The notes under the pieces: model-generated
What the model was told of the DNA's origin: nothing
Database searches by the model: none
Seen by the model: the letters and a program-made list of their open reading frames with translations, nothing else
Source of the DNA: Burkholderia sp. Bp8992
Lineage (GTDB): Bacteria; Pseudomonadota; Gammaproteobacteria; Burkholderiales; Burkholderiaceae
DNA: 64,000 nt
NCBI RefSeq assembly: GCF_003853705.1
Contig: NZ_QTQI01000010.1
Span: forward strand, 1 to 64,000
Reading direction: 5' to 3'
Shown: in pieces, positions 1-64,000 of the stretch
Layout of the letters: each line of letters starts with the position of its first letter
How positions within the stretch are numbered: the first letter of the stretch is position 1
Position numbers and translations under genes: made by a program

Positions 1-77
1 GCCGCGACCTTCGCAAGCGAGCCACCGAATTTGCCGACCGCGGTTCGCGCGGCCGATACGATCACTACGTCCGTCAT
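1..77 (-). CDS. phaA: Acetyl-CoA acetyltransferase (beta-ketothiolase), N-terminal fragment
   Basis: Only the first 25 codons are in the window; the gene runs off the left edge. The peptide begins MTDVVIVSAARTAVGKFGGS, the characteristic N-terminus of the PhaA-type thiolase of polyhydroxybutyrate synthesis, which condenses two acetyl-CoA to acetoacetyl-CoA in the cytoplasm. The ATG is at 75-77 and an AGGAA stretch lies just upstream on the minus strand. The phasin gene upstream on the same strand supports a polyhydroxybutyrate role. The catalytic cysteine and histidine lie outside the window and cannot be checked. Confidence 0.85.
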   Translation of the reverse strand, partial: MTDVVIVSAARTAVGKFGGSLAKVA

Positions 78-312
78 GTTCAATTCCTGCATCGAAATCA
101 GTTCGTCGTTCTGACGCCGGCACGCGCCGGCTGCAACGGGCGATGGCGCACGTCGCGCCATCCGGCGCGAGCGCGGCCGCACGCCGCCAAAGGGCGGACG
201 CGGCGCCCGCGCACACCGGCGGCACGCCGGCACGGGCGCCTTGCGGCGAACCGGACGGCTGCCGGACACCGCGTGGCACACGCGGAGCCCGACGCCAGCC
301 GGCGCCGATCAA

Positions 313-338
313 GCGTGTCGCGCTCGCACGCGACACGC
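313..338 (-). terminator. Hairpin after the phasin gene
   Basis: A perfect 10-bp inverted repeat, GCGTGTCGCG and CGCGACACGC around a 6-base loop, lies 11 bp past the phasin stop codon. The following minus-strand bases are not a strong T run, so intrinsic termination is only suggested. Confidence 0.4.
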
Positions 339-348
339 CGTCATGCAG

Positions 349-930
349 TTACGCAGCCGATTCGCGTGCGGCAGCTTCCTTGCGGGCGGCGGCAGCCGTC
401 TGCTTGGCGCCGCGCGTGGCCGTTTCGCTGACCGCATCGAAACCGCTCTGCGCGGCTTCGATCGCCTGACCCGTCGCTGCACGCACCGAATCAGCCGCGG
501 CCGTCGCCGCGGACAGCGCCGAATTCAGCGCGGCCACCACCGGTGCCGAGCCGGCCGGCGCATGCTTCGACAGCTCGCCGAGCGCGTCCTTCAGGCGTTT
601 GTCGTTCTGTTCGTACTGCGCCTGCGCGACCTTCGCCCATTCGGATTGCGTCGACACCGCGATGTCGAACAGATGGCGGCCATACGACACGACCTTGCCG
701 GCCGCTTCCTGCGGTGCGGCGATCTGCTGCGCGAAGCCGGCGGCCGGGTTGTTGCTGTTGAACGCGTTCTTCAGCTTGTCCTCGTACTCTTCGAGCGCCG
801 TCCGGGCCGCCTGCAGGTTGAGTTCGACGACAGCCTCCAGACCGTGGATCGCCGGACGGGCAATCGCAAACCACGCTGCGATACCGGACTGATAATCGGC
901 GGTGAGTTTTTCGGGGGCAAATACGGACAT
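349..930 (-). CDS. phaP: Phasin family protein (PHA granule-associated)
   Basis: This 193-residue protein starts MSVFAPEKLTADYQSG and belongs to the phasin_2 family of small amphipathic proteins that coat polyhydroxyalkanoate granules. It is predicted to be mostly helical, with an Ala-rich C-terminal third (about residues 130-193). That composition is typical of phasins, which have no catalytic residues. I chose the ATG at 928-930 because AGGAG lies close upstream and the conserved sequence begins there; an upstream in-frame extension (to 1023) has no family similarity. The thiolase gene follows on the same strand about 270 bp on, separated by a hairpin, so co-transcription is uncertain. Confidence 0.88.
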   Translation of the reverse strand: MSVFAPEKLTADYQSGIAAWFAIARPAIHGLEAVVELNLQAARTALEEYEDKLKNAFNSNNPAAGFAQQIAAPQEAAGKVVSYGRHLFDIAVSTQSEWAKVAQAQYEQNDKRLKDALGELSKHAPAGSAPVVAALNSALSAATAAADSVRAATGQAIEAAQSGFDAVSETATRGAKQTAAAARKEAAARESAA

Positions 931-1062
931 CGGGCACGCTCCTGTTAGCAATGCGAGAGACGACGTAAAGAAAAATGGAAGCTCGATCGACAACGGCTTC
1001 CTTATTGGCAACCCGTCACTCATTTGAGTGCGGGAAGTTGAAGGAGGCCCATTCTAGATCGA

Positions 1063-1077
1063 TTAATTGTCAATTAA
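1063..1077. promoter_or_regulatory. Perfect 15-bp palindrome in the phasin upstream region
   Basis: TTAATTG-T-CAATTAA is a perfect palindrome about 135 bp upstream of the phasin start, in the AT-rich spacer. On the minus strand it contains TTGACA, so a protein bound here could control a phasin promoter. The regulator is unknown; PhaR is the obvious candidate from PHA biology, but its motif in this genus is not one I can confirm. Confidence 0.4.
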
Positions 1078-1391
1078 ATGGCATTAATGCTAGGTATAAA
1101 CCCTTATTACCGCTTCAGGCAACCGCCGGAACCCGCGACTCGCCGACATCGCGGAAAGAATCCCTCAGACGTTCGATCCCGCAATGCCTTTTTACCTTTT
1201 TACAGGATAGCGCATCGTGACGTCGCGCAACATTTACCAATTCATTATTCCGTTTATTAGAAAACCGGCACGCATTGAAAATGGAGCAGTCACTTATGTA
1301 ATCGTTTTTTCTGGATTTATTATGAAATCGTTTTCGGGATTATTAATGACGAAATCAATGATCGGACGAATTGCGGGTCGCGATGAAAATA

Positions 1392-1410
1392 CGGCCGCAT
1401 GAAGCGGCCG
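1392..1410 (-). terminator. Rho-independent terminator of parA
   Basis: CGGCCGC and GCGGCCG form a perfect 7-bp stem with a 5-base loop, followed on the minus strand by TATTTTC. It lies 25 bp past the parA stop codon. Confidence 0.65.
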
Positions 1411-1435
1411 CGGTCGATGCGGGGAAAGCGTGGAA

Positions 1436-2200
1436 TCAGCCGGCCAGTTCGCGGTGCAATGCGCGGAATTCCTGCGCGAGCTTGTGCCCCGGCTCGAGAT
1501 GGATCACCGGCGTCGACTGCTGATGCGACTCGCGGATCTTCACCGACGCCGACAGCCGCGACGCGAGCACCGGCAGCCCTTCGTCGACGAGTTCGTCGAC
1601 CAGCCGTTGCGGCAGGCTCGCGCGCGGCTGGAACTGGTTGATGACGATCCCTTCCACCTCGAGCGCCGCGTTGTGGTCCTGCTGGATTTCCTTCACGTTC
1701 TCGAGCAGCGTGTACAGCGCGCGGCGCGAGAAATCGTCGCAGTCGAACGGGATCAGGCAGCGCTCGACCGCGATCAGCGCCGAGCGCGTATAGAAATTCA
1801 GCGCGGGCGGCGTGTCGATGTACACGGCGTCGTAGGTGTCGAGCTCGTTCAGCGCGTCGCGCAGCTTGTAGATCTTGTAGCGCGACTCGAGCTTGCCGTG
1901 CAGCGTGTCGAGATCCGGATGCGCCGGCATCACGTCCAGCCCTTCGAACGGGGTCGGATGGATGAACGACGCGACGTCGACCGGACGAAAGTTGAAGGTC
2001 AGCGCGGTTTCGAAGAAGCCGGCGACGCCCGGTTGCGCGTCGGCTGCGGCATCGCCGAGCAGGTAGCGCGTGGAGTTCGCCTGCGCATCGAGGTCGATGA
2101 CGAGCGTGCGCAGCCCTTCGCTCGCACTGATCGCCGCCAGGTTGCAGACGATCGTCGACTTGCCCACGCCGCCCTTCTGGTTGAATACGACCCGCCGCAT
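1436..2200 (-). CDS. parA: ParA/Soj family ATPase (solitary)
   Basis: This 254-residue protein has the deviant Walker A motif of ParA/MinD ATPases near the N-terminus (KGGVGKST, about residues 9-16), then LVIDLDAQANST and the Walker B-like YIDTPP around residue 125. Such proteins dimerise on ATP, bind DNA or surfaces non-specifically and position cargo such as plasmids, chromosomes or protein complexes. The start is the ATG at 2198-2200, where MRRVVFNQKGG gives the normal short N-terminus. No parB-like gene and no parS-like repeat are seen beside it, so it is an orphan and its cargo cannot be named. Proximity to the phasin is suggestive, since some ParA-like proteins distribute granules, but this is only inference. 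Confidence 0.85.
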   Translation of the reverse strand: MRRVVFNQKGGVGKSTIVCNLAAISASEGLRTLVIDLDAQANSTRYLLGDAAADAQPGVAGFFETALTFNFRPVDVASFIHPTPFEGLDVMPAHPDLDTLHGKLESRYKIYKLRDALNELDTYDAVYIDTPPALNFYTRSALIAVERCLIPFDCDDFSRRALYTLLENVKEIQQDHNAALEVEGIVINQFQPRASLPQRLVDELVDEGLPVLASRLSASVKIRESHQQSTPVIHLEPGHKLAQEFRALHRELAG

Positions 2201-2313
2201 GGTGTCTCCCTCGATCGAACGTCGAAAGGAACAGCTTAGCCGGTCAATAATGGCGGCCGCGTGACGCAGGTCGAATTGTGTGCGACTTGCGTGCGACCTG
2301 TGTGCCGCACGCA

Positions 2314-2937
2314 TCAGGTGCGCGCCAGCGCCCCCGACACGTACCGGTTGCCGGGCACGCACCATCGCCACGGAAAATCCTGGCCGACGCGAATGCCGAT
2401 GCGCGGCCCGGCCTCCGGATTGGCGGGCGGCGCCATGCCGTCGTCGACGATCGCGAACCCTTCGCGCGCATCGACCAGGTCGGCGCCGTCCTGCGCGCCG
2501 CCGATTCCCATCGCCTGGGTCAGCCGCGCCGGCCCGCGGCACAGGTCCCGATCGCGCGTCTGCGGCGGCCGGGCCGCGCGCATCCGGTCGAGGCCGTGCA
2601 GCGGCTCCAGCGCGCGGATCAGCACACCGGTGCCTGTGCCGTCCGGGCCGCACACGCAGTTGCAGCACCAGTGCATGCCGTACGTGAAATAGACGTACAG
2701 ATGCCCCGGCGGCCCGAACATCGTCGCGTTGCGCGGCGTCCTGCCGCGATAGGTATGCGCCGCCGGATCGATCGCGCCGGCATAGGCTTCCACTTCGACG
2801 ATGCGGCCGGCGCGGCCGTCCGCCGTCGCGAGGATCTTGTTGAGTAGTTGCGGCGCGACGTCGGTGGCCGTGCGGTCGAAGAATGCACGCGGCAGCACGA
2901 TGCCCGGCCAACGGGAAGCCGTCTCATTGCGCCGCAT
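2314..2937 (-). CDS. mpg: DNA-3-methyladenine glycosylase (AAG/MPG family)
   Basis: This 207-residue protein matches the alkyladenine DNA glycosylase family, which excises 3-methyladenine, hypoxanthine and other damaged purines to start base excision repair. Family signatures seen are LPRAFFDRTATDVAPQLLN near the N-terminus, EVEAYAGAIDPAAHTYRGRT with the catalytic-region Glu, and FTYGMHWCCNCV. The C-terminal GPARLTQAMGI is also typical. The ATG at 2935-2937 lies inside the end of the mug gene, giving a 14-bp overlap and probable translational coupling. Length is normal for bacterial members (about 200 residues). Confidence 0.9.
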   Translation of the reverse strand: MRRNETASRWPGIVLPRAFFDRTATDVAPQLLNKILATADGRAGRIVEVEAYAGAIDPAAHTYRGRTPRNATMFGPPGHLYVYFTYGMHWCCNCVCGPDGTGTGVLIRALEPLHGLDRMRAARPPQTRDRDLCRGPARLTQAMGIGGAQDGADLVDAREGFAIVDDGMAPPANPEAGPRIGIRVGQDFPWRWCVPGNRYVSGALART

Positions 2938-3454
2938 GCTGCGCCGCCGTCGTCGCGGCCAGACAAAGCTGGCGGTACGCGTCGACCAGCTCGTCGAGGC
3001 TGAACGCGAGATTTCTCCCACTCGGATTGGGGAGCACCCAGACACTCGCGCCCTGCATGCGGGCCGGTTGCAACCCCCACGCGACTTCGCGCTGCCCCGA
3101 CAGCGCCGAATACGCGACCTTGCCGAGAAAGGCGACGAAGCGCGGCTGGTAACGCGCGATCTTCTGCTCGAACGCCGCGGCCGCGGCGACGAATTCCGCG
3201 CGCGAAAGCTGGTCGGCACTTGCGGTCGGCCGTTTCACGACCGCCGTCAGGCCGCAGCCGTACGCGAGGATCGCGCGATCGTCCTGCGGCAAGATTTCCG
3301 CCGGCGTGAAACCCGCGAGATGGATCACGCGCCAGAAGCGGTTGTTGCGCCCCGCGAAGTGATGCCCGGTCACGGCCGCGGTCAGGCCGGGGTTGATCCC
3401 GCAGAACAGCACGTCGAGTCGTTCTGCGATGAGGTCGGGAAGTTCGTCAGCCAC
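2924..3454 (-). CDS. mug: G/U mismatch-specific DNA glycosylase (Mug/TDG family)
   Basis: This 176-residue protein is a family 2 uracil-DNA glycosylase that removes uracil, ethenocytosine and related bases from G mispairs. The active-site motif GINPG is present (FCGINPGL, about residues 18-25), as is the second motif VLPNPSGRN near residue 140, where the family has a strand-intercalating NPSG loop. The GTG at 3452-3454 starts [23 protein letters not shown], a normal distance before GINPG, although no strong ribosome binding site is seen. Its stop overlaps the start of mpg, so two base-excision glycosylases form a tight two-gene unit. Confidence 0.9.
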   Translation of the reverse strand: MADELPDLIAERLDVLFCGINPGLTAAVTGHHFAGRNNRFWRVIHLAGFTPAEILPQDDRAILAYGCGLTAVVKRPTASADQLSRAEFVAAAAAFEQKIARYQPRFVAFLGKVAYSALSGQREVAWGLQPARMQGASVWVLPNPSGRNLAFSLDELVDAYRQLCLAATTAAQHAAQ

Positions 3455-3589
3455 GTTTTACCCGGAGTGCGACGTACAGGAAAAGGGACAGGAACGACGT
3501 AAACGAAGCAAGGCCCGAAGACCCGGGCCAAGCAAGCGGCTTGACTCGGACATTCGGGCCCATCGTGATGCGGGATGCCGACTTGGCGA

Positions 3590-4147
3590 TCAGAACGGGA
3601 TATCGTCGTCCATCTCGTCGAAGCCGCCGCCGGCTGGTGCGCTCGGACGGCTTTGCGCGCCGCCGCCTGCACCGCCACGGGCCGCGCCGCCGGCACGACC
3701 GCCGCCACCGCCACGCTCCGCCTGCTCGCCGCGACCACCGCCGCCACCACCACCGTAGCCGCCGCCGTAACCGCCTTCGTCACCGCCACCACCGCCGCCG
3801 CCGCCGCCCGCACCGCGGCCGCCGAGCATCTGCATCTGTTCTGCCACGATTTCGGTCGAGTAACGATCCTGGCCGTCCTGGCCCTGCCACTTGCGCGTGC
3901 GGATGCGGCCTTCGATATAGACCGACGAACCCTTCTTCAGGTATTCGCTGACGATTTCCGCCAGACGGCCGAAGAACGCGACGCGATGCCACTCGGTCAT
4001 TTCCTTGAAATCGCCGCTCGTCTTGTCCTTGTAGCGATCGGTCGTCGCGAGACGGATGTTCGCAACCGCGTCGCCGCTCGGCAGGTAACGGACTTCAGGA
4101 TCGGCGCCGAGATTGCCGACGAGGATGACCTTGTTGACGGATGCCAT
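3590..4147 (-). CDS. ssb: Single-stranded DNA-binding protein
   Basis: This 185-residue protein has an N-terminal OB fold ([20 protein letters not shown], through about residue 110), a very Gly-rich disordered linker (about 112-175), and the acidic tip DDDIPF that recruits replication and repair partners. SSB coats single-stranded DNA as a tetramer in replication, recombination and repair. The ATG at 4145-4147 follows a GGAG ribosome binding site at proper spacing. The Gly-run linker is longer and more repetitive than in E. coli. I see no LexA-like box between it and the MFS gene upstream, so SOS control is not supported here. Confidence 0.97.
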
Positions 4148-4247
4148 GTGTTTCTCCAGTAAATTCGATGCCGGGCCGCCCGCGCCTGTTGCCGGGACGG
4201 CCCGCCGGGCAAGCCGGCACGCGGCCGGTGCCTGCCCGAAATAAGGT

Positions 4248-5435
4248 TCAGGCCTTGCGCGGCGGCGCCTTCATATTGGCCGCGATTATAAGCCACGCGG
4301 CCACGAGCCCCGAACACGTGTAGAACACCGTGTTCGCGCCGCCGTGCTTCAGCAGCCAGCCGCCCACGATGCCGCCGAGCGCGAGCCCGATCGACTGCGT
4401 GGTGTTGTAGACGCCCGTGGCCGCGCCCTTGCGCGAACCCGGCGCGAGCTTCGACACGAGCGACGGCTGCGATGCTTCCAGGATGTTGAACCCGAGAAAG
4501 TAGACGAACAGAATCGCCGCCACAATCAGGATGGTATGCGGTGCGCTGCCGAGCAACAATTGACCGATCAGGATAGCCAGAATGCCGCCGAGCAGCACCG
4601 GCTTCATCTTGCCCCGTTTTTCCGCGACGATGATCGCCGGGACCATCATCACGAACGCGAGCCCCATCACCGGCAGGTAGACCTTCCAGTGCGCGGCGAC
4701 CGGCAGCCCGCCGTCGACCAGCAGGCGCGGCACGACGAGGAACAGCGCCGTCTGCGTCGCGTGCAGCACCAGCACGCCGAAGTTCAGGCGCAGCAGCTCG
4801 ACGTTGTGCAGCACCTCGGCGAACGGCGCCGGCACGTGCACGGGCTTCGCCGCGTCGGGCACGATCCACAGCACCACGCCGATCGCGAGGATCGACAGCA
4901 CGCCGACGATCGCGAACAGCCCGCTCATCCCGACCCAGTGGAACACGATCGGCGCGCCGACGATCGCGACCGCGAACGACACGCCGATCGACCCGCCGAC
5001 CATCGCCATCGCCTTCGTGCGGTTCTGCTCGGAGGTCAGGTCGGCGATGAACGCGAGCACCGCGGACGATACGGCGCCCATCCCCTGGATCACGCGGCCG
5101 ACGATGATCCAAGTGATGTCGTGCGCGGACGCGGCGACGAAGCTGCCGATCGCGAAGATCACGAGGCCCGTGGCGATCACCGGCTTGCGGCCGAACTTGT
5201 CGGATGCCCAGCCGTAGAAGATGTAGAACAGCGACTGCGTGACGCCGTAGGCCCCGAGCGCGATGCCGACGAGCAGCACGTTGTCGCCGCCCGGGATGGT
5301 TTTCGCATAGACCGAGAACACCGGCATGATCATGAACAGGCCGAGCATGCGCAGCGCGAAGATCGCCGCGAGCGACGTGGTCGCGCGCAGTTCGGGCGCG
5401 GTCATGCGGGAAGACGTGGCGGACGGATTGGACAT
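4248..5435 (-). CDS. MFS transporter (YajR-like drug/H+ antiporter family)
   Basis: This 395-residue inner-membrane protein has about 12 hydrophobic segments. It carries the MFS signature between helices 2 and 3 ([13 protein letters not shown]) and a helix 4 GRVIQGMGA, as in drug:H+ antiporter-1 members such as YajR. The substrate cannot be inferred. It is shorter than E. coli YajR and seems to lack that protein's extra C-terminal domain. It lies 100 bp upstream of ssb on the same strand and divergent from uvrA. The ATG at 5433-5435 lacks a strong ribosome binding site; an alternative start ten codons in is possible. Confidence 0.85.
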
Positions 5436-5700
5436 CGGGAATGAATTTCGAATGATCGGAATGTCCGCCCGGCGGCGGGCGGCGGAAGATCAGGACCGGC
5501 GGCCCGGGAGGCCTGGCGGGCGACACGTCGGGGCACGATGCAGGCAGCCTGCGGGCCGCCCGGAACCGTGCGGCGCGACCGCTTTCCCCGGTGCGGGTGT
5601 CGCCTTGCTGCCACCTGCCGTAAAGGCGGGGGGCCGTAAACGACGGTCTCGAAAAGCCGTTATAGTAGCAGGTTTGGTTCCCTCCATTTTCGCCAGGTTC

Positions 5701-8586
<2,886 letters not shown>

Positions 8587-8832
8587 CGCGCCGGCCCTTC
8601 CCGCGCGCGGCCGCCCGGCCGCGCGCGCGTCCCTCCGCGCCGCGCAACCGGCCTCCCCTCGTTTTCCCTTCTGCGTTTACACCACGCGCCAAACGGCCCC
8701 GTTGCGGACCATAATGGCAGCTATACTTTACGGTCGTAAGGTTCGCCGTACGCACCAATCCGGTGCGGCGCCGGGCGAACGCGGCTCTGCCGCGCATTCC
8801 GCGGCATGACACACGAACGACAGGAATCCACG

Positions 8833-9918
8833 ATGGAGAAGCAACCAGACTCGTCGCGCGATGCGCAGAATCGCGAACCGCACCTGCGCAGCGTGCGGCT
8901 GACGAGCGACTTCAGCCTGCCGAAGCTGTCGGCGCTCGAGATCGGCAGCTACGTATTCGCGCTCCTCGCGATGTGGCTCGTGATCGAGCTCAAGCTGCTC
9001 GGCGGGATGCTGGCCGGCCTGCTCGTCTACCAGCTGATCCACACGATCGCGCCCGTGATCGAACGCCATACCACGAGCATGCGCGCGCGCTGGGTCGCCG
9101 TCGTGCTGCTGTCGATCGCGATCGTCGGCGCGCTCACCGGCCTGACGCTCGCCATCATCGAGCATTTCGAGCACACGGTGCCGAACCTGCAGAGCCTGCT
9201 CGGCCAGCTGATGCAGATCGTCGAGCAAACGCGCGCACGCACGCCGGCCTGGATCGCGAACCTGCTGCCCGTCGACGTCGAGCAGATGAAGACGAAGGCG
9301 GCCGTGCTGATGCACTCGCACATGGACCAGCTCCAGCAGAGCGGCAAGAGCGTCGCGCGCGGCTTCGGCCACGTGCTGTTCGGGATGATCATCGGCGCGA
9401 TGATCGCGATCGGCGTCGAGCACGGCAAGGTGCGCCGGCCGCTGTCGACCGCGCTCGTCACGCGCGTGTCGCGCTTCGCCGACGCGTTCCGCCGGATCGT
9501 GTTCGCGCAGATCAAGATCTCGGCGATCAACGCGGTATTCACGGGCATCTACCTGCTCGTCGCGCTGCCGATCTTCCACCAGCGGCTGCCGCTGTCGAAA
9601 ACGCTCGTGCTCGTCACGTTCATCGTCGGCCTGCTGCCGGTGATCGGCAACCTGATCTCGAACACGCTGATCGTCGCCGTGTCGCTGTCGGTCAGCATGG
9701 GCACCGCGATCGCGTCGCTCGCGTTCCTCGTCGTCATCCACAAGCTCGAGTATTTCCTGAACGCGAAGATCATCGGCGGCCAGATCGAGTCGCGTGCGTG
9801 GGAGCTGCTGCTCGCGATGCTGGTCATGGAAGCCGCGTTCGGGCTGCCCGGCGTGATCGCCGCGCCGATCTTCTATGCGTACCTGAAGCGCGAGCTGTAC
9901 CTGCTGCGGCTGATCTGA
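8833..9918 (+). CDS. AI-2E family transporter (PerM/YdiK-like membrane protein)
   Basis: This 361-residue protein has seven or eight hydrophobic segments and the AI-2E transporter domain, including the late conserved stretch LPVIGNLISNTLIV and a C-terminal half rich in membrane helices. Family members include exporters of autoinducer-2 and Na+/H+ antiporters, so the substrate is unknown. I chose the ATG at 8833, which follows AGGAA; an in-frame ATG nine codons earlier lacks a better site. It follows uvrA by about 250 bp, a spacer that contains TATACT at 8722-8727, so it probably has its own promoter. Confidence 0.85.
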   Translation: MEKQPDSSRDAQNREPHLRSVRLTSDFSLPKLSALEIGSYVFALLAMWLVIELKLLGGMLAGLLVYQLIHTIAPVIERHTTSMRARWVAVVLLSIAIVGALTGLTLAIIEHFEHTVPNLQSLLGQLMQIVEQTRARTPAWIANLLPVDVEQMKTKAAVLMHSHMDQLQQSGKSVARGFGHVLFGMIIGAMIAIGVEHGKVRRPLSTALVTRVSRFADAFRRIVFAQIKISAINAVFTGIYLLVALPIFHQRLPLSKTLVLVTFIVGLLPVIGNLISNTLIVAVSLSVSMGTAIASLAFLVVIHKLEYFLNAKIIGGQIESRAWELLLAMLVMEAAFGLPGVIAAPIFYAYLKRELYLLRLI

Positions 9919-9943
9919 AGCAGACTGCCGCGCTCACGCAATA

Positions 9944-9977
9944 AAAAACGCCGCACTCCGCAGGAGGCGGCGTTTTT
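9944..9977. terminator. Bidirectional intrinsic terminator
   Basis: AAAAACGCCGC pairs with GCGGCGTTTTT, and an inner CTCC/GGAG stem gives a hairpin with a three-base loop. With A and T runs on both sides it serves the convergent AI-2E transporter and purU genes. Confidence 0.9.
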
Positions 9978-10020
9978 GTTTGCCGGGACCGACGGGGCCG
10001 ACCATCCGGCCGCCGTCGCA

Positions 10021-10905
10021 TCAGCGGAACACGACCGTCTTCGTCCCGTTCAGCACGATCCGGTGCTCGACATGCCACTTCACCGCACGCGCGAGCGTCA
10101 CGCACTCGACGTCCCGGCCGATCGCGGTCAGCTGGTCGGGCGTCATGCTGTGGTCGACGCGCTCGACTTCCTGCTCGATGATCGGGCCTTCGTCGAGATC
10201 GGTCGTCACGTAGTGCGCGGTCGCGCCGATCAGCTTCACGCCGCGGTCGAACGCCTGGTAGTACGGCTTCGCGCCCTTGAAGCTCGGCAGGAACGAATGG
10301 TGGATGTTGATCGCGCGCCCGGCGAGTTGCTCGCACATGTTCGGCGACAGGATCTGCATGTAGCGCGCGAGCACGACCAGATCGGCCTGGTGCTCGTCGA
10401 TCACTTCCAGCACGCGCGCTTCCTGCGCGGCCTTCGCGGCATCGGACGAGCCGCCGATCAGCGGGAAATGATGGAACGGAATGTTGTAGCTCGCGGCGAG
10501 CTGGTAGAACTCCTTGTGGTTCGACACGATCGCCGGGATCTCGATCGGCAGCTGGCCCGTGCGATAGCGGAACAGCAGGTCGTTCAGGCAATGGCCGATC
10601 TTCGACACCATGATCACGACGCGCGGCTTCACGGCCGCGTCGTGCAGCTCCCAGCGCATCGAGAACTGCTCGGCGAGCGGTGCGAACTCCTTGCGCAGCG
10701 TGTCCAGCGCCGTCGCGGCATCCGTGCCGTTGCCGTCCTGCTCGAAGTGCACGCGCATGAAGAACTCGCTGGTGCGGCTGTCGCCGAACTGCGCCGAATC
10801 GAGGATGTTGTTGCTGCGCTCGAACAGGAAGCCCGAGACCGCATGGACGATGCCGTGCCGGTCGGGGCACGACAGTTTCAAGATAAAGCTGTGATCGGTC
10901 GGCAT
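10021..10905 (-). CDS. purU: Formyltetrahydrofolate deformylase
   Basis: This 294-residue enzyme hydrolyses 10-formyl-THF to formate and THF, supplying formate for PurT and balancing one-carbon pools. An N-terminal ACT domain (about residues 6-85, starting FILKLSCPDRHGIVHAVSG) precedes the formyltransferase domain. The latter has IGGSSDAAKAAQEARV, then NIHHSFLPSFKGAKPY with the catalytic His, and a downstream Asp in HYVTTDLDEGPI. The ATG at 10903-10905 follows an AGGGAG site. It is the last gene of a minus-strand run that also holds a Nudix hydrolase, a LysE-type exporter and apt. Confidence 0.96.
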   Translation of the reverse strand: MPTDHSFILKLSCPDRHGIVHAVSGFLFERSNNILDSAQFGDSRTSEFFMRVHFEQDGNGTDAATALDTLRKEFAPLAEQFSMRWELHDAAVKPRVVIMVSKIGHCLNDLLFRYRTGQLPIEIPAIVSNHKEFYQLAASYNIPFHHFPLIGGSSDAAKAAQEARVLEVIDEHQADLVVLARYMQILSPNMCEQLAGRAINIHHSFLPSFKGAKPYYQAFDRGVKLIGATAHYVTTDLDEGPIIEQEVERVDHSMTPDQLTAIGRDVECVTLARAVKWHVEHRIVLNGTKTVVFR

Positions 10906-10961
10906 GACCGCTACTCCCTTTGTTTCCGTATTCGTCAAATGGTCCGTTCGCCGCGGCTGCG

Positions 10962-11828
10962 TCACGCGGCCGGTGCGAACAGCGCGTCGATCCCGGCCGC
11001 ATCGGCCGCCGGAATCCAGCGGTGGCGCAGCAGCGTGTCGAGCGTCGCGAGGCTCGCGTCCATCGTCGCGCGGCCGTCGCGCAGCCAGCCGATCACCTCG
11101 GGCACGCCGGCCAGCAGGTGCTCGGCCACTTCGCCGTCCTGGTTGCGCGGCGCGAAATCGTGCGGCAGCGGCAGGTCGTACACGAAGATCAGTTCGGACT
11201 GCGTGCCTTCCGGCAGCGAGTTCAGCACCTGCACCGCGCGGCCCGCGATCGCGCGCGCGGCCAGTTCGGGCGGAATGCCGGCTTCTTCCCAGCATTCCTT
11301 CGCGAGCGTCTCGTGAACGCCCAGCCCCCAGCCGATGCCGCCGGCGACGACGTTGTCGAGCATGCCGGGGTCGGTGGCCTTGGTCGCGCTGCGACGGCCG
11401 AGCCACATCCGCGGCACGGCAGCGGCGGGCGGCTCGCCCGGCGCAACCGCATATTCTACGATGCCGTTCACGTGCACCGCATAGGTCTGCGTGCCGAAGA
11501 AGCGCGACGCGGCGCGCTCGATGTACGCGAGCGGCGGATCGTCGAAGCGGTTGCGGATCGCATAGATCTCGTCGCGCCAGCCGGGAATCGCGCCCTCGGC
11601 CGCCAGTGCGCCGATCGCGCTTGCGAGCGCCATGCTGCGCGCGTCGACCGAGTCGTAGCGCGCCGACAGCACGACGCGCTCGCCGGTCAGCTCGAACACG
11701 TCGGGCCAGCGCGCGAGCTTCGCGACGTCCTGGCGGCGCACCCAGCCGACCGCCTGGCCGGCGATCTCGAAACGCAGGTGCGCGGCCGGATCGAAGCGGC
11801 GCGCGGCCGCGATGCACGGAAACGTCAT
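10962..11828 (-). CDS. Nudix hydrolase with DUF4743 N-terminal domain
   Basis: This 288-residue protein has an N-terminal DUF4743 region (about residues 1-115) followed by a Nudix fold. The Nudix box reads GVHETLAKECWEEAGI, with Lys in place of the usual Arg of REUXEE but the metal-binding glutamates retained. This architecture occurs in fungal thiamin pyrophosphokinase fusions and in plant Nudix 20/24 enzymes that hydrolyse damaged thiamin diphosphate, so a thiamin-damage clean-up role is a reasonable inference, not shown here. The ATG at 11826-11828 lies 5 bp after the LysE-family gene, so the two are probably co-translated. Confidence 0.85.
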   Translation of the reverse strand: MTFPCIAAARRFDPAAHLRFEIAGQAVGWVRRQDVAKLARWPDVFELTGERVVLSARYDSVDARSMALASAIGALAAEGAIPGWRDEIYAIRNRFDDPPLAYIERAASRFFGTQTYAVHVNGIVEYAVAPGEPPAAAVPRMWLGRRSATKATDPGMLDNVVAGGIGWGLGVHETLAKECWEEAGIPPELAARAIAGRAVQVLNSLPEGTQSELIFVYDLPLPHDFAPRNQDGEVAEHLLAGVPEVIGWLRDGRATMDASLATLDTLLRHRWIPAADAAGIDALFAPAA

Positions 11829-11833
11829 CGTGA

Positions 11834-12448
11834 TCAGTCCTTCAGCGCGACGCGGATGCCGATCGCGATGAACGTCGCGCCGGCAATGCGGTCGAGCCAC
11901 ACGCCGGCCTTCGGGCGGCGCTTCAGCCACGCGCCGATCATGCCCGCGCCCACGCCGAACAGCGAGAAGACCACGGCCGTCTGCAGCATGAACAGCGCGC
12001 CGAGCTCGAACATCTGCAGCGTCACGCCCTGCGCGCCGTGCGGATCGACGAACTGCGGCAGGAACACGACGAAGAACAGCGTGACCTTCGGGTTCATCAG
12101 GTTGCCGATCACGCTCTGCCGGAAGATCGTGCCGAGCGGCTGCGGCGGGCGCGCATGCGCATTCGCGAGGCCCTGGCTGCGCAGCGCCTTGATGCCGATC
12201 CACACGAGGTACGCGGCGCCCGCGAGCTTCAGGATCTCGAACGCGACGGGCGACGAACGCAGCACGGCCGCGACGCCGAGCGCCGCGAGCGTCGTGTGGA
12301 ACAGGATCCCGGCGGTGAAGCCGAGCGCGGCGACGAAGCCGGCCGCGCGGCCCTGCGAGATGCCGCGTGCGAGCACCTGGAGGTTGTCGGGACCGGGCGC
12401 GAACGTGATCGCGACCGACGTGGCGAGAAACAGCATGAAGTTGGGCAT
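11834..12448 (-). CDS. LysE/RhtB family amino-acid exporter
   Basis: This 204-residue inner-membrane protein has about six hydrophobic segments and the RhtB signature FAPGPDNLQVLARGISQGRA in the first helix pair. Family members export amino acids such as homoserine, threonine, leucine or lysine, and possibly other small solutes; the substrate here is unknown. The start is the ATG at 12446-12448 (MPNFMLFLATSVAITFAPGP). A triplicated 13-bp repeat lies 20 bp upstream and the Nudix gene follows 5 bp downstream. Confidence 0.88.
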   Translation of the reverse strand: MPNFMLFLATSVAITFAPGPDNLQVLARGISQGRAAGFVAALGFTAGILFHTTLAALGVAAVLRSSPVAFEILKLAGAAYLVWIGIKALRSQGLANAHARPPQPLGTIFRQSVIGNLMNPKVTLFFVVFLPQFVDPHGAQGVTLQMFELGALFMLQTAVVFSLFGVGAGMIGAWLKRRPKAGVWLDRIAGATFIAIGIRVALKD

Positions 12449-12468
12449 CGTGACCTCGCTGCGTAACT

Positions 12469-12507
12469 TGAACCAATGCGGTGAACCAACGCGGTGAACC
12501 AATGCGA
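12469..12507. repeat. Three tandem 13-bp repeats upstream of the LysE-family gene
   Basis: The unit TGAACCAATGCGG occurs at 12469-12481, 12482-12494 (one change) and 12495-12507 (one change), with a partial fourth copy after. It lies between apt and the exporter start and could vary in copy number by slippage. It has no obvious palindromic operator character. Confidence 0.8.
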
Positions 12508-12541
12508 CGAACCCGGGCGACGTGCCCGGGTGGACCGGCGC

Positions 12542-13108
12542 TCAGTGGCCGGCGAATTCGGTAACGGTATAGACGGGCAGTCCGGCGTTGCGCAGCAGCG
12601 TCGAGCCGCCGAGATCGGGCAGGTCGATGATCGCCGCGCCTTCGACGACCACCGCGCCGAGCCGCTGCAGCAGGTTGCGCCCCGCCATCATCGTGCCGCC
12701 GGTCGCGATCAGGTCGTCCATGATGATCACGCGGTCGCCGGGGCGGCACGCGTCTTCGTGGATCTCGACCGTCGCGCTGCCGTATTCGAGGTCGTACGAT
12801 TCCGAGCGCGTCTTGTACGGCAGCTTGCCGACCTTGCGGATCGGCACGAAGCCGACGCTCAGTTCATACGCGACGATCGGCGCGATGATGAAGCCGCGCG
12901 CATCGAGGCCCGCGACGTAGTCGAGCTTCGCATCGACATAGCGTTCGACGAACAGGTCGACGAGGATGCGCAGCGCCTTCGGGCTTTGCAGCAGCGTCGT
13001 AATGTCGCGGAACTGCACGCCCGGCTGCGGCCAGTCGGGCACCGTGCGGATCTGGCTGTGGATGAAGGCGACCGGATCGAGCGGTGCGCCCGGCGACGAA
13101 TGCGGCAT
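12542..13108 (-). CDS. apt: Adenine phosphoribosyltransferase
   Basis: This 188-residue enzyme salvages adenine by converting it with PRPP to AMP. The type I phosphoribosyltransferase PRPP motif is clear, [14 protein letters not shown] (about residues 122-135), preceded by GLDARGFI and the adenine-loop region [19 protein letters not shown]. The ATG at 13106-13108 follows a GGAGAG ribosome binding site; an upstream in-frame extension (to 13147) is not conserved. An intrinsic terminator ends only 12 bp before the start codon, an unusual arrangement discussed in the findings. The antiporter gene is upstream on the same strand. Confidence 0.96.
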
Positions 13109-13119
13109 GAAACTCTCCG

Positions 13120-13152
13120 AAAAAAACGGTGCGCGAAGATCGGGCACCGTTT
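13120..13152 (-). terminator. Terminator directly in front of apt (possible attenuator)
   Basis: On the minus strand AAACGGTGC pairs with GCACCGTTT around an 11-base loop and runs into seven T residues. The apt ribosome binding site and ATG (13108) follow at once, so it either ends the antiporter transcript or attenuates apt. Confidence 0.8.
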
Positions 13153-13185
13153 CGAATAAATACGGGTCGGGTTGTGAATCGCGAC

Positions 13186-15192
13186 TCAGGCGGCCGCGGC
13201 CGGCGGATCGCGCCGATGGCGCGACAACCGCTCCTCCGCGAGCGCGAGCGCCTCGGGCAGCCCGCGCAGCACCACGATGTCGCTCGCGCGCAGCTTGGTC
13301 TGCGGATCGGGTTCGACGCCGCGGATGCCGTGCCGGCGGATCGCCGTGACTTCCAGCCCGAGCGCATACAGCCCGAGTTCTTCCAGCGAACGCCCGACCG
13401 CGTCCGCGCGCGCATCGACCGGCACCGATTGTAGCCGCACCTGCTCGTGGTCGTCGTCGTCCGCGTCGTCCGCGCCGCGGAAATAGCCGCGCAGCAGGCT
13501 GTAGCGCTCGTCGCGCATTTCCTCGACGCGCCGCACCACCTTGCGCATCGGCACGCCGACCAGCACCAGCGTGTGCGACGCGAGCATCAGGCTGCCCTCG
13601 ACGATCTCCGGAATCACCTCGGTCGCGCCGGCCGCGAGCAGCTTCTCGAGATCGGCATCGTCGACGGTACGCACGATCGCGGGCAGCGTCGGCTCGAGTT
13701 CATGCACGTGATGCAGCACGCGCAGCGCCGACGGCGTGTTCGCATAGGTGATCGCGACGGCCGCCGCGCGGTGGATACCGGCCGCGAGCAGCGACTCGCG
13801 GCGCGCCGCGTCGCCGAACACGACCGATTCGCCGGCCGCCGCGGCCGCGCTCACGCGATCGGGATCGAGGTCGAGCGCGACGTACGAAATGCCTTCCTGT
13901 TCGAGCATCCGCGCCAGGTTCTGCCCGGCCCGGCCGTAGCCGCAGATGATCACGTGGCCGCGCTGCTTCAGGCTTTGCGTCGCGATCCGCGTCATCTGCA
14001 GCGACTGCTGCATCCATTCGGTCGACGACAGCCGCATCACGATCCGGTCGGCGTTCTGGATCAGGAACGGCGCGGCGAGCATCGACAGCAGCATCGACGC
14101 GAGGATCGCCTGCAGCAGCGTCGAATCGACGAGATGCCGGTCGAGGATCAGGTTCAGCAGCACGAAGCCGAATTCGCCGGCCTGCGCGAGGCCGATGCCG
14201 GTGCGCATCGCGACGCCCGGCGTCGCGCCGAACAGCCGCGCGAGCCCGGTGATCGTCGTCGCCTTGAACAGGATCTGCCCGACGAAGAAGCCGAGCACGA
14301 GGAGCGGGTGCTCCCAGATCACGCGCGGATCGAGCAGCATGCCCGTCGTCACGAAGAACAGGCCGAGCAGCACGTCGCGGAACGGCTTGATGTCCTCTTC
14401 CACCTGATGGCGGAACGGCGTCTCGGAAATGAGCATCCCCGCGATGAACGCGCCGAGCGCGAGCGACAGGCCGAACTTGTCGGTGATGAACGCGGCGCCC
14501 AGCGTGACGAGCAGCAGGTTCAGCACGAACAGCTCCTGCGAGCGGCGCCGCGCGACGACGTTGAGCCAGCGCGTCATGAAGCGCTGCCCGATGACCAGCA
14601 GCAGCGTAAGCGCGATCACGATCTTGACCGCCGCGACGCCAAGCGTGAGCGCGAGGTCCTTCGACGATTCGGCGCCGAACGCGGCGATCACGATCAGCAG
14701 CGGCACGACCGCGAGATCCTGGAACAGCAGCACGCCGAAGATGTTGCGGCCGTGCTCGGTCTCGATCTCGAGCCGCTCGGCGAGCATCTTCGACACGATC
14801 GCCGTCGACGACATCGCGAGCGCGCCGCCGAGCGCGATGCTGCCCTGCCACGTGATGTGCACCCAGTGCTCGAACAGCGCGCCGAGCACGAGCGCGAGCA
14901 CGAGGGTCGCGACGACCTGCAGCAACCCGAGCCCGAACACGAGCCGCTGCATCGCCCTCAGCTTCGCGAGCGAGAATTCGAGGCCGATCGAAAACATCAG
15001 GAACACCACGCCGAACTCCGCGAGGTGCTCGGCCCGTTCGAGATCCGCCGCGACGCCGAACGAATGCGGGCCGACCAGGATGCCGACGGTCAGGTAGCCG
15101 AGCATCGGCGGCAGGTTCAACGAACGGAATACGACGACGCCCACCACCGAAGCCAGCAGCAGCAGCAGAGTCATTTCGAGCGGGGAAATCAC
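13186..15192 (-). CDS. Kef-type K+/H+ antiporter (CPA2 family) with RCK domain
   Basis: This roughly 668-residue inner-membrane protein has about 12 transmembrane segments of the CPA2 family (early [20 protein letters not shown]). An RCK N domain follows with a dinucleotide-binding motif, [20 protein letters not shown], at about residue 410. An RCK C domain closes the protein, and an Asp-rich insert lies near residue 590. Such proteins export K+ in exchange for H+ under ligand control. E. coli KefB/KefC are the best-known relatives, but glutathione gating is not shown. I favour the GTG at 15190-15192 ([12 protein letters not shown]); an in-frame GTG at 15222 and an ATG at 15174 are alternatives with equally weak ribosome binding sites. 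The gene is divergent from kdsD. Confidence 0.88.
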
Positions 15193-15302
15193 AGGCGAAG
15201 CGTCCTCGTTCGTCGGGGCCACGGCAATGCGGGCGCGGGTGGTGGCGGTGGACAGGCGGCATCGGACGAGTCCGAAGGCCCGGCGCGGCGAACAAACGCC
15301 TT

Positions 15303-15311
15303 TGCTATACT
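15303..15311 (+). promoter_or_regulatory. Extended -10 promoter of kdsD
   Basis: TGC-TATACT type extended -10 (TATACT at 15306-15311) ends 6 bp before the kdsD ATG, so transcription would start at or next to the start codon. No good -35 hexamer is seen at normal spacing. Confidence 0.6.
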
Positions 15312-15317
15312 CCGCGC

Positions 15318-16301
15318 ATGATAGCGAAAATCAATGATGATCGGGCGCTCGCGCTCGCCCGCGACGTGCTCGACATCGAGGCGGACGCCGTGCGCGCGCT
15401 GCGCGACCAGCTCGACGGCGGCTTCGTCCAGGCCGTCGCGCTGCTGCTCGGCTGCCGCGGCCGCGTGGTGGTGTCCGGTATCGGCAAATCGGGGCATATC
15501 GCCCGCAAGATTGCAGCCACGCTGGCCAGCACCGGTACGCCGGCCTTCTTCGTCCACCCCGCCGAGGCCAGCCACGGCGACCTCGGGATGGTCACCTCCG
15601 ACGACGTCTTCATCGGCATCTCCTATTCCGGCGAGTCGGAAGAGCTCGTCGCGATCCTGCCGCTCGTGAAGCGGATCGGCGCGAAGCTGATCGCGATCAC
15701 GGGCCGCGCGGGGTCGAGCCTCGGCACGCTCGCCGACGTGAACCTGAACGCGGCGGTGTCGAAGGAAGCGTGCCCGCTGAACCTCGCCCCCACCGCGAGC
15801 ACGACCGCCGCGCTCGCGCTCGGCGATGCGCTCGCCGTCGCCGTGCTCGATGCGCGCGGCTTCGGTTCGGAGGATTTCGCGCGCTCGCACCCGGGCGGCG
15901 CACTCGGCCGGCGCCTGCTCACGTATGTGCGCGACGTGATGCGCTCGGGCGACGACGTCCCGTCCATCGGGCTCGACGCGACGCTGTCGGACGCGCTGTT
16001 CCAGATCACCGCGAAGCGCCTCGGCATGACGGCCGTGGTCGACGCCGGCGGCAAGGTCGTCGGCATCTTCACGGACGGCGACCTGCGCCGCGTGCTCGCG
16101 CGCGACGGCGATTTCCGCACGCTGCCGATCACCGACGTGATGACGCGCGACCCGCGCACGATCGCACCGGATCACCTCGCGGTCGAAGCCGTGGAACTGA
16201 TGGAGCGCCACCGGATCAACCAGATGCTGGTGGTCGATGCCGACGGCGTGCTGATCGGCGCGCTGAACATGCACGACCTGTTTTCGAAGAAGGTGATCTG
16301 A
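15318..16301 (+). CDS. kdsD: D-arabinose-5-phosphate isomerase
   Basis: This 327-residue enzyme interconverts ribulose-5-phosphate and arabinose-5-phosphate, the first step of Kdo synthesis for lipopolysaccharide. It has an N-terminal SIS domain (VVVSGIGKSGHIARKIAATL, about 50-69, and ISYSGESEEL, about 97) and two C-terminal CBS domains (MTAVVDAGGKVVGIFTDGDL and the second after residue 270). The ATG at 15318 begins MIAKINDDRALALA; there is no Shine-Dalgarno sequence and the extended -10 ends 6 bp before, so a leaderless transcript is likely. The stop overlaps the kdsC ATG by one base. It heads the Kdo/LPS transport operon. Confidence 0.95.
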   Translation: MIAKINDDRALALARDVLDIEADAVRALRDQLDGGFVQAVALLLGCRGRVVVSGIGKSGHIARKIAATLASTGTPAFFVHPAEASHGDLGMVTSDDVFIGISYSGESEELVAILPLVKRIGAKLIAITGRAGSSLGTLADVNLNAAVSKEACPLNLAPTASTTAALALGDALAVAVLDARGFGSEDFARSHPGGALGRRLLTYVRDVMRSGDDVPSIGLDATLSDALFQITAKRLGMTAVVDAGGKVVGIFTDGDLRRVLARDGDFRTLPITDVMTRDPRTIAPDHLAVEAVELMERHRINQMLVVDADGVLIGALNMHDLFSKKVI

Positions 16302-16837
16302 TGAGCGCAGCGCTGACTGCGGCCGAGCGCGCGAGCCGCGTGAAGCTGATGATTTTCGACGTCGACGGCGTGCTGACCGACGGCGGCCTGCTGTTTACCG
16401 CGACCGGCGACACGATGAAGTCGTTCAATTCGCTCGACGGCCACGGCGTGAAGCTGCTCGGCGAAGCCGGCATCGCGACCGCGATCATCACGGGCCGCCG
16501 CTCGGACATCGTCGCGGCGCGCGCGAAGGAAATGAAGATCGCGCACCTGTTCCAGGGCGTCGAGAACAAGCTCGCCGTGTTCGCCGACCTGATCGCGTCG
16601 CTCGGCCTCACCGCCGACGCGTGCGGCTACATGGGCGACGACTGGCCCGACCTGCCCGTGATGCTGCGCTGCGGCTTCGCGACGGCCCCCGCGAACGCGC
16701 ACCCCGAGGTGATCGCCCGCGCGCACTGGGTCGCCGAGGCCCGCGGCGGCCAGGGCGCCGTGCGCGAAGTCTGCGACGCGATCCTGCGTGCGCAGCGCCG
16801 CTACGACGCGCTGCTCGCAGCGGCGTGCGGAGCCTGA
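16301..16837 (+). CDS. kdsC: 3-deoxy-manno-octulosonate-8-phosphate phosphatase
   Basis: This 178-residue HAD-superfamily phosphatase removes phosphate from Kdo-8-phosphate. The nucleophile motif DVDGVLTDGGL (about residues 20-30) has the two aspartates. The motif ITGRRS and the late GDDWPDLPVM, which binds Mg2+, are also in place. Like other C0 HAD members it lacks a cap domain and is presumably a tetramer. It overlaps kdsD by one base and is 3 bp from lptC, so the five genes kdsD to lptB act as one operon. Confidence 0.96.
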   Translation: MSAALTAAERASRVKLMIFDVDGVLTDGGLLFTATGDTMKSFNSLDGHGVKLLGEAGIATAIITGRRSDIVAARAKEMKIAHLFQGVENKLAVFADLIASLGLTADACGYMGDDWPDLPVMLRCGFATAPANAHPEVIARAHWVAEARGGQGAVREVCDAILRAQRRYDALLAAACGA

Positions 16838-16840
16838 CGG

Positions 16841-17455
16841 ATGAGTACGCATTTCCGCTGGACCCAGCTGCTGCCGCTCGTCGCGGTCGCCGCGCTCGCG
16901 GGCATCACGTGGTGGCTGCTGCAGGCCACCCTGCCGCCGCCCGGCGAGGGCACCGTGCAGCCGAAGCGCCACACGCCCGACTATTTCGCGGACAACTTCT
17001 CGGTCACCGAGCTCGACCAGTCGGGCTCGACCCAGTACCGGCTGACGGCCGCGAAGCTGATCCACTACGAAGACACCGAAAACAGCGACCTGACCGATCC
17101 GGCCATGCGCGCGTTCCAGCCCGGCAAGCCGGTCGTCACGACCACCGCGAAGCGCGGCACCGTCAACGGCGACGTGTCGATCGTCGATTTGTACGACAAT
17201 GCGCGCATCCTGCGCGCGGCCGGCGGCGGCGATCCGCAGATGCAGGCCGATTCCCAGCATTTCCGGATCTTCGTCAATGACGATGTGATCCAGACCGAAA
17301 AGCCGGTTAAACTTCAGCGCGGCCTGTCGCTCGTCAACGCGACCGACGGCATGAAGTACAACAACGTCACCCGGGTCATCGAGCTTTACGGCAACGTGCG
17401 CGGCACGATTGCCGCCGCGGACACGTCCGGCGGCTCGAAAGGTCAACCCAAGTGA
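16841..17455 (+). CDS. lptC: LPS export protein LptC
   Basis: This 204-residue protein has one N-terminal membrane anchor (LLPLVAVAALAGITWWLLQA, about residues 11-30) and a periplasmic beta-jellyroll domain of the LptC/LptA/OstA type. It sits at the inner-membrane LptBFG complex and passes lipopolysaccharide to LptA across the periplasm. Sequence conservation in LptC is low; identity rests on the anchor, size, a YTATDF-like region (YFADNFSVTELDQSG) and position between kdsC and lptA. Its stop overlaps the lptA GTG start by 4 bp. Confidence 0.93.
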   Translation: MSTHFRWTQLLPLVAVAALAGITWWLLQATLPPPGEGTVQPKRHTPDYFADNFSVTELDQSGSTQYRLTAAKLIHYEDTENSDLTDPAMRAFQPGKPVVTTTAKRGTVNGDVSIVDLYDNARILRAAGGGDPQMQADSQHFRIFVNDDVIQTEKPVKLQRGLSLVNATDGMKYNNVTRVIELYGNVRGTIAAADTSGGSKGQPK

Positions 17456-18141
17456 CGCATCCCTCACGTGACTGCATGAACGAACCGTTCCCTCGACAGA
17501 TTTCCGGCGGCGCTGCGCGCGCCGTCCGCGCCGCGCTCGCCGCGACGCTCGTGGCGCTCCCGCTCATCGGGCTGGCGCCGCTCGCCCATGCCGAGAAGGC
17601 CGACCAGAGCAAGCCGATCAACGTCGAGGCCGACAACCTGACCTATGACGACCTGAAGCAGGTCACGGTCGCGACCGGCAACGTCGTGATCACGAAGGGC
17701 ACGATCATCATCAAGGGCGATCGCGTCGAAGTGCGCCAGGACCCGGAAGGCTATCAGTACGCCACCTCGTACGGCAGCGGCAAGAAGCACGCGACGTTCC
17801 GCCAGAAGCGCGAAGGCCTCGACGAATACATCGACGGCGACGCCGAGCGCATCGACTACGACGGCAAGCAGGACCTGACCACGCTGACGACCGCCGCGAC
17901 CGTACGCCGCCTGCAGGGTACGTCGACTGTCGCCGACACCGTGCACGGCAGCGTGATCACGTACGACGGCCAGCGCGACTTCTACACCGCGAAGGGCGGC
18001 AAGGACGTCGCCGCGCCGGGCAACCCGAACGGCCGCGTGCGCGCGATGCTGTCGCCGAAGAACGGCGGCCCCGCGCCGCTGAACGGTGCGCCGGCGAAGC
18101 TGTCGCCGTCGACCACGATCCAGGGAGCGCCGGGCCAATGA
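17452..18141 (+). CDS. lptA: LPS transport periplasmic protein LptA
   Basis: This protein of up to 229 residues has a cleavable signal peptide ending near AHA-EK (about residue 48) and an OstA-like beta-jellyroll domain starting [18 protein letters not shown]. LptA polymerises into the periplasmic bridge that carries lipopolysaccharide from LptC to LptD. The GTG at 17452 overlaps the lptC stop (GTGA), consistent with coupled translation; an ATG at 17476 (MNEPFPRQ) is the alternative and gives a more usual signal-peptide length. The C-terminal 30 residues are Pro/Ala rich and probably disordered. Confidence 0.94.
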
Positions 18142-18914
18142 ACGCGCTACCGAACCGCCAGCCGGCCGGCACCACGAGCTCGCTCGTCGTCCGCAACCTG
18201 AAGAAGCGCTACGGCTCGCGCACGGTCGTCAAGGACGTGTCGCTCGACGTGAAGAGCGGCGAAGTCGTCGGCCTGCTCGGCCCGAACGGCGCCGGCAAGA
18301 CCACGTCGTTCTACATGATCGTCGGCCTCGTGCCGCTCGACGCGGGCGAGATCTCGCTGAACGGCAGCTCGATCAGCCTGCTGCCGATCCACAAGCGCGC
18401 ATCGCTCGGCCTGTCGTACCTGCCGCAGGAAGCGTCCGTGTTCCGCAAGCTGACCGTCGAGGAGAACATCCGCGCGGTGCTCGAGCTGCAGCACGGCGAA
18501 GACGGCAAGCGGCTGTCGAAGGACGCGATCTCGTCGCGCACCGAAGCGCTGCTCGACGAACTGCAGATCGGCCACCTGCGCGAGAACCCCGCGCTGTCGC
18601 TGTCGGGCGGTGAACGGCGCCGCGTCGAAATCGCACGCGCGCTCGCGACCAACCCGAACTTCATCCTGCTCGACGAACCGTTCGCCGGCGTCGACCCGAT
18701 CGCGGTGCTCGAGATCCAGAAGATCGTCAAGTTCCTCAAGCAGCGCAACATCGGCGTGCTGATCACCGATCACAACGTCCGCGAAACGCTCGGCATCTGC
18801 GATCACGCGTACATCATCAGCGACGGCTCGGTGCTCGCCGCCGGCGCACCGAGCGAAATCATCGAAAACGAAAGCGTGCGCCGCGTGTACCTCGGCGAAC
18901 ACTTCCGCATGTAA
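18138..18914 (+). CDS. lptB: LPS export ABC transporter ATPase LptB
   Basis: This 258-residue cytoplasmic ATPase powers LPS extraction by LptFG. Motifs are Walker [12 protein letters not shown] (about residues 48-58), the Q-loop YLPQEASVF, signature LSGGERRR, Walker [14 protein letters not shown] and the switch His in ITDHNV. All are intact and typical of the LptB subfamily. The start ATG overlaps the lptA stop (ATGA). It is slightly longer than E. coli LptB (241) because of an N-terminal extension of about 15 residues. Confidence 0.97.
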
Positions 18915-19085
18915 CTCCCCCTCGTGGCTGGCTGCACCCCGCCCGGCATCGCCGTGCGGGGCCGCGCCCGGCTTTGCATCCACGCCCGCGGCCCTGCCCG
19001 CGGCCGGGCGGCGCGCCGCGCGTAATCGCGGATGGCTCAATGCGCCTGGGTCGTGGCAAACTGCCGGTATGACTCCCTCCTTGCC

Positions 19086-20591
19086 ATGAAAGCCAGCCTT
19101 CAACTCCGCCTGTCGCAACATCTGGCGCTGACGCCGCAGCTGCAGCAGTCGATCCGGCTCCTGCAGTTGTCGACGCTCGAACTGCAGCAGGAAGTCGCGA
19201 TGGCCGTCGCGCAGAACCCGCTGCTCGAGAACGACGACGAATGGATCGCGAGCCCGCTGCGTGTCGCGGCGGACGGATCGCTGATCGCGCAGACGCCGCC
19301 CGCGCAGAACACCGAACCGGCCGCGACCAACGGCAGCAGCACGTCCAGCGATCGCGCCGAGCGCGACGAGCCTGCCGGCGCCGACGAATACGACGGCTAC
19401 GGGTCCGGCGACGGCAACGACGGCCCGCAATGGAATCTCGACGAATTCGGCCGCGCGAGCGGCGCGTCCGACGACGACGACCTCCCGCCGCTGCAGGTGC
19501 AGGAAGCCGCCACGTCGCTGCGCGACCACCTGTCCGCGCAGTTGCGCGTCACGCAGGCCGGCCCGCGCGATCGCGCGCTCGTGATGTTCCTGATCGAGTC
19601 GCTCGACGACGACGGCTACCTGACCGCGACGCTCGACGAAGTGCTCGCCGACCTGCCGCCCGAACTGGAGATCGACTGCGACGAACTGAACGCGGCGCTC
19701 GCGCTGCTGCACAGCTTCGACCCGCCCGGCGTCGGCGCGCGCTCGGCGTCCGAATGCCTGAAGCTGCAGCTGCTGCGCCTCGATCCGTCCCCGACGCGCA
19801 CGCTCGCGCTCGAGATCGTGTCGCAGCATCTCGAACTGCTCGCCGCGCGCGATTTCACCCGGTTGCGCAAGCACCTGAAGGCGAGCGACGACGCGCTGCG
19901 CGACGCGCATGCGCTGATCCGCTCGCTGGAGCCGTTCCCCGGCGCCGCGTACGGCAAGGCCGAAGCCGACTACGTCGTGCCCGACATCATCGTGAAGAAG
20001 GCCGGCCAGGGATGGCTCGCGGAGCTCAATCCCGAGGTCGTGCCGCGCCTGCGGATCAACAACCTGTACGCGAACATCCTGCGCAACAGCCGCGGCGATC
20101 CGTCGGCCGGTTCGCTGAAGCAGCAGCTCCAGGAAGCACGCTGGCTGATCAAGAATATCCAGCAGCGTTTCGACACGATCCTGCGTGTCGCGCAGGCTAT
20201 TGTCGAGCGTCAGAAGAATTTCTTTGCGCACGGTGAAATTGCCATGCGCCCCTTGGTTTTGCGGGAAATAGCTGATACGCTGGGCCTACACGAGTCGACT
20301 GTCAGCCGTGTGACAACCGGGAAGTACATGCTGACCCCGTTCGGGACGCTTGAATTTAAGTACTTCTTCGGATCTCACGTCTCGACCGACACCGGTGGCG
20401 CCGCCTCGTCGACCGCCATCCGAGCCCTCATCAAGCAACTGATAGGAGCTGAAGACCCAAAATCGCCACTTTCGGACAGCCGCATTGCCGAGCTGCTGGC
20501 AGAACAGGGTTTCGTGGTCGCACGCCGCACGGTTGCGAAATATCGCGAATCCCTCAAGATCCCGGCAGTGAATCTGCGCAAGTCTCTTTAA
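19086..20591 (+). CDS. rpoN: RNA polymerase sigma-54 factor
   Basis: This 501-residue sigma factor recognises -24/-12 promoters and needs AAA+ activators. Region I is Gln/Leu rich ([20 protein letters not shown] from residue 7), then an acidic region II (about 55-120), the core-binding region, a helix-turn-helix and the RpoN box [10 protein letters not shown] near residue 483. The start ATG is at 19086 ([11 protein letters not shown]). It lies between lptB and hpf as in most proteobacteria. From about 20195 to the end the codon use changes, with ATA, CTA and GGA codons and lower G+C, covering the DNA-binding part. Confidence 0.97.
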
Positions 20592-20751
20592 GCCTGCTGC
20601 CTGCCCGGCGGCAGGCGTGTCCCGGCCACCGCGCACACGGGGAACAGGCCGGACGATCTGTCCGCGATATACGCCGCTTCGTGCGGCACGGGCAAGTCGA
20701 CCGGAGCGCCGCCTCGATGCGGCCGGGTGGCCACTCGCTTGGAGAAGCACT

Positions 20752-21111
20752 ATGAACCTGAAGATCAGTGGACATCATCTCGAAGTCACGCCTGCAATTC
20801 GCGAATACGTGATCACCAAGCTGGACAGGGTGCTACGGCATAGCGATCAGGTGATCGATGGCACTGTGATCCTCTCGGTCGACAACCACAAGGAAAAGGA
20901 CAAGCAGCAGCGCGCGGAAATCAACCTGCACCTGAAGGGCAAGGACATCTTCGTCGAAAGCGCAAACGGCAACCTGTACGCTGCGATCGATTTGCTGATC
21001 GACAAGCTGGATCGCCAGGTCGTCAAGCACATGGAGCGCCTGCAAACGCACGCGCACGACCCGATCAAGCTTCAACCGTCGATCGACCAGATCGAACTGC
21101 CGCCGCAATAA
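20752..21111 (+). CDS. hpf: Ribosome hibernation promoting factor (HPF/YfiA family)
   Basis: This 119-residue protein starts [20 protein letters not shown] and matches the short HPF class, which binds the 30S decoding centre and promotes 100S dimers in stationary phase. Conserved features are the internal Lys/Arg-rich strand and [20 protein letters not shown]. The ATG at 20752 follows GGAGAAGC. Located immediately downstream of rpoN, as in E. coli, and followed by a strong terminator. Confidence 0.94.
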
Positions 21112-21132
21112 CCTTTACCGCAACACGTACGC

Positions 21133-21158
21133 CGCCCGGTTCGCCGGGCGTTTTTTTT
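21133..21158 (+). terminator. Rho-independent terminator after hpf
   Basis: CGCCCGG and CCGGGCG form a perfect stem with a TTCG tetraloop and are followed by eight T residues. It separates the rpoN-hpf unit from ptsN. Confidence 0.95.
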
Positions 21159-21219
21159 GCGACTCCGCGCAGGGGTGCAACCGGTCGGTCCGGGCTGCGC
21201 CACGCACGCGGCTGTGCTC

Positions 21220-21225
21220 TATAAT
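21220..21225 (+). promoter_or_regulatory. Consensus -10 upstream of ptsN
   Basis: TATAAT lies just after the hpf terminator and about 140 bp before the ptsN start. The -35 region is GC-rich and not recognisable. It implies a separate ptsN transcript with a leader of about 130 bases. Confidence 0.5.
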
Positions 21226-21363
21226 GTTTCGGTTATCGCCGGGGGGCGCTGGGTGCGGTAGCTGCGTAGCAGGTTGCCGATGCCACATGCCTTGATATCG
21301 CCGAACATGGAAAATCAGTCTGCCGCAGCAAGGAGACCCCAGGCCGCCCAATCGCCTGCCAAC

Positions 21364-21819
21364 ATGAATCGCCTAGCCAAAATCCTGCCCATAGAGAACG
21401 TCGTCATCGACCTCTCAGTCACCAGCAAGAAACGCGTCTTCGAACAAGCCGGGCTGATGTTCGAGAATCAGAACGGCATCGCCCGCAGCACCGTCACGGA
21501 CAACCTGTTCGCGCGCGAGCGCCTCGGTTCGACCGGGCTCGGCGAAGGGGTCGCGATTCCGCACGGCCGCATCAAGGGTCTCAAGCACCCGCTCGCCGCG
21601 TTCGTCCGCCTCGCCGATGCGATCCCGTTCGAAGCGCCCGACGGCCAGCCGGTCGGTCTCCTGATCTTCCTGCTCGTCCCCGAGCAAGCCACCCAGCAGC
21701 ACCTCGAAATCCTGTCGGAAATCGCGCAACTGCTATCCGATCGCGACGCGCGCGAGCGTCTGCACAACGAAACGGATATCGCCGAGTTGCATCGCCTGCT
21801 CACTCAGTGGCAACCTTGA
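21364..21819 (+). CDS. ptsN: Nitrogen-regulatory PTS EIIA component
   Basis: This 151-residue protein (MNRLAKILPIENVVIDLSVT) is EIIA-Ntr, end point of a regulatory phosphorelay from PtsP and NPr. The phosphorylated His lies in GVAIPHGRIKGL at about residue 73. It modulates potassium uptake and other targets according to phosphorylation state. The start ATG at 21364 has no good ribosome binding site; AAGGAG at 21339 is about 20 bp off, and in-frame ATGs at 21307 and 21274 would add unconserved residues. hprK follows about 130 bp downstream. Confidence 0.9.
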   Translation: MNRLAKILPIENVVIDLSVTSKKRVFEQAGLMFENQNGIARSTVTDNLFARERLGSTGLGEGVAIPHGRIKGLKHPLAAFVRLADAIPFEAPDGQPVGLLIFLLVPEQATQQHLEILSEIAQLLSDRDARERLHNETDIAELHRLLTQWQP

Positions 21820-21948
21820 GTTGATCCGGGCGGAATTTTTTCCGGTACGAGGCGGCACATGCCGCCGTCCAGGGCCGCCCGGCGCCGGCCCGGCATGGCG
21901 ACGCCCGTCGCCGCGCGCATGCACCGGCTCATTGGAGTGACGAGAGTC

Positions 21949-22917
21949 ATGGATACGTCCAGCATCAACGCCCAGAGCATCTTCGACGACAACGCGGCCA
22001 CGCTGAAACTGAGCTGGCTGACGGGGCATGAAGGCTGGGAGCGCGGCTTTTCCGCCGACACGGTCGGCAATGCGACGTCGAGCGCCGACCTCGTCGGCCA
22101 CCTGAACCTGATCCACCCGAACCGGATCCAGGTGCTCGGCGAAGCCGAAATCGACTACTACCAGCGCCAGACCGACGAAGACCGCTCGCGCCACATGGCC
22201 GAGCTGATCGCGCTCGAACCGCCGTTCCTCGTCGTCGCCGGCGGCGCCGCGGCCCCGCCCGAGCTCGTCCTGCGCTGCACGCGCTCGTCCACCCCGCTGT
22301 TCACGACGCCGATGTCGGCCGCCGCGGTGATCGACAGCCTGCGGCTCTACATGTCGCGCATTCTCGCGCCGCGCGCGACGCTGCACGGCGTGTTCATCGA
22401 CATCCTCGGGATGGGCGTGCTGCTCACCGGCGATTCGGGCCTCGGCAAGAGCGAACTCGGCCTCGAGCTGATCAGCCGCGGCCACGGCCTCGTCGCCGAC
22501 GACGCAGTCGATTTCGTCCGACTTGGCCCCGATTTCGTCGAAGGGCGCTGCCCGCCGCTGCTGCAGAACCTGCTCGAAGTGCGCGGCCTCGGCCTGCTCG
22601 ACATCAAGACGATTTTCGGCGAGACCGCCGTCCGGCGGAAAATGAAGCTGAAGCTGATCGTCCAGCTCGTGCGGCGCCCCGACGGCGAATTCCAGCGCCT
22701 GCCGCTCGAAAGCCAGACCGTCGACGTGCTCGGCTTGCCGATCAGCAAGGTCACGATCCAGGTCGCGGCCGGCCGCAACCTCGCGGTGCTGGTCGAGGCG
22801 GCCGTCCGGAACACGATCCTGCAGTTGCGCGGAATCGACACGTTGCGCGATTTCATGGATCGGCAACGACTCGCAATGCAAGATCCCGACAGTCAGTTCC
22901 CCGGCAAACTGGTGTAA
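21949..22917 (+). CDS. hprK: HPr kinase/phosphorylase
   Basis: This 322-residue bifunctional enzyme phosphorylates and dephosphorylates the regulatory serine of HPr. The P-loop GDSGLGKSE (about residues 161-169), the His in GVFIDILGM's neighbourhood and the C-terminal HprK signature [15 protein letters not shown] are present. An N-terminal Mur-ligase-like domain covers about the first 130 residues. The start ATG is at 21949, shortly after GGAG. In betaproteobacteria hprK sits beside ptsN and rapZ, as here; the HPr-like domain encoded in the nag unit of this window could be another substrate. Confidence 0.95.
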
Positions 22918-22958
22918 CCCGCACGCGCCGGCCGCGCAACGCCGACGCGTCGAGCCGG

Positions 22959-22967
22959 TGCTATGAT
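22959..22967 (+). promoter_or_regulatory. Extended -10 promoter of rapZ
   Basis: TGC-TATGAT matches an extended -10 and ends 25 bp before the rapZ ATG. No clear -35 is visible, as is common with extended -10 promoters. Confidence 0.45.
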
Positions 22968-22992
22968 GAAACGTCAGGATTCTCTGCTTCCC

Positions 22993-23901
22993 ATGCGCAT
23001 CGTCCTTATCACTGGCATCTCCGGCTCAGGCAAGTCCGTCGCGCTGAACGCGCTCGAAGACGCAGGCTATTACTGCGTCGACAACCTGCCGCCGCACGTG
23101 CTTCCCGAACTCGCCCGTTACCTCGCCCAGAACGGCCAGCGCCGGCTCGCGGTCGCGATCGACGCGCGCTCGAGCGCGTCGCTCGACGAAATGCCCGGCC
23201 TGATCCGCGAACTGTCGGGCGAGCACGACGTGCGCGTGCTGTTCCTCAACGCCAGCACGCAGGCGCTGATCCAGCGCTTCTCCGAAACGCGCCGCCGCCA
23301 TCCGCTGTCCGGCTCGCGGTCGCACGATGCGGACGTCGGCCTGCTGTCGTCGCTCGAGGAAGCGATCGAGCGCGAGCGCGAACTCGTCGCGCCGCTCGCC
23401 GAATTCGGCCACCAGATCGATACGAGCACGCTGCGCGCGAACGCGCTGCGCACGTGGGTCAAGCGCTTCATCGAGCAAAAGAACAACGACCTGATGGTCA
23501 TGTTCGAATCGTTCGGCTTCAAGCGCGGCGTGCCGCTCGACGCCGACCTGATGTTCGACGTGCGCGCGCTGCCGAATCCGTACTACGACCACCAGTTGCG
23601 CCCGCTCACCGGGCTCGACCAGCCGGTCATCGCCTTTCTCGACGCACTGCCGATCGTCCACCAGATGATCGACGACATCCATGCGTTCCTGATGAAATGG
23701 CTGCCGCACTTCCGTGATGACAACCGCAGCTACCTGACCGTCGCCATCGGCTGCACGGGCGGCCAGCATCGCTCGGTGTTCATCGCGGAAACGCTCGCCG
23801 CGCGCCTTGCGCACGAGGCGAACGTGATCGTGCGGCATCGTGACGCGCCAGTGGATGTCGACGCGTCGTCGCGGCTCGTCTCCGAGGTCGCCCGACCCTA
23901 G
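22993..23901 (+). CDS. rapZ: RNase adapter protein RapZ (nucleotide-binding)
   Basis: This 302-residue protein has the Walker A motif [13 protein letters not shown] (about residues 6-18) and the family stretch [15 protein letters not shown]. The C-terminal half carries the conserved [15 protein letters not shown] region. In E. coli RapZ binds the sRNA GlmZ and RNase E to tune glucosamine-6-phosphate synthase and senses GlcN6P. Whether such sRNAs exist in this organism cannot be judged here. The ATG at 22993 lacks a Shine-Dalgarno sequence; an in-frame ATG at 22963 overlaps the likely -10 and so is unlikely. Confidence 0.93.
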
Positions 23902-23928
23902 CGACGCCCGCTCCCTTGTCAGCGCGCC

Positions 23929-24564
23929 ATGTCCTCCCTATCGACCACCCTGATCGACCTGCCGCTGTTTCCACTGCACACGGTATTGTTTCCGGGCGGC
24001 CTGCTCCCGCTCAAGGTGTTCGAGGCGCGCTATCTCGACATGTCCCGCGCGTGCCTGCGCGACGACGCGCCGTTCGGCGTGTGCCTGCTGAAGAGCGGGC
24101 CCGAAGTCGCGCAGGACGGCGCCGTATCGGTGCCCGAGACCATCGGCTGCATGGCGCGCATCACCGAGTGCGATACCGGTGAATTCGGGATGCTGTACCT
24201 GCAGGCGGTCGGCACGCAGCGTTTCGAGCTGCTGTCGTATCGCGTCGAAGGCAACGGGCTGCTGGTCGGCATCGCGGAGCCGCTGCCCGACGACATCCCG
24301 CTCGAAGGCGAGCAGGCGCTCGCGCAATTCGGCTCGTGCGCCGAGGTGCTCGAGCGCATCATCAACGCGCTGAAGAAGTCCGATCCGGAGAAAATGCCGT
24401 TCGGCGAACCGTTCCGCCTCGACGATCCGAGCTGGGTGTCGAACCGCCTCGCGGAACTGCTGCCGCTCGACCTGCGCGCGCGGCAGAAGCTGATGGAGTT
24501 TCCGGACGTCGGGGCACGCATCGACGCCGTGCACCACGTGCTCGACCGGCACGGCTGGCTGTAA
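23929..24564 (+). CDS. LON N-terminal substrate-binding domain protein
   Basis: This 211-residue cytoplasmic protein contains only the LON substrate-binding (PUA-like) domain, beginning LPLFPLHTVLFPGGLLPLKVFEARY, without the ATPase or protease parts of Lon. Such stand-alone proteins are widespread in proteobacteria and of unknown role, possibly protein binding or regulation. It follows rapZ by 27 bp and is convergent with mutY. The start ATG at 23929 gives MSSLSTTLIDLPLFPLH. Confidence 0.88.
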   Translation: MSSLSTTLIDLPLFPLHTVLFPGGLLPLKVFEARYLDMSRACLRDDAPFGVCLLKSGPEVAQDGAVSVPETIGCMARITECDTGEFGMLYLQAVGTQRFELLSYRVEGNGLLVGIAEPLPDDIPLEGEQALAQFGSCAEVLERIINALKKSDPEKMPFGEPFRLDDPSWVSNRLAELLPLDLRARQKLMEFPDVGARIDAVHHVLDRHGWL

Positions 24565-24681
24565 AACACGCCGGCCCGTCGCGTCGCGCCTGCCCGCCCG
24601 AAGGGCTCTCCTGCGTGACGCAAGCCCGGTAGTCCGACGCTTCCGGGCGTGCGACCGGCACAGCGCCCTTCCCCCTTCGTA

Positions 24682-25788
24682 TTACAGCAGCGGCCCGCTC
24701 AGCGCGTCGAGCAGCTTGCGCACGGGCGCCGGCACGCCGTACGCATCGAGCCGGCCCAGCGGCACCCACGCGGTATCGGCGTCCCGTGCGGACGAAGGCA
24801 ATCCGCCGCCGCCCGTCATGTCGCTCAGCCGCGGCTCGATCTCCAGCCGGAAATGCGTGAACGTGTGCGTGAGCGGCGCGAGCGGCACCGTGCCGCCGCC
24901 GCCGAAACCGCGCGCGAGCTCCGCGAGCGCGGCATCACCGTCCGCTTGCGGCAGGCTCCACAGCCCGCCCCAGATGCCGGTCGGCGGACGTCGCTCCAGC
25001 AGCACCGCGTCGCCGTCGCGCAGCACGAGCATCCAGGTCTTGCGCGTCGGCACGGCCTTCTTCGGGCGCGCGGCCGGCAGTTCGCGCTGGCGGCCCGTCG
25101 ATTGCGCGACGCAGTCGCCCGCGAACGGGCAGCGCGCGCAATCGGGCTTGCCGCGCATGCACAGCGTCGCGCCGAGATCCATCAGCCCCTGCGTATAGGC
25201 ACTCACGTCAGCGGCGTTCGCGGCGTCGGGCAGCAGCGATTCGGCGAGCGCCCACATGTCGTTCTCGACGCGCTTCTCGCCCGGAAACCCCTCGACGCCG
25301 AACACGCGCGCAAGCACGCGCTTCACGTTGCCGTCGAGGATCGTCGCGCGCGCACCATAGGCGAACGATGCGATCGCCGCGGCCGTCGAGCGGCCGATGC
25401 CCGGCAGTTCGGCCAGCGCGTCGGGCGTCGCCGGAAACGCGCCGCCATGCTCGGCGACGACGACCTGCGCGCAGCGGTGCAGGTTACGGGCGCGAGAGTA
25501 GTAGCCGAGCCCGGCCCACAGCGCCATCACGTCGTCGGTCGGCGCAGCCGCGAGCGCGGCGACGTCGGGGTAGCGTTCGAGAAAGCGCGTGTAGTACGGA
25601 ATGACCGTCGACACCTGCGTCTGCTGCAGCATGATTTCCGACAGCCAGATCCGGTACGGATCGCGGGTGTTCTGCCACGGCAGGTCGTGGCGGCCGTGCT
25701 CGCGCTGCCATGCGACCAGGCGTGTGGCAAACGTGCGATGCAGCGGCGTGACGGGGAACGGAGCGGGGGCGATGCGGGGCGGCTTCAA
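24682..25788 (-). CDS. mutY: A/G-specific adenine glycosylase
   Basis: This 368-residue enzyme removes adenine mispaired with 8-oxoguanine. The helix-hairpin-helix LPGIGRSTAAAI and catalytic Asp in TILDGNVKRVLARV lie near residues 125-155. The [4Fe-4S] cysteines follow as C-x6-C-x2-C-x5-C (CMRGKPDCARCPFAGDC). A C-terminal Nudix-like 8-oxoG recognition domain occupies about residues 235-360. The start is taken as TTG at 25786-25788; no ATG fits the family and the ribosome binding site is weak. It follows mutM by 24 bp on the same strand, so the two genes of the 8-oxoguanine defence system are probably co-transcribed. Confidence 0.95.
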   Translation of the reverse strand: MKPPRIAPAPFPVTPLHRTFATRLVAWQREHGRHDLPWQNTRDPYRIWLSEIMLQQTQVSTVIPYYTRFLERYPDVAALAAAPTDDVMALWAGLGYYSRARNLHRCAQVVVAEHGGAFPATPDALAELPGIGRSTAAAIASFAYGARATILDGNVKRVLARVFGVEGFPGEKRVENDMWALAESLLPDAANAADVSAYTQGLMDLGATLCMRGKPDCARCPFAGDCVAQSTGRQRELPAARPKKAVPTRKTWMLVLRDGDAVLLERRPPTGIWGGLWSLPQADGDAALAELARGFGGGGTVPLAPLTHTFTHFRLEIEPRLSDMTGGGGLPSSARDADTAWVPLGRLDAYGVPAPVRKLLDALSGPLL

Positions 25789-25812
25789 GTTGTCTAATTG
25801 TGGAAAAAGGTT

Positions 25813-26640
25813 TCAACGCTGGCAGGTCGGACAGAAATAGGTCGACCGCTGGCCCTGCACTATCTGGCGGATCGGCGTGCCGCACACACGGCACGGCTGG
25901 CCCGCCCGGTCGTAGACGAAGCAGTCGAGCTGGAAATAGCCGCTTTCGCCGTTGCTGCCGACAAAATCGCGCAACGTGCTGCCGCCGCGCTCGATCGCGT
26001 CGGCCAGCGTCGCACGCACGGCGTCGGCCAGCCGCTCGTAGCGCGGCAGCGAGACCTTGCCGGCGGCCGTCGTCGGCCGGATGCCGGCGCGAAACAGGCT
26101 CTCCGACGCATAGATGTTGCCGACGCCGACGACCATGTCGCCCGCGAGCAGCGCCTGCTTGACCGACACCGTGCGGCCGCGCGTGCGCGCGTGCAGCAGC
26201 GCGCCGGTGAACGCGGGCGAGAACGGCTCGACGCCGAGGCTCGCGAGGAGCGGGTGCGCATGCACGTCGCCCGCTTCGCGCGGGTGCCACAGCACGGCGC
26301 CGAAGCGGCGCGGATCGCGGAACCGCAGCACGAATTCGTCGAAGATCCAGTCGATGTGGTCGTGCTTCGCGGCGACCGGCACGCCGGCCGCGGGCAGCAC
26401 GCGCAGCGTGCCCGTCATGCCGAGATGGACGATGAACCAGCCGGCATCGACCTCGAACAGCAGATACTTGCCGCGACGCTCGACGGCGAGCACCTCGCGC
26501 GCGCGCAACTGCTCGGCGAACTCCGCCGGCACGGGCCAGCGCAGCATCGCGGTTCGGACGTCGACACGCTCGACGCGGCGGCCCGCGACAAAGGGCTCGA
26601 TGCCCCGGCGCGTGACTTCGACTTCTGGCAACTCTGGCAT
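25813..26640 (-). CDS. mutM: Formamidopyrimidine-DNA glycosylase
   Basis: This 275-residue glycosylase/AP lyase excises 8-oxoguanine and ring-opened purines. It starts [17 protein letters not shown], with catalytic Pro2 and Glu3. The helix-two-turn-helix region [13 protein letters not shown] is clear, and a C-terminal zinc finger has C-x2-C and C-x2-C (CRVCGTP...FCPTCQR). The ATG is at 26638-26640. The nested palindromic element begins only 19 bp upstream, so the native promoter is either inside it or displaced beyond it. Confidence 0.97.
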
Positions 26641-26659
26641 GTTTTGGTGGTCTGAACCG

Positions 26660-26943
26660 AGGGTCTGTTTACATGTGGAACGCGCATGCGTTGCCACGAG
26701 AACGGCCGCTCGCGAGGCGCGCGACGCCGCGAATACAGACATATTCGCAAGGAGCGCAACGCGGCGAGCGGTCGTTCTCGTGGCAACCCCAAATTAAAAA
26801 AATCATGTCACGGGAATGCCCGAAATCGCCCGCCTGGCGGCGTCGCTCGTCGCTTGTTTGGCTCGCCAAACGGCGCTCCTCGCTTCTTGCCAGGCGGGCG
26901 ATTTCGGGCATTCGCATGTGCGTTCCACATGTAAACAGACCCT
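26660..26943. repeat. 284-bp nested palindromic element (candidate MITE or REP-like repeat)
   Basis: The outer arms are 31-bp inverted repeats with one mismatch (26660-26690 and 26913-26943), beginning AGGGTCTGTTTACATGTGGA on each strand. Inside are two long hairpins. The first spans 26690-26787, with 24-bp arms (one mismatch) at 26690-26713 and 26764-26787 and an inner GCGAATA/TATTCGC. The second spans 26814-26913, with perfect 25-bp arms at 26814-26838 and 26889-26913 and an inner TTTGGC-TCG-CCAAA region. They are joined by an A-rich 26-base linker. The whole can fold as a three-way junction on either strand. No target-site duplication and no transposase are seen. It fills the divergent spacer between mutM and the TPR gene. 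Confidence 0.9.
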
Positions 26944-27007
26944 ATCACGATCGTGCCTGTATTGTAGCGAGCGCGTTACAATCGGTTGAAACATCGAACG
27001 GATTTCC

Positions 27008-28831
27008 ATGACTCTGCCCTCGAAGCTGCTTCAGAAGCGCCCCGCCGCCGTGCGCGGCGTGCACGCCTTCCCGGTCCGACGTGCGCTCGGCGCCGCGCTG
27101 TTTGCCGCCTGGACCCTCACCGCCTTCCCGGCCCACGCGCAGGATCCGGCATCGGACGACGCGGAGCCGCAGGGCGCGTTCGAGCATGTGATGCCGGACG
27201 AGCAGAAGAATCTCCCCGGTGTGCCGCTGACGAGCCAGATCGTCTACCAGGTGCTCGCCGCCGAGGTCGCGCTCCAGCGCAACCAGCCGGCGCCGGCCTA
27301 CCAGACCTACCTCGCGCTTGCCCGCGATACGCGCGATCCGCGCATGGCGCAGCGCGCGACCGAGATCGCGCTCGGCGCGCAGAGCCCGGCCGACGCGCTG
27401 TCCGCCGCGAACCTGTGGCGCCAGTACGCGCCGGACTCGAACCGGGCGTCGCAGGTCGATGCCGCGCTGCTGGTGCTCGCCGGCAAGCCGGCCGACGCGC
27501 AGCCAATGCTCGCGCGCGAGCTGGCCCGCGCGACCGGCGAGACGCGCGGCCCGGCGATCCTCGCGCTGCAGGCGCTGCTCGTGCGCGGCTCCGACCGCGT
27601 CGGCGGCCTCGCGGTGCTGAAGGACATGCTGAAAAGCGACATGAACCGGCCCGAGGCGCAGCTCGCGATCGCACGGCAACAGCTCGCGGTCGACGACAAG
27701 GACGGCGCCGCGCAGTCGCTGAAGCAGGCGCTGGCGCTGCGCCCCGACTACCTGCCGGCGGCGCTGATGCTGTCACAGATGGGCCCGGCGGAACGCGCGG
27801 CCGGCATCGCGTCGTTCGAGAAGTATGTTCAGCAGAATCCGAAGTCGCGCGATGCGCGGCTGGCGCTGTCGCAGCTGTATCTCGCCGACGATCGCCTCGA
27901 CGACGCGCAGAAGCAGTTCGAGACGATGCGCAAGCTCGACGCGAAGGATCCGACGCCGCTGATGGCGCTCGCGCTGATCAAGATCCAGCAGAAGAAACTC
28001 GACGAGGCGACCGGCTACCTGAAGCAGTACGTGCAGCTCGGCGACAAGCAGCCGAACCTCGACGTCGGCCAGGGCTACATCTACCTCGCGCAGATCGCGA
28101 TCGACCAGAACAACGACGCGCAGGCGTCGCAGTGGCTCGACAAGGTCGACCAGACGAGCCAGCACTACCTGCCCGCGCAAATCACGCGCGCGCAGCTGCT
28201 GCAGAAACAGGGCAAGACCGACGAGGCGCGCAAGGTGCTCGACAACCTGCCGATCTCGGATCCGCGCGACGCGGCCGTGGTCGCACGCACGGACGCGTCG
28301 ATCCTGTTCACGGCGAAGCGCTATCCGGAAGCGGAAGCGCGCCTCGGGCAAGCCGTCCAGGACTTCCCGGACGATCCCGACCTGCGCTACGACTACGCGA
28401 TGGCGGCCGAAAAGACCGGCCACTACACGACGATGGAAAAGCAGTTGCGCGAACTGATTCGCACGCAGCCCGACAACCCGCAGGCGTACAACGCGCTCGG
28501 CTATTCGCTGGCCGACCGCAACCAGCGCCTGCCGGAGGCCAGCAAGCTGATCGACAAGGCGATGGCGCTCGCGCCGAACGACGCGTACATCATGGACAGC
28601 CTCGGCTGGGTGAAGTACCGGATGGGCGACACGGCCGGCGCGACGAAGGTCCTGCGGCGCGCGTACGAACTGCAGCCGAACGCCGAAATCGGCGCGCACC
28701 TCGGCGAAGTGCTGTGGAAGAGCGGCGCGCAGGACGACGCGCGTACCGCGTGGCGCGACGCGCAGAAGCTCGAACCCGACAACGACACGCTCGTGCAGAC
28801 GCTGAAGCGCCTCCAGGTCAACGGCCTCTGA
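27008..28831 (+). CDS. Tetratricopeptide repeat protein, exported
   Basis: This 607-residue protein has an N-terminal signal peptide (about residues 1-45, ending FPAHAQ) and many TPR-like helical hairpins through most of its length. A clear TPR run lies near the C-terminus (NPQAYNALGYSLADRNQRLPEASKLIDKAMALAPND). TPR proteins are scaffolds; the neighbouring lolB suggests a link to the cell envelope, but the partner is unknown. The ATG at 27008 lies 65 bp right of the palindromic element, with TACAAT as a possible -10 around 26977. Its stop overlaps the lolB ATG by one base. Confidence 0.85.
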   Translation: MTLPSKLLQKRPAAVRGVHAFPVRRALGAALFAAWTLTAFPAHAQDPASDDAEPQGAFEHVMPDEQKNLPGVPLTSQIVYQVLAAEVALQRNQPAPAYQTYLALARDTRDPRMAQRATEIALGAQSPADALSAANLWRQYAPDSNRASQVDAALLVLAGKPADAQPMLARELARATGETRGPAILALQALLVRGSDRVGGLAVLKDMLKSDMNRPEAQLAIARQQLAVDDKDGAAQSLKQALALRPDYLPAALMLSQMGPAERAAGIASFEKYVQQNPKSRDARLALSQLYLADDRLDDAQKQFETMRKLDAKDPTPLMALALIKIQQKKLDEATGYLKQYVQLGDKQPNLDVGQGYIYLAQIAIDQNNDAQASQWLDKVDQTSQHYLPAQITRAQLLQKQGKTDEARKVLDNLPISDPRDAAVVARTDASILFTAKRYPEAEARLGQAVQDFPDDPDLRYDYAMAAEKTGHYTTMEKQLRELIRTQPDNPQAYNALGYSLADRNQRLPEASKLIDKAMALAPNDAYIMDSLGWVKYRMGDTAGATKVLRRAYELQPNAEIGAHLGEVLWKSGAQDDARTAWRDAQKLEPDNDTLVQTLKRLQVNGL

Positions 28832-29454
28832 TGCGGATGTTCCCGATGCTTTCCCTGTCCTCCCGCGCGCAGCGCACGCTGGCCGCGGCCGGCGCGGCGC
28901 TCGCGCTCGCCGGCTGCGCGAGCACGCCGCCGTCGGCCAGCGCGCCGGCGACGGGCGCGGTGCTGCAAACGGCCGCGACGCACGCTTACCACGGCCGCTT
29001 CGCGGTGCAGTACGACGACCGTCTCGGCAAGCAGCAGCACGTGTACGGCAACTTCGACTGGCAGGAGCACGGCGACGATGTGTCGCTCGAGCTGCGCAGC
29101 CCGCTCGGCCAGACGCTCGCGATCGTGAAATCGACGCCGCAGGCGGCCTCGCTCGAACTGCCGAACCGTCCGACGCAATATGCACCGGACGTCGGCGACC
29201 TGATGCAGAAGACCCTCGGCTTCGAGCTGCCGCTCGCCGGCCTGCGCTACTGGCTGCTGCCGACGGCCGCGCCCGCGACGCACGCGGAAACCGTGCGCGA
29301 CCCGGCCGACGGCACGCGCGTGAAGCAGATCCGCCAGGACGGCTGGACCATCGACTACCTTGCCTACGCGGATGCCCCGGCCACGGGCGTCAAACGCGTC
29401 AACCTCGTGCGCGCGACACCGCCGCTCGACATCAAGCTCGTGCTCGACCAGTGA
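28831..29454 (+). CDS. lolB: Outer-membrane lipoprotein LolB
   Basis: This 207-residue lipoprotein has a signal peptide with lipobox LAGC (Cys about residue 29) and a LolB-type domain ([29 protein letters not shown]). It accepts lipoproteins from LolA and inserts them in the outer membrane. It is encoded between the TPR gene and ispE, the usual arrangement in betaproteobacteria. The start ATG at 28831 overlaps the preceding stop; a second ATG five codons on is an alternative. Confidence 0.92.
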
Positions 29455-29479
29455 GCACCGGCCCAGCCCAGACCTACGC

Positions 29480-30361
29480 ATGACCGATTCGACCCGCTCG
29501 CTGCGCAACTGCCTTGCGCCCGCGAAACTCAACCTGTTCCTGCACATCACCGGCCGTCGTCCGAACGGCTATCACGATCTGCAGAGCGTGTTCCAGCTGC
29601 TGAACTGGGGCGATACGCTGCACTTCACGCTGCGCGACGACGGCCGTGTCGCGCGCGTCACCGACGTGCCCGGCGTGCCCGAGGAAAGCGATCTCGTCGT
29701 GCGCGCGGCCAACCTGCTGAAAGCGCATACGGGCACCGCGCACGGCGTCGACATCGAGATCGACAAGCGCCTGCCGATGGGCGCCGGCCTTGGCGGCGGC
29801 AGCTCCGACGCGGCGACGACGCTGCTCGCGCTGAACCGCCTGTGGCAGCTCGACCTGCCGCGCGCCGAACTCCAGTCGCTCGCGGTCAAACTCGGCGCAG
29901 ACGTCCCGTTTTTTATTTTTGGAAAAAATGCGTTCGCAGAGGGTATCGGAGAAGAATTAGCTGAGGTACAATTGCCGACTCGCTGGTTCTTGGTTGTGAC
30001 GCCAAGCGTTCATGTCCCCACCGCTGAAATATTTTCAGATGAGTTGTTGACAAGAGATACGAAGCCCGTCACAATTGCTGACTTTCTTGCACAGCAAACC
30101 AGCGATGCGGGATGGCCAGATAGCTTCGGCCAAAACGATATGCAGGAAGTTGTAACAAGGAAGTACGCGGAAGTTGCGCAGGCGGTTAAATGGTTGTATG
30201 ATTTGACCCCCGCGAGGATGACCGGCTCCGGAGCAAGCGTGTTTGCAGCGTTTCACAGCAAGCACGAGGCAGAAGCGGCGAAAGCCAAGCTGCCCGCCAG
30301 TTGGAATGGCGCAGTTGCCGAGAGTCTGAACGAGCATCCGCTCTTCGCTTTCGCGTCATGA
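29480..30361 (+). CDS. ispE: 4-diphosphocytidyl-2-C-methyl-D-erythritol kinase
   Basis: This 293-residue GHMP-family kinase carries out the fourth step of the non-mevalonate isoprenoid pathway. The substrate motif [19 protein letters not shown] and the glycine-rich ATP loop [16 protein letters not shown] (about residues 94-109) are intact, as is the C-terminal [12 protein letters not shown]. From about 29905 the gene switches abruptly from about 70% to near 50% G+C, with codons such as TTT, ATT, AAA and GTT that are rare upstream, although the protein stays in frame and family-like. lolB is 25 bp upstream and tRNA-Gln follows. Confidence 0.96.
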
Positions 30362-30416
30362 AGTTTTACTTTGCCGAACGGCCTACACAAGTTCGGTGAA
30401 GCAGTCAGTTAAGTGT

Positions 30417-30493
30417 AGGGGAGTCGCCAAGTTGGTCAAGGCACCGGATTTTGATTCCGGCATGCGAGGGTTCGAGTCCTTCCTCCCCTGCCA
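30417..30493 (+). tRNA. tRNA-Gln (anticodon TTG)
   Basis: The 77-base cloverleaf has acceptor stem AGGGGAG/CTCCCCT. The anticodon stem is CCGGA/TCCGG with loop TTTTGAT, giving anticodon TTG. The T stem GAGGG/CCTTC surrounds TTCGAGT and an encoded CCA closes the gene. It lies between ispE and prs, as in other betaproteobacteria, and no integrase or repeated attachment site is beside it. Confidence 0.97.
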
Positions 30494-30537
30494 AAAATTT
30501 TCCCGCATTTCCCGCCCAAGCCTGAAGCAGGTGCACG

Positions 30538-31500
30538 ATGAGCAGCCACAGCCATGATGGCCTGATGGTCTTTACTGGCAACGCGAATCCCGCGCTCGCC
30601 CAGGAAGTCGTCAGTATCCTTGGTATTCCCCTCGGCAAAGCAATGGTCAGCCGTTTCTCCGACGGCGAAATCCAGGTCGAGATCCAGGAAAACGTGCGCG
30701 GCAAGGACGTCTTCGTCCTGCAATCCACGTGCGCACCGGCGAACGACAATCTGATGGAACTGATGATCATGGTCGATGCGCTGAAGCGCGCATCCGCCGG
30801 CCGGATCACCGCAGCCATCCCCTACTTCGGCTATGCCCGTCAGGATCGACGCCCGCGTTCGGCGCGCGTCGCGATCTCGGCGAAGGTCGTCGCGAACATG
30901 CTGGAAATCGCCGGCGTCGAGCGGATCATCACGATGGATCTGCACGCCGACCAGATTCAGGGCTTCTTCGACATCCCGGTCGACAACATCTACGCAACGC
31001 CGATCCTGCTGGGTGACCTGCGCAAGCAGAACTACTCGGATCTGCTCGTCGTGTCGCCGGACGTCGGCGGCGTGGTGCGTGCCCGGGCACTCGCGAAGCA
31101 GCTCAACTGCGATCTCGCGATCATCGACAAGCGTCGTCCGAAGGCGAACGTCGCCGAGGTGATGAACATCATCGGTGAAGTCGAAGGCCGCACCTGCGTG
31201 ATCATGGACGACATGGTCGATACGGCCGGCACGCTCTGCAAGGCCGCGCAAGTGCTGAAGGACCGCGGTGCGAAGCAGGTGTTCGCGTACGCGACGCACC
31301 CCGTGCTGTCGGGGGGCGCCGCAGATCGCATCGCAGCATCGGCACTCGACGAGCTGGTCGTCACCGATACGATCCCGCTGTCGGCCGAATCGCTGGCCTG
31401 CTCGAAGATCCGCTCGCTGACGAGCGCGAGCCTCCTGGCCGAGACGTTCTCGCGGATCCGCCGCGGCGATTCGGTGATGTCGCTGTTCGCGGAATCCTGA
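30538..31500 (+). CDS. prs: Ribose-phosphate pyrophosphokinase
   Basis: This 320-residue enzyme makes PRPP from ribose-5-phosphate and ATP for purine, pyrimidine, histidine and NAD synthesis. Typical class I motifs are [20 protein letters not shown] (about residues 40-59), the catalytic flexible loop [13 protein letters not shown] (about 100) and the PRPP loop [13 protein letters not shown] (about 221). The ATG at 30538 follows the tRNA-Gln gene by 44 bp. Two intrinsic terminators follow. apt in this window is a consumer of its product. Confidence 0.97.
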
Positions 31501-31530
31501 TCGCGAATCGACTGAACAAAGTATGCGCGG

Positions 31531-31558
31531 AAAGCGAAGCGGCGACGCTTCGCTTTTT
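31531..31558 (+). terminator. Terminator after prs
   Basis: AAAGCGAAGCG and CGCTTCGCTTT form a perfect 11-bp stem with a GCGA tetraloop and a T tail, 30 bp past the prs stop. Confidence 0.93.
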
Positions 31559-31600
31559 GCACAATCGGACGGGATAGACGAAACCCCGGCCGTTTCATCA

Positions 31601-31627
31601 GGGGCCGCCGTTTGACGGCCCCGTTTT
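31601..31627 (+). terminator. Second hairpin between prs and rplY
   Basis: GGGGCCG and CGGCCCC around an 8-base loop are followed by GTTTT. It lies 35 bp before the rplY start and could be a back-up terminator or a leader element of rplY. Confidence 0.65.
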
Positions 31628-31661
31628 ACTGCCTGGTCGCGGGCAGCCATTGGAGAATCAT

Positions 31662-32267
31662 ATGAAAGTCGTCGCTTTCGAGCGCCAAGAGCAAGGTACG
31701 GGTGCGAGCCGCCGCCTGCGCAACGCCGGTAAGACCACGGGTATCGTTTACGGTGGCGAAGCAGCCCCGCAAAAGATCGAACTCGATCACAACGCCCTGT
31801 GGCACGCCCTGAAGAAGGAAGCTTTCCACTCGTCGATCCTCGACCTCGAAGTGGCTGGCCAGTCGCAACAGGTCCTGCTGCGCGACGTGCAATACCACCC
31901 GTTCAAGCAACTGGTGCTGCACGTGGACTTCCAGCGCGTTGACGCGAAGAAGAAGCTGCACACGAAGGCTCCGCTGCACTTCCTGAACGCGGAAATCAGC
32001 CCGGCCGTGAAGCTGTCGAGCGCGATCGTTTCGCACGTCGCGACGGAAATCGAAATCGAGTGCCTGCCGGCTGACCTGCCGGAGTTCCTCGAAGTCGACC
32101 TGTCGAAGATCGAAGCCGGCCAATCGCTGCACGCGAAGGACATCACGCTGCCGAAGGGCGTCGCGCTGGTCGCGCACGTCGACGCGGAAAACCCGGTTGT
32201 CGCATCGGCGACGATCCCGGCTGGTGCCGTGTCGGACGCAGCTGAAGGCGAAACGCCGGCTGCCTAA
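31662..32267 (+). CDS. rplY: 50S ribosomal protein L25/CTC family
   Basis: This 201-residue protein is the long, two-domain CTC form of L25, which binds 5S rRNA with its N-terminal domain (about residues 1-92, [20 protein letters not shown]). It carries an extra C-terminal beta domain and an acidic Ala-rich tail. The ATG at 31662 follows TTGGAGAATCAT. Codon choice is strongly biased, as expected for a ribosomal protein. It lies between prs and pth, a conserved neighbourhood. Confidence 0.95.
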
Positions 32268-32315
32268 GCGGCTGCCTGCTCGCCCCATCGATCCGTTTCA
32301 CGAAACGGTCGAAGC

Positions 32316-32345
32316 AACCCGCCGCGGCTTGCCCGGCGGGTTTTT
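32316..32345 (+). terminator. Terminator after rplY
   Basis: AACCCGCCG pairs with CGGCGGGTT around a 9-base loop, followed by TTTTTC and a further T run. Confidence 0.88.
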
Positions 32346-32387
32346 CTTTTTCTGCGCCCAGGCGGCCGCTGCCGCCTTCGAAACGTC

Positions 32388-32987
32388 ATGATCAAACTGA
32401 TCGTCGGCCTCGGCAATCCCGGGGCGGAATACACCGCGACGCGCCACAACGCCGGCTTCTGGCTGATCGACCAGCTCGCCCGCGAAGCCGGTGCGACGCT
32501 GCGCGACGAACGCCGCTTCCACGGCTTCTACGCGAAAGCGCGCCTGCACGGCGAGGAAGTCCATCTGCTCGAGCCGCAGACCTACATGAACCGCTCCGGC
32601 CAGTCGGTCGTCGCGCTCGCGCAATTCTTCAAGATCCTGCCCGACCAGATCCTCGTCGCGCATGATGAGCTCGACCTGCCGCCCGGCACCGTGAAGCTGA
32701 AGCTCGGCGGCGGCAGCGGCGGCCACAACGGCCTGAAGGACATCACCGCGCACCTGTCGTCGCAGCAGTACTGGCGGCTGCGGATCGGCATCGGCCATCC
32801 GCGCGACCTGATTCCGGAAAGCGCGCGCGCCGGCGCGAAGCCCGACGTCGCGAACTTCGTGTTGAAGCCGCCGCGCCGCGAGGAGCAGGACGTGATCGAC
32901 GCATCGATCGAACGCGCGCTCGCCGTGATGCCGATGGTCGTCAAGGGCGAACTCGACCGCGCGACGATGCAGCTGCATCGCAACTGA
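32388..32987 (+). CDS. pth: Peptidyl-tRNA hydrolase
   Basis: This 199-residue enzyme recycles peptidyl-tRNAs dropped from ribosomes. Active-site residues are visible: Asn in GLGNPG (about 10), catalytic His in TRHNAGF (about 20), Asn in YMNRSG (about 67), Asp in AHDELDLP (about 93) and Asn in GGHNGLKD (about 114). The ATG at 32388 begins [12 protein letters not shown]. It lies just after the rplY terminator, so it may depend on read-through or a promoter in the short spacer. Confidence 0.97.
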
Positions 32988-33082
32988 TCTCGGCTCGCAC
33001 CGGCCCGGTGCATCGGGCCGTCCGCCCCACCGCGACGCGCACATGCGGTAATCTCGACGTTTTGCCCGACAGGAGCCAAGCG

Positions 33083-34150
33083 GTGAGCCGTTACTGGAGC
33101 GACGTCGTTCAGCAACTCGTGCCTTACGTGCCGGGCGAGCAGCCCGCGCTCGCGCACCCCGTCAAGCTGAACACCAACGAGAATCCCTATCCGCCGTCGC
33201 CGCGCGTCGCCGCGGCGATCGCACGCGAACTCGGCACGACCGGCGACACGCTGCGCCGCTATCCGGACCCGGTCGCGCGGGCCCTGCGCGAGGCGGTCGC
33301 GGCCCATCACCGCATCGAGCCCGAGCAGGTATTCGTCGGCAACGGCTCCGACGAGGTGCTCGCGCACACGTTCCAGGCGCTGCTGAAGCACGACCGGCCG
33401 CTGCGCTTCCCGGACATCACGTACAGCTTCTATCCGACCTACGCGCGCCTGTACGGCGTCGAGACCACGATCGTGCCGCTCGCGGACGACTTCTCGATCC
33501 GCGTCGAAGACTATCTCGACGACGCCGGCGGCGTGCTGTTTCCGAACCCGAATGCGCCGACCGGGCGCGCGCTGCCGCTCGCGGACGTCGAGCGGATCGC
33601 GGCCGCGAATCCGTCATCGGTCGTCGTGATCGACGAGGCGTATGTCGACTTCGGCGCGCAGTCGGCGATTACGCTGATCGACCGTCATCCGAACCTGCTC
33701 GTCGTGCACACGACGTCGAAGGCGCGCTCGCTCGCGGGCATGCGCGTCGGCTTCGCGTTCGGCGATGCGGCGCTGATCGACGCGCTGAACCGCGTGAAGG
33801 ACAGCTTCAACTCCTATCCGCTCGACCGGCTCGCGCAGGTCGCCGCGCAGGCCGCGTATGAAGACACCGACTATTTCGACGCGACCTGCCGGCGCGTGGT
33901 CGACAGCCGGACGCGGCTCACGCACGCGCTCGACGCGCTCGGCTTCGACATCGTGCCGTCGGCCGCGAATTTCGTGTTCGCGCGCCATCCCGCGCACGAT
34001 GCGGGCACGATCGCGGCGAAGCTGAAGGAACGGGAAATTTTCGTGCGGCACTTCCGGCTGCCGAGGATCGACCAGCACCTGCGCATCACGGTCGGCACCG
34101 ATGCCGAATGCGATGCGCTCGTCGCGGCATTGCGCGAGCTGCTGGCCTGA
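33083..34150 (+). CDS. hisC: Histidinol-phosphate aminotransferase
   Basis: This 355-residue PLP-dependent class I/II aminotransferase has the substrate motif [15 protein letters not shown] near residue 28. The Asn/Asp/Tyr pocket is in [10 protein letters not shown] (about 193), and the Schiff-base Lys in [15 protein letters not shown] (about 217). It converts imidazole-acetol phosphate and glutamate to histidinol phosphate. The start is GTG at 33083 after AGGAG. It is outside any his operon, beside pth, so it may be a second copy with a broader substrate range. Confidence 0.92.
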
Positions 34151-34232
34151 TACGGAAGAACCGGCGCCGGACGGCGCCGATTTGAAAGCGGAACGCGCGC
34201 TCGCCAGTCAACGGGCGCGCGTCACCGCCGGA

Positions 34233-34514
<282 letters not shown>

Positions 34515-34558
34515 TCAGGCCAACGGCCGGCTTCACGACGAAACCGGCCGGCGCCGCA

Positions 34559-35167
<609 letters not shown>

Positions 35168-35782
35168 TTATTCATCATTTTCGCGCCGCAGCAAATGATA
35201 GTGAACCGCCCCCGCCTTGCCGTGCTTCACCACCTGCCAGCCGTCGAGCGCGTCATGAGCGGCCGGGTCGAGTTCCGCCCCCGTTTCGACGTACAGCGCG
35301 CCGCCCGCCGCGACGAGCGGCGCCGCCAGCGCGATCGCGCGATCGAGCACGGCCGGTTCGCCGAACGGCGGATCGAGGAACACCACGTCGAACGCACCGG
35401 GCGTGAGCCCGGCCGCGAGCCGCAGCGCGTCGGCCTCGGCCACCTCGACCGAGCGCGCGCCGAGCTTGTCCTTGATCGCCCGCAGCTGCTGCGCGGCGCG
35501 CGGGTGGCGCTCGGCCATCACGACGCTCGCCGCGCCGCGCGACGCGGCCTCGAAGCCGAGCGCGCCGGTGCCCGCGAACAGGTCGAGGCAGCGGCGGCCT
35601 TCGAGATCCTGGCCGAGCCAGTTGAACAGCGTCTCGCGCACGCGATCGGGCGTCGGCCGCAGGCCGTCGAGATCGAGCACCGCGAGCGGCGTGCGCTTCC
35701 AGTCGCCGCCGATGATGCGGATCGTGTGCGGCTTGCCGCGGGCAGGAGGGGCCGCCGGGCGGCCGGAAGAGGAACGGGACAT
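35168..35782 (-). CDS. rsmD: 16S rRNA (guanine-966-N2)-methyltransferase
   Basis: This 204-residue SAM-dependent enzyme methylates G966 of 16S rRNA. It has an N-terminal RIIGGDWKRTPL, SAM motif I CLDLFAGTGALGFEA (about residue 65) and the catalytic motif IV FLDPPFGEP (about 133). The ATG at 35780-35782 gives MSRSSSGRPAAPPARGKPHTI, with a short disordered N-terminus. It is divergent from ftsY, as in many proteobacteria where rsmD and ftsY are neighbours. Confidence 0.95.
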   Translation of the reverse strand: MSRSSSGRPAAPPARGKPHTIRIIGGDWKRTPLAVLDLDGLRPTPDRVRETLFNWLGQDLEGRRCLDLFAGTGALGFEAASRGAASVVMAERHPRAAQQLRAIKDKLGARSVEVAEADALRLAAGLTPGAFDVVFLDPPFGEPAVLDRAIALAAPLVAAGGALYVETGAELDPAAHDALDGWQVVKHGKAGAVHYHLLRRENDE

Positions 35783-35999
35783 ACGGAATATCGACGACGG
35801 AGGGACCGGGCGCGCGCAGGGGCGCACCGCCAAACAGGCGCACGTTACCACAGCGGCGGCGCGCACTGACGCGGGCGCCACGCCGCACTGATAAAATGCA
35901 CGGTTTCGGCCGCCGTGCGCCGCGCCCGCGCGAACGCAGAACGGCCCGTCCAGCGCCCCGCTCTTCTCGGCGGGCCTGCCCTCTTCCCGACGTCAGACC

Positions 36000-37154
36000 A
36001 TGTTCAGTTTCTTCAAACGATTCAAGAAATCGCAGGAGCCCGATCCGGCGGAATCGCAATCGGCCGACGCGCAGCAAGCGGACGAATCGTCCGACGCGCC
36101 CGCGCTCGAGGCCCCGCCCGCGGCCGAGGTGCCGCAGGCGCCCGCGCAACCGGCCGCACCGGCCGTCGTGATGACGGTCACGCCGACCAACGACGGCCGC
36201 GACGAAGTCGTCGAGACGGTCGAGATCGTCCCGCCGCCGCTGCAGGATGCCTCCGCGAAGAAGTCGTGGCTCGCGCGCCTGAAAACGGGGCTCGCGAAGA
36301 CGGGCTCGAGCATCACCGGCGTCTTCGTCAACACGAAGATCGACGAGGACCTGTACGAGGAGCTCGAAACCGCGCTGCTGATGTCCGACGCGGGCGTCGA
36401 TGCGACCGAGTACCTGCTCGGCGCGCTGCGCGAAAAGGTGCGCACGGGCCGGCTGACCGACCCGCAGCAGGTGAAGGACGCACTGCACGACCTGCTCGTC
36501 GAGCTGCTGGCGCCACTCGAGAAATCGCTGATGCTCGGCCGCGCGCAGCCGCTCGTCATGATGATCACCGGCGTGAACGGCGCGGGCAAGACGACCAGCA
36601 TCGGCAAGCTCGCGAAGCATCTGCAGAGCTTCGACCAGTCGGTGCTGCTGGCCGCGGGCGACACGTTCCGCGCGGCCGCACGCGAACAGCTCGCGGTCTG
36701 GGGCGAGCGCAACAACGTGACGGTCGTGCAGCAGGAAAGCGGCGATCCGGCCGCGGTGATCTTCGATGCCGTCAGCGCCGCGCGCGCGCGCAAGATCGAC
36801 GTGATGATGGCCGACACGGCCGGCCGCCTGCCGACGCAGCTTCACCTGATGGAAGAGCTGAAGAAGGTGAAGCGCGTGATCTCGAAGGCGCACGACGGCG
36901 CGCCGCACGAAGTGCTGCTGGTAATCGACGCGAACACCGGCCAGAACGCGCTCACGCAGGTAAAGGCGTTCGACGACGCACTCGGCCTCACGGGCCTGAT
37001 CGTCACGAAGCTCGACGGCACCGCGAAGGGCGGGATCCTCGCCGCGATCGCGCGGCAACGCCCGGTACCCGTCTACTTCATCGGCGTCGGCGAAAAGGTC
37101 GAGGACCTGCAGCCGTTCAGCGCGGTGGAATTCGCGGACGCGCTGCTCGGCTGA
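36000..37154 (+). CDS. ftsY: Signal recognition particle receptor FtsY
   Basis: This 384-residue GTPase receives SRP-ribosome complexes at the inner membrane. A basic/aromatic start (MFSFFKRFKKS) and an acidic Glu/Ala/Pro-rich A domain (to about residue 85) precede the NG domain. The latter has G1 [15 protein letters not shown] (about 193), DTAGRLPTQ and TKLDGTAKGG. The start ATG is at 36000. The A domain is shorter than in E. coli FtsY, which is usual for this group. A strong terminator follows. Confidence 0.97.
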   Translation: MFSFFKRFKKSQEPDPAESQSADAQQADESSDAPALEAPPAAEVPQAPAQPAAPAVVMTVTPTNDGRDEVVETVEIVPPPLQDASAKKSWLARLKTGLAKTGSSITGVFVNTKIDEDLYEELETALLMSDAGVDATEYLLGALREKVRTGRLTDPQQVKDALHDLLVELLAPLEKSLMLGRAQPLVMMITGVNGAGKTTSIGKLAKHLQSFDQSVLLAAGDTFRAAAREQLAVWGERNNVTVVQQESGDPAAVIFDAVSAARARKIDVMMADTAGRLPTQLHLMEELKKVKRVISKAHDGAPHEVLLVIDANTGQNALTQVKAFDDALGLTGLIVTKLDGTAKGGILAAIARQRPVPVYFIGVGEKVEDLQPFSAVEFADALLG

Positions 37155-37177
37155 ACCTCGCCGGCACGCATCGCACG

Positions 37178-37200
37178 GGGCGCCTTCGGGCGCCCTTTTT
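37178..37200 (+). terminator. Terminator after ftsY
   Basis: GGGCGCC and GGCGCCC with a TTCG tetraloop are followed by five T residues. Confidence 0.93.
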
Positions 37201-37239
37201 CATGCGCGCCCGCTCACGCTCGCAGCGGGCGCGCCGTGC

Positions 37240-37884
37240 TCATTCCGCGTCGGGCTGCACGCCGGGTTCAGCGGCCTTGAACGCGTCGAGCGTCGCGGCA
37301 TGGTCGACGATCCGCTGGATCGTCGGAAAGCGCGTGGTATCGATCGAGAAGCGGTTCGCGTTGAACACCTGCGGCACGAGGCACACGTCGGCGAGCGTCG
37401 GCGTGTCGCCGAAGCACAGCTTGCCGGTGCGCGGATCGCCCGCGAGACGCGTCTCGAGCGTCTCGAAGCCGGCCTCGATCCAGTGCCGGTACCACGCGTT
37501 CTTCGCGTCCTCGGGCACCTTCAGCGTGTGCTTCAGGTACTTCAGCACGCGCAGGTTGTTGAGCGGATGGATTTCGCACGCGATCTGCAGCGCGACGGCG
37601 CGGACATACGCGCGGTCGACCGGCTGCTTCGGCAGCAGCGCGGGCTCGGGATGGGTTTCCTCGAGATATTCGATGATCGCGAGCGACTGCTGCAGCGTCG
37701 CGTCGTCGTCGATCAGCGTCGGCACGACCGCGTCCGGATTCAGCGCGCGGTACGCATCCTTCAATTGCTCGCCGCCGTCGCGCAGCATGTGCACGGGGAC
37801 ATAGTCGAACGGCAGCTGCTTCAGGTTCAGGGCAATCCGCACGCGGTACGACGCGGAACTGCGGAAATAGCTGTAGAGCTTCAT
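37240..37884 (-). CDS. maiA: Maleylacetoacetate isomerase (zeta-class GST)
   Basis: This 214-residue protein has a GST N-terminal thioredoxin-like domain starting MKLYSYFRSSASYRVRIALN and a helical C-terminal domain (QIACEIHPLNNLRVLKYL and GDTPTLADVCLVPQ). It isomerises maleylacetoacetate to fumarylacetoacetate in tyrosine or homogentisate breakdown, using glutathione. The zeta motif normally reads SSC; here it is SSA, so the usual Cys is missing, as in several bacterial members. No other tyrosine-catabolism gene is beside it, so a related isomerase role (for example with maleylpyruvate) cannot be excluded. Confidence 0.85.
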   Translation of the reverse strand: MKLYSYFRSSASYRVRIALNLKQLPFDYVPVHMLRDGGEQLKDAYRALNPDAVVPTLIDDDATLQQSLAIIEYLEETHPEPALLPKQPVDRAYVRAVALQIACEIHPLNNLRVLKYLKHTLKVPEDAKNAWYRHWIEAGFETLETRLAGDPRTGKLCFGDTPTLADVCLVPQVFNANRFSIDTTRFPTIQRIVDHAATLDAFKAAEPGVQPDAE

Positions 37885-38062
37885 GGGATGTCTCTCGTGG
37901 TCGTATTCGGCCGGCAACGGCACGGGCGCGGCGCAGCCGGCGCGCGCACCGCCGGGACCCAGAGTGTAGCGCGGCACGATGCGCGCCTGCGCCCGTGCGA
38001 TACTCGGGCATTCCTCACCGCTCACCGCGCGGCCCGATGCGGGCCGACCGCTCCACGTACCG

Positions 38063-39037
38063 ATGACCGCTTCCCACGATCCCGCCACCGCTCCGTTCCC
38101 GTGCGCCCGCTTCATCAAGGAAATCGGCCGCGGCCCGAACGGCGCGCGCGCGCTGTCCGCCGAGGACACGTTCGAGCTCTATCGCGCGATGCTCGACGCG
38201 CGCGTGTCGGACGTCGAACTCGGCGCGATCCTGATCGCCTACCGGCTGAAGGGCGAATCCGCCGACGAGCTGGCCGCGATGCTCGCCGCCGCGCAGGCCT
38301 CGTTCGAGCCCGTGCACGTGCAGGACGCCGCGTTCCGCCCGGTGGCGATCCCCAGCTACAACGGTGCGCGCAAGCAGCCGAACCTCGTGCCGCTGCTCGC
38401 GCTGCTGCTCGCGCGCGAAGGCGTGCCGGTGCTCGTGCACGGCGTGGCGCGCGACCCGGGCCGCGTGACGAGCGCCGAGATCTTCTCCGCGCTGTCGCTC
38501 GCGCCGTCGACGTCGCACGATGCGATCGAGGACATGCTCGCCGAGCGCCGCGTCGCGTTCGCGTCGATCGAAGTCCTGGCGCCGCGCATCGCACGCCTGC
38601 TGTCGATGCGCAGCGTGCTCGGCGTACGCAACTCGACGCACACGCTCGTGAAGATCCTGCAGCCGTTCGCGCCGGCAGGCCTGCGGCTCGTCAACTACAC
38701 GCATCCGCCGTACCGCGACAGCCTCGCGCAGCTGTTCCGCGATCATCCGGACGCCGCGCTCGGCGGCGCGCTGCTCGCGCGCGGCACCGAGGGCGAAGCC
38801 GTCGCCGACACGCGGCGCCAGGTGCAGGTCGACTGGCTGCACGACGGCGTGTGCGACACGCTGATCGAGGCCGAACGTTCGTCGACCGACGCGCCGCCCG
38901 TCGCGCTGCCCGAATCGCGCGATGCAGCGACCACGGCCGCGTGGACGGACGCCGTGCTGCGCGGCGAGGTGCCGGTGCCGGACACGGTCGCGCGGCAGGT
39001 CACGACGATCGTGCAGATCGCCCGTATCGCGCGCTGA
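38063..39037 (+). CDS. ybiB: DNA-binding protein YbiB (TrpD2 family)
   Basis: This 324-residue protein resembles anthranilate phosphoribosyltransferase in fold (N-terminal helical domain, LSAEDTFELYRAMLDARVSDVELGAILIAYRLKGE) but lacks the PRPP-binding residues. The TrpD2/YbiB family binds nucleic acids non-specifically through a basic groove. In E. coli ybiB lies with dinG under SOS control; no LexA box is seen here. The ATG at 38063 gives MTASHDPATAPFPCARFIKEIG. It is divergent from maiA and precedes the leuA leader. Confidence 0.85.
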   Translation: MTASHDPATAPFPCARFIKEIGRGPNGARALSAEDTFELYRAMLDARVSDVELGAILIAYRLKGESADELAAMLAAAQASFEPVHVQDAAFRPVAIPSYNGARKQPNLVPLLALLLAREGVPVLVHGVARDPGRVTSAEIFSALSLAPSTSHDAIEDMLAERRVAFASIEVLAPRIARLLSMRSVLGVRNSTHTLVKILQPFAPAGLRLVNYTHPPYRDSLAQLFRDHPDAALGGALLARGTEGEAVADTRRQVQVDWLHDGVCDTLIEAERSSTDAPPVALPESRDAATTAAWTDAVLRGEVPVPDTVARQVTTIVQIARIAR

Positions 39038-39074
39038 CGGCACGGGCGGCGACCCGCCCCTTTATCCCGACCAT

Positions 39075-39102
39075 TTGACACACTGCCGCATCCTGGCATA
39101 GA
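39075..39102 (+). promoter_or_regulatory. Promoter of the leu leader-leuA transcript
   Basis: TTGACA (39075-39080), a 16-base spacer and CATAGA (39097-39102) make a good sigma-70 promoter. Predicted initiation near 39109 is only a few bases before the leader-peptide ATG at 39112. Confidence 0.7.
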
Positions 39103-39146
39103 GTGGTCGCCATGCGTTCCTTTCCGAACACCCTCCGAATTACCTC

Positions 39147-41067
<1,921 letters not shown>

Positions 41068-41153
41068 CGGCCGGCATCGACTCAGGGTTTCAAACGTCAG
41101 CGAGCGGGGCGTGACCGCCCGTGCGCCGCGCGATCCGCGCCGCACGGGCCAGC

Positions 41154-41176
41154 AAAAAGCGGCCCAGAAGGCCGCT
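41154..41176 (-). terminator. Terminator of the DUF4440 gene
   Basis: AGCGGCC and GGCCGCT form a 7-bp stem with a 5-base loop; on the minus strand it is followed by TTTTT. A further GCCCGTGCG inverted pair lies just to the left (41117-41149), between it and leuA. Confidence 0.85.
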
Positions 41177-41211
41177 CGATCGGGAGACACGAAAAGGAGC
41201 GCGACGCGCGC

Positions 41212-41595
41212 TCATGTCTCGGTTGCGCACCGCGTCGCCTGCCACGCGAGCAGGCACCAGCGCCCCTGCTCCTCGGTATGGACGGACGTATAGGCAATCG
41301 GAAATACCAGGCCGCCGTTGTTCGTTTCCATCTCGATCAACGCGCGCCCGGTGACGACGCAGGTTTCGCCGCCGGCCGGCAGCACGTCCTGCGACTGGAT
41401 CTCGATCTGGCGGTAGCGGCGGCGGCCGGCGACGATGGCATCGATGAACTGCTGCTTGGTTTCGCGTTTGCCGTTGGTGTGTACGAAGAACACCTTGTCC
41501 GACAGCAGCGCGTCGAGCGCCTCGCCGTCCCCGTCCACCATCGCCCGGAACCGATCGCGCTCGAGCGCGCGGATCGCATCGACCACCTTCGCCAT
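41212..41595 (-). CDS. Nuclear transport factor 2-like protein (DUF4440)
   Basis: This 127-residue protein has the SnoaL/NTF2-like cone fold of the DUF4440 family: an N-terminal helix pair (AIRALERDRFRAMVDGDGEALDALLSDKVFFVHTNG) and a curved sheet ending WCLLAWQATR. Such proteins include isomerases, dehydratases and ligand-binding subunits, and no function can be assigned. The ATG at 41593-41595 follows GAGGAG. The pagL and rpoH genes are to the right. Confidence 0.82.
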   Translation of the reverse strand: MAKVVDAIRALERDRFRAMVDGDGEALDALLSDKVFFVHTNGKRETKQQFIDAIVAGRRRYRQIEIQSQDVLPAGGETCVVTGRALIEMETNNGGLVFPIAYTSVHTEEQGRWCLLAWQATRCATET

Positions 41596-41640
41596 CGCCT
41601 GACTCCTCGGCAACGCGCCCGCCGTGCGCGGGCGTGCGGA

Positions 41641-42210
41641 TCAGAAGTTGTACTGCACGTAGAACTGGTGGAAATTTATACCAGGATTCGGCTCTTTGAT
41701 ACCCGCGTTAGACACATGTTCAAAACGGTAGCCGACCTGATACTGTTGCCGTTGGCCGAACTGCACGCCGACGCCCGCGGTCGGTGCGAACTGAAACGCG
41801 GTCGACAGCGAGAAATTGTTCGAAATCGTCGGATGAGTCAGGAGCCGGACGCCACCGCCGGCCTCGATGAACGGGCGAACCTCCCCCGCGCTCCTGATGA
41901 AGCGGAACATCGGCGTGACGCCGAATTCGCCGATGCTGCTGTGGACGTTGCCGCCCGTGTGCCAGTAGCCGACGTGCCCTTCGACGACGAACGCGAAGTG
42001 CCAGCCGCCGACCTGCCACCAGTTCCAGCCCGGATCCCACACGACACCGAGATCGCCCTTGTCGATCCCGCGGCGATCCGAAAACCCGCCGCCCGCCTGG
42101 ATCCCCCATCGATCCGCGAACGCCGCGCCCGATCCGCCCAGAAGTGACGCCGCCAGCAACGCATGCAGCGCAAGCCGGCTGCGGGGTCGGCGATTCTTCT
42201 TGTTGTTCAT
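41641..42210 (-). CDS. pagL: Lipid A 3-O-deacylase (PagL)
   Basis: This 189-residue protein has a signal peptide (about residues 1-32, ending AAFA-DR) and an eight-stranded outer-membrane barrel rich in aromatic residues, ending in Phe. The catalytic pair lies in FEHVSNAG near residue 167 (His and Ser, two apart) with a downstream acidic residue (KEPNPG). PagL removes the 3-position acyl chain of lipid A, softening innate recognition and altering permeability. The ATG at 42208-42210 follows GGAG. It is divergent from rpoH across a 361-bp spacer; some codons are lower in G+C than the surroundings. Confidence 0.9.
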   Translation of the reverse strand: MNNKKNRRPRSRLALHALLAASLLGGSGAAFADRWGIQAGGGFSDRRGIDKGDLGVVWDPGWNWWQVGGWHFAFVVEGHVGYWHTGGNVHSSIGEFGVTPMFRFIRSAGEVRPFIEAGGGVRLLTHPTISNNFSLSTAFQFAPTAGVGVQFGQRQQYQVGYRFEHVSNAGIKEPNPGINFHQFYVQYNF

Positions 42211-42483
42211 TCTGACACTCCAACTTTTTGGGTTGAATGGAGCCGGCCGCGACGGCCTGGCCCGAGCGAACTGAATGGTATGGTAAAGGACTTTTCGGAT
42301 CGGCATCACGAAGCGAAATGGCTTCCTTCCAAAACGACAAAAATCGAAATCGTCTACCGATTACCATCAGAAACAACGGCTTACGGAACTTCGCGCCCCA
42401 CCCCGTGTCGCAGATTAGACTATCGATTCGACTTCCTTGATAGAAAAATCGGGAACTCGGATGCCCCCGCCCGCTCTAAGGAA

Positions 42484-42510
42484 TTAGCACTCGTCTTGCG
42501 GGAGTGCTAA
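42484..42510 (+). promoter_or_regulatory. CIRCE operator (HrcA binding site) upstream of rpoH
   Basis: TTAGCACTC, nine bases, GAGTGCTAA: a perfect match to the CIRCE consensus. It overlaps a TAAGAT -10-like hexamer (42508-42513) with TTAGCA as a possible -35 (18-base spacer), so HrcA binding would block transcription of rpoH, which starts 62 bp downstream. The remaining spacer 42211-42483 shows no gene; a TTGATA hexamer at 42437-42442 may belong to another promoter. Confidence 0.95.
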
Positions 42511-42571
42511 GATGGCCCACGGAATCTCATTCGAGACCGGGGGTTTGTCCCTGATTCCAAAGGAGTTTTTA

Positions 42572-43507
<936 letters not shown>

Positions 43508-43535
43508 ATCCCCGGCGATTCAGAGCGCCTCATCG

Positions 43536-43568
43536 AAAACCGCTGCCCCTCCGGCAGCGGTTTTTTTT
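43536..43568 (+). terminator. Terminator after rpoH
   Basis: AAAACCGCTGCC and GGCAGCGGTTTT form a 12-bp stem with a CCTCC loop and eight T residues. The spacer from here to 43831 is T-rich and shows no gene. Confidence 0.95.
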
Positions 43569-43831
43569 CGCCCGTCTTTTCGCGTGTTTTCACACGCTTC
43601 CGCGCGCGTTTTTCCGCATGCTTTTCCGCCTGTTTCTCCGCCGATTAATTGACCTGATTCATCAGGTATATGGTCGTTTCCGGGCCCCTTCCGCATAAGC
43701 TTGATCTGCCTCAACTTTTGCCCCGCGTTTCGCGACGGTCTGCCGCAGCGCAGCACTCGGCATCGGAAAGCCGTCCTTTTAAAATTGGCATGTCTGGCGC
43801 AAAAGGATTAAAACAGCTTCACGGCCGTCAT

Positions 43832-43867
43832 AAATCCGACGTAAAGTCGCCCCAAATCCGACGTAAA
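43832..43867. repeat. Two 14-bp direct repeats upstream of cydP-cydAB
   Basis: AAATCCGACGTAAA occurs at 43832-43845 and 43854-43867, exactly 22 bp apart, two helical turns. They sit directly upstream of a GATAAT hexamer (43877-43882), the place expected for a dimeric activator. Confidence 0.8.
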
Positions 43868-43886
43868 TCGATTCAGGATAATCGCC

Positions 43887-43900
43887 TTGATCTCGATCAA
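43887..43900 (+). promoter_or_regulatory. FNR/ANR-type box at the cyd operon
   Basis: TTGAT-CTCG-ATCAA is a perfect match to the FNR consensus TTGAT-N4-ATCAA. It lies just downstream of a GATAAT -10 candidate, so bound FNR would more likely repress than activate from this promoter, as reported for E. coli cyd. Confidence 0.85.
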
Positions 43901-44168
43901 TAAAAGGCCTGCGCCGCCGTCGTCCCCGCGACCGCCCGGCACGATCGGCTGGCGCGCGCGCATCGCCGCGTGGGCACGCGGCCCGACCCTCGCCCGCGAC
44001 ATCACCCTGGTGCTGATCGTCAAGCTGATCCTCCTGATGTCGCTCAAATACGCATTCTTCAATCATCCGCAGGCCGAGCACATGTCGCTTCCGCCTGCCG
44101 CCGTGGCCGAGAAGCTGCTCTCGGTACCGGCGCCTGCATCTACCGAGGGAGACCACCATGATAAGTAG
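43887..44168 (+). CDS. cydP: Putative cytochrome oxidase small subunit CydP
   Basis: This small protein of up to 93 residues has a Pro/Arg-rich N-terminus and one membrane helix ([20 protein letters not shown]), then a short tail. This fits the CydP family encoded ahead of cydAB in many betaproteobacteria. Its stop region overlaps the cydA start by 11 bp. The start is uncertain: the only upstream candidate is TTG at 43887, inside the FNR box and near the likely transcription start, and no ATG or GTG occurs before the membrane helix. A non-standard start or a different promoter must be considered. Confidence 0.7.
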
Positions 44169-45738
44169 TGAAGTCGTCGATCTGTCACGTCTGCAGTTCG
44201 GCATCACGGCGCTCTACCACTTCCTGTTCGTGCCGTTGACGCTCGGCCTGTCCTGGCTGCTCGTCATCATGGAAGCCGTCTACGTGATGACCGGCAAACA
44301 GGTCTACAAGGACATGACCCAGTTCTGGGGCAAGCTGTTCGGGATCAACTTCGCGATGGGCGTGACGACCGGCATCACGCTCGAATTCCAGTTCGGTACG
44401 AACTGGTCGTACTACTCGCACTATGTCGGCGACATCTTCGGCGTGCCGCTCGCGGTCGAAGGCCTGATGGCGTTCTTCCTCGAATCGACGTTCGTCGGCC
44501 TGTTCTTCTTTGGCTGGAACCGCCTGTCGAAGGTCAAGCACCTGATGGTCACGTTCCTCGTCGCGCTGGGCTCGAACCTGTCCGCGCTGTGGATCCTCGT
44601 CGCCAACGGCTGGATGAACAACCCGGTCGGCGCCGAGTTCAACTACCAGACGATGCGCATGGAGATGACGAGCCTGTTCGACGTGCTGTTCAACCCCGTC
44701 GCGCAGGTGAAGTTCGTGCACACCGTGTCGGCCGGCTACGTGTCGGCGGCGATGTTCGTGCTCGGCGTGTCGTCGTGGTACCTGCTGAAGAAGCGCGACG
44801 TCGACTTCGCGCTGCGCTCGTTCGCGGTCGCGGCCGGCTTCGGCCTCGCGGCGACGCTGTGCGTGATCGTGCTTGGCGACGAATCGGGTTATACGACCGG
44901 CGAAGTGCAGAAGATGAAGCTCGCCGCGATCGAATCCGAATGGGAAACGCAGCCGGCGCCCGCCTCGTTCACGCTGATCGGGATTCCGAACCAGGAAGAA
45001 CAGCGCACCGACTACGCGATCAAGATCCCGTACGCGCTCGGCCTGATCGCGACGCGCTCGATCGACGAACCGGTGATCGGCCTGCGCGAACTCGCGAAGC
45101 ACAGCGAGGAGCACATCCAGAGCGGGATGGTCGCGTACGGCGCGCTGCAGAAGATCAAGCAGGGCGACACGAGCGACGCGACCCGCGCGCTGTTCGACCA
45201 GCACAAGCAGTATCTCGGCTACGGGCTGATGCTCAAGCAGTTCACGCCGAACGTGGTCGATGCAACGCCCGAGCAGATCAAGGCCGCCGCGAAGAAGACG
45301 ATCCCGCCGGTCGCGCCCGTGTTCTTCTCGTTCCGGATCATGGTGGCCCTCGGCTTCCTGTTCGTCGCGACGTTCATTGCCGCGTTCTGGTTCTGCGCGC
45401 GCCGCGAACTGCTGCAGGACAACCGCCGCTGGTTCCTGCGCTATGCGGTGTGGGCGATCCCGCTGCCGTGGATCGCGATCGAATTCGGCTGGATCGTCGC
45501 CGAACTCGGCCGCCAGCCGTGGACGATCGCCGGCGTGCTGCCGACGCACCTGTCCGCGTCGAGCCTGCAGCCGTCCGACCTGTACCTGAGTCTCGCGGGC
45601 TTCATCCTGTTCTACACCGCCCTGTTCGTCATCGAGATCAAGCTGATGTTCAAGTACGCGCGCCTCGGCCCGTCGTCGCTGCATACCGGCCGCTATCACC
45701 ACGAACTCGCGGCCGCCAGCGAGCGCGCCCCGGCGTGA
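44158..45738 (+). CDS. cydA: Cytochrome bd ubiquinol oxidase subunit I
   Basis: This 526-residue inner-membrane subunit binds hemes b558, b595 and d and oxidises quinol at high oxygen affinity. Conserved features are the N-terminal [20 protein letters not shown] with a heme His and the GRQPW motif ([15 protein letters not shown], about residue 440). The long Q-loop between helices 6 and 7 (about 255-385) places it with the long-loop bd-I type rather than the short-loop CIO type. The ATG at 44158 overlaps cydP. cydB and cydX follow. Confidence 0.97.
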
Positions 45739-45769
45739 GCACGCACCTGAAACCGAACAAGGAATCGCT

Positions 45770-46906
45770 ATGGACTATGCAACTCTCAAGCTGATCTGGT
45801 GGCTGCTCGTCGGCGTACTGCTGATCGGCTTCGCCGTCACCGACGGCTTCGACATGGGCGCGACCGCACTGCTGCCGTTCCTCGGCAAGACCGACGACGA
45901 GCGCCGCATCATCGTCAACACCGTCGGCGCGACGTGGGAAGGCAACCAGGTGTGGCTGATCACGGCCGGCGGCGCGATGTTCGCCGCCTGGCCGCTCGTC
46001 TACGCCGCGTCGTTCTCCGGCTTCTACTTCGCGATGCTGCTCGTGCTGTTCGCGCTGTTCTTCCGGCCGGTGGGCTTCGACTACCGCAGCAAGCGGCCCG
46101 ACCCGCGCTGGCGCGCCGGCTGGGACTGGGGCCTGTTCGTCGGCGGCTTCGTGCCGGCGCTCGTGTTCGGCGTCGCGTTCGGCAACCTGCTGCAGGGCGT
46201 GCCGTTCAAGTTCGACAGCGACCTGCGCGTGACCTACTACGGCGGCTTCTGGGCGCTGCTGAACCCGTTCGCGCTGCTGTGCGGGCTCGTCAGCCTCACG
46301 ATGCTCGTCGCGCACGGCGCCGCGTTCATCAAGATGAAGACCGACGGCGTGATCGCGCGCCGTGCGTCGATCGCGCTGCGCGTGGCGTCGTTCCTCGCGG
46401 TCGTGCTGTTCGCGCTGGCCGGCGTGCTGATCGCATCGTATGTCGGCGGTTTCCACATCACGCACGCCGCACCGAACGACACCGTCGCGAACCCGCTGCT
46501 CAAGGACGTCGCCGCCGGCTCGGGCCTGTGGCTCGCGAACTACGGCGAATTCCCGTGGATGATCGCGGCGCCCGTCGTCGGCATCGCGGGCGGCCTGCTC
46601 GCGATGCTGCTCGCCGGTTCGAAGCAGGAGAAGACGGCGTTCTTCTGCACGGGGCTGATGATCGCCGGTGTGATCCTGACCGCGGGCTTCTCGATGTTCC
46701 CGTTCATCATGCCGTCGTCGCTCGACCCGCGCAGCAGCCTGACCGTGTGGGATTCGACGTCGAGCCACATGACGCTGCAGGTGATGCTGTTCGCGGTGAT
46801 CGTGTTCCTGCCGATCGTGCTGCTCTACACGAGCTGGGTGTATCGCGTGATGCGCGGCAAGGTCACGCGCCAGACGCTCGAGGAAAACAAGCACTCGATG
46901 TATTGA
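45770..46906 (+). CDS. cydB: Cytochrome bd ubiquinol oxidase subunit II
   Basis: This 378-residue inner-membrane subunit pairs with CydA. It has about eight membrane segments, the conserved start [30 protein letters not shown] and [25 protein letters not shown]. The ATG at 45770 follows a weak AAGGAA site 31 bp after cydA. Length equals that of E. coli CydB. cydX follows 57 bp downstream. Confidence 0.97.
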
Positions 46907-46963
46907 AGAACCGGGCCGGGGCGCGCCCGCGCCCTCGCCCACCGTTTCGCAAGGAGTCGGACC

Positions 46964-47086
46964 ATGTGGTATTTCAGCTGGATTCTCGGTATCGGCGTCG
47001 CGCTGTCGTTCGGCATCGTCAACGCGATGTGGCTCGAAGCGCGGCAGAAGGCCCAGGAAGCGCCCGCGCGCGCGCGCCGCGACTGA
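46964..47086 (+). CDS. cydX: Cytochrome bd small subunit CydX
   Basis: This 40-residue protein begins MWYFSWILGIGVALSFGIVN, the CydX signature of a single membrane helix with the conserved Tyr/Trp start and a following acidic residue (WLEARQKAQE). It stabilises the heme-bearing CydAB complex. The ATG at 46964 follows AAGGAG at ideal spacing, and the C-terminal tail is Ala/Arg rich. Confidence 0.95.
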   Translation: MWYFSWILGIGVALSFGIVNAMWLEARQKAQEAPARARRD

Positions 47087-47136
47087 CGATGCCCGCCTGA
47101 CAGGTGCGGCCGAGCGCGCCGCCGCCGTCCGGAACG

Positions 47137-47163
47137 AACCTCGCCTCGTGCGAGGTTTTTTTT
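47137..47163 (+). terminator. Terminator of the cyd operon
   Basis: AACCTCGC and GCGAGGTT form an 8-bp stem with a CTCGT loop and eight T residues. Confidence 0.94.
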
Positions 47164-47218
47164 CGTCCGCCCCGTGCGGACAGGCGCTTCACGCCGATGC
47201 CAATTTAGCGCCAGATTG

Positions 47219-47254
47219 ATACCACTTGAATACCAATAAAAGGTTTCATAAGAT
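47219..47254 (+). promoter_or_regulatory. Promoter and candidate NagR operator of the hexosaminidase gene
   Basis: TTGAAT (47226-47231), a 17-base spacer and TAAGAT (47249-47254) form a promoter. Two ATACCA half-sites, 47219-47224 and 47230-47235, lie 11 bp apart and overlap the -35. The same spacing and half-site recur at the nagR promoter (57744-57760). The leader from about 47261 to 47655 is some 395 bases long and contains a possible small open frame. Confidence 0.6.
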
Positions 47255-47301
47255 CGTTGGACACGGCCGCCGACAGGCCGATTCCTTCTGGTGGGGGAGA
47301 C

Positions 47302-47454
47302 ATGCGAATCCCGTGTGTGGCGCGCGCCTGCGCGCCGTGTCGACGTCCGCGCACCGCGGCGTCTGCCGTCGCGCTCATGCGCGGCCGGCCGCGTGCCGTC
47401 GGCTGCGGCTGCAGTTGCGTCCACACCGCGGCGATTGCCGCGCACCGACGATGA
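47302..47454 (+). CDS. Possible 50-codon leader ORF, unknown
   Basis: An ATG preceded by GGGGGAGA opens a 50-codon frame in the long leader of the hexosaminidase gene. The peptide (MRIPCVARACAPCRRPRT start) is rich in Arg, Ala and Cys, with no membrane helix, no signal peptide and no known family. Such composition is also what random high-G+C sequence gives, so only the strong ribosome binding site and its place in the leader support it. Confidence 0.25.
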   Translation: MRIPCVARACAPCRRPRTAASAVALMRGRPRAVGCGCSCVHTAAIAAHRR

Positions 47455-47655
47455 TCATGCGCACACCACCCCGCCGATCCGATCGGCACGCGTGTCCGCC
47501 TCCCGTTCCGTAACGCACGCCTTTGCGTGCAGCGTGCGCGCGGTGCGGCCGTATCGCCCCGCGTGCCGGTATCTCCCGCAGCGCCACTGAAAGACCCGAT
47601 CGCAGCGACGTCGCCCCACGACGCCGCTACGCCCCCTTTTTTGTGAGGAGTTCGA

Positions 47656-50139
47656 ATGAAGCGCACCTTGCCATCCCTCATTGCCGGCCTGCTGATCGCG
47701 GTGCTGCCGCCCGCTGCGATCTCCGCGCAGCCGGCATCGCCCCCCGCCATCGCAATCGCCGGCACCGCGCAGTCGGGCGCATCGGCGGCCAGCCTTGCGA
47801 CGCTGCTGTCGAACGGCCTCGCGTTGCGCGTGGCCGTCGACAACAACCATGCGGCCACGGCCGGCGTGCCGTGCGCCGATCTCGGCGCCGACGGCGCGGC
47901 CTGCGCGACGGGCCGCCTGATCCTGCAGAACCGCGGCCACCAGGCAATCGCCGACGGCGGCTGGAAGCTCTACCTGCACAGCATCCGCCGGCTGCTGCGA
48001 ATCGACCGCCCGGGCTTCGCGCTGCGGCGGCTCACCGGCGACCTGTACGAACTGACGCCGCAGCCGGGCTCGGTGCGGCTCGCACCCGGCGAGCGCATCG
48101 AGCTGCCGTTCGTCGCCGAATACTGGCTGCTGCGTTACAGCGACGTGATTCCGCGCCCGTATGTCGTCGTCGACGGCGCGCCGCCGGCCGTGCTCCGCTA
48201 CAACGACACCGACGACGAACTGCGCTACGTCGAATCGCTGCCGGCCGACGCGCAGAACAACTCGACCGGCAATGCGCCGCCCGTCGCCGCACGGCCCGAC
48301 GCGAGCCGCGCGCTGCCGAGCGTGAAGCGCGAACAGCCGCTGCCCGGCACGCTCGACCTGCGCGGCGTCGAACTCGCGCTGCCGGACCTGCCGGACGCGC
48401 AGGTCGCGGCGCTGCGTGACCGCGCGACGACCCTCGGGCTCGACGGCGCGCGCGTGCCGGTGCGCGGCGCCGTCGCGCCGCGCCGGCTGCCGGCCGACAT
48501 CGCGACGCCGGGCGGCTACCGGCTCGCGATCGGGCCGCGCGGCGTGCTGATCGAAGGCTACGACCGCGCGGGCCTCTACTACGGCGTGCAGACACTCTAC
48601 TCGCTCGCACCGGCCGGCGGCGGGCCGATCCCCGCGATGCTCGTCGAGGATGCACCGCGCTTCACGCATCGCGGGATGCACGTCGACCTCGCGCGCAACT
48701 TCAAGCACCCGGCGACACTGCGCCGCGTGATCGACCAGATGAGTGCATACAAGCTCAACCGCCTGCACCTGCACCTGTCCGACGACGAAGGCTGGCGCAT
48801 CGAAATTCCCGGCCTGCCCGAGCTGACCGAGATCGGCGCTCGCCGCTGCCACGACCCGAGCGAGACGCGCTGCCTGCTGCCGCAGCTCGGCTCGGGACCG
48901 GACAACCGTTCGGGCGGCGGCTACCTGACGCGTGACGACTACGTCGCGCTCGTGCGCTACGCGGCCGCACACTTCGTGCAGATCATTCCCGAGATCGACA
49001 TGCCCGCGCATGCGCGTGCGGCCGTCGTGACGATGGAGGCGCGCTACCGGCGGCTGCATGCGGCCGGCCGCGAGCAGGAGGCGAACGCGTACCGGCTGCT
49101 CGATCCGCAGGACACGACGAACCTGACGACGGTGCAGTTCTACGACCGGCGCAGCGACCTGAACCCGTGCGTGCCGGGCGCGCTCAATTTCGCGTCGAAG
49201 GTGATCCGCGAGATCGCGGCGATGCACGCGGACGCGCAGGCGCCGCTGCACACCTGGCACTACGGCGGCGACGAAGCGAAGAACATCTTCCTCGGCGGGG
49301 GCTTCCAGCCGCTGAACGGCACCGATCCCAACAAGGGGCGCATCGACCTCGCCGCGCAGGACAAGCCGTGGGCGCGTTCGCCCGCGTGCACGGCGCTGCT
49401 CCAGCGCGGCGAGATCAAGTCGATCGACGAGCTGCCGACGCGCTTCGCGAAACAGGTGAGCGCGGCCGTCAACGCGAACGGGATCGACACGATGGCCGCG
49501 TGGCAGGACGGCATCAAGCATGCGAACGGGCCGCAGGACTTCAGCACGCGCCACGTGATGGTGTCGCTGTGGGACACGATCTTCTGGGGCGCGTCGGACA
49601 GCGCGCGCGACCTGAGCGGCAAGGGCTACCTGACGGTGCTCGCGCTGCCCGACTACCTGTACTTCGACTTCCCGTACACGCTCAACCCGCGCGAGCGAGG
49701 CTACTACTGGGGCTCGCACGCGACGGACGAGTACAAGGTGTTCTCGCTCGCGCCGGAGAACCTGCCGCAGAACGCCGAGGTGATGGGCGACCGTGACGGC
49801 AATCCGTTCGAGGTGACCGGCACGGGCCCCGCGCCGCGTATCGAAGGCATGCAGGGCCAGGCGTGGGGCGAGGTGATGCGCAACGACACCTTCCTCGAAT
49901 ACATGGCCTATCCGCGACTGCTCGCGCTCGCCGAGCGCGCGTGGCACCGGGCCGACTGGGAGCTGCCGTATGCGGCCGGCGTGCGCTTCAAGCGCGGCGA
50001 CACGCATCACGTCGACACGGCCGCGCTGCAGCGCGACTGGGCCGGCTTCGCGACGCTGCTCACGCAACGCGAACTGCCGAAGCTCGACCGCGCCGGTGTC
50101 GGCTACCGGAAGCCGACCTTCACGCTGACGAATCCGTGA
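47656..50139 (+). CDS. Beta-N-acetylhexosaminidase (GH20, chitobiase type)
   Basis: This 827-residue exported protein has a signal peptide ending near ISAQPA (about residue 26). A chitobiase-like carbohydrate-binding domain follows (about 40-200), then a GH20 N-terminal domain, and the TIM barrel from about 330 with the catalytic Asp-Glu in TWHYGGDEAKN (about 539). It cleaves terminal GlcNAc from chitobiose or chitooligomers, with substrate-assisted catalysis. The ATG at 47656 follows GAGGAG. It is convergent with the nag operon, which takes up and degrades the product, and shares an operator-like motif with it. Confidence 0.93.
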   Translation: MKRTLPSLIAGLLIAVLPPAAISAQPASPPAIAIAGTAQSGASAASLATLLSNGLALRVAVDNNHAATAGVPCADLGADGAACATGRLILQNRGHQAIADGGWKLYLHSIRRLLRIDRPGFALRRLTGDLYELTPQPGSVRLAPGERIELPFVAEYWLLRYSDVIPRPYVVVDGAPPAVLRYNDTDDELRYVESLPADAQNNSTGNAPPVAARPDASRALPSVKREQPLPGTLDLRGVELALPDLPDAQVAALRDRATTLGLDGARVPVRGAVAPRRLPADIATPGGYRLAIGPRGVLIEGYDRAGLYYGVQTLYSLAPAGGGPIPAMLVEDAPRFTHRGMHVDLARNFKHPATLRRVIDQMSAYKLNRLHLHLSDDEGWRIEIPGLPELTEIGARRCHDPSETRCLLPQLGSGPDNRSGGGYLTRDDYVALVRYAAAHFVQIIPEIDMPAHARAAVVTMEARYRRLHAAGREQEANAYRLLDPQDTTNLTTVQFYDRRSDLNPCVPGALNFASKVIREIAAMHADAQAPLHTWHYGGDEAKNIFLGGGFQPLNGTDPNKGRIDLAAQDKPWARSPACTALLQRGEIKSIDELPTRFAKQVSAAVNANGIDTMAAWQDGIKHANGPQDFSTRHVMVSLWDTIFWGASDSARDLSGKGYLTVLALPDYLYFDFPYTLNPRERGYYWGSHATDEYKVFSLAPENLPQNAEVMGDRDGNPFEVTGTGPAPRIEGMQGQAWGEVMRNDTFLEYMAYPRLLALAERAWHRADWELPYAAGVRFKRGDTHHVDTAALQRDWAGFATLLTQRELPKLDRAGVGYRKPTFTLTNP

Positions 50140-50204
50140 TCGGCTGAACGCACGGACGACGCGCGAGGCGGGCGAACGCAGCGCGCCATCGCCCGCGCCA
50201 AGGA

Positions 50205-50240
50205 AAAACGGCTTGCGACGCGTACGTCGCAAGCCGTTTT
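50205..50240. terminator. Bidirectional terminator between hexosaminidase gene and nagE
   Basis: A perfect 16-bp stem (AAAACGGCTTGCGACG with its complement) has a CGTA loop and A/T runs on both sides. It serves the two convergent units. Confidence 0.96.
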
Positions 50241-50293
50241 CGTTTTACCGCCCGGCCGGACCCGCCGCGCGGATCCGGCCGGTGTTCATCGCA

Positions 50294-52063
50294 TCAGGCC
50301 GGTTGCGCGGCCGCGCCACCGCTCGACGGCGGCAGGCGCGCGCCGAGCTGTTCGGCATAGCGTGCGGCCGCGTTGCCGCAGACGATGTGGAACGTGTCGA
50401 GCGACACCCATGCGACGTCGAGCGCAGCGAGGCGATCGCGATCGACCGCCGACGGATCGCGCACGACGACGCGCAGGCGCGTGGTCGCCACCGCGTCGAG
50501 CGATGCGACGTTGGTCGCACCGCCGAACACCGCGAGCCAGCGCGCCGGTTCCGGGTCGAGCGGGCCGGCGGCCGCGCCCGTGACGGGCTGCGCGGCGGCG
50601 GCCGTCGCGGTCGACGCGACACCGGTCGCGCCGCTGCCGATCGCGGCACGCATCTCGTCGGCGATGATGTCCGCTTCCGGCCCGATGATCACCTGCACGC
50701 TGTTGCCGCCGCGCTTGAGCACGCCGCGCGCGCCGATCGACTTCAGTTCCGGCTCCGAGACCTTCTCCGGATCGACGACGGTCAGGCGCAGGCGCGTCGT
50801 GCAGGCGTCGACGACCGACAGGTTGGCCGCACCGCCGAGTGCCGCGATGTAGCGTTGCGCGCGCGGTGCGGCGGCCGTCGCAGCGGCGCCGGCCGCCGGC
50901 GCGACGAAGCCGCCCGATGCATACGATTCGGCGGCCGCGTCGGCCGATGCCGGCTCGCGGCCCGGCGTCGCCATGTTGAACTTGCGGATGAAGAAGCGGA
51001 ACAGCCCGTAGTACGCGACGCCATACGCGATGCCGAGCGGAATCGCGATCCAGCCCTTCGTCGACAGCCCGTAGTTCAGCACGTAGTCGATCGCGCCGGC
51101 CGAGAACGTGAAGCCGAGCTTCACGCCGAGGATCTGGCAGATCGCGAGCGACAGCCCCGTCAGCACCGCATGGATCACGTACAGCACCGGTGCGAGGAAC
51201 ATGAAGCTGAACTCGATCGGCTCGGTCACGCCGGTCAGGAACGACGTCAGCGCCATCGAGAACAGCAGGCCGCCGACCATCGCGCGGCGTTCCTTCGGCG
51301 CCTCGTGCAGCATCGCGAGACACGCCGCCGGCAGGCCGAACATCATGATCGGGAAGAAGCCGGCCATGAAGGTGCCCGCGGTCGGGTCGCCCGCGAAGAA
51401 GCGGTGCAGGTCGCCGTGCACGATCTCGCCGCCGGCCGGCGGCGTAAAGTTGCCGAACACGAACCACGCGAGCGAGTTGATGATGTGGTGCAGGCCCGTG
51501 ACGAGCAGCAGGCGGTTCAGGAAGCCGAACACGAACGCACCGATCGCGCCCGCCGTCGTCAGCCACTGGCCGGCCGCGTCGATCACATGCTGGACCGGCT
51601 GCCATACGTATCCGAACACGATGCCGAGTACCACGCACACCAGCCCCGTGATGATCGGCACGAACCGCTTGCCGCCGAAGAACGCGAGGTAGTCCGGCAG
51701 CTTGATGTCCTTGTAGCGGTTGTACAGCAGGCCCGCGACGACACCCGCGATGATCCCGGACAGCACGCCCATGTTCAGCTTGGGATCGATGTCCTTCATG
51801 ATCGCGGTTTCGATCAGGTAGCCGATCGCGCCCGCGAGCGCCGCCACGCCGTTGTTGTCCTTCGCGAAGCCGACCGCCACGCCGATCGCGAACAGCAGCG
51901 GCAGGTTGTCGAAGATCGCACCGCCGGCGTCGGCGATCATCTTGATGTTGAACACGTCCGGCTGGCCGAGTCGCAGCAGGATGCCGGCGACCGGCAGTAC
52001 CGCGATCGGCAGCATCAGTGCCCGGCCCAGGCCCTGTATTTTCAGAAACGGATTCCCGTTCAT
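50294..52063 (-). CDS. nagE: PTS N-acetylglucosamine transporter EIICB with second, Cys-less EIIB domain
   Basis: This 589-residue protein has an EIIC membrane domain (about residues 1-365, starting MNGNPFLKIQGLGRALMLPI, with GVTEPIEFSFMF near 279). An EIIB domain follows, with phosphorylated Cys421 in VVDACTTRLRL. After a flexible Ala-rich linker comes a second EIIB-like domain (about 505-575) with SLDAVATTRLRV in place of the Cys motif, so it cannot be phosphorylated in the usual way. GlcNAc is imported and phosphorylated using the fused EIIA-HPr-EI protein encoded upstream. The ATG at 52061-52063 follows TTGGAGG. It is the last gene of the operon. Confidence 0.93.
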   Translation of the reverse strand: MNGNPFLKIQGLGRALMLPIAVLPVAGILLRLGQPDVFNIKMIADAGGAIFDNLPLLFAIGVAVGFAKDNNGVAALAGAIGYLIETAIMKDIDPKLNMGVLSGIIAGVVAGLLYNRYKDIKLPDYLAFFGGKRFVPIITGLVCVVLGIVFGYVWQPVQHVIDAAGQWLTTAGAIGAFVFGFLNRLLLVTGLHHIINSLAWFVFGNFTPPAGGEIVHGDLHRFFAGDPTAGTFMAGFFPIMMFGLPAACLAMLHEAPKERRAMVGGLLFSMALTSFLTGVTEPIEFSFMFLAPVLYVIHAVLTGLSLAICQILGVKLGFTFSAGAIDYVLNYGLSTKGWIAIPLGIAYGVAYYGLFRFFIRKFNMATPGREPASADAAAESYASGGFVAPAAGAAATAAAPRAQRYIAALGGAANLSVVDACTTRLRLTVVDPEKVSEPELKSIGARGVLKRGGNSVQVIIGPEADIIADEMRAAIGSGATGVASTATAAAAQPVTGAAAGPLDPEPARWLAVFGGATNVASLDAVATTRLRVVVRDPSAVDRDRLAALDVAWVSLDTFHIVCGNAAARYAEQLGARLPPSSGGAAAQPA

Positions 52064-52150
52064 TCAGTCCTCCAATCCTTGTCTCGTCGTTGATCGTCGT
52101 TGAGCTGATGGCTTTCGTCGTAATACGGGTCGCGAACCTGCCGCCGACGT

Positions 52151-54709
52151 TCAGTCGAGCGGCCAGACCTCGCGACTTGCTGCCCTTACCGCCTGTGCCG
52201 AATCGAGCGCGAGCAGGTCCTGCGCGCGCTGACGGCACAACTGGTAATCGAGACGGCGCACACGCGCCTTGATGCCCGGCACCGATACGGGGTCGACCGA
52301 CAGTTCGGTCACGCCGAGGCCCACCAGGATCGGCACCGCGAGCGGATCGCCGCCGAGTGCGCCGCACACGCCGACCCACTTGCCGTGCTTCGCGGCGCCG
52401 CGCACCGCGATGTCGATCAGGCGCAGCACGGCCGGATGCAGGCCGTCGGATTGCGCTGCCAGGTCGGCCTGGCAGCGGTCCATCGCGAGCGTGTACTGCG
52501 TCAGGTCGTTGGTGCCGATCGACAGGAAATCCGCGTGCTGCGCGAGCTGGTCGGCCAGCAGCGCGGCCGACGGCACCTCGATCATCACGCCGACCTCGAT
52601 CGGCTCGGTGCGGCCCTGCGCACGCGCGAATTCGTCGATGCGCTTGCGCAGCCGCACGAGCTCGCCCGCGTCGGTGACCATCGGCAGCAGGATGCGCACC
52701 GCGCCGAACGGCTTCACCGCGAGCAGGCCCTGCAGCTGGTCGTCGAGCAGATCGGGGCGCACCTGCGCGAGGCGGATGCCGCGCAGGCCGAGCGCCGGGT
52801 TCGGTTCGGGCGGCAGCGTCAGGTAGTCGACTTCCTTGTCGGCGCCGACGTCGAGCGTGCGGATGATCGCGGTACGGCCCTGCAGCGCGTCGACGATCGA
52901 CTGGTAGCTCTGTTGGTGTTCGACGACCGTCGGTGCCGCCTGGCGATGGATGAACATCAGCTCGGTGCGCAGCAGGCCGACCGCGTCGGCGCCGTTGTCG
53001 ACCGCGGTGTTCGCGTCGTCGAGCGTCGCGATGTTCGCGGCAACCTCGATCGCGCGGCCGTCGACCGTCTCTGCTGCGACACCGGCCAGTTGCCGGTTCG
53101 CCTCGCGTACGCCGTCCAGGCGCTGGCGCTCGTGCCGCGCGCGTTCGACGTCGAGGGCGGTCGGCGCGTGTTCGAGCCGGCCCGCGCTCGCATCGACGAC
53201 GACCTGCGTGCCGTCCGGAATCGCGTACAGCGCATCGCCGACCGCGACCAGTGCCGGAATGCCGAGCTGCCGCGCGATGATCGCCGCGTGCGACGTCGCG
53301 CCGCCGCGCGCCATCACGAGCGCGGTCACACGCTGGCGATCGAGCGACGAAAGATCGGACGGCGTGAATTCCTCGGCCGCGAGCACGGCCTCGTCGGGCA
53401 GCGCACGCGCGGCGCCGTTCGTGTGGCCGAGCGCGCGCAGCACGCGCTTCTCGATGTCGCGAAGGTCGGCCGCGCGTTCGGCGAGCAGCGCGTCGTCGAG
53501 CTTCGACAGCGTGTCGATCTGCGCGCGGATCGTCGCGCGCCATGCGAAGCCCGCGCTCTTGCCGAGGCTGATCAGGTCGCGCGCCGCGTCGATCAGCGTC
53601 GGATCCTCGAGCAGCACGCGATGCACCGCGAAGATGCCCGCTTCGCCGACCGCGCCGCGCGCCGATGCGTTGCGCACCGTTTCGTCGAGTTCGGCATCGA
53701 CCGCCTTCAGCGCCTGGTCGAGCTGGCGGCTTTCGGCGGCCGGTGTGCCGGCAGCCTGCTCGGGCGGCACGATTTCCGCATGGTCGAGACGCACCAGCGT
53801 GCCGACCGCGATGCCGGGCGCCGCGCACACGCCGGCGAGCGTGTTCGGATCGATGGGTGCGCCGGTGTTGCGTACGATCGTCTGCGGCACGGGCGACGAC
53901 ATCCGCGCCGGCCGCTCCTCGACTTCGCCGTGCGCTTCGCGCAGCAGCTCGTGCTCGACCGCCTCGACGGCCTGTTGCGCGTGCGCGCCGCGGCCGACGA
54001 GTTCGACCGTCGCGCCTTCGCCAGCGCCCAGGCCGAGCAGGCCGACGACGCTCGCGATCGACGCCTTGCGGCCGTCGAACAACACGTCGACGGTCGCGTC
54101 GAACCCGCGCACGGCTTCACGCGCACGCGCGGCCGGCCGCGCATGCAGGCCGCCCGGCTGCGCGAGCACGATCTCGCGGCGCACTTCGTTCATGGCCGCC
54201 GCGCCGGTTTGCGCCGCCTGCGCAGCGGCTGCGCCCTTGCCGCGCAGCGCGAGCAGCGGCGTCTCGCCGGCCGTCGCGAAACCGCTCGCGCGATCGACGA
54301 CCTCGAACGCGTCGGAGTTCGCGATCGCGACCACCGACACGAGCGAATGCGCATTGCGCGCCACCGCGTCCTGGTCGAACTCGATCAGCAACGCGCCGGC
54401 TTCGACGCGAGCGCCGGCCTCGACGTGCGCGATGAAGCCCTGCCCGTTCAGCTCGACCGTGTCGATGCCGATGTGCAGCAGCACTTCCGCGCCTTGCGGC
54501 GTCGTGATCGTCACCGCATGGCCCGTGCGCGCGAGATGCGACACGACGCCCGCGCACGGCGCGACGAGTTTGCCCGCGAGCGGGTCGATGCCGATGCCGT
54601 CGCCGAACATCCCGCCGGAGAACACCGGATCGGGCACGTCGGCCAGCGCGACGATCGGCCCCGTCATGGGGCTAAGCAGGACGATCTGATCTTGGGTGGG
54701 GCTCTTCAA
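52151..54709 (-). CDS. PTS EIIA(Glc-type)-HPr-EI fusion protein
   Basis: This 852-residue multiphosphoryl-transfer protein joins three PTS parts. EIIA (about residues 1-150) has its active His in VLLHIGIDTV. HPr (about 175-260) has His in QPGGLHARPAA. Enzyme I follows, with GGATSHAAIIARQLGIPAL (catalytic His near 475) and the PEP-binding end SIGTNDLTQYTLAMDR and GVCGALGGDP. It carries phosphate from PEP to NagE in one chain. I prefer the TTG at 54707-54709 because GAGGAG lies six bases before it; an in-frame ATG at 54733 has a weaker site and adds eight residues. The SIS-type deaminase gene is 39 bp upstream. Confidence 0.94.
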   Translation of the reverse strand: MKSPTQDQIVLLSPMTGPIVALADVPDPVFSGGMFGDGIGIDPLAGKLVAPCAGVVSHLARTGHAVTITTPQGAEVLLHIGIDTVELNGQGFIAHVEAGARVEAGALLIEFDQDAVARNAHSLVSVVAIANSDAFEVVDRASGFATAGETPLLALRGKGAAAAQAAQTGAAAMNEVRREIVLAQPGGLHARPAARAREAVRGFDATVDVLFDGRKASIASVVGLLGLGAGEGATVELVGRGAHAQQAVEAVEHELLREAHGEVEERPARMSSPVPQTIVRNTGAPIDPNTLAGVCAAPGIAVGTLVRLDHAEIVPPEQAAGTPAAESRQLDQALKAVDAELDETVRNASARGAVGEAGIFAVHRVLLEDPTLIDAARDLISLGKSAGFAWRATIRAQIDTLSKLDDALLAERAADLRDIEKRVLRALGHTNGAARALPDEAVLAAEEFTPSDLSSLDRQRVTALVMARGGATSHAAIIARQLGIPALVAVGDALYAIPDGTQVVVDASAGRLEHAPTALDVERARHERQRLDGVREANRQLAGVAAETVDGRAIEVAANIATLDDANTAVDNGADAVGLLRTELMFIHRQAAPTVVEHQQSYQSIVDALQGRTAIIRTLDVGADKEVDYLTLPPEPNPALGLRGIRLAQVRPDLLDDQLQGLLAVKPFGAVRILLPMVTDAGELVRLRKRIDEFARAQGRTEPIEVGVMIEVPSAALLADQLAQHADFLSIGTNDLTQYTLAMDRCQADLAAQSDGLHPAVLRLIDIAVRGAAKHGKWVGVCGALGGDPLAVPILVGLGVTELSVDPVSVPGIKARVRRLDYQLCRQRAQDLLALDSAQAVRAASREVWPLD

Positions 54710-54748
54710 CTGGGACTCCTCGGCGCGTCTCATCGGCTGTCTCGGCTA

Positions 54749-55774
54749 TCAGTGCGTTTCGGTGACTTTGTTCAGGTGGCGCGGCGTGTCGGGATTGCGG
54801 CCGCGCGCGACGGCGAGATCGGCTGCCATCACGTAGAAGGAAAGAATGGCGGCGATCGGGTCGAGCGCCGGATGGGCGGACTGCGCGAGCGGCAGCACGG
54901 TGCCCGATACGCCGGGCGTGCCGGCGGGTGCCGCGAGCAGCACGGCCGCGCCGCGGGCGCGCATGTCGTCGGCGAGCTGCAGCAGGCCGGCCTGCTCGGG
55001 GCCCGGCGGCGCGAACACGAGCAGCGGATAGTCGCGGTCGATCAGCTCCATCGGGCCGTGGCGGACTTCGGCGCTCGAGAACGCCTCGGCCTGGATGCCG
55101 GACGTTTCCTTCAGCTTCAGCGCGGCTTCCTGCGCGATCGCGAGGCCGAGGCCGCGGCCGATGACGATCATCCGCTCGACGCCCGCGAGCGCGGCGACGG
55201 CCTGCGACCAGTCGAGCCGGCCGGCCTGCGCGAGCACGTCGGGCAAGCCGCGCAATGCGGTGATCAGCGCGGCGTCGCGCTGCCAGTACGCGACGATCTG
55301 CGCGGACAGCGACAGCATCGCGATATAGCTCTTCGTCGCGGCGACCGACAGTTCGGGGCCGGCGAGCAGCGGCAGCTGGTGCTCGCATGCATCGGCGAGC
55401 GGCGACGGCAGCACGTTCACGGCGGCGACGGTGCGTGCGCCGGCTTCGCGCAGCGCGGCCATCGTGTTGACGAGATCGGGGCTCTTGCCCGACTGGGAAA
55501 ACGCGATCGCGAGTTGATCCTGCACCTTCAGCGGCGCCTGCTGCAGCGTCGCGACCGACATCGGCAGCGACGCGACCGGCACGCCGAGGCGGCTCATCGT
55601 CAGGCTCGCGAAATAGCTCGCGGCGTGATCCGAGCTGCCGCGTGCGACCGTCAGCGCGACGGCCGGCGGGTGATCGAGCAATTGGCCGGCGAGCGCTTCG
55701 ACGCGCGAGGTGTCGGCGATCTGCGCGGCGACGACCTGGGCGGACTCGCGCGCTTCCTTAAGCATATTCGACAA
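54749..55774 (-). CDS. nagB-II: SIS-domain glucosamine-6-phosphate deaminase (NagB-II type)
   Basis: This 341-residue protein has two SIS domains (ALTVARGSSDHAASYF, about 43-58, and IVIGRGLGLAIAQEAALKLKE, about 213) resembling the isomerase half of GlmS without its amidotransferase. In GlcNAc operons such proteins replace NagB, deaminating glucosamine-6-phosphate to fructose-6-phosphate and ammonia. Position after nagA supports this. The start is TTG at 55774, six bases after AAGGAG; an ATG three codons on is less well placed. It overlaps nagA by 17 bp, so the two are translationally coupled. Confidence 0.88.
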   Translation of the reverse strand: MSNMLKEARESAQVVAAQIADTSRVEALAGQLLDHPPAVALTVARGSSDHAASYFASLTMSRLGVPVASLPMSVATLQQAPLKVQDQLAIAFSQSGKSPDLVNTMAALREAGARTVAAVNVLPSPLADACEHQLPLLAGPELSVAATKSYIAMLSLSAQIVAYWQRDAALITALRGLPDVLAQAGRLDWSQAVAALAGVERMIVIGRGLGLAIAQEAALKLKETSGIQAEAFSSAEVRHGPMELIDRDYPLLVFAPPGPEQAGLLQLADDMRARGAAVLLAAPAGTPGVSGTVLPLAQSAHPALDPIAAILSFYVMAADLAVARGRNPDTPRHLNKVTETH

Positions 55775-56861
55775 TCGATTCTCCTTCGACGTAGGTCGCG
55801 GTGAGGTTCAGGTCGCGGTCGAACACCGCGAGGTCGGCCCATGCGCCGCGCTCGAGGCGGCCGCGATCGGCGACGCCGAGGTAGTCGGCCGCGTAGCGCG
55901 ACATCCGGTTCGACACGTCGGCGATCGGCAGGCCGAGCGACACGAGGTTGCGCAGCGCCTGGTCCATCGTCAGCGTGCTGCCGGCGAGCGTGCCGTCCGC
56001 CAGCCGCACGCCGCCGAGGCACTTCGTCACGTGCTGGCTGCCGAGGCGGTATTCGCCGTCGGGCATGCCGGTGGCCGACGTGCTGTCGGTCACGACGTAC
56101 AGGCGCGGGATCGCGCGCAGCGCGGCACGAATCGCGCCCGGGTGCACGTGCAGCAGGTCGGGGATGATTTCCGCGTATTCGGCGTGAGCAAGCGCCGCGC
56201 CCACCAGGCCCGGATTGCGGTGATGCAGCGGCGACATCGCGTTGAACAGGTGCGTGAAACCGCATGCGCCGTGCTTGAGTGCGGCGACCGCGTCGTCGTA
56301 GGTCGCGAGCGAGTGGCCGAGCTGCACGCGCACGCCGCGCGCGGCCATCTCGCCGATGATCTCGATGTGGCCCGCGATTTCCGGCGCGAGCGTGACGACG
56401 CGGATCGGCGCGATCGACAGGTACTTCAGCACTTCGTCGAGCACGGCCGATACGGCCGCGTCGGGCTGCGCGCCGAGCTTGCCGGGATTGATGTACGGCC
56501 CTTCGAGGTGCACGCCGAGCACGCGCGCGCCGCCCGGCGTACGCGTGCGCGCAACGGTGCCGAGGTTCGCGACGACCTGCATCAGCTCGTCGCGCGGCGC
56601 GGTCATCGTCGTCGCGAGCAGGCTCGTCGTGCCGAATTGCGCGTGCGTGCGGGCGATCGTCTCGATCGCGTCGCCGCCTTCCATCACGTCGGCGCCGCCG
56701 CCGCCGTGCACGTGCAGGTCGATGAAGCCGGGCAGGATGTACGGCGAGTCGTTCTTCGCGGGATCGACGGGCGTGCCGTCGAGCGTGGTGATGCGGCCGT
56801 TCTCGCTATCGAGCGAACCGTGAATCCAGCCGTCGGGGGTGAGGATGTTTCCAGTCAGCAT
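55758..56861 (-). CDS. nagA: N-acetylglucosamine-6-phosphate deacetylase
   Basis: This 367-residue amidohydrolase converts GlcNAc-6-phosphate to glucosamine-6-phosphate. Family features are ILPGFIDLHVHGGGGADVME (about residues 45-64), the metal-binding Glu in GVHLEGPYINPGKLGA (about 120), His in LGHSLATYDDA and HLFNAMSPLHHR, and the catalytic Asp in VTDSTSATG. The ATG at 56859-56861 begins MLTGNILTPDGWIHG. It follows nagR by 93 bp. Confidence 0.95.
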   Translation of the reverse strand: MLTGNILTPDGWIHGSLDSENGRITTLDGTPVDPAKNDSPYILPGFIDLHVHGGGGADVMEGGDAIETIARTHAQFGTTSLLATTMTAPRDELMQVVANLGTVARTRTPGGARVLGVHLEGPYINPGKLGAQPDAAVSAVLDEVLKYLSIAPIRVVTLAPEIAGHIEIIGEMAARGVRVQLGHSLATYDDAVAALKHGACGFTHLFNAMSPLHHRNPGLVGAALAHAEYAEIIPDLLHVHPGAIRAALRAIPRLYVVTDSTSATGMPDGEYRLGSQHVTKCLGGVRLADGTLAGSTLTMDQALRNLVSLGLPIADVSNRMSRYAADYLGVADRGRLERGAWADLAVFDRDLNLTATYVEGESIVEYA

Positions 56862-56954
56862 GACGTTCTCTTGATGATCTGGTGACGCGGGCATCCGCGT
56901 CGTGATTTGCAAATTCGGTGCGATTCATTGCGCGCGATTGCGTTCCATCGCGCG

Positions 56955-57689
56955 TCAACGTTTCAGTTCGGCGACGAAGTCGTAGTAGTCGTCGCGGCAA
57001 TACGTTTCAGTCACTTCGATCGCGCGCTGGTCGGCGCCGTAGCCGATCCGCGTGATCACCAGCAGCGCCGAGCCCGGCTTCACCGCCATCCATTTCGCGA
57101 TCGCGTGCGGCGCATTCGCCGCGCGAAAGTGCTGCAGCGCGCGCACGACGGTCATGCCGCGCGCGTCGAGGAATTCGTACAGCGACGCGCCGAGCGCCTG
57201 CGGATCGGGCACCACCGCGGCCGGCAGCGTCGAATGCTCGACGGCCATCACGATGCCGTCGGCGCGGCGCAGCCGTTCGAGCCGCGCCACCGCCGCGCCG
57301 GGCGCGAGGCCGAGCCGCGTGATCTCGTCGCGGCTCGCGGTGCGCAGCGTGCGCGACAGCCACACCGAATCGGGCACGAAGCCGCGCTGCTGCATCTTCG
57401 CGGTGAAGCCGACGAGGCGCGACAGCGGATCGGCGACACGCGGCGTGATGAAACTGCCCGCCCCGCGCGCCCGCTTGATCAACCCTTGCTCGACCAGCAG
57501 CGCCAGTGCGCGCCGGGCCGTGATCCGCGACACGCCGACCGACACCGACAGCAACCGCTCCGACGGCAGCGCCTCACCGGCCCGCCACGCGCCGCCGTGA
57601 ATCGCGCTCGCCAGGTTGCGGGCGAGCTGCAGATAGAGCGGCGTGTCGTCGAAGGGATCGGGCGCCAGTTCGGACCAGCCGGTTTCCAT
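56955..57689 (-). CDS. nagR: GntR/HutC family regulator of the GlcNAc operon
   Basis: This 244-residue regulator has an N-terminal winged helix (about 17-80, LPSERLLSVSVGVSRITARRALALLVEQGLI) and a C-terminal UTRA ligand-binding domain (about 95-240). Within it, YEFLDARGM and VTETYCRDDYYDFV fit the DasR/NagR type that senses phosphorylated amino sugars. The ATG at 57687-57689 begins METGWSELAPDPFDDTPLYLQLA. Its own promoter carries operator-like half-sites, so autoregulation is likely. It heads the nag operon. Confidence 0.9.
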   Translation of the reverse strand: METGWSELAPDPFDDTPLYLQLARNLASAIHGGAWRAGEALPSERLLSVSVGVSRITARRALALLVEQGLIKRARGAGSFITPRVADPLSRLVGFTAKMQQRGFVPDSVWLSRTLRTASRDEITRLGLAPGAAVARLERLRRADGIVMAVEHSTLPAAVVPDPQALGASLYEFLDARGMTVVRALQHFRAANAPHAIAKWMAVKPGSALLVITRIGYGADQRAIEVTETYCRDDYYDFVAELKR

Positions 57690-57737
57690 GTGCCTCCGGG
57701 TGTCGGACGACGGCCTCGGGCCATCGAAAGTGAACGC

Positions 57738-57777
57738 ATTATATAACCACCATAATACCAGTCAACGAACTGGTATT
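57738..57777 (-). promoter_or_regulatory. nagR promoter with NagR operator candidates
   Basis: On the minus strand TTGACT (57760-57765), a 16-base spacer and TATAAT (57738-57743) form a strong promoter. Overlapping it are half-sites TAACCA (57744-57749) and ATACCA (57755-57760), 11 bp apart as at the hexosaminidase promoter. A perfect inverted repeat, AATACCAGT-N6-ACTGGTATT, spans 57754-57777. Confidence 0.75.
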
Positions 57778-58001
57778 AGCGTCGCAAAAATCTCCGAAAG
57801 CCTTGCCCAGCAAGCGTTTTAGCAATGAGAAAGCCTTTGTTTACAATGCAGTGCGGGATAGGGATTTACCCCGAGTGGTATGCAAGGGGACAGTTCCAGC
57901 GTGCGGTCCGGCCAGGTTTTGGGTGCGGATATGAGACCGGAATAGAACCAATTTGAGCAACTGGTATGCATCGGCTGCGGGTGTGCCGTGCGACTCGCGT
58001 G
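57778..58001. other. Spacer between nagR promoter and dnaE2 end
   Basis: No gene is seen. TGGTAT occurs twice more (57878-57883 and 57962-57967) without the 11-bp partner. No clear dnaE2 terminator hairpin with a T run is visible. Confidence 0.5.
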
Positions 58002-61000
58002 TCAGTGAAACTCGCGGCTCGACGTGCGCAGGCCGCCGAGCAGCGGCGTCAGATCCTCGAAATGCTGCACGACGAGGTGCCTCACGTCGCTCGCGACCTG
58101 CCACACGCCGGACGCCGCGAGCAGCCGCGAATCGAGGGTTTCGCGGCGCTGTCGTGCGAGCAGCTCGGGCCGGACGATCAGGTTCACGCAGCCCGTTTCG
58201 TCCTCGAGCGTCATGAACATCACGCCTTTCGCGGTGCCCGGCATCTGCCGCGCGGTCACGAGCCCGCACGCGCGCGCGAGCCGGCCGTCGGGCCGGTCGT
58301 GCAGCTCGGCCGCGGACGACAGCCGCCGCGCGCGCAGCGCGGGCCGCAGCAGCGCGACCGGGTGGCGGTTCAGCGTGAGGCCGGTGGTGTGATAGTCGGC
58401 GAGGATGTCGTCGGCTTCCGACGGCGCGCCGAGCGCGGGTTTCTCCGCTTCGTCGATCGGCGCGGCAGCGAGCAGGTCGCGCTCCGGCGCCGCGGCGACG
58501 GCCTGCCACAGCGCGTCGCGGCGATGGCCGGCGAGCGTCGCGAGCGCGTTCGCGGCGGCGAGCGCTTCGAGGTCGCGGCGTTCGAGCTGCGCGCGGCGCG
58601 CGAGCGTGTCGACGCTATCGAACGGGCCGGCAGCGCGGGCGGCTTCGATGCGGCGCGCGGCGGTTTCGCCGAGGCCGCGCACGAGCGACAGGCCGAGCCG
58701 CACGGCCGGCTGGCCGTGCGGCGGCAGCTGGCCGGGCAGCGCTTCGAGCGCGGCTTCCCAGTTGCTGTGCGTCACGTCGATCGGCAAAACCTGCACGCCG
58801 TGGCGCTTCGCGTCCTGCACGAGTTGCGACGGCGGGTAGAAACCCATCGGCTGGCTGTTCAGCAGCGCCGCGAGGAAGATCGCGGGTTCGTGGCACTTGA
58901 GCCAGCTGCTCGCGTAGGCGAGTTTCGCGAAGCTCGCCGCGTGGCTTTCGGGGAAACCGTAATCGCCGAAGCCCTTGATCTGCTCGAAGATCTGCTCGGC
59001 GAATTCAGGCGGATAGTCGCGCTCCCGCATCCCGTCGACGATCTTGCGGTGATACTGCTCGAGATTGCCCTTGCGCTTCCAGGCGGCCATCGCGCGCCGC
59101 AGTTCATCTGCCTCGCCAGGTGTGAAGCCTGCCGCGATCATCGCGATCTGCATCACCTGCTCCTGGAAGATCGGCACGCCCTTCGTACGTTCGAGCGCCG
59201 GCTTCAGATCCTCCTTTGGATAACTGACCTTTTCGATGCCCTGGCGCCGCTTCAGGTAGGGATGCACGGCCCCGCCCTGGATCGGCCCCGGCCGCACGAT
59301 CGCGACCTCGATCACCAGGTCGTAATAGGTGCGCGGCCGCAGGCGCGGCAGCATCGACATCTGCGCGCGCGATTCGATCTGGAACACGCCGACCGTATCG
59401 GCGCGGCAGATCATGTCGTAGGTCGCTTCATCGTCCTGCGGAATGTGCTTCAGCGTGAACGGCTCGCCGTCCGGTTCCGGCGGCCCGCGCCACGCGGTGC
59501 GCATGTCGAATGCGCGATGCAGCGCAGACAGCATGCCGAGCGCGAGCACGTCGACCTTCATCAGCTTGAGCGATTCGAGATCGTCTTTATCCCACTGGAT
59601 CACGCGACGCCCATCCATCGCCGCGTTTTCAACCGGCACGAGCCGCGTGAGCTTGCCGCGACTGATCACGAACCCGCCCGAATGCTGCGACAGGTGGCGC
59701 GGAAAGTTGAGGAGCCGCGCGGCGAGTCGGGCCCATGCCTGGATGAGCGGCGTCTGCGGATCGAGCCCGATCGTCCCGAATTGCTGCAGCAGATCGCGAC
59801 TGCCGTCGAACCAGCGGTGTCCCTTCGCGACACGATCGACCAGCATCGGATCGACACCGAGCGCCTTGCCGGTTTCGCGCAGCACACCGCGCGGACGGTA
59901 GGTCGATACAGCGGCCGCGAGTGCGGCACGGTCGTTCCCATATTTCTTGTAGATGTGCTGGATCACCTCTTCCCGGCGCTGATGCTCGAAGTCGACGTCG
60001 ATATCGGGCGGCTCGCCGCGCTCCGCGCTGATGAAGCGTTCGAACAGCATCGTGCTCTGCTCGGGATTCACCTCGGTGATGCCGAGGCAGAAGCAAACGA
60101 CCGAGTTCGCCGCCGAGCCTCGCCCCTGGCACAGGATGTTCTGGCTGCGCGCGTATTTGACGATGTCGTAGACGGTCAGGAAGAACGGTTCGTAGCTCAG
60201 CCGCGCGATCAGGTCGAGTTCATAGCGGATCTGCTTCTCGACTTTCTCCGGGATACCCTGCGGATAGCGCTCGGCCGCGCCTGTCAGGGTTTCCTGCTCC
60301 AGATAACTCGTCGGCGTATGCCCCTTCGGCACGATCTCGTCGGGATACTCGTAGCGCAGCGAGTCGAGTTCGAAATCGCACGCATCGAGAATCGCGCAGG
60401 TCTCCTCGATCTCCGCCGGCGAATACAGATTCCCGATCCGGTTCCGCGCACGCAGATGCTGTTCCGCATTCGGCGCCAGCGCATAGCCGCACTCCGAAAC
60501 CGGCATGCCGACGCGGATTGCCGTCATCACGTCCTGCAGCTCCTTGCACGAGCGCCGGTGCATCGTCACGTCGCCGAGCGCAACGATGCGCACGCCGCGC
60601 CGCCCGGCCGCAGCGCGAATCTCCTCGCGCTGCGCGCCGTCCAGCGCGCGCTGCAACTGCACGAGCCCGAGCCGCGCACGCTCGCCGAACGTCGCGCGAA
60701 ACCATGCGACCTGCGCATCGAGCACGTCGGCCCGCACCGGGTACGCGGGCACGAGAATCGCGAAACAGTCGGGCATGCCGCGCAAGTGCGCAAACTCCGC
60801 AGGCGGTGCCGACAGCATCCGCGACGTCAGCTTGTAAGTCCCCTTCGGCGACGCCATCCGCCGCCACGAAATCAGCTCGGACAGGTTGCCGTACCCCTCG
60901 CGGTTCTGCGCGAGCAACACGAGCCCGAACGCACCGGGGCCCGGGTCGTGGCCGGGCGCGACGTCATCCGGCGTGACTTCGAAGTACGAACCGATGACGA

Positions 61001-61205
61001 GCGGCAGCCCTTTCGCCTTCGCCGCGACATGCATCCGCGGCGCGCCGGCAAGCGAGCATTCGTCGGTGATCGCGATGCCGCGATAGCCGAGTTCCACCGC
61101 ACGTTCAACCAGTTCGTCCGCATGCGACGCGCCATGCAGGAACGAAAAGTTCGAACGGCAGAACAACTCCGCGTAATCGGGCAGCCAGCTGAATTCCGCC
61201 ACCAT
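58002..61205 (-). CDS. dnaE2: Error-prone DNA polymerase DnaE2 (ImuC)
   Basis: This 1067-residue C-family polymerase carries out SOS mutagenesis together with ImuA and ImuB. It has an N-terminal PHP domain (LFCRSNFSFLHGASHADELVERAVELGY), a palm domain with catalytic PDIDVDFEH (about residue 400) and a fingers region. A C-terminal OB domain contains TAKGVMFMTLEDETGCVNLIV. It lacks the long C-terminal beta- and tau-binding region of DnaE1, as the family does. The ATG at 61203-61205 lies 6 bp after imuB, so it is translated from the same message. Confidence 0.97.
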   Translation of the reverse strand: MVAEFSWLPDYAELFCRSNFSFLHGASHADELVERAVELGYRGIAITDECSLAGAPRMHVAAKAKGLPLVIGSYFEVTPDDVAPGHDPGPGAFGLVLLAQNREGYGNLSELISWRRMASPKGTYKLTSRMLSAPPAEFAHLRGMPDCFAILVPAYPVRADVLDAQVAWFRATFGERARLGLVQLQRALDGAQREEIRAAAGRRGVRIVALGDVTMHRRSCKELQDVMTAIRVGMPVSECGYALAPNAEQHLRARNRIGNLYSPAEIEETCAILDACDFELDSLRYEYPDEIVPKGHTPTSYLEQETLTGAAERYPQGIPEKVEKQIRYELDLIARLSYEPFFLTVYDIVKYARSQNILCQGRGSAANSVVCFCLGITEVNPEQSTMLFERFISAERGEPPDIDVDFEHQRREEVIQHIYKKYGNDRAALAAAVSTYRPRGVLRETGKALGVDPMLVDRVAKGHRWFDGSRDLLQQFGTIGLDPQTPLIQAWARLAARLLNFPRHLSQHSGGFVISRGKLTRLVPVENAAMDGRRVIQWDKDDLESLKLMKVDVLALGMLSALHRAFDMRTAWRGPPEPDGEPFTLKHIPQDDEATYDMICRADTVGVFQIESRAQMSMLPRLRPRTYYDLVIEVAIVRPGPIQGGAVHPYLKRRQGIEKVSYPKEDLKPALERTKGVPIFQEQVMQIAMIAAGFTPGEADELRRAMAAWKRKGNLEQYHRKIVDGMRERDYPPEFAEQIFEQIKGFGDYGFPESHAASFAKLAYASSWLKCHEPAIFLAALLNSQPMGFYPPSQLVQDAKRHGVQVLPIDVTHSNWEAALEALPGQLPPHGQPAVRLGLSLVRGLGETAARRIEAARAAGPFDSVDTLARRAQLERRDLEALAAANALATLAGHRRDALWQAVAAAPERDLLAAAPIDEAEKPALGAPSEADDILADYHTTGLTLNRHPVALLRPALRARRLSSAAELHDRPDGRLARACGLVTARQMPGTAKGVMFMTLEDETGCVNLIVRPELLARQRRETLDSRLLAASGVWQVASDVRHLVVQHFEDLTPLLGGLRTSSREFH

Positions 61206-61211
61206 CTCCGT

Positions 61212-62705
61212 TCACCCGAACAAGCCGTGCAGGAACCAGTGCGGTTCGATCCCGCCACTGCTGCTCGGCAGTTCCTGAAAAATCCAGTAGCACGCACCGG
61301 CTTCGTCCTGCGCAACGTAGTAATCGCGCGCAGCGAGCTGGCCATCGAACCATCCGGCCTCGATCCGCTCCGCCGACGACATCCTCCTCAGCGGCGTATG
61401 GAATACCGGCCGCTCGCCACGCATCAGGAGCAGCAACGGCTCGGCCAGCAGCCACGCCGGCCGCGGCGGCACCGCCGGCGGCCCGCCGGCCGGCTTGCCG
61501 GCCTGCGCATCGAGCGGCAGCCAGCGGTTCGCGGCCTCGGGCCGGTGATCGGCCACCGGCGCCGCGCGCAATACGTTCTCCGCACCCAGCCGCGCGACCA
61601 GCAATTCGAACAGCCGCGCACGCGTCTCGCGCGTGCCGCCCGGCTCGGGGAAAAGATCGTCGGCCGGCGGCGCGACCGATTCGACGCGCGTGGCCTTCAG
61701 ACGCACCGCGATCACGGCGGCCGGCAATTCGACGCGCGCGAGCCGCTCGCCGAGCAGCCGCATGAAGTGCCCCTCGTCGCGCACCGGCGCGGCGAATGCC
61801 AGCTCGAGCGGCGTCGGCGGCACGGCCTGGCGGCCGCGCTCGTGTTCGAGATCGAACGTCATCGCGGCCAGCGACAGCTGCCGCGCGGCCAGCCAGCCGC
61901 ACAGCTGCACGACGAGCCGGCGCGCGGCGAACAGCACGGCTTCCGCGTATTCGACGCGCTCCGGCAATTCGAGCCGCACGTCGAACACGGGCGGCACCGC
62001 CATCCATGCCAGCGGCTCGACCGCGTCGCCGTACGCGCGATCGAGCGCGGCCAGCAGCGCGGGGCCGCAACGGCGCTGCAACCCCGCGCGCGGCAGGCCG
62101 CGCAGATCGGCGAGCGTGCGGCAGCCGAGGCCGTCGAACCAGCCCGCATACGGACGCGCATCGGGCAGCAGCACGCAGGGCAGCCGGTCGAGCGAACGGA
62201 CGAGCGAGGCCCGGCCGGCGACGCGGCGCCGGATGCGTGCCCGCGCCGACGTGCGCGCGAGCAGCCACGCACCTTGCCCGGTCGGCGCGGCGGACAGGCG
62301 CGCCGCATAGCCGAGAGCCGCGAGCGTCGCGCGCACCTGGCGGCACAGCGACGGCAGGCCGCCGAACAGGCGCAGGCTCGGGCCGACGTCGACGAGCAGC
62401 GTGGCTTCGTCGTCGAGCGCGACGCACGGCGAGAAACGCAGCAACGCGAGCGCGACCGCGCGCAGCGCATCGGCCTCGCGAGCGGGATCGCGTTCGACGA
62501 GCTGCGTCTCGGGCGCAAGCGTGAGCACGCCGCCGCGCTTCATGCCCGCGCGCACGCCCTGCCGCCGCGCGGCCGCATCGGCGATCAGCACGACACCCTG
62601 CTCGAGCACCGCACAGCCCCCGCCGCCGGCCGCTGCGTCAGACGGCGGCGGGGCGCACACGTCGAGCGGCAGGCGCGGCAGATGGATGCCGAGCAAGACG
62701 CGCAT
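61212..62705 (-). CDS. imuB: ImuB, Y-family polymerase-like mutasome adapter
   Basis: This 497-residue protein matches the Y-family polymerase fold but lacks its catalytic acidic residues. The first motif reads LGIHLPRLPLDV, where polymerases have an Asp, and the later motif is LVDVGPSLRLFGG instead of SIDE. Such ImuB proteins are inactive scaffolds that bind the beta clamp, DnaE2 and ImuA. A clamp-binding peptide is expected near residue 350 but not certain here. The ATG is at 62703-62705, inside the end of imuA (68-bp overlap). Confidence 0.93.
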   Translation of the reverse strand: MRVLLGIHLPRLPLDVCAPPPSDAAAGGGGCAVLEQGVVLIADAAARRQGVRAGMKRGGVLTLAPETQLVERDPAREADALRAVALALLRFSPCVALDDEATLLVDVGPSLRLFGGLPSLCRQVRATLAALGYAARLSAAPTGQGAWLLARTSARARIRRRVAGRASLVRSLDRLPCVLLPDARPYAGWFDGLGCRTLADLRGLPRAGLQRRCGPALLAALDRAYGDAVEPLAWMAVPPVFDVRLELPERVEYAEAVLFAARRLVVQLCGWLAARQLSLAAMTFDLEHERGRQAVPPTPLELAFAAPVRDEGHFMRLLGERLARVELPAAVIAVRLKATRVESVAPPADDLFPEPGGTRETRARLFELLVARLGAENVLRAAPVADHRPEAANRWLPLDAQAGKPAGGPPAVPPRPAWLLAEPLLLLMRGERPVFHTPLRRMSSAERIEAGWFDGQLAARDYYVAQDEAGACYWIFQELPSSSGGIEPHWFLHGLFG

Positions 62706-63345
62706 AGCGGCTCTCCACGATAGGCGACGGCAGGTCGAGCACGAGCGGCTCGCTGCGCGCGGGCCCGCGACGCTTGACGATGTCGAGCGACACGCCGCCC
62801 GGAACGGGATACAGCGCGACGCGCAGCACGGCCGGCGACGGCTGCCGCGCGGCCGACAGCGGGCGCAGCATCACGAACAGCGTGTCGCCCGTGCGCGCGG
62901 CCGCGAGATGCAGGCGCCGCAGCGCATCGGGTCGCGCGTCCTGCCAGAGCAGCAGCGCGCCGCAACAGCCGGTCCTGAGTGCCTGCTCGGCGGCCCACAG
63001 CGCGTCCGCACGGCTGCCGGCGCGCAGCCACAGCAGCGCGTCGGCCGGCACGCCGAGGCTGGCGAGCGCGGTTGCATGCGGCGATTGCGGCGGCGCGACG
63101 AGCGCGAGCGGACGCCGGGCGCTGACGGTGCGGGCAAGCGCGGGCGCGAGCAGCCGCATCTCGCCGCAGCCCGGCTGCGCGGCCAGCAATTCGACGAGCC
63201 CGCCGACCGGCCAGCCGCCGCCCGGCAGCTCGGCCGACAGCGGCGCGAAGCCGGTCTCGATCGTGCGCGGGCCGCCGCGCGCGAGCTGCGAGCCGCGCCA
63301 GAGCGATGGATGAAGGGATTCGGGAGAAATGGAGGATGCGAGCAT
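62638..63345 (-). CDS. imuA: ImuA, RecA-like mutasome protein
   Basis: This 235-residue protein is the first gene of the imuA-imuB-dnaE2 cassette. It has a RecA/SulA-like region (LPGGGWPVGGLVELLAAQPGCGEMRLLAPAL, about residues 40-72) without a full Walker A motif, and a variable C-terminus. It interacts with ImuB and RecA in SOS mutagenesis. I prefer the ATG at 63343-63345; a GTG at 63357 is nearly inside the LexA box. Its 3' end overlaps imuB. Confidence 0.9.
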   Translation of the reverse strand: MLASSISPESLHPSLWRGSQLARGGPRTIETGFAPLSAELPGGGWPVGGLVELLAAQPGCGEMRLLAPALARTVSARRPLALVAPPQSPHATALASLGVPADALLWLRAGSRADALWAAEQALRTGCCGALLLWQDARPDALRRLHLAAARTGDTLFVMLRPLSAARQPSPAVLRVALYPVPGGVSLDIVKRRGPARSEPLVLDLPSPIVESRYARLARHPSAAPAARRVRPAAV

Positions 63346-63359
63346 GACGCCACCCACAA

Positions 63360-63375
63360 CTGTATGGATATACAG
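63360..63375 (-). promoter_or_regulatory. LexA (SOS) box upstream of imuA
   Basis: CTGTATGGATATACAG matches the LexA consensus CTGT-N8-ACAG and lies 14 bp before the imuA ATG. With TATA sequences around it, a promoter within or beside the box is likely, making the cassette SOS inducible. The spacer 63376-63577 shows no gene. Confidence 0.95.
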
Positions 63376-63577
63376 TATATGGCAATGCGCCCGCGTCGCA
63401 CAGCACCGGTGCGAAACCGGTTTTCGTCAGAGGAAAAGCGACGCAAAAGCCGGTGCGGCCATCATGTTAAGCCGCATCGGAGCGGGTGCGGCCGGATCGT
63501 ATCGCCCGGCAGAACCCGCACGCCCCCCCGAAGGCAAACCGGCACGATGCAGCATCTCGCACCGCGCCGGCCGCCCG

Positions 63578-64000
63578 TCAGCCGAGCAGCAGCGCGTCGT
63601 CGTCGAGCTGCTCGTGACGCACCTTCTCGAACATCTGCAGCAGGTCCGGCACGTCGAGCCCCTTGCGCGCGTCGCCCGACACGTCGAGCACGACCTGCCC
63701 CTGGTGCAGCATCACCGTGCGGTCGCCGTAGTCGAGCGCCTGCCGCATGCTGTGCGTGACCATCATCGTCGTCAGCTTGCTCTCGGCGACGATGCGTGCG
63801 GTCAGCTCCAGCACGAACGCGGCCGTCTTCGGGTCGAGCGCGGCCGTGTGCTCGTCGAGCAGCAGGATCCGCGACGGCCGCAGCGACGCCATCAGCAGGC
63901 TCACGGCCTGCCGCTGGCCGCCGGACAGCAGCCCGATCCGGTCGGTCAGCCGGTTCTCGAGGCCGAGGTTCAGGAGCCGCAGCTTGTCGCGGAACAGCTC
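63578..64000 (-). CDS. ABC transporter ATP-binding protein, C-terminal part
   Basis: The last 140 residues of an ABC ATPase are present; the gene continues past the right edge. Visible are the signature LSGGQRQA, Walker B ILLLDEHTAALDP and switch His in MMVTHSMRQAL, all intact. The loop DEHTAALDP and the tail (DLLQMFEKVRHEQLDDDALL) resemble ATPases that go with DUF534/TrpX-type substrate-binding proteins. The Walker A motif lies outside the window and the substrate is unknown. Confidence 0.9.
   Translation of the reverse strand, partial: ELFRDKLRLLNLGLENRLTDRIGLLSGGQRQAVSLLMASLRPSRILLLDEHTAALDPKTAAFVLELTARIVAESKLTTMMVTHSMRQALDYGDRTVMLHQGQVVLDVSGDARKGLDVPDLLQMFEKVRHEQLDDDALLLG

What the first reader, a model, noticed from the sequence alone, without database searches (positions are those of the whole stretch)
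26660..26943. Nested three-hairpin palindromic element between mutM and a TPR gene
Two 31-bp outer inverted arms (one mismatch) enclose two further long hairpins with 24-bp and 25-bp arms, joined by an A-rich linker, so the whole 284 bp folds into a three-way junction. It has no coding capacity and no target-site duplication, and it sits 19 bp from the mutM start codon. Clean arms around two internal palindromes look like a non-autonomous mobile repeat or a recombination/structural element rather than a terminator. Its place means mutM-mutY expression may come through or from the element. In-frame stretches inside it can give spurious hypothetical proteins.
Basis: partly seen in the sequence, partly recalled or inferred. 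Interest (0 to 1): 0.78.

Follow-up and report, generated by a model that had tools for sequence, protein, structure and literature searches.

The report
Hairpin-carrying jumping DNA beside mutM
A 282-base stretch next to a DNA-repair gene is one copy of a small gene-less jumping element whose paired, oddly bulged hairpins turn up in many bacteria and seem to be related to the Correia repeats of Neisseria.

Summary
In detail: 26660-26943 is an outer stem with two long inner hairpins, far beyond chance. The mobile-repeat reading holds: 37 of 61 sampled genomes match, and the mutM site is empty in 36 of 51 examined. "No target duplication" is wrong for the family: at a second site 26 empty and 4 filled alleles show exact insertion into CTAG with a TA duplication. 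In the window the left TA is now GA. The ends match an IS5-family insertion sequence, so trans-mobilisation is likely but not shown. New: hairpin 1 carries a conserved bulged apex, and hairpin 2 is a weaker inverted copy. A model of that unit matches 95 of 321 class-level and 52 of 249 phylum-level genomes. Of 76 such loci, 67 lie inside inverted arms, 59 spanning 260-278 bp, against 0 of 66 control positions. Terminal repeats differ by lineage. The unit also matches all 16 short Correia elements tested, though an earlier model matched none. Arms co-vary without G-U preference, pointing to DNA-level palindrome upkeep.

The parts
26661..26942 (.). element proper (GGGTCTG...CAGACCC), 282 bp
   Evidence: ends set by the empty/filled comparison at another site; copies
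26659..26660 (.). left target dinucleotide, GA here, TA in several orthologous copies
26943..26944 (.). right target dinucleotide TA
26660..26689 (+). left terminal arm, pairs with 26914-26943
26914..26943 (+). right terminal arm
26690..26787 (+). hairpin 1
26704..26772 (+). conserved bulged unit in hairpin 1
   Evidence: model R2, 74.6 bits, E 7e-17
26788..26813 (+). A-rich linker
26814..26913 (+). hairpin 2
26830..26898 (-). inverted, weaker copy of the unit in hairpin 2
   Evidence: model R2, 22.9 bits, E 0.0017; the next window match is E 0.099
25813..26640 (-). mutM (Fpg), start codon 19 bp from the element
27008..28831 (+). divergent TPR-repeat gene
   Evidence: TPR models match, all below their cut-offs

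Best explanation
A non-autonomous transposon (MITE type) that inserted into a TA target between two divergent genes; insertion into CTAG with TA duplication is shown at another site. It was most likely moved in trans by an IS5-family DDE transposase that recognises the GGGTCTGTTTACAT end (inferred). It belongs to a family found across Pseudomonadota whose shared part is not the ends but an internal unit: a hairpin with conserved bulges, often present as two inverted copies, inside lineage-specific terminal repeats about 270 bp apart (shown by model search and arm detection). The arms stay complementary while their sequence changes. Transversion pairs, no preference for G-U and inverted apices suggest arm-to-arm correction and inversion of the palindrome at DNA level (inferred). 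At mutM it most likely acts as a structured leader, with any transcript through it a candidate RNase III substrate as reported for Correia elements (inferred from literature; not tested).
For: Copies in 37 of 61 genomes. mutM site: 36 empty, 7 full-length, 1 cut by a contig end, 6 short variant, 1 unreadable of 51. Second site: 26 empty, 4 filled of 30, TA duplicated. Ends shared with an IS5-family element. Arms co-vary: 273 double-changed cells against 68 shuffled and 11-29 slid. G-T 18, A-C 50 cells. Unit in 95 of 321 and 52 of 249 genomes. 67 of 76 loci inside inverted arms against 0 of 66 controls. Second unit on the opposite strand in 41 of 76 (counted by hand). Inverted apices in L122, L123.
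Against: No transposition was observed. Close relatives of the matching transposase are in 13 of 61 genomes and mostly not in the copy-rich ones. At the mutM site itself the empty alleles lack a TA at the junction, so the exact target there cannot be read. 27 of 80 copies lack a TA at one or both ends; 34 of the 67 armed loci lack a mirrored TA by my rule. The unit loci were found with structure models and 52 of the 76 had a row in the alignment or came from the same search, so the covariation is partly selected. Across genera G-U (57) exceeds A-C (37), which leaves room for RNA selection.
Confidence: 0.78

Rival explanations
1. A conserved structured RNA (leader or sRNA) that spread by copying; selection on the RNA fold keeps the pairs.
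For: Very stable fold; strong covariation; conserved bulges; G-U 57 against A-C 37 in the cross-genus apex alignment.
Against: In the family itself G-T (18) is rarer than A-C (50); transversion double changes at one orthologous site; apices occur inverted; no Rfam family reached its gathering score; empty sites with a TA duplication.
Confidence: 0.12
2. A single-strand-hairpin mobile element (works like attC or REP/IS200-type DNA), with the folded unit read by an unknown recombinase.
For: Variable stems with conserved bulges resemble sites read as folded single strands (recalled); none of 13 IS5-family loci (9 places) carries the unit.
Against: TA duplication on insertion and ends equal to those of a DDE insertion sequence.
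Confidence: 0.07
3. The match to Correia elements and to distant genomes is convergence of GC-rich hairpins rather than common descent.
For: Model R1 finds no Correia element (0 matches); 15 of 24 long Correia cores are not matched and 9 only at E 0.026-0.13; E-values are rough, and R2 gives 20 window matches at E<=10 where 10 are expected.
Against: All 16 short Correia cores in the 34 loci are ranks 2-17; two non-Neisseria loci (L401, L411) have intermediate apices; arms at a constant span around the unit were not part of the model.
Confidence: 0.25

Closest known systems
Correia repeat enclosed element (CREE, NEMIS) of Neisseria
   Same: Small, gene-less, palindromic, TA at the ends of the copies read, same layout CAAGGCG-hairpin-CAAGG...CAACGC; inversion and RNase III cleavage reported in the literature (passages)
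   Different: About 104 or 155 bp with one unit instead of about 280 bp with two; different terminal repeat; AT-rich arms
Bacterial MITEs in general
   Same: Terminal inverted repeats, target duplication, no gene, many copies
   Different: Here the inside is conserved across a phylum while the ends vary
IS5-family insertion sequence with TAGGGTCTGTTTACAT ends (G007)
   Same: About 14 terminal bases and TA flanks
   Different: 830 bp with a transposase; no hairpin unit
REPIN (paired inverted REP) of the RAYT system (recalled)
   Same: Two inverted hairpins forming one mobile unit
   Different: Far larger, with terminal repeats and a TA duplication; no RAYT search was made

Membership tests
MITE (non-autonomous DNA transposon) | Terminal inverted repeats, no transposase gene, multi-copy | tested here: met
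MITE (non-autonomous DNA transposon) | Empty sites and target duplication | tested here: met
   53 of 80 copies keep TA at both ends
MITE (non-autonomous DNA transposon) | Mobilised by a related transposase | not testable with these tools
   an IS5-family element shares the ends; movement needs an experiment
Correia element (CREE) | CREE terminal repeat TATAGTGGATTAA | tested here: not met
   terminal repeat here is GGGTCTGTTTACAT; so this is not a CREE, at most a relative
Correia element (CREE) | Shared internal unit | tested here: inconclusive
   R2 matches 16 of 16 short cores, E 7e-5 to 8e-4, and 9 of 24 long ones weakly; R1 matches none
Rfam RNA families | Match above gathering score | tested here: not met
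   two microRNA models far below their cut-offs
REPIN / RAYT system | Linked RAYT transposase | not tested
   no RAYT search was made
Intrinsic terminator | GC-rich stem followed by T tract | tested here: not met
   one weak match against 0.8 expected

The most novel reading that the evidence does not exclude
A phylum-wide lineage of gene-less mobile elements whose conserved core is a pair of inverted bulged hairpins, not the ends. Different lineages have put on different terminal repeats to use different IS5-type transposases, and Correia elements are a reduced one-hairpin branch. The hairpin unit must then do something of its own, for instance recruit a host factor for end synapsis or protect the palindrome.
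Probability: 0.5. Interest if true: 0.87.

Novelty: new variant of a known kind. Interest (0 to 1): 0.74.

Why it matters
MITEs are usually defined by their ends, with the inside treated as filler. Here the inside is conserved across a phylum sample while the ends differ, which gives a testable candidate function. It also offers possible relatives for Correia elements; a 2009 paper calls the Correia repeat found only in Neisseria and its mobiliser undetermined (PMC2649163, passages read). The co-varying arms also warn that covariation in long DNA palindromes need not mean a functional RNA.

Tried and rejected
Chance palindrome: rejected. Terminator: one match against 0.8 expected. Single-copy regulatory RNA: rejected by copy number and empty sites. 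IS630/Tc1-mariner parent (first idea from the TA flank): PF13358 found in 3 of 12 copy-rich genomes; not pursued once an IS5-family end matched. Pairs of ends 1.4 kb apart in G026 as the autonomous element: they hold an IS110-family gene inside hairpin 2. Contact between the two apices (crossing complementarity): conserved but without covariation, and partly explained by hairpin 2 being an inverted unit. A 27-bp extra hairpin in some copies as part of the fold: it sits at different places and orientations, so it looks like an insertion. Phage records and one pattern scan of viral contigs: no match. Plasmid-record searches with elements of other lineages: no match in 4 of 6; Azotobacter partial, Variovorax 94% of the query. 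Annotated contexts H1-H3 list no features. Rough gene context of 28 copies with a home-made ORF rule: 13 codirectional, 6 divergent, 0 convergent, 6 overlapping a predicted ORF, 3 at an edge; not relied on. Conserved IS5-like genes in 12 genomes as the mobiliser: the two 133-aa and 147-aa ones lack matching ends. Literature: ten searches, listings seen; five papers opened for passages only (PMC5688073, PMC4603805, PMC10969869, PMC4853749, PMC2649163). None of what I saw describes this element; only open-licence papers are held, so this is weak evidence of absence.

Full report
What is there. The stretch 26660-26943 is an outer stem (31 bp, one G-T) enclosing two hairpins with 24-bp and 25-bp arms. 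As RNA it folds at -199.7 kcal/mol, z -19; 149 random pieces of the window reach -179.5 at best, and no other perfect inverted repeat in the window exceeds 16 bp. It lies between mutM (minus strand, Fpg equivalog) and a divergent TPR gene, 19 bp from the mutM start codon.

It is a mobile repeat. A nucleotide search finds it in 37 of 61 sampled genomes (3 of 25 genera; most hits in the nearest genus), with up to 38 matches in one genome. Of 84 full-length rows 80 are distinct; 53 have TA at both ends (22 in CTAG, 15 in TTAA), 13 at one end, 14 at neither. At the mutM site I examined 51 genomes besides the window, of 61 searched: 36 are empty, 7 carry a full-length copy (252-312 bp), one a copy cut by a contig end, 6 a shorter variant at the same place, and one could not be read. 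At a second site (L085) 26 of 30 loci are empty (CACTAGGGG) and 4 are filled (CACTA[...]TAGGGG), so the element enters CTAG and duplicates TA exactly. At the mutM site the empty sequence differs by a few bases from the filled flanks and has no TA at the junction, so the target there cannot be read exactly.

Likely mobiliser. The end TAGGGTCTGTTTACA (one mismatch allowed) occurs in 42 of 61 genomes. Two pairs of ends about 830 bp apart in G007 enclose an IS5-family gene (PF13340 and PF01609). Close relatives of its protein are in 13 of 61 genomes; of the copy-rich genomes only G013 and G016 are among them, with partial matches. IS5-type genes occur in all 12 copy-rich genomes tested, but few show a similar end nearby. 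Trans-mobilisation is therefore inferred.

Arms change together. On the window plus 30 representative copies of two subfamilies, found by blastn, 95.0% of 2405 cells pair and 273 cells are changed on both sides, against a shuffled mean of 68 and 11-29 for slid partners. At the orthologous mutM site 8 copies show double changes, transversions among them. G-T cells number 18 and A-C cells 50, so wobble is not favoured; in the cross-genus apex alignment it is 57 against 37. Two copies (L122, L123) hold the hairpin 1 apex inverted inside an unchanged stem. I read this as palindrome arms correcting and inverting each other at DNA level; a role for RNA structure is not excluded.

A conserved unit inside. 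Subfamilies A and B differ in stems and linker, but their apices agree (consensus 41 of 50 and 48 of 51 positions; linker 12 of 25). A model of hairpin 1 (R1) matches 56 of 300 genomes of the order, 35 of 134 genera. Those loci share an apex CAAGGCG-n5-CGC, small hairpin, CAAG-n5-CAACGC, while their stems differ. A model of this unit (R2; covariation, partly selected because the loci came from a structure model) matches the window's hairpin 1 at 74.6 bits and hairpin 2 on the opposite strand at 22.9 bits, E 0.0017; the remaining 18 window matches begin at E 0.099. The element is thus best read as two inverted units inside terminal repeats.

How wide. At E<=1e-5 R2 matches 95 of 321 genomes of the class (77 of 243 genera) and 52 of 249 of the phylum sample (33 of 132 genera; 32 of the 52 outside the class); the two samples share some genomes. 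E-values are rough, and the number of places scored per genome is capped. An independent check is anatomy that the model does not contain: of 76 loci (57 from the order search, 19 from the class search) 67 lie inside inverted arms, 59 with spans of 260-278 bp and 33 with a mirrored TA, against 0 of 66 random positions in the longer loci. In 41 of 76 a second unit lies on the opposite strand, 104-136 bp away start to start (counted by hand). Named records with R2 matches, 6 of 6 tested: Burkholderia cenocepacia, B. stagnalis, B. arboris, Paraburkholderia sprentiae, Caballeronia sp., Azotobacter chroococcum; a Variovorax paradoxus record matches by nucleotide search. None of 13 IS5-family loci (9 places) carries a unit.

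Correia elements. A pattern recalled from memory found Neisseria records, read. R1 matches none in 34 loci. R2, built without Neisseria and without two Correia-like loci, places all 16 short Correia cores of those 34 loci at ranks 2-17, E 7e-5 to 8e-4; of 24 long or other cores 9 appear at E 0.026-0.13 and 15 not at all. Common descent is likely, not proven. [quoted passage not shown] a review reports promoters, inversion and RNase III cleavage (PMC10969869, passages). These make a leader role at mutM plausible; nothing here tests it.

Verdict. The new result is a conserved hairpin unit, often paired, shared over a phylum sample under changing ends. Nothing seen in ten literature searches of open papers describes it.

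Noticed in passing
L031, L032 (G026): Two copies of the element carry an IS110-family transposase gene inside hairpin 2 at the same place, so the hairpin is a landing site.
   Followed up: partly
L018, L019, L046, L047, L049, L050, L108, L112, L116, L119, L122, L123, L138: A 27-bp hairpin-like insert sits in hairpin 2 at different places and orientations in both subfamilies; it may be a small mobile repeat of its own.
   Followed up: partly
L211:1450-1893, L222:1345-1746 and the corresponding places: All 12 genomes tested hold two short IS5-transposase-like genes (N-terminal part only, about 133 and 147 aa) some 26-28 kb apart on opposite strands; NF033580 matches below cut-off. They look vertically kept.
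   Followed up: partly
L269:1577-1645 (Neisseria sicca): The best R2 match in the Neisseria loci (38.4 bits) is not a Correia core, so another carrier of the unit may exist there.
   Followed up: no
L041 against L105 and L113: At what looks like one orthologous site (flank identity 69-74%) the element lies in opposite orientations.
   Followed up: partly
L055, L058, L059, L060, L063, L067: A shorter variant, about 160 bp, with a changed end (ACGGTCTG) occupies the mutM site in six genomes.
   Followed up: no
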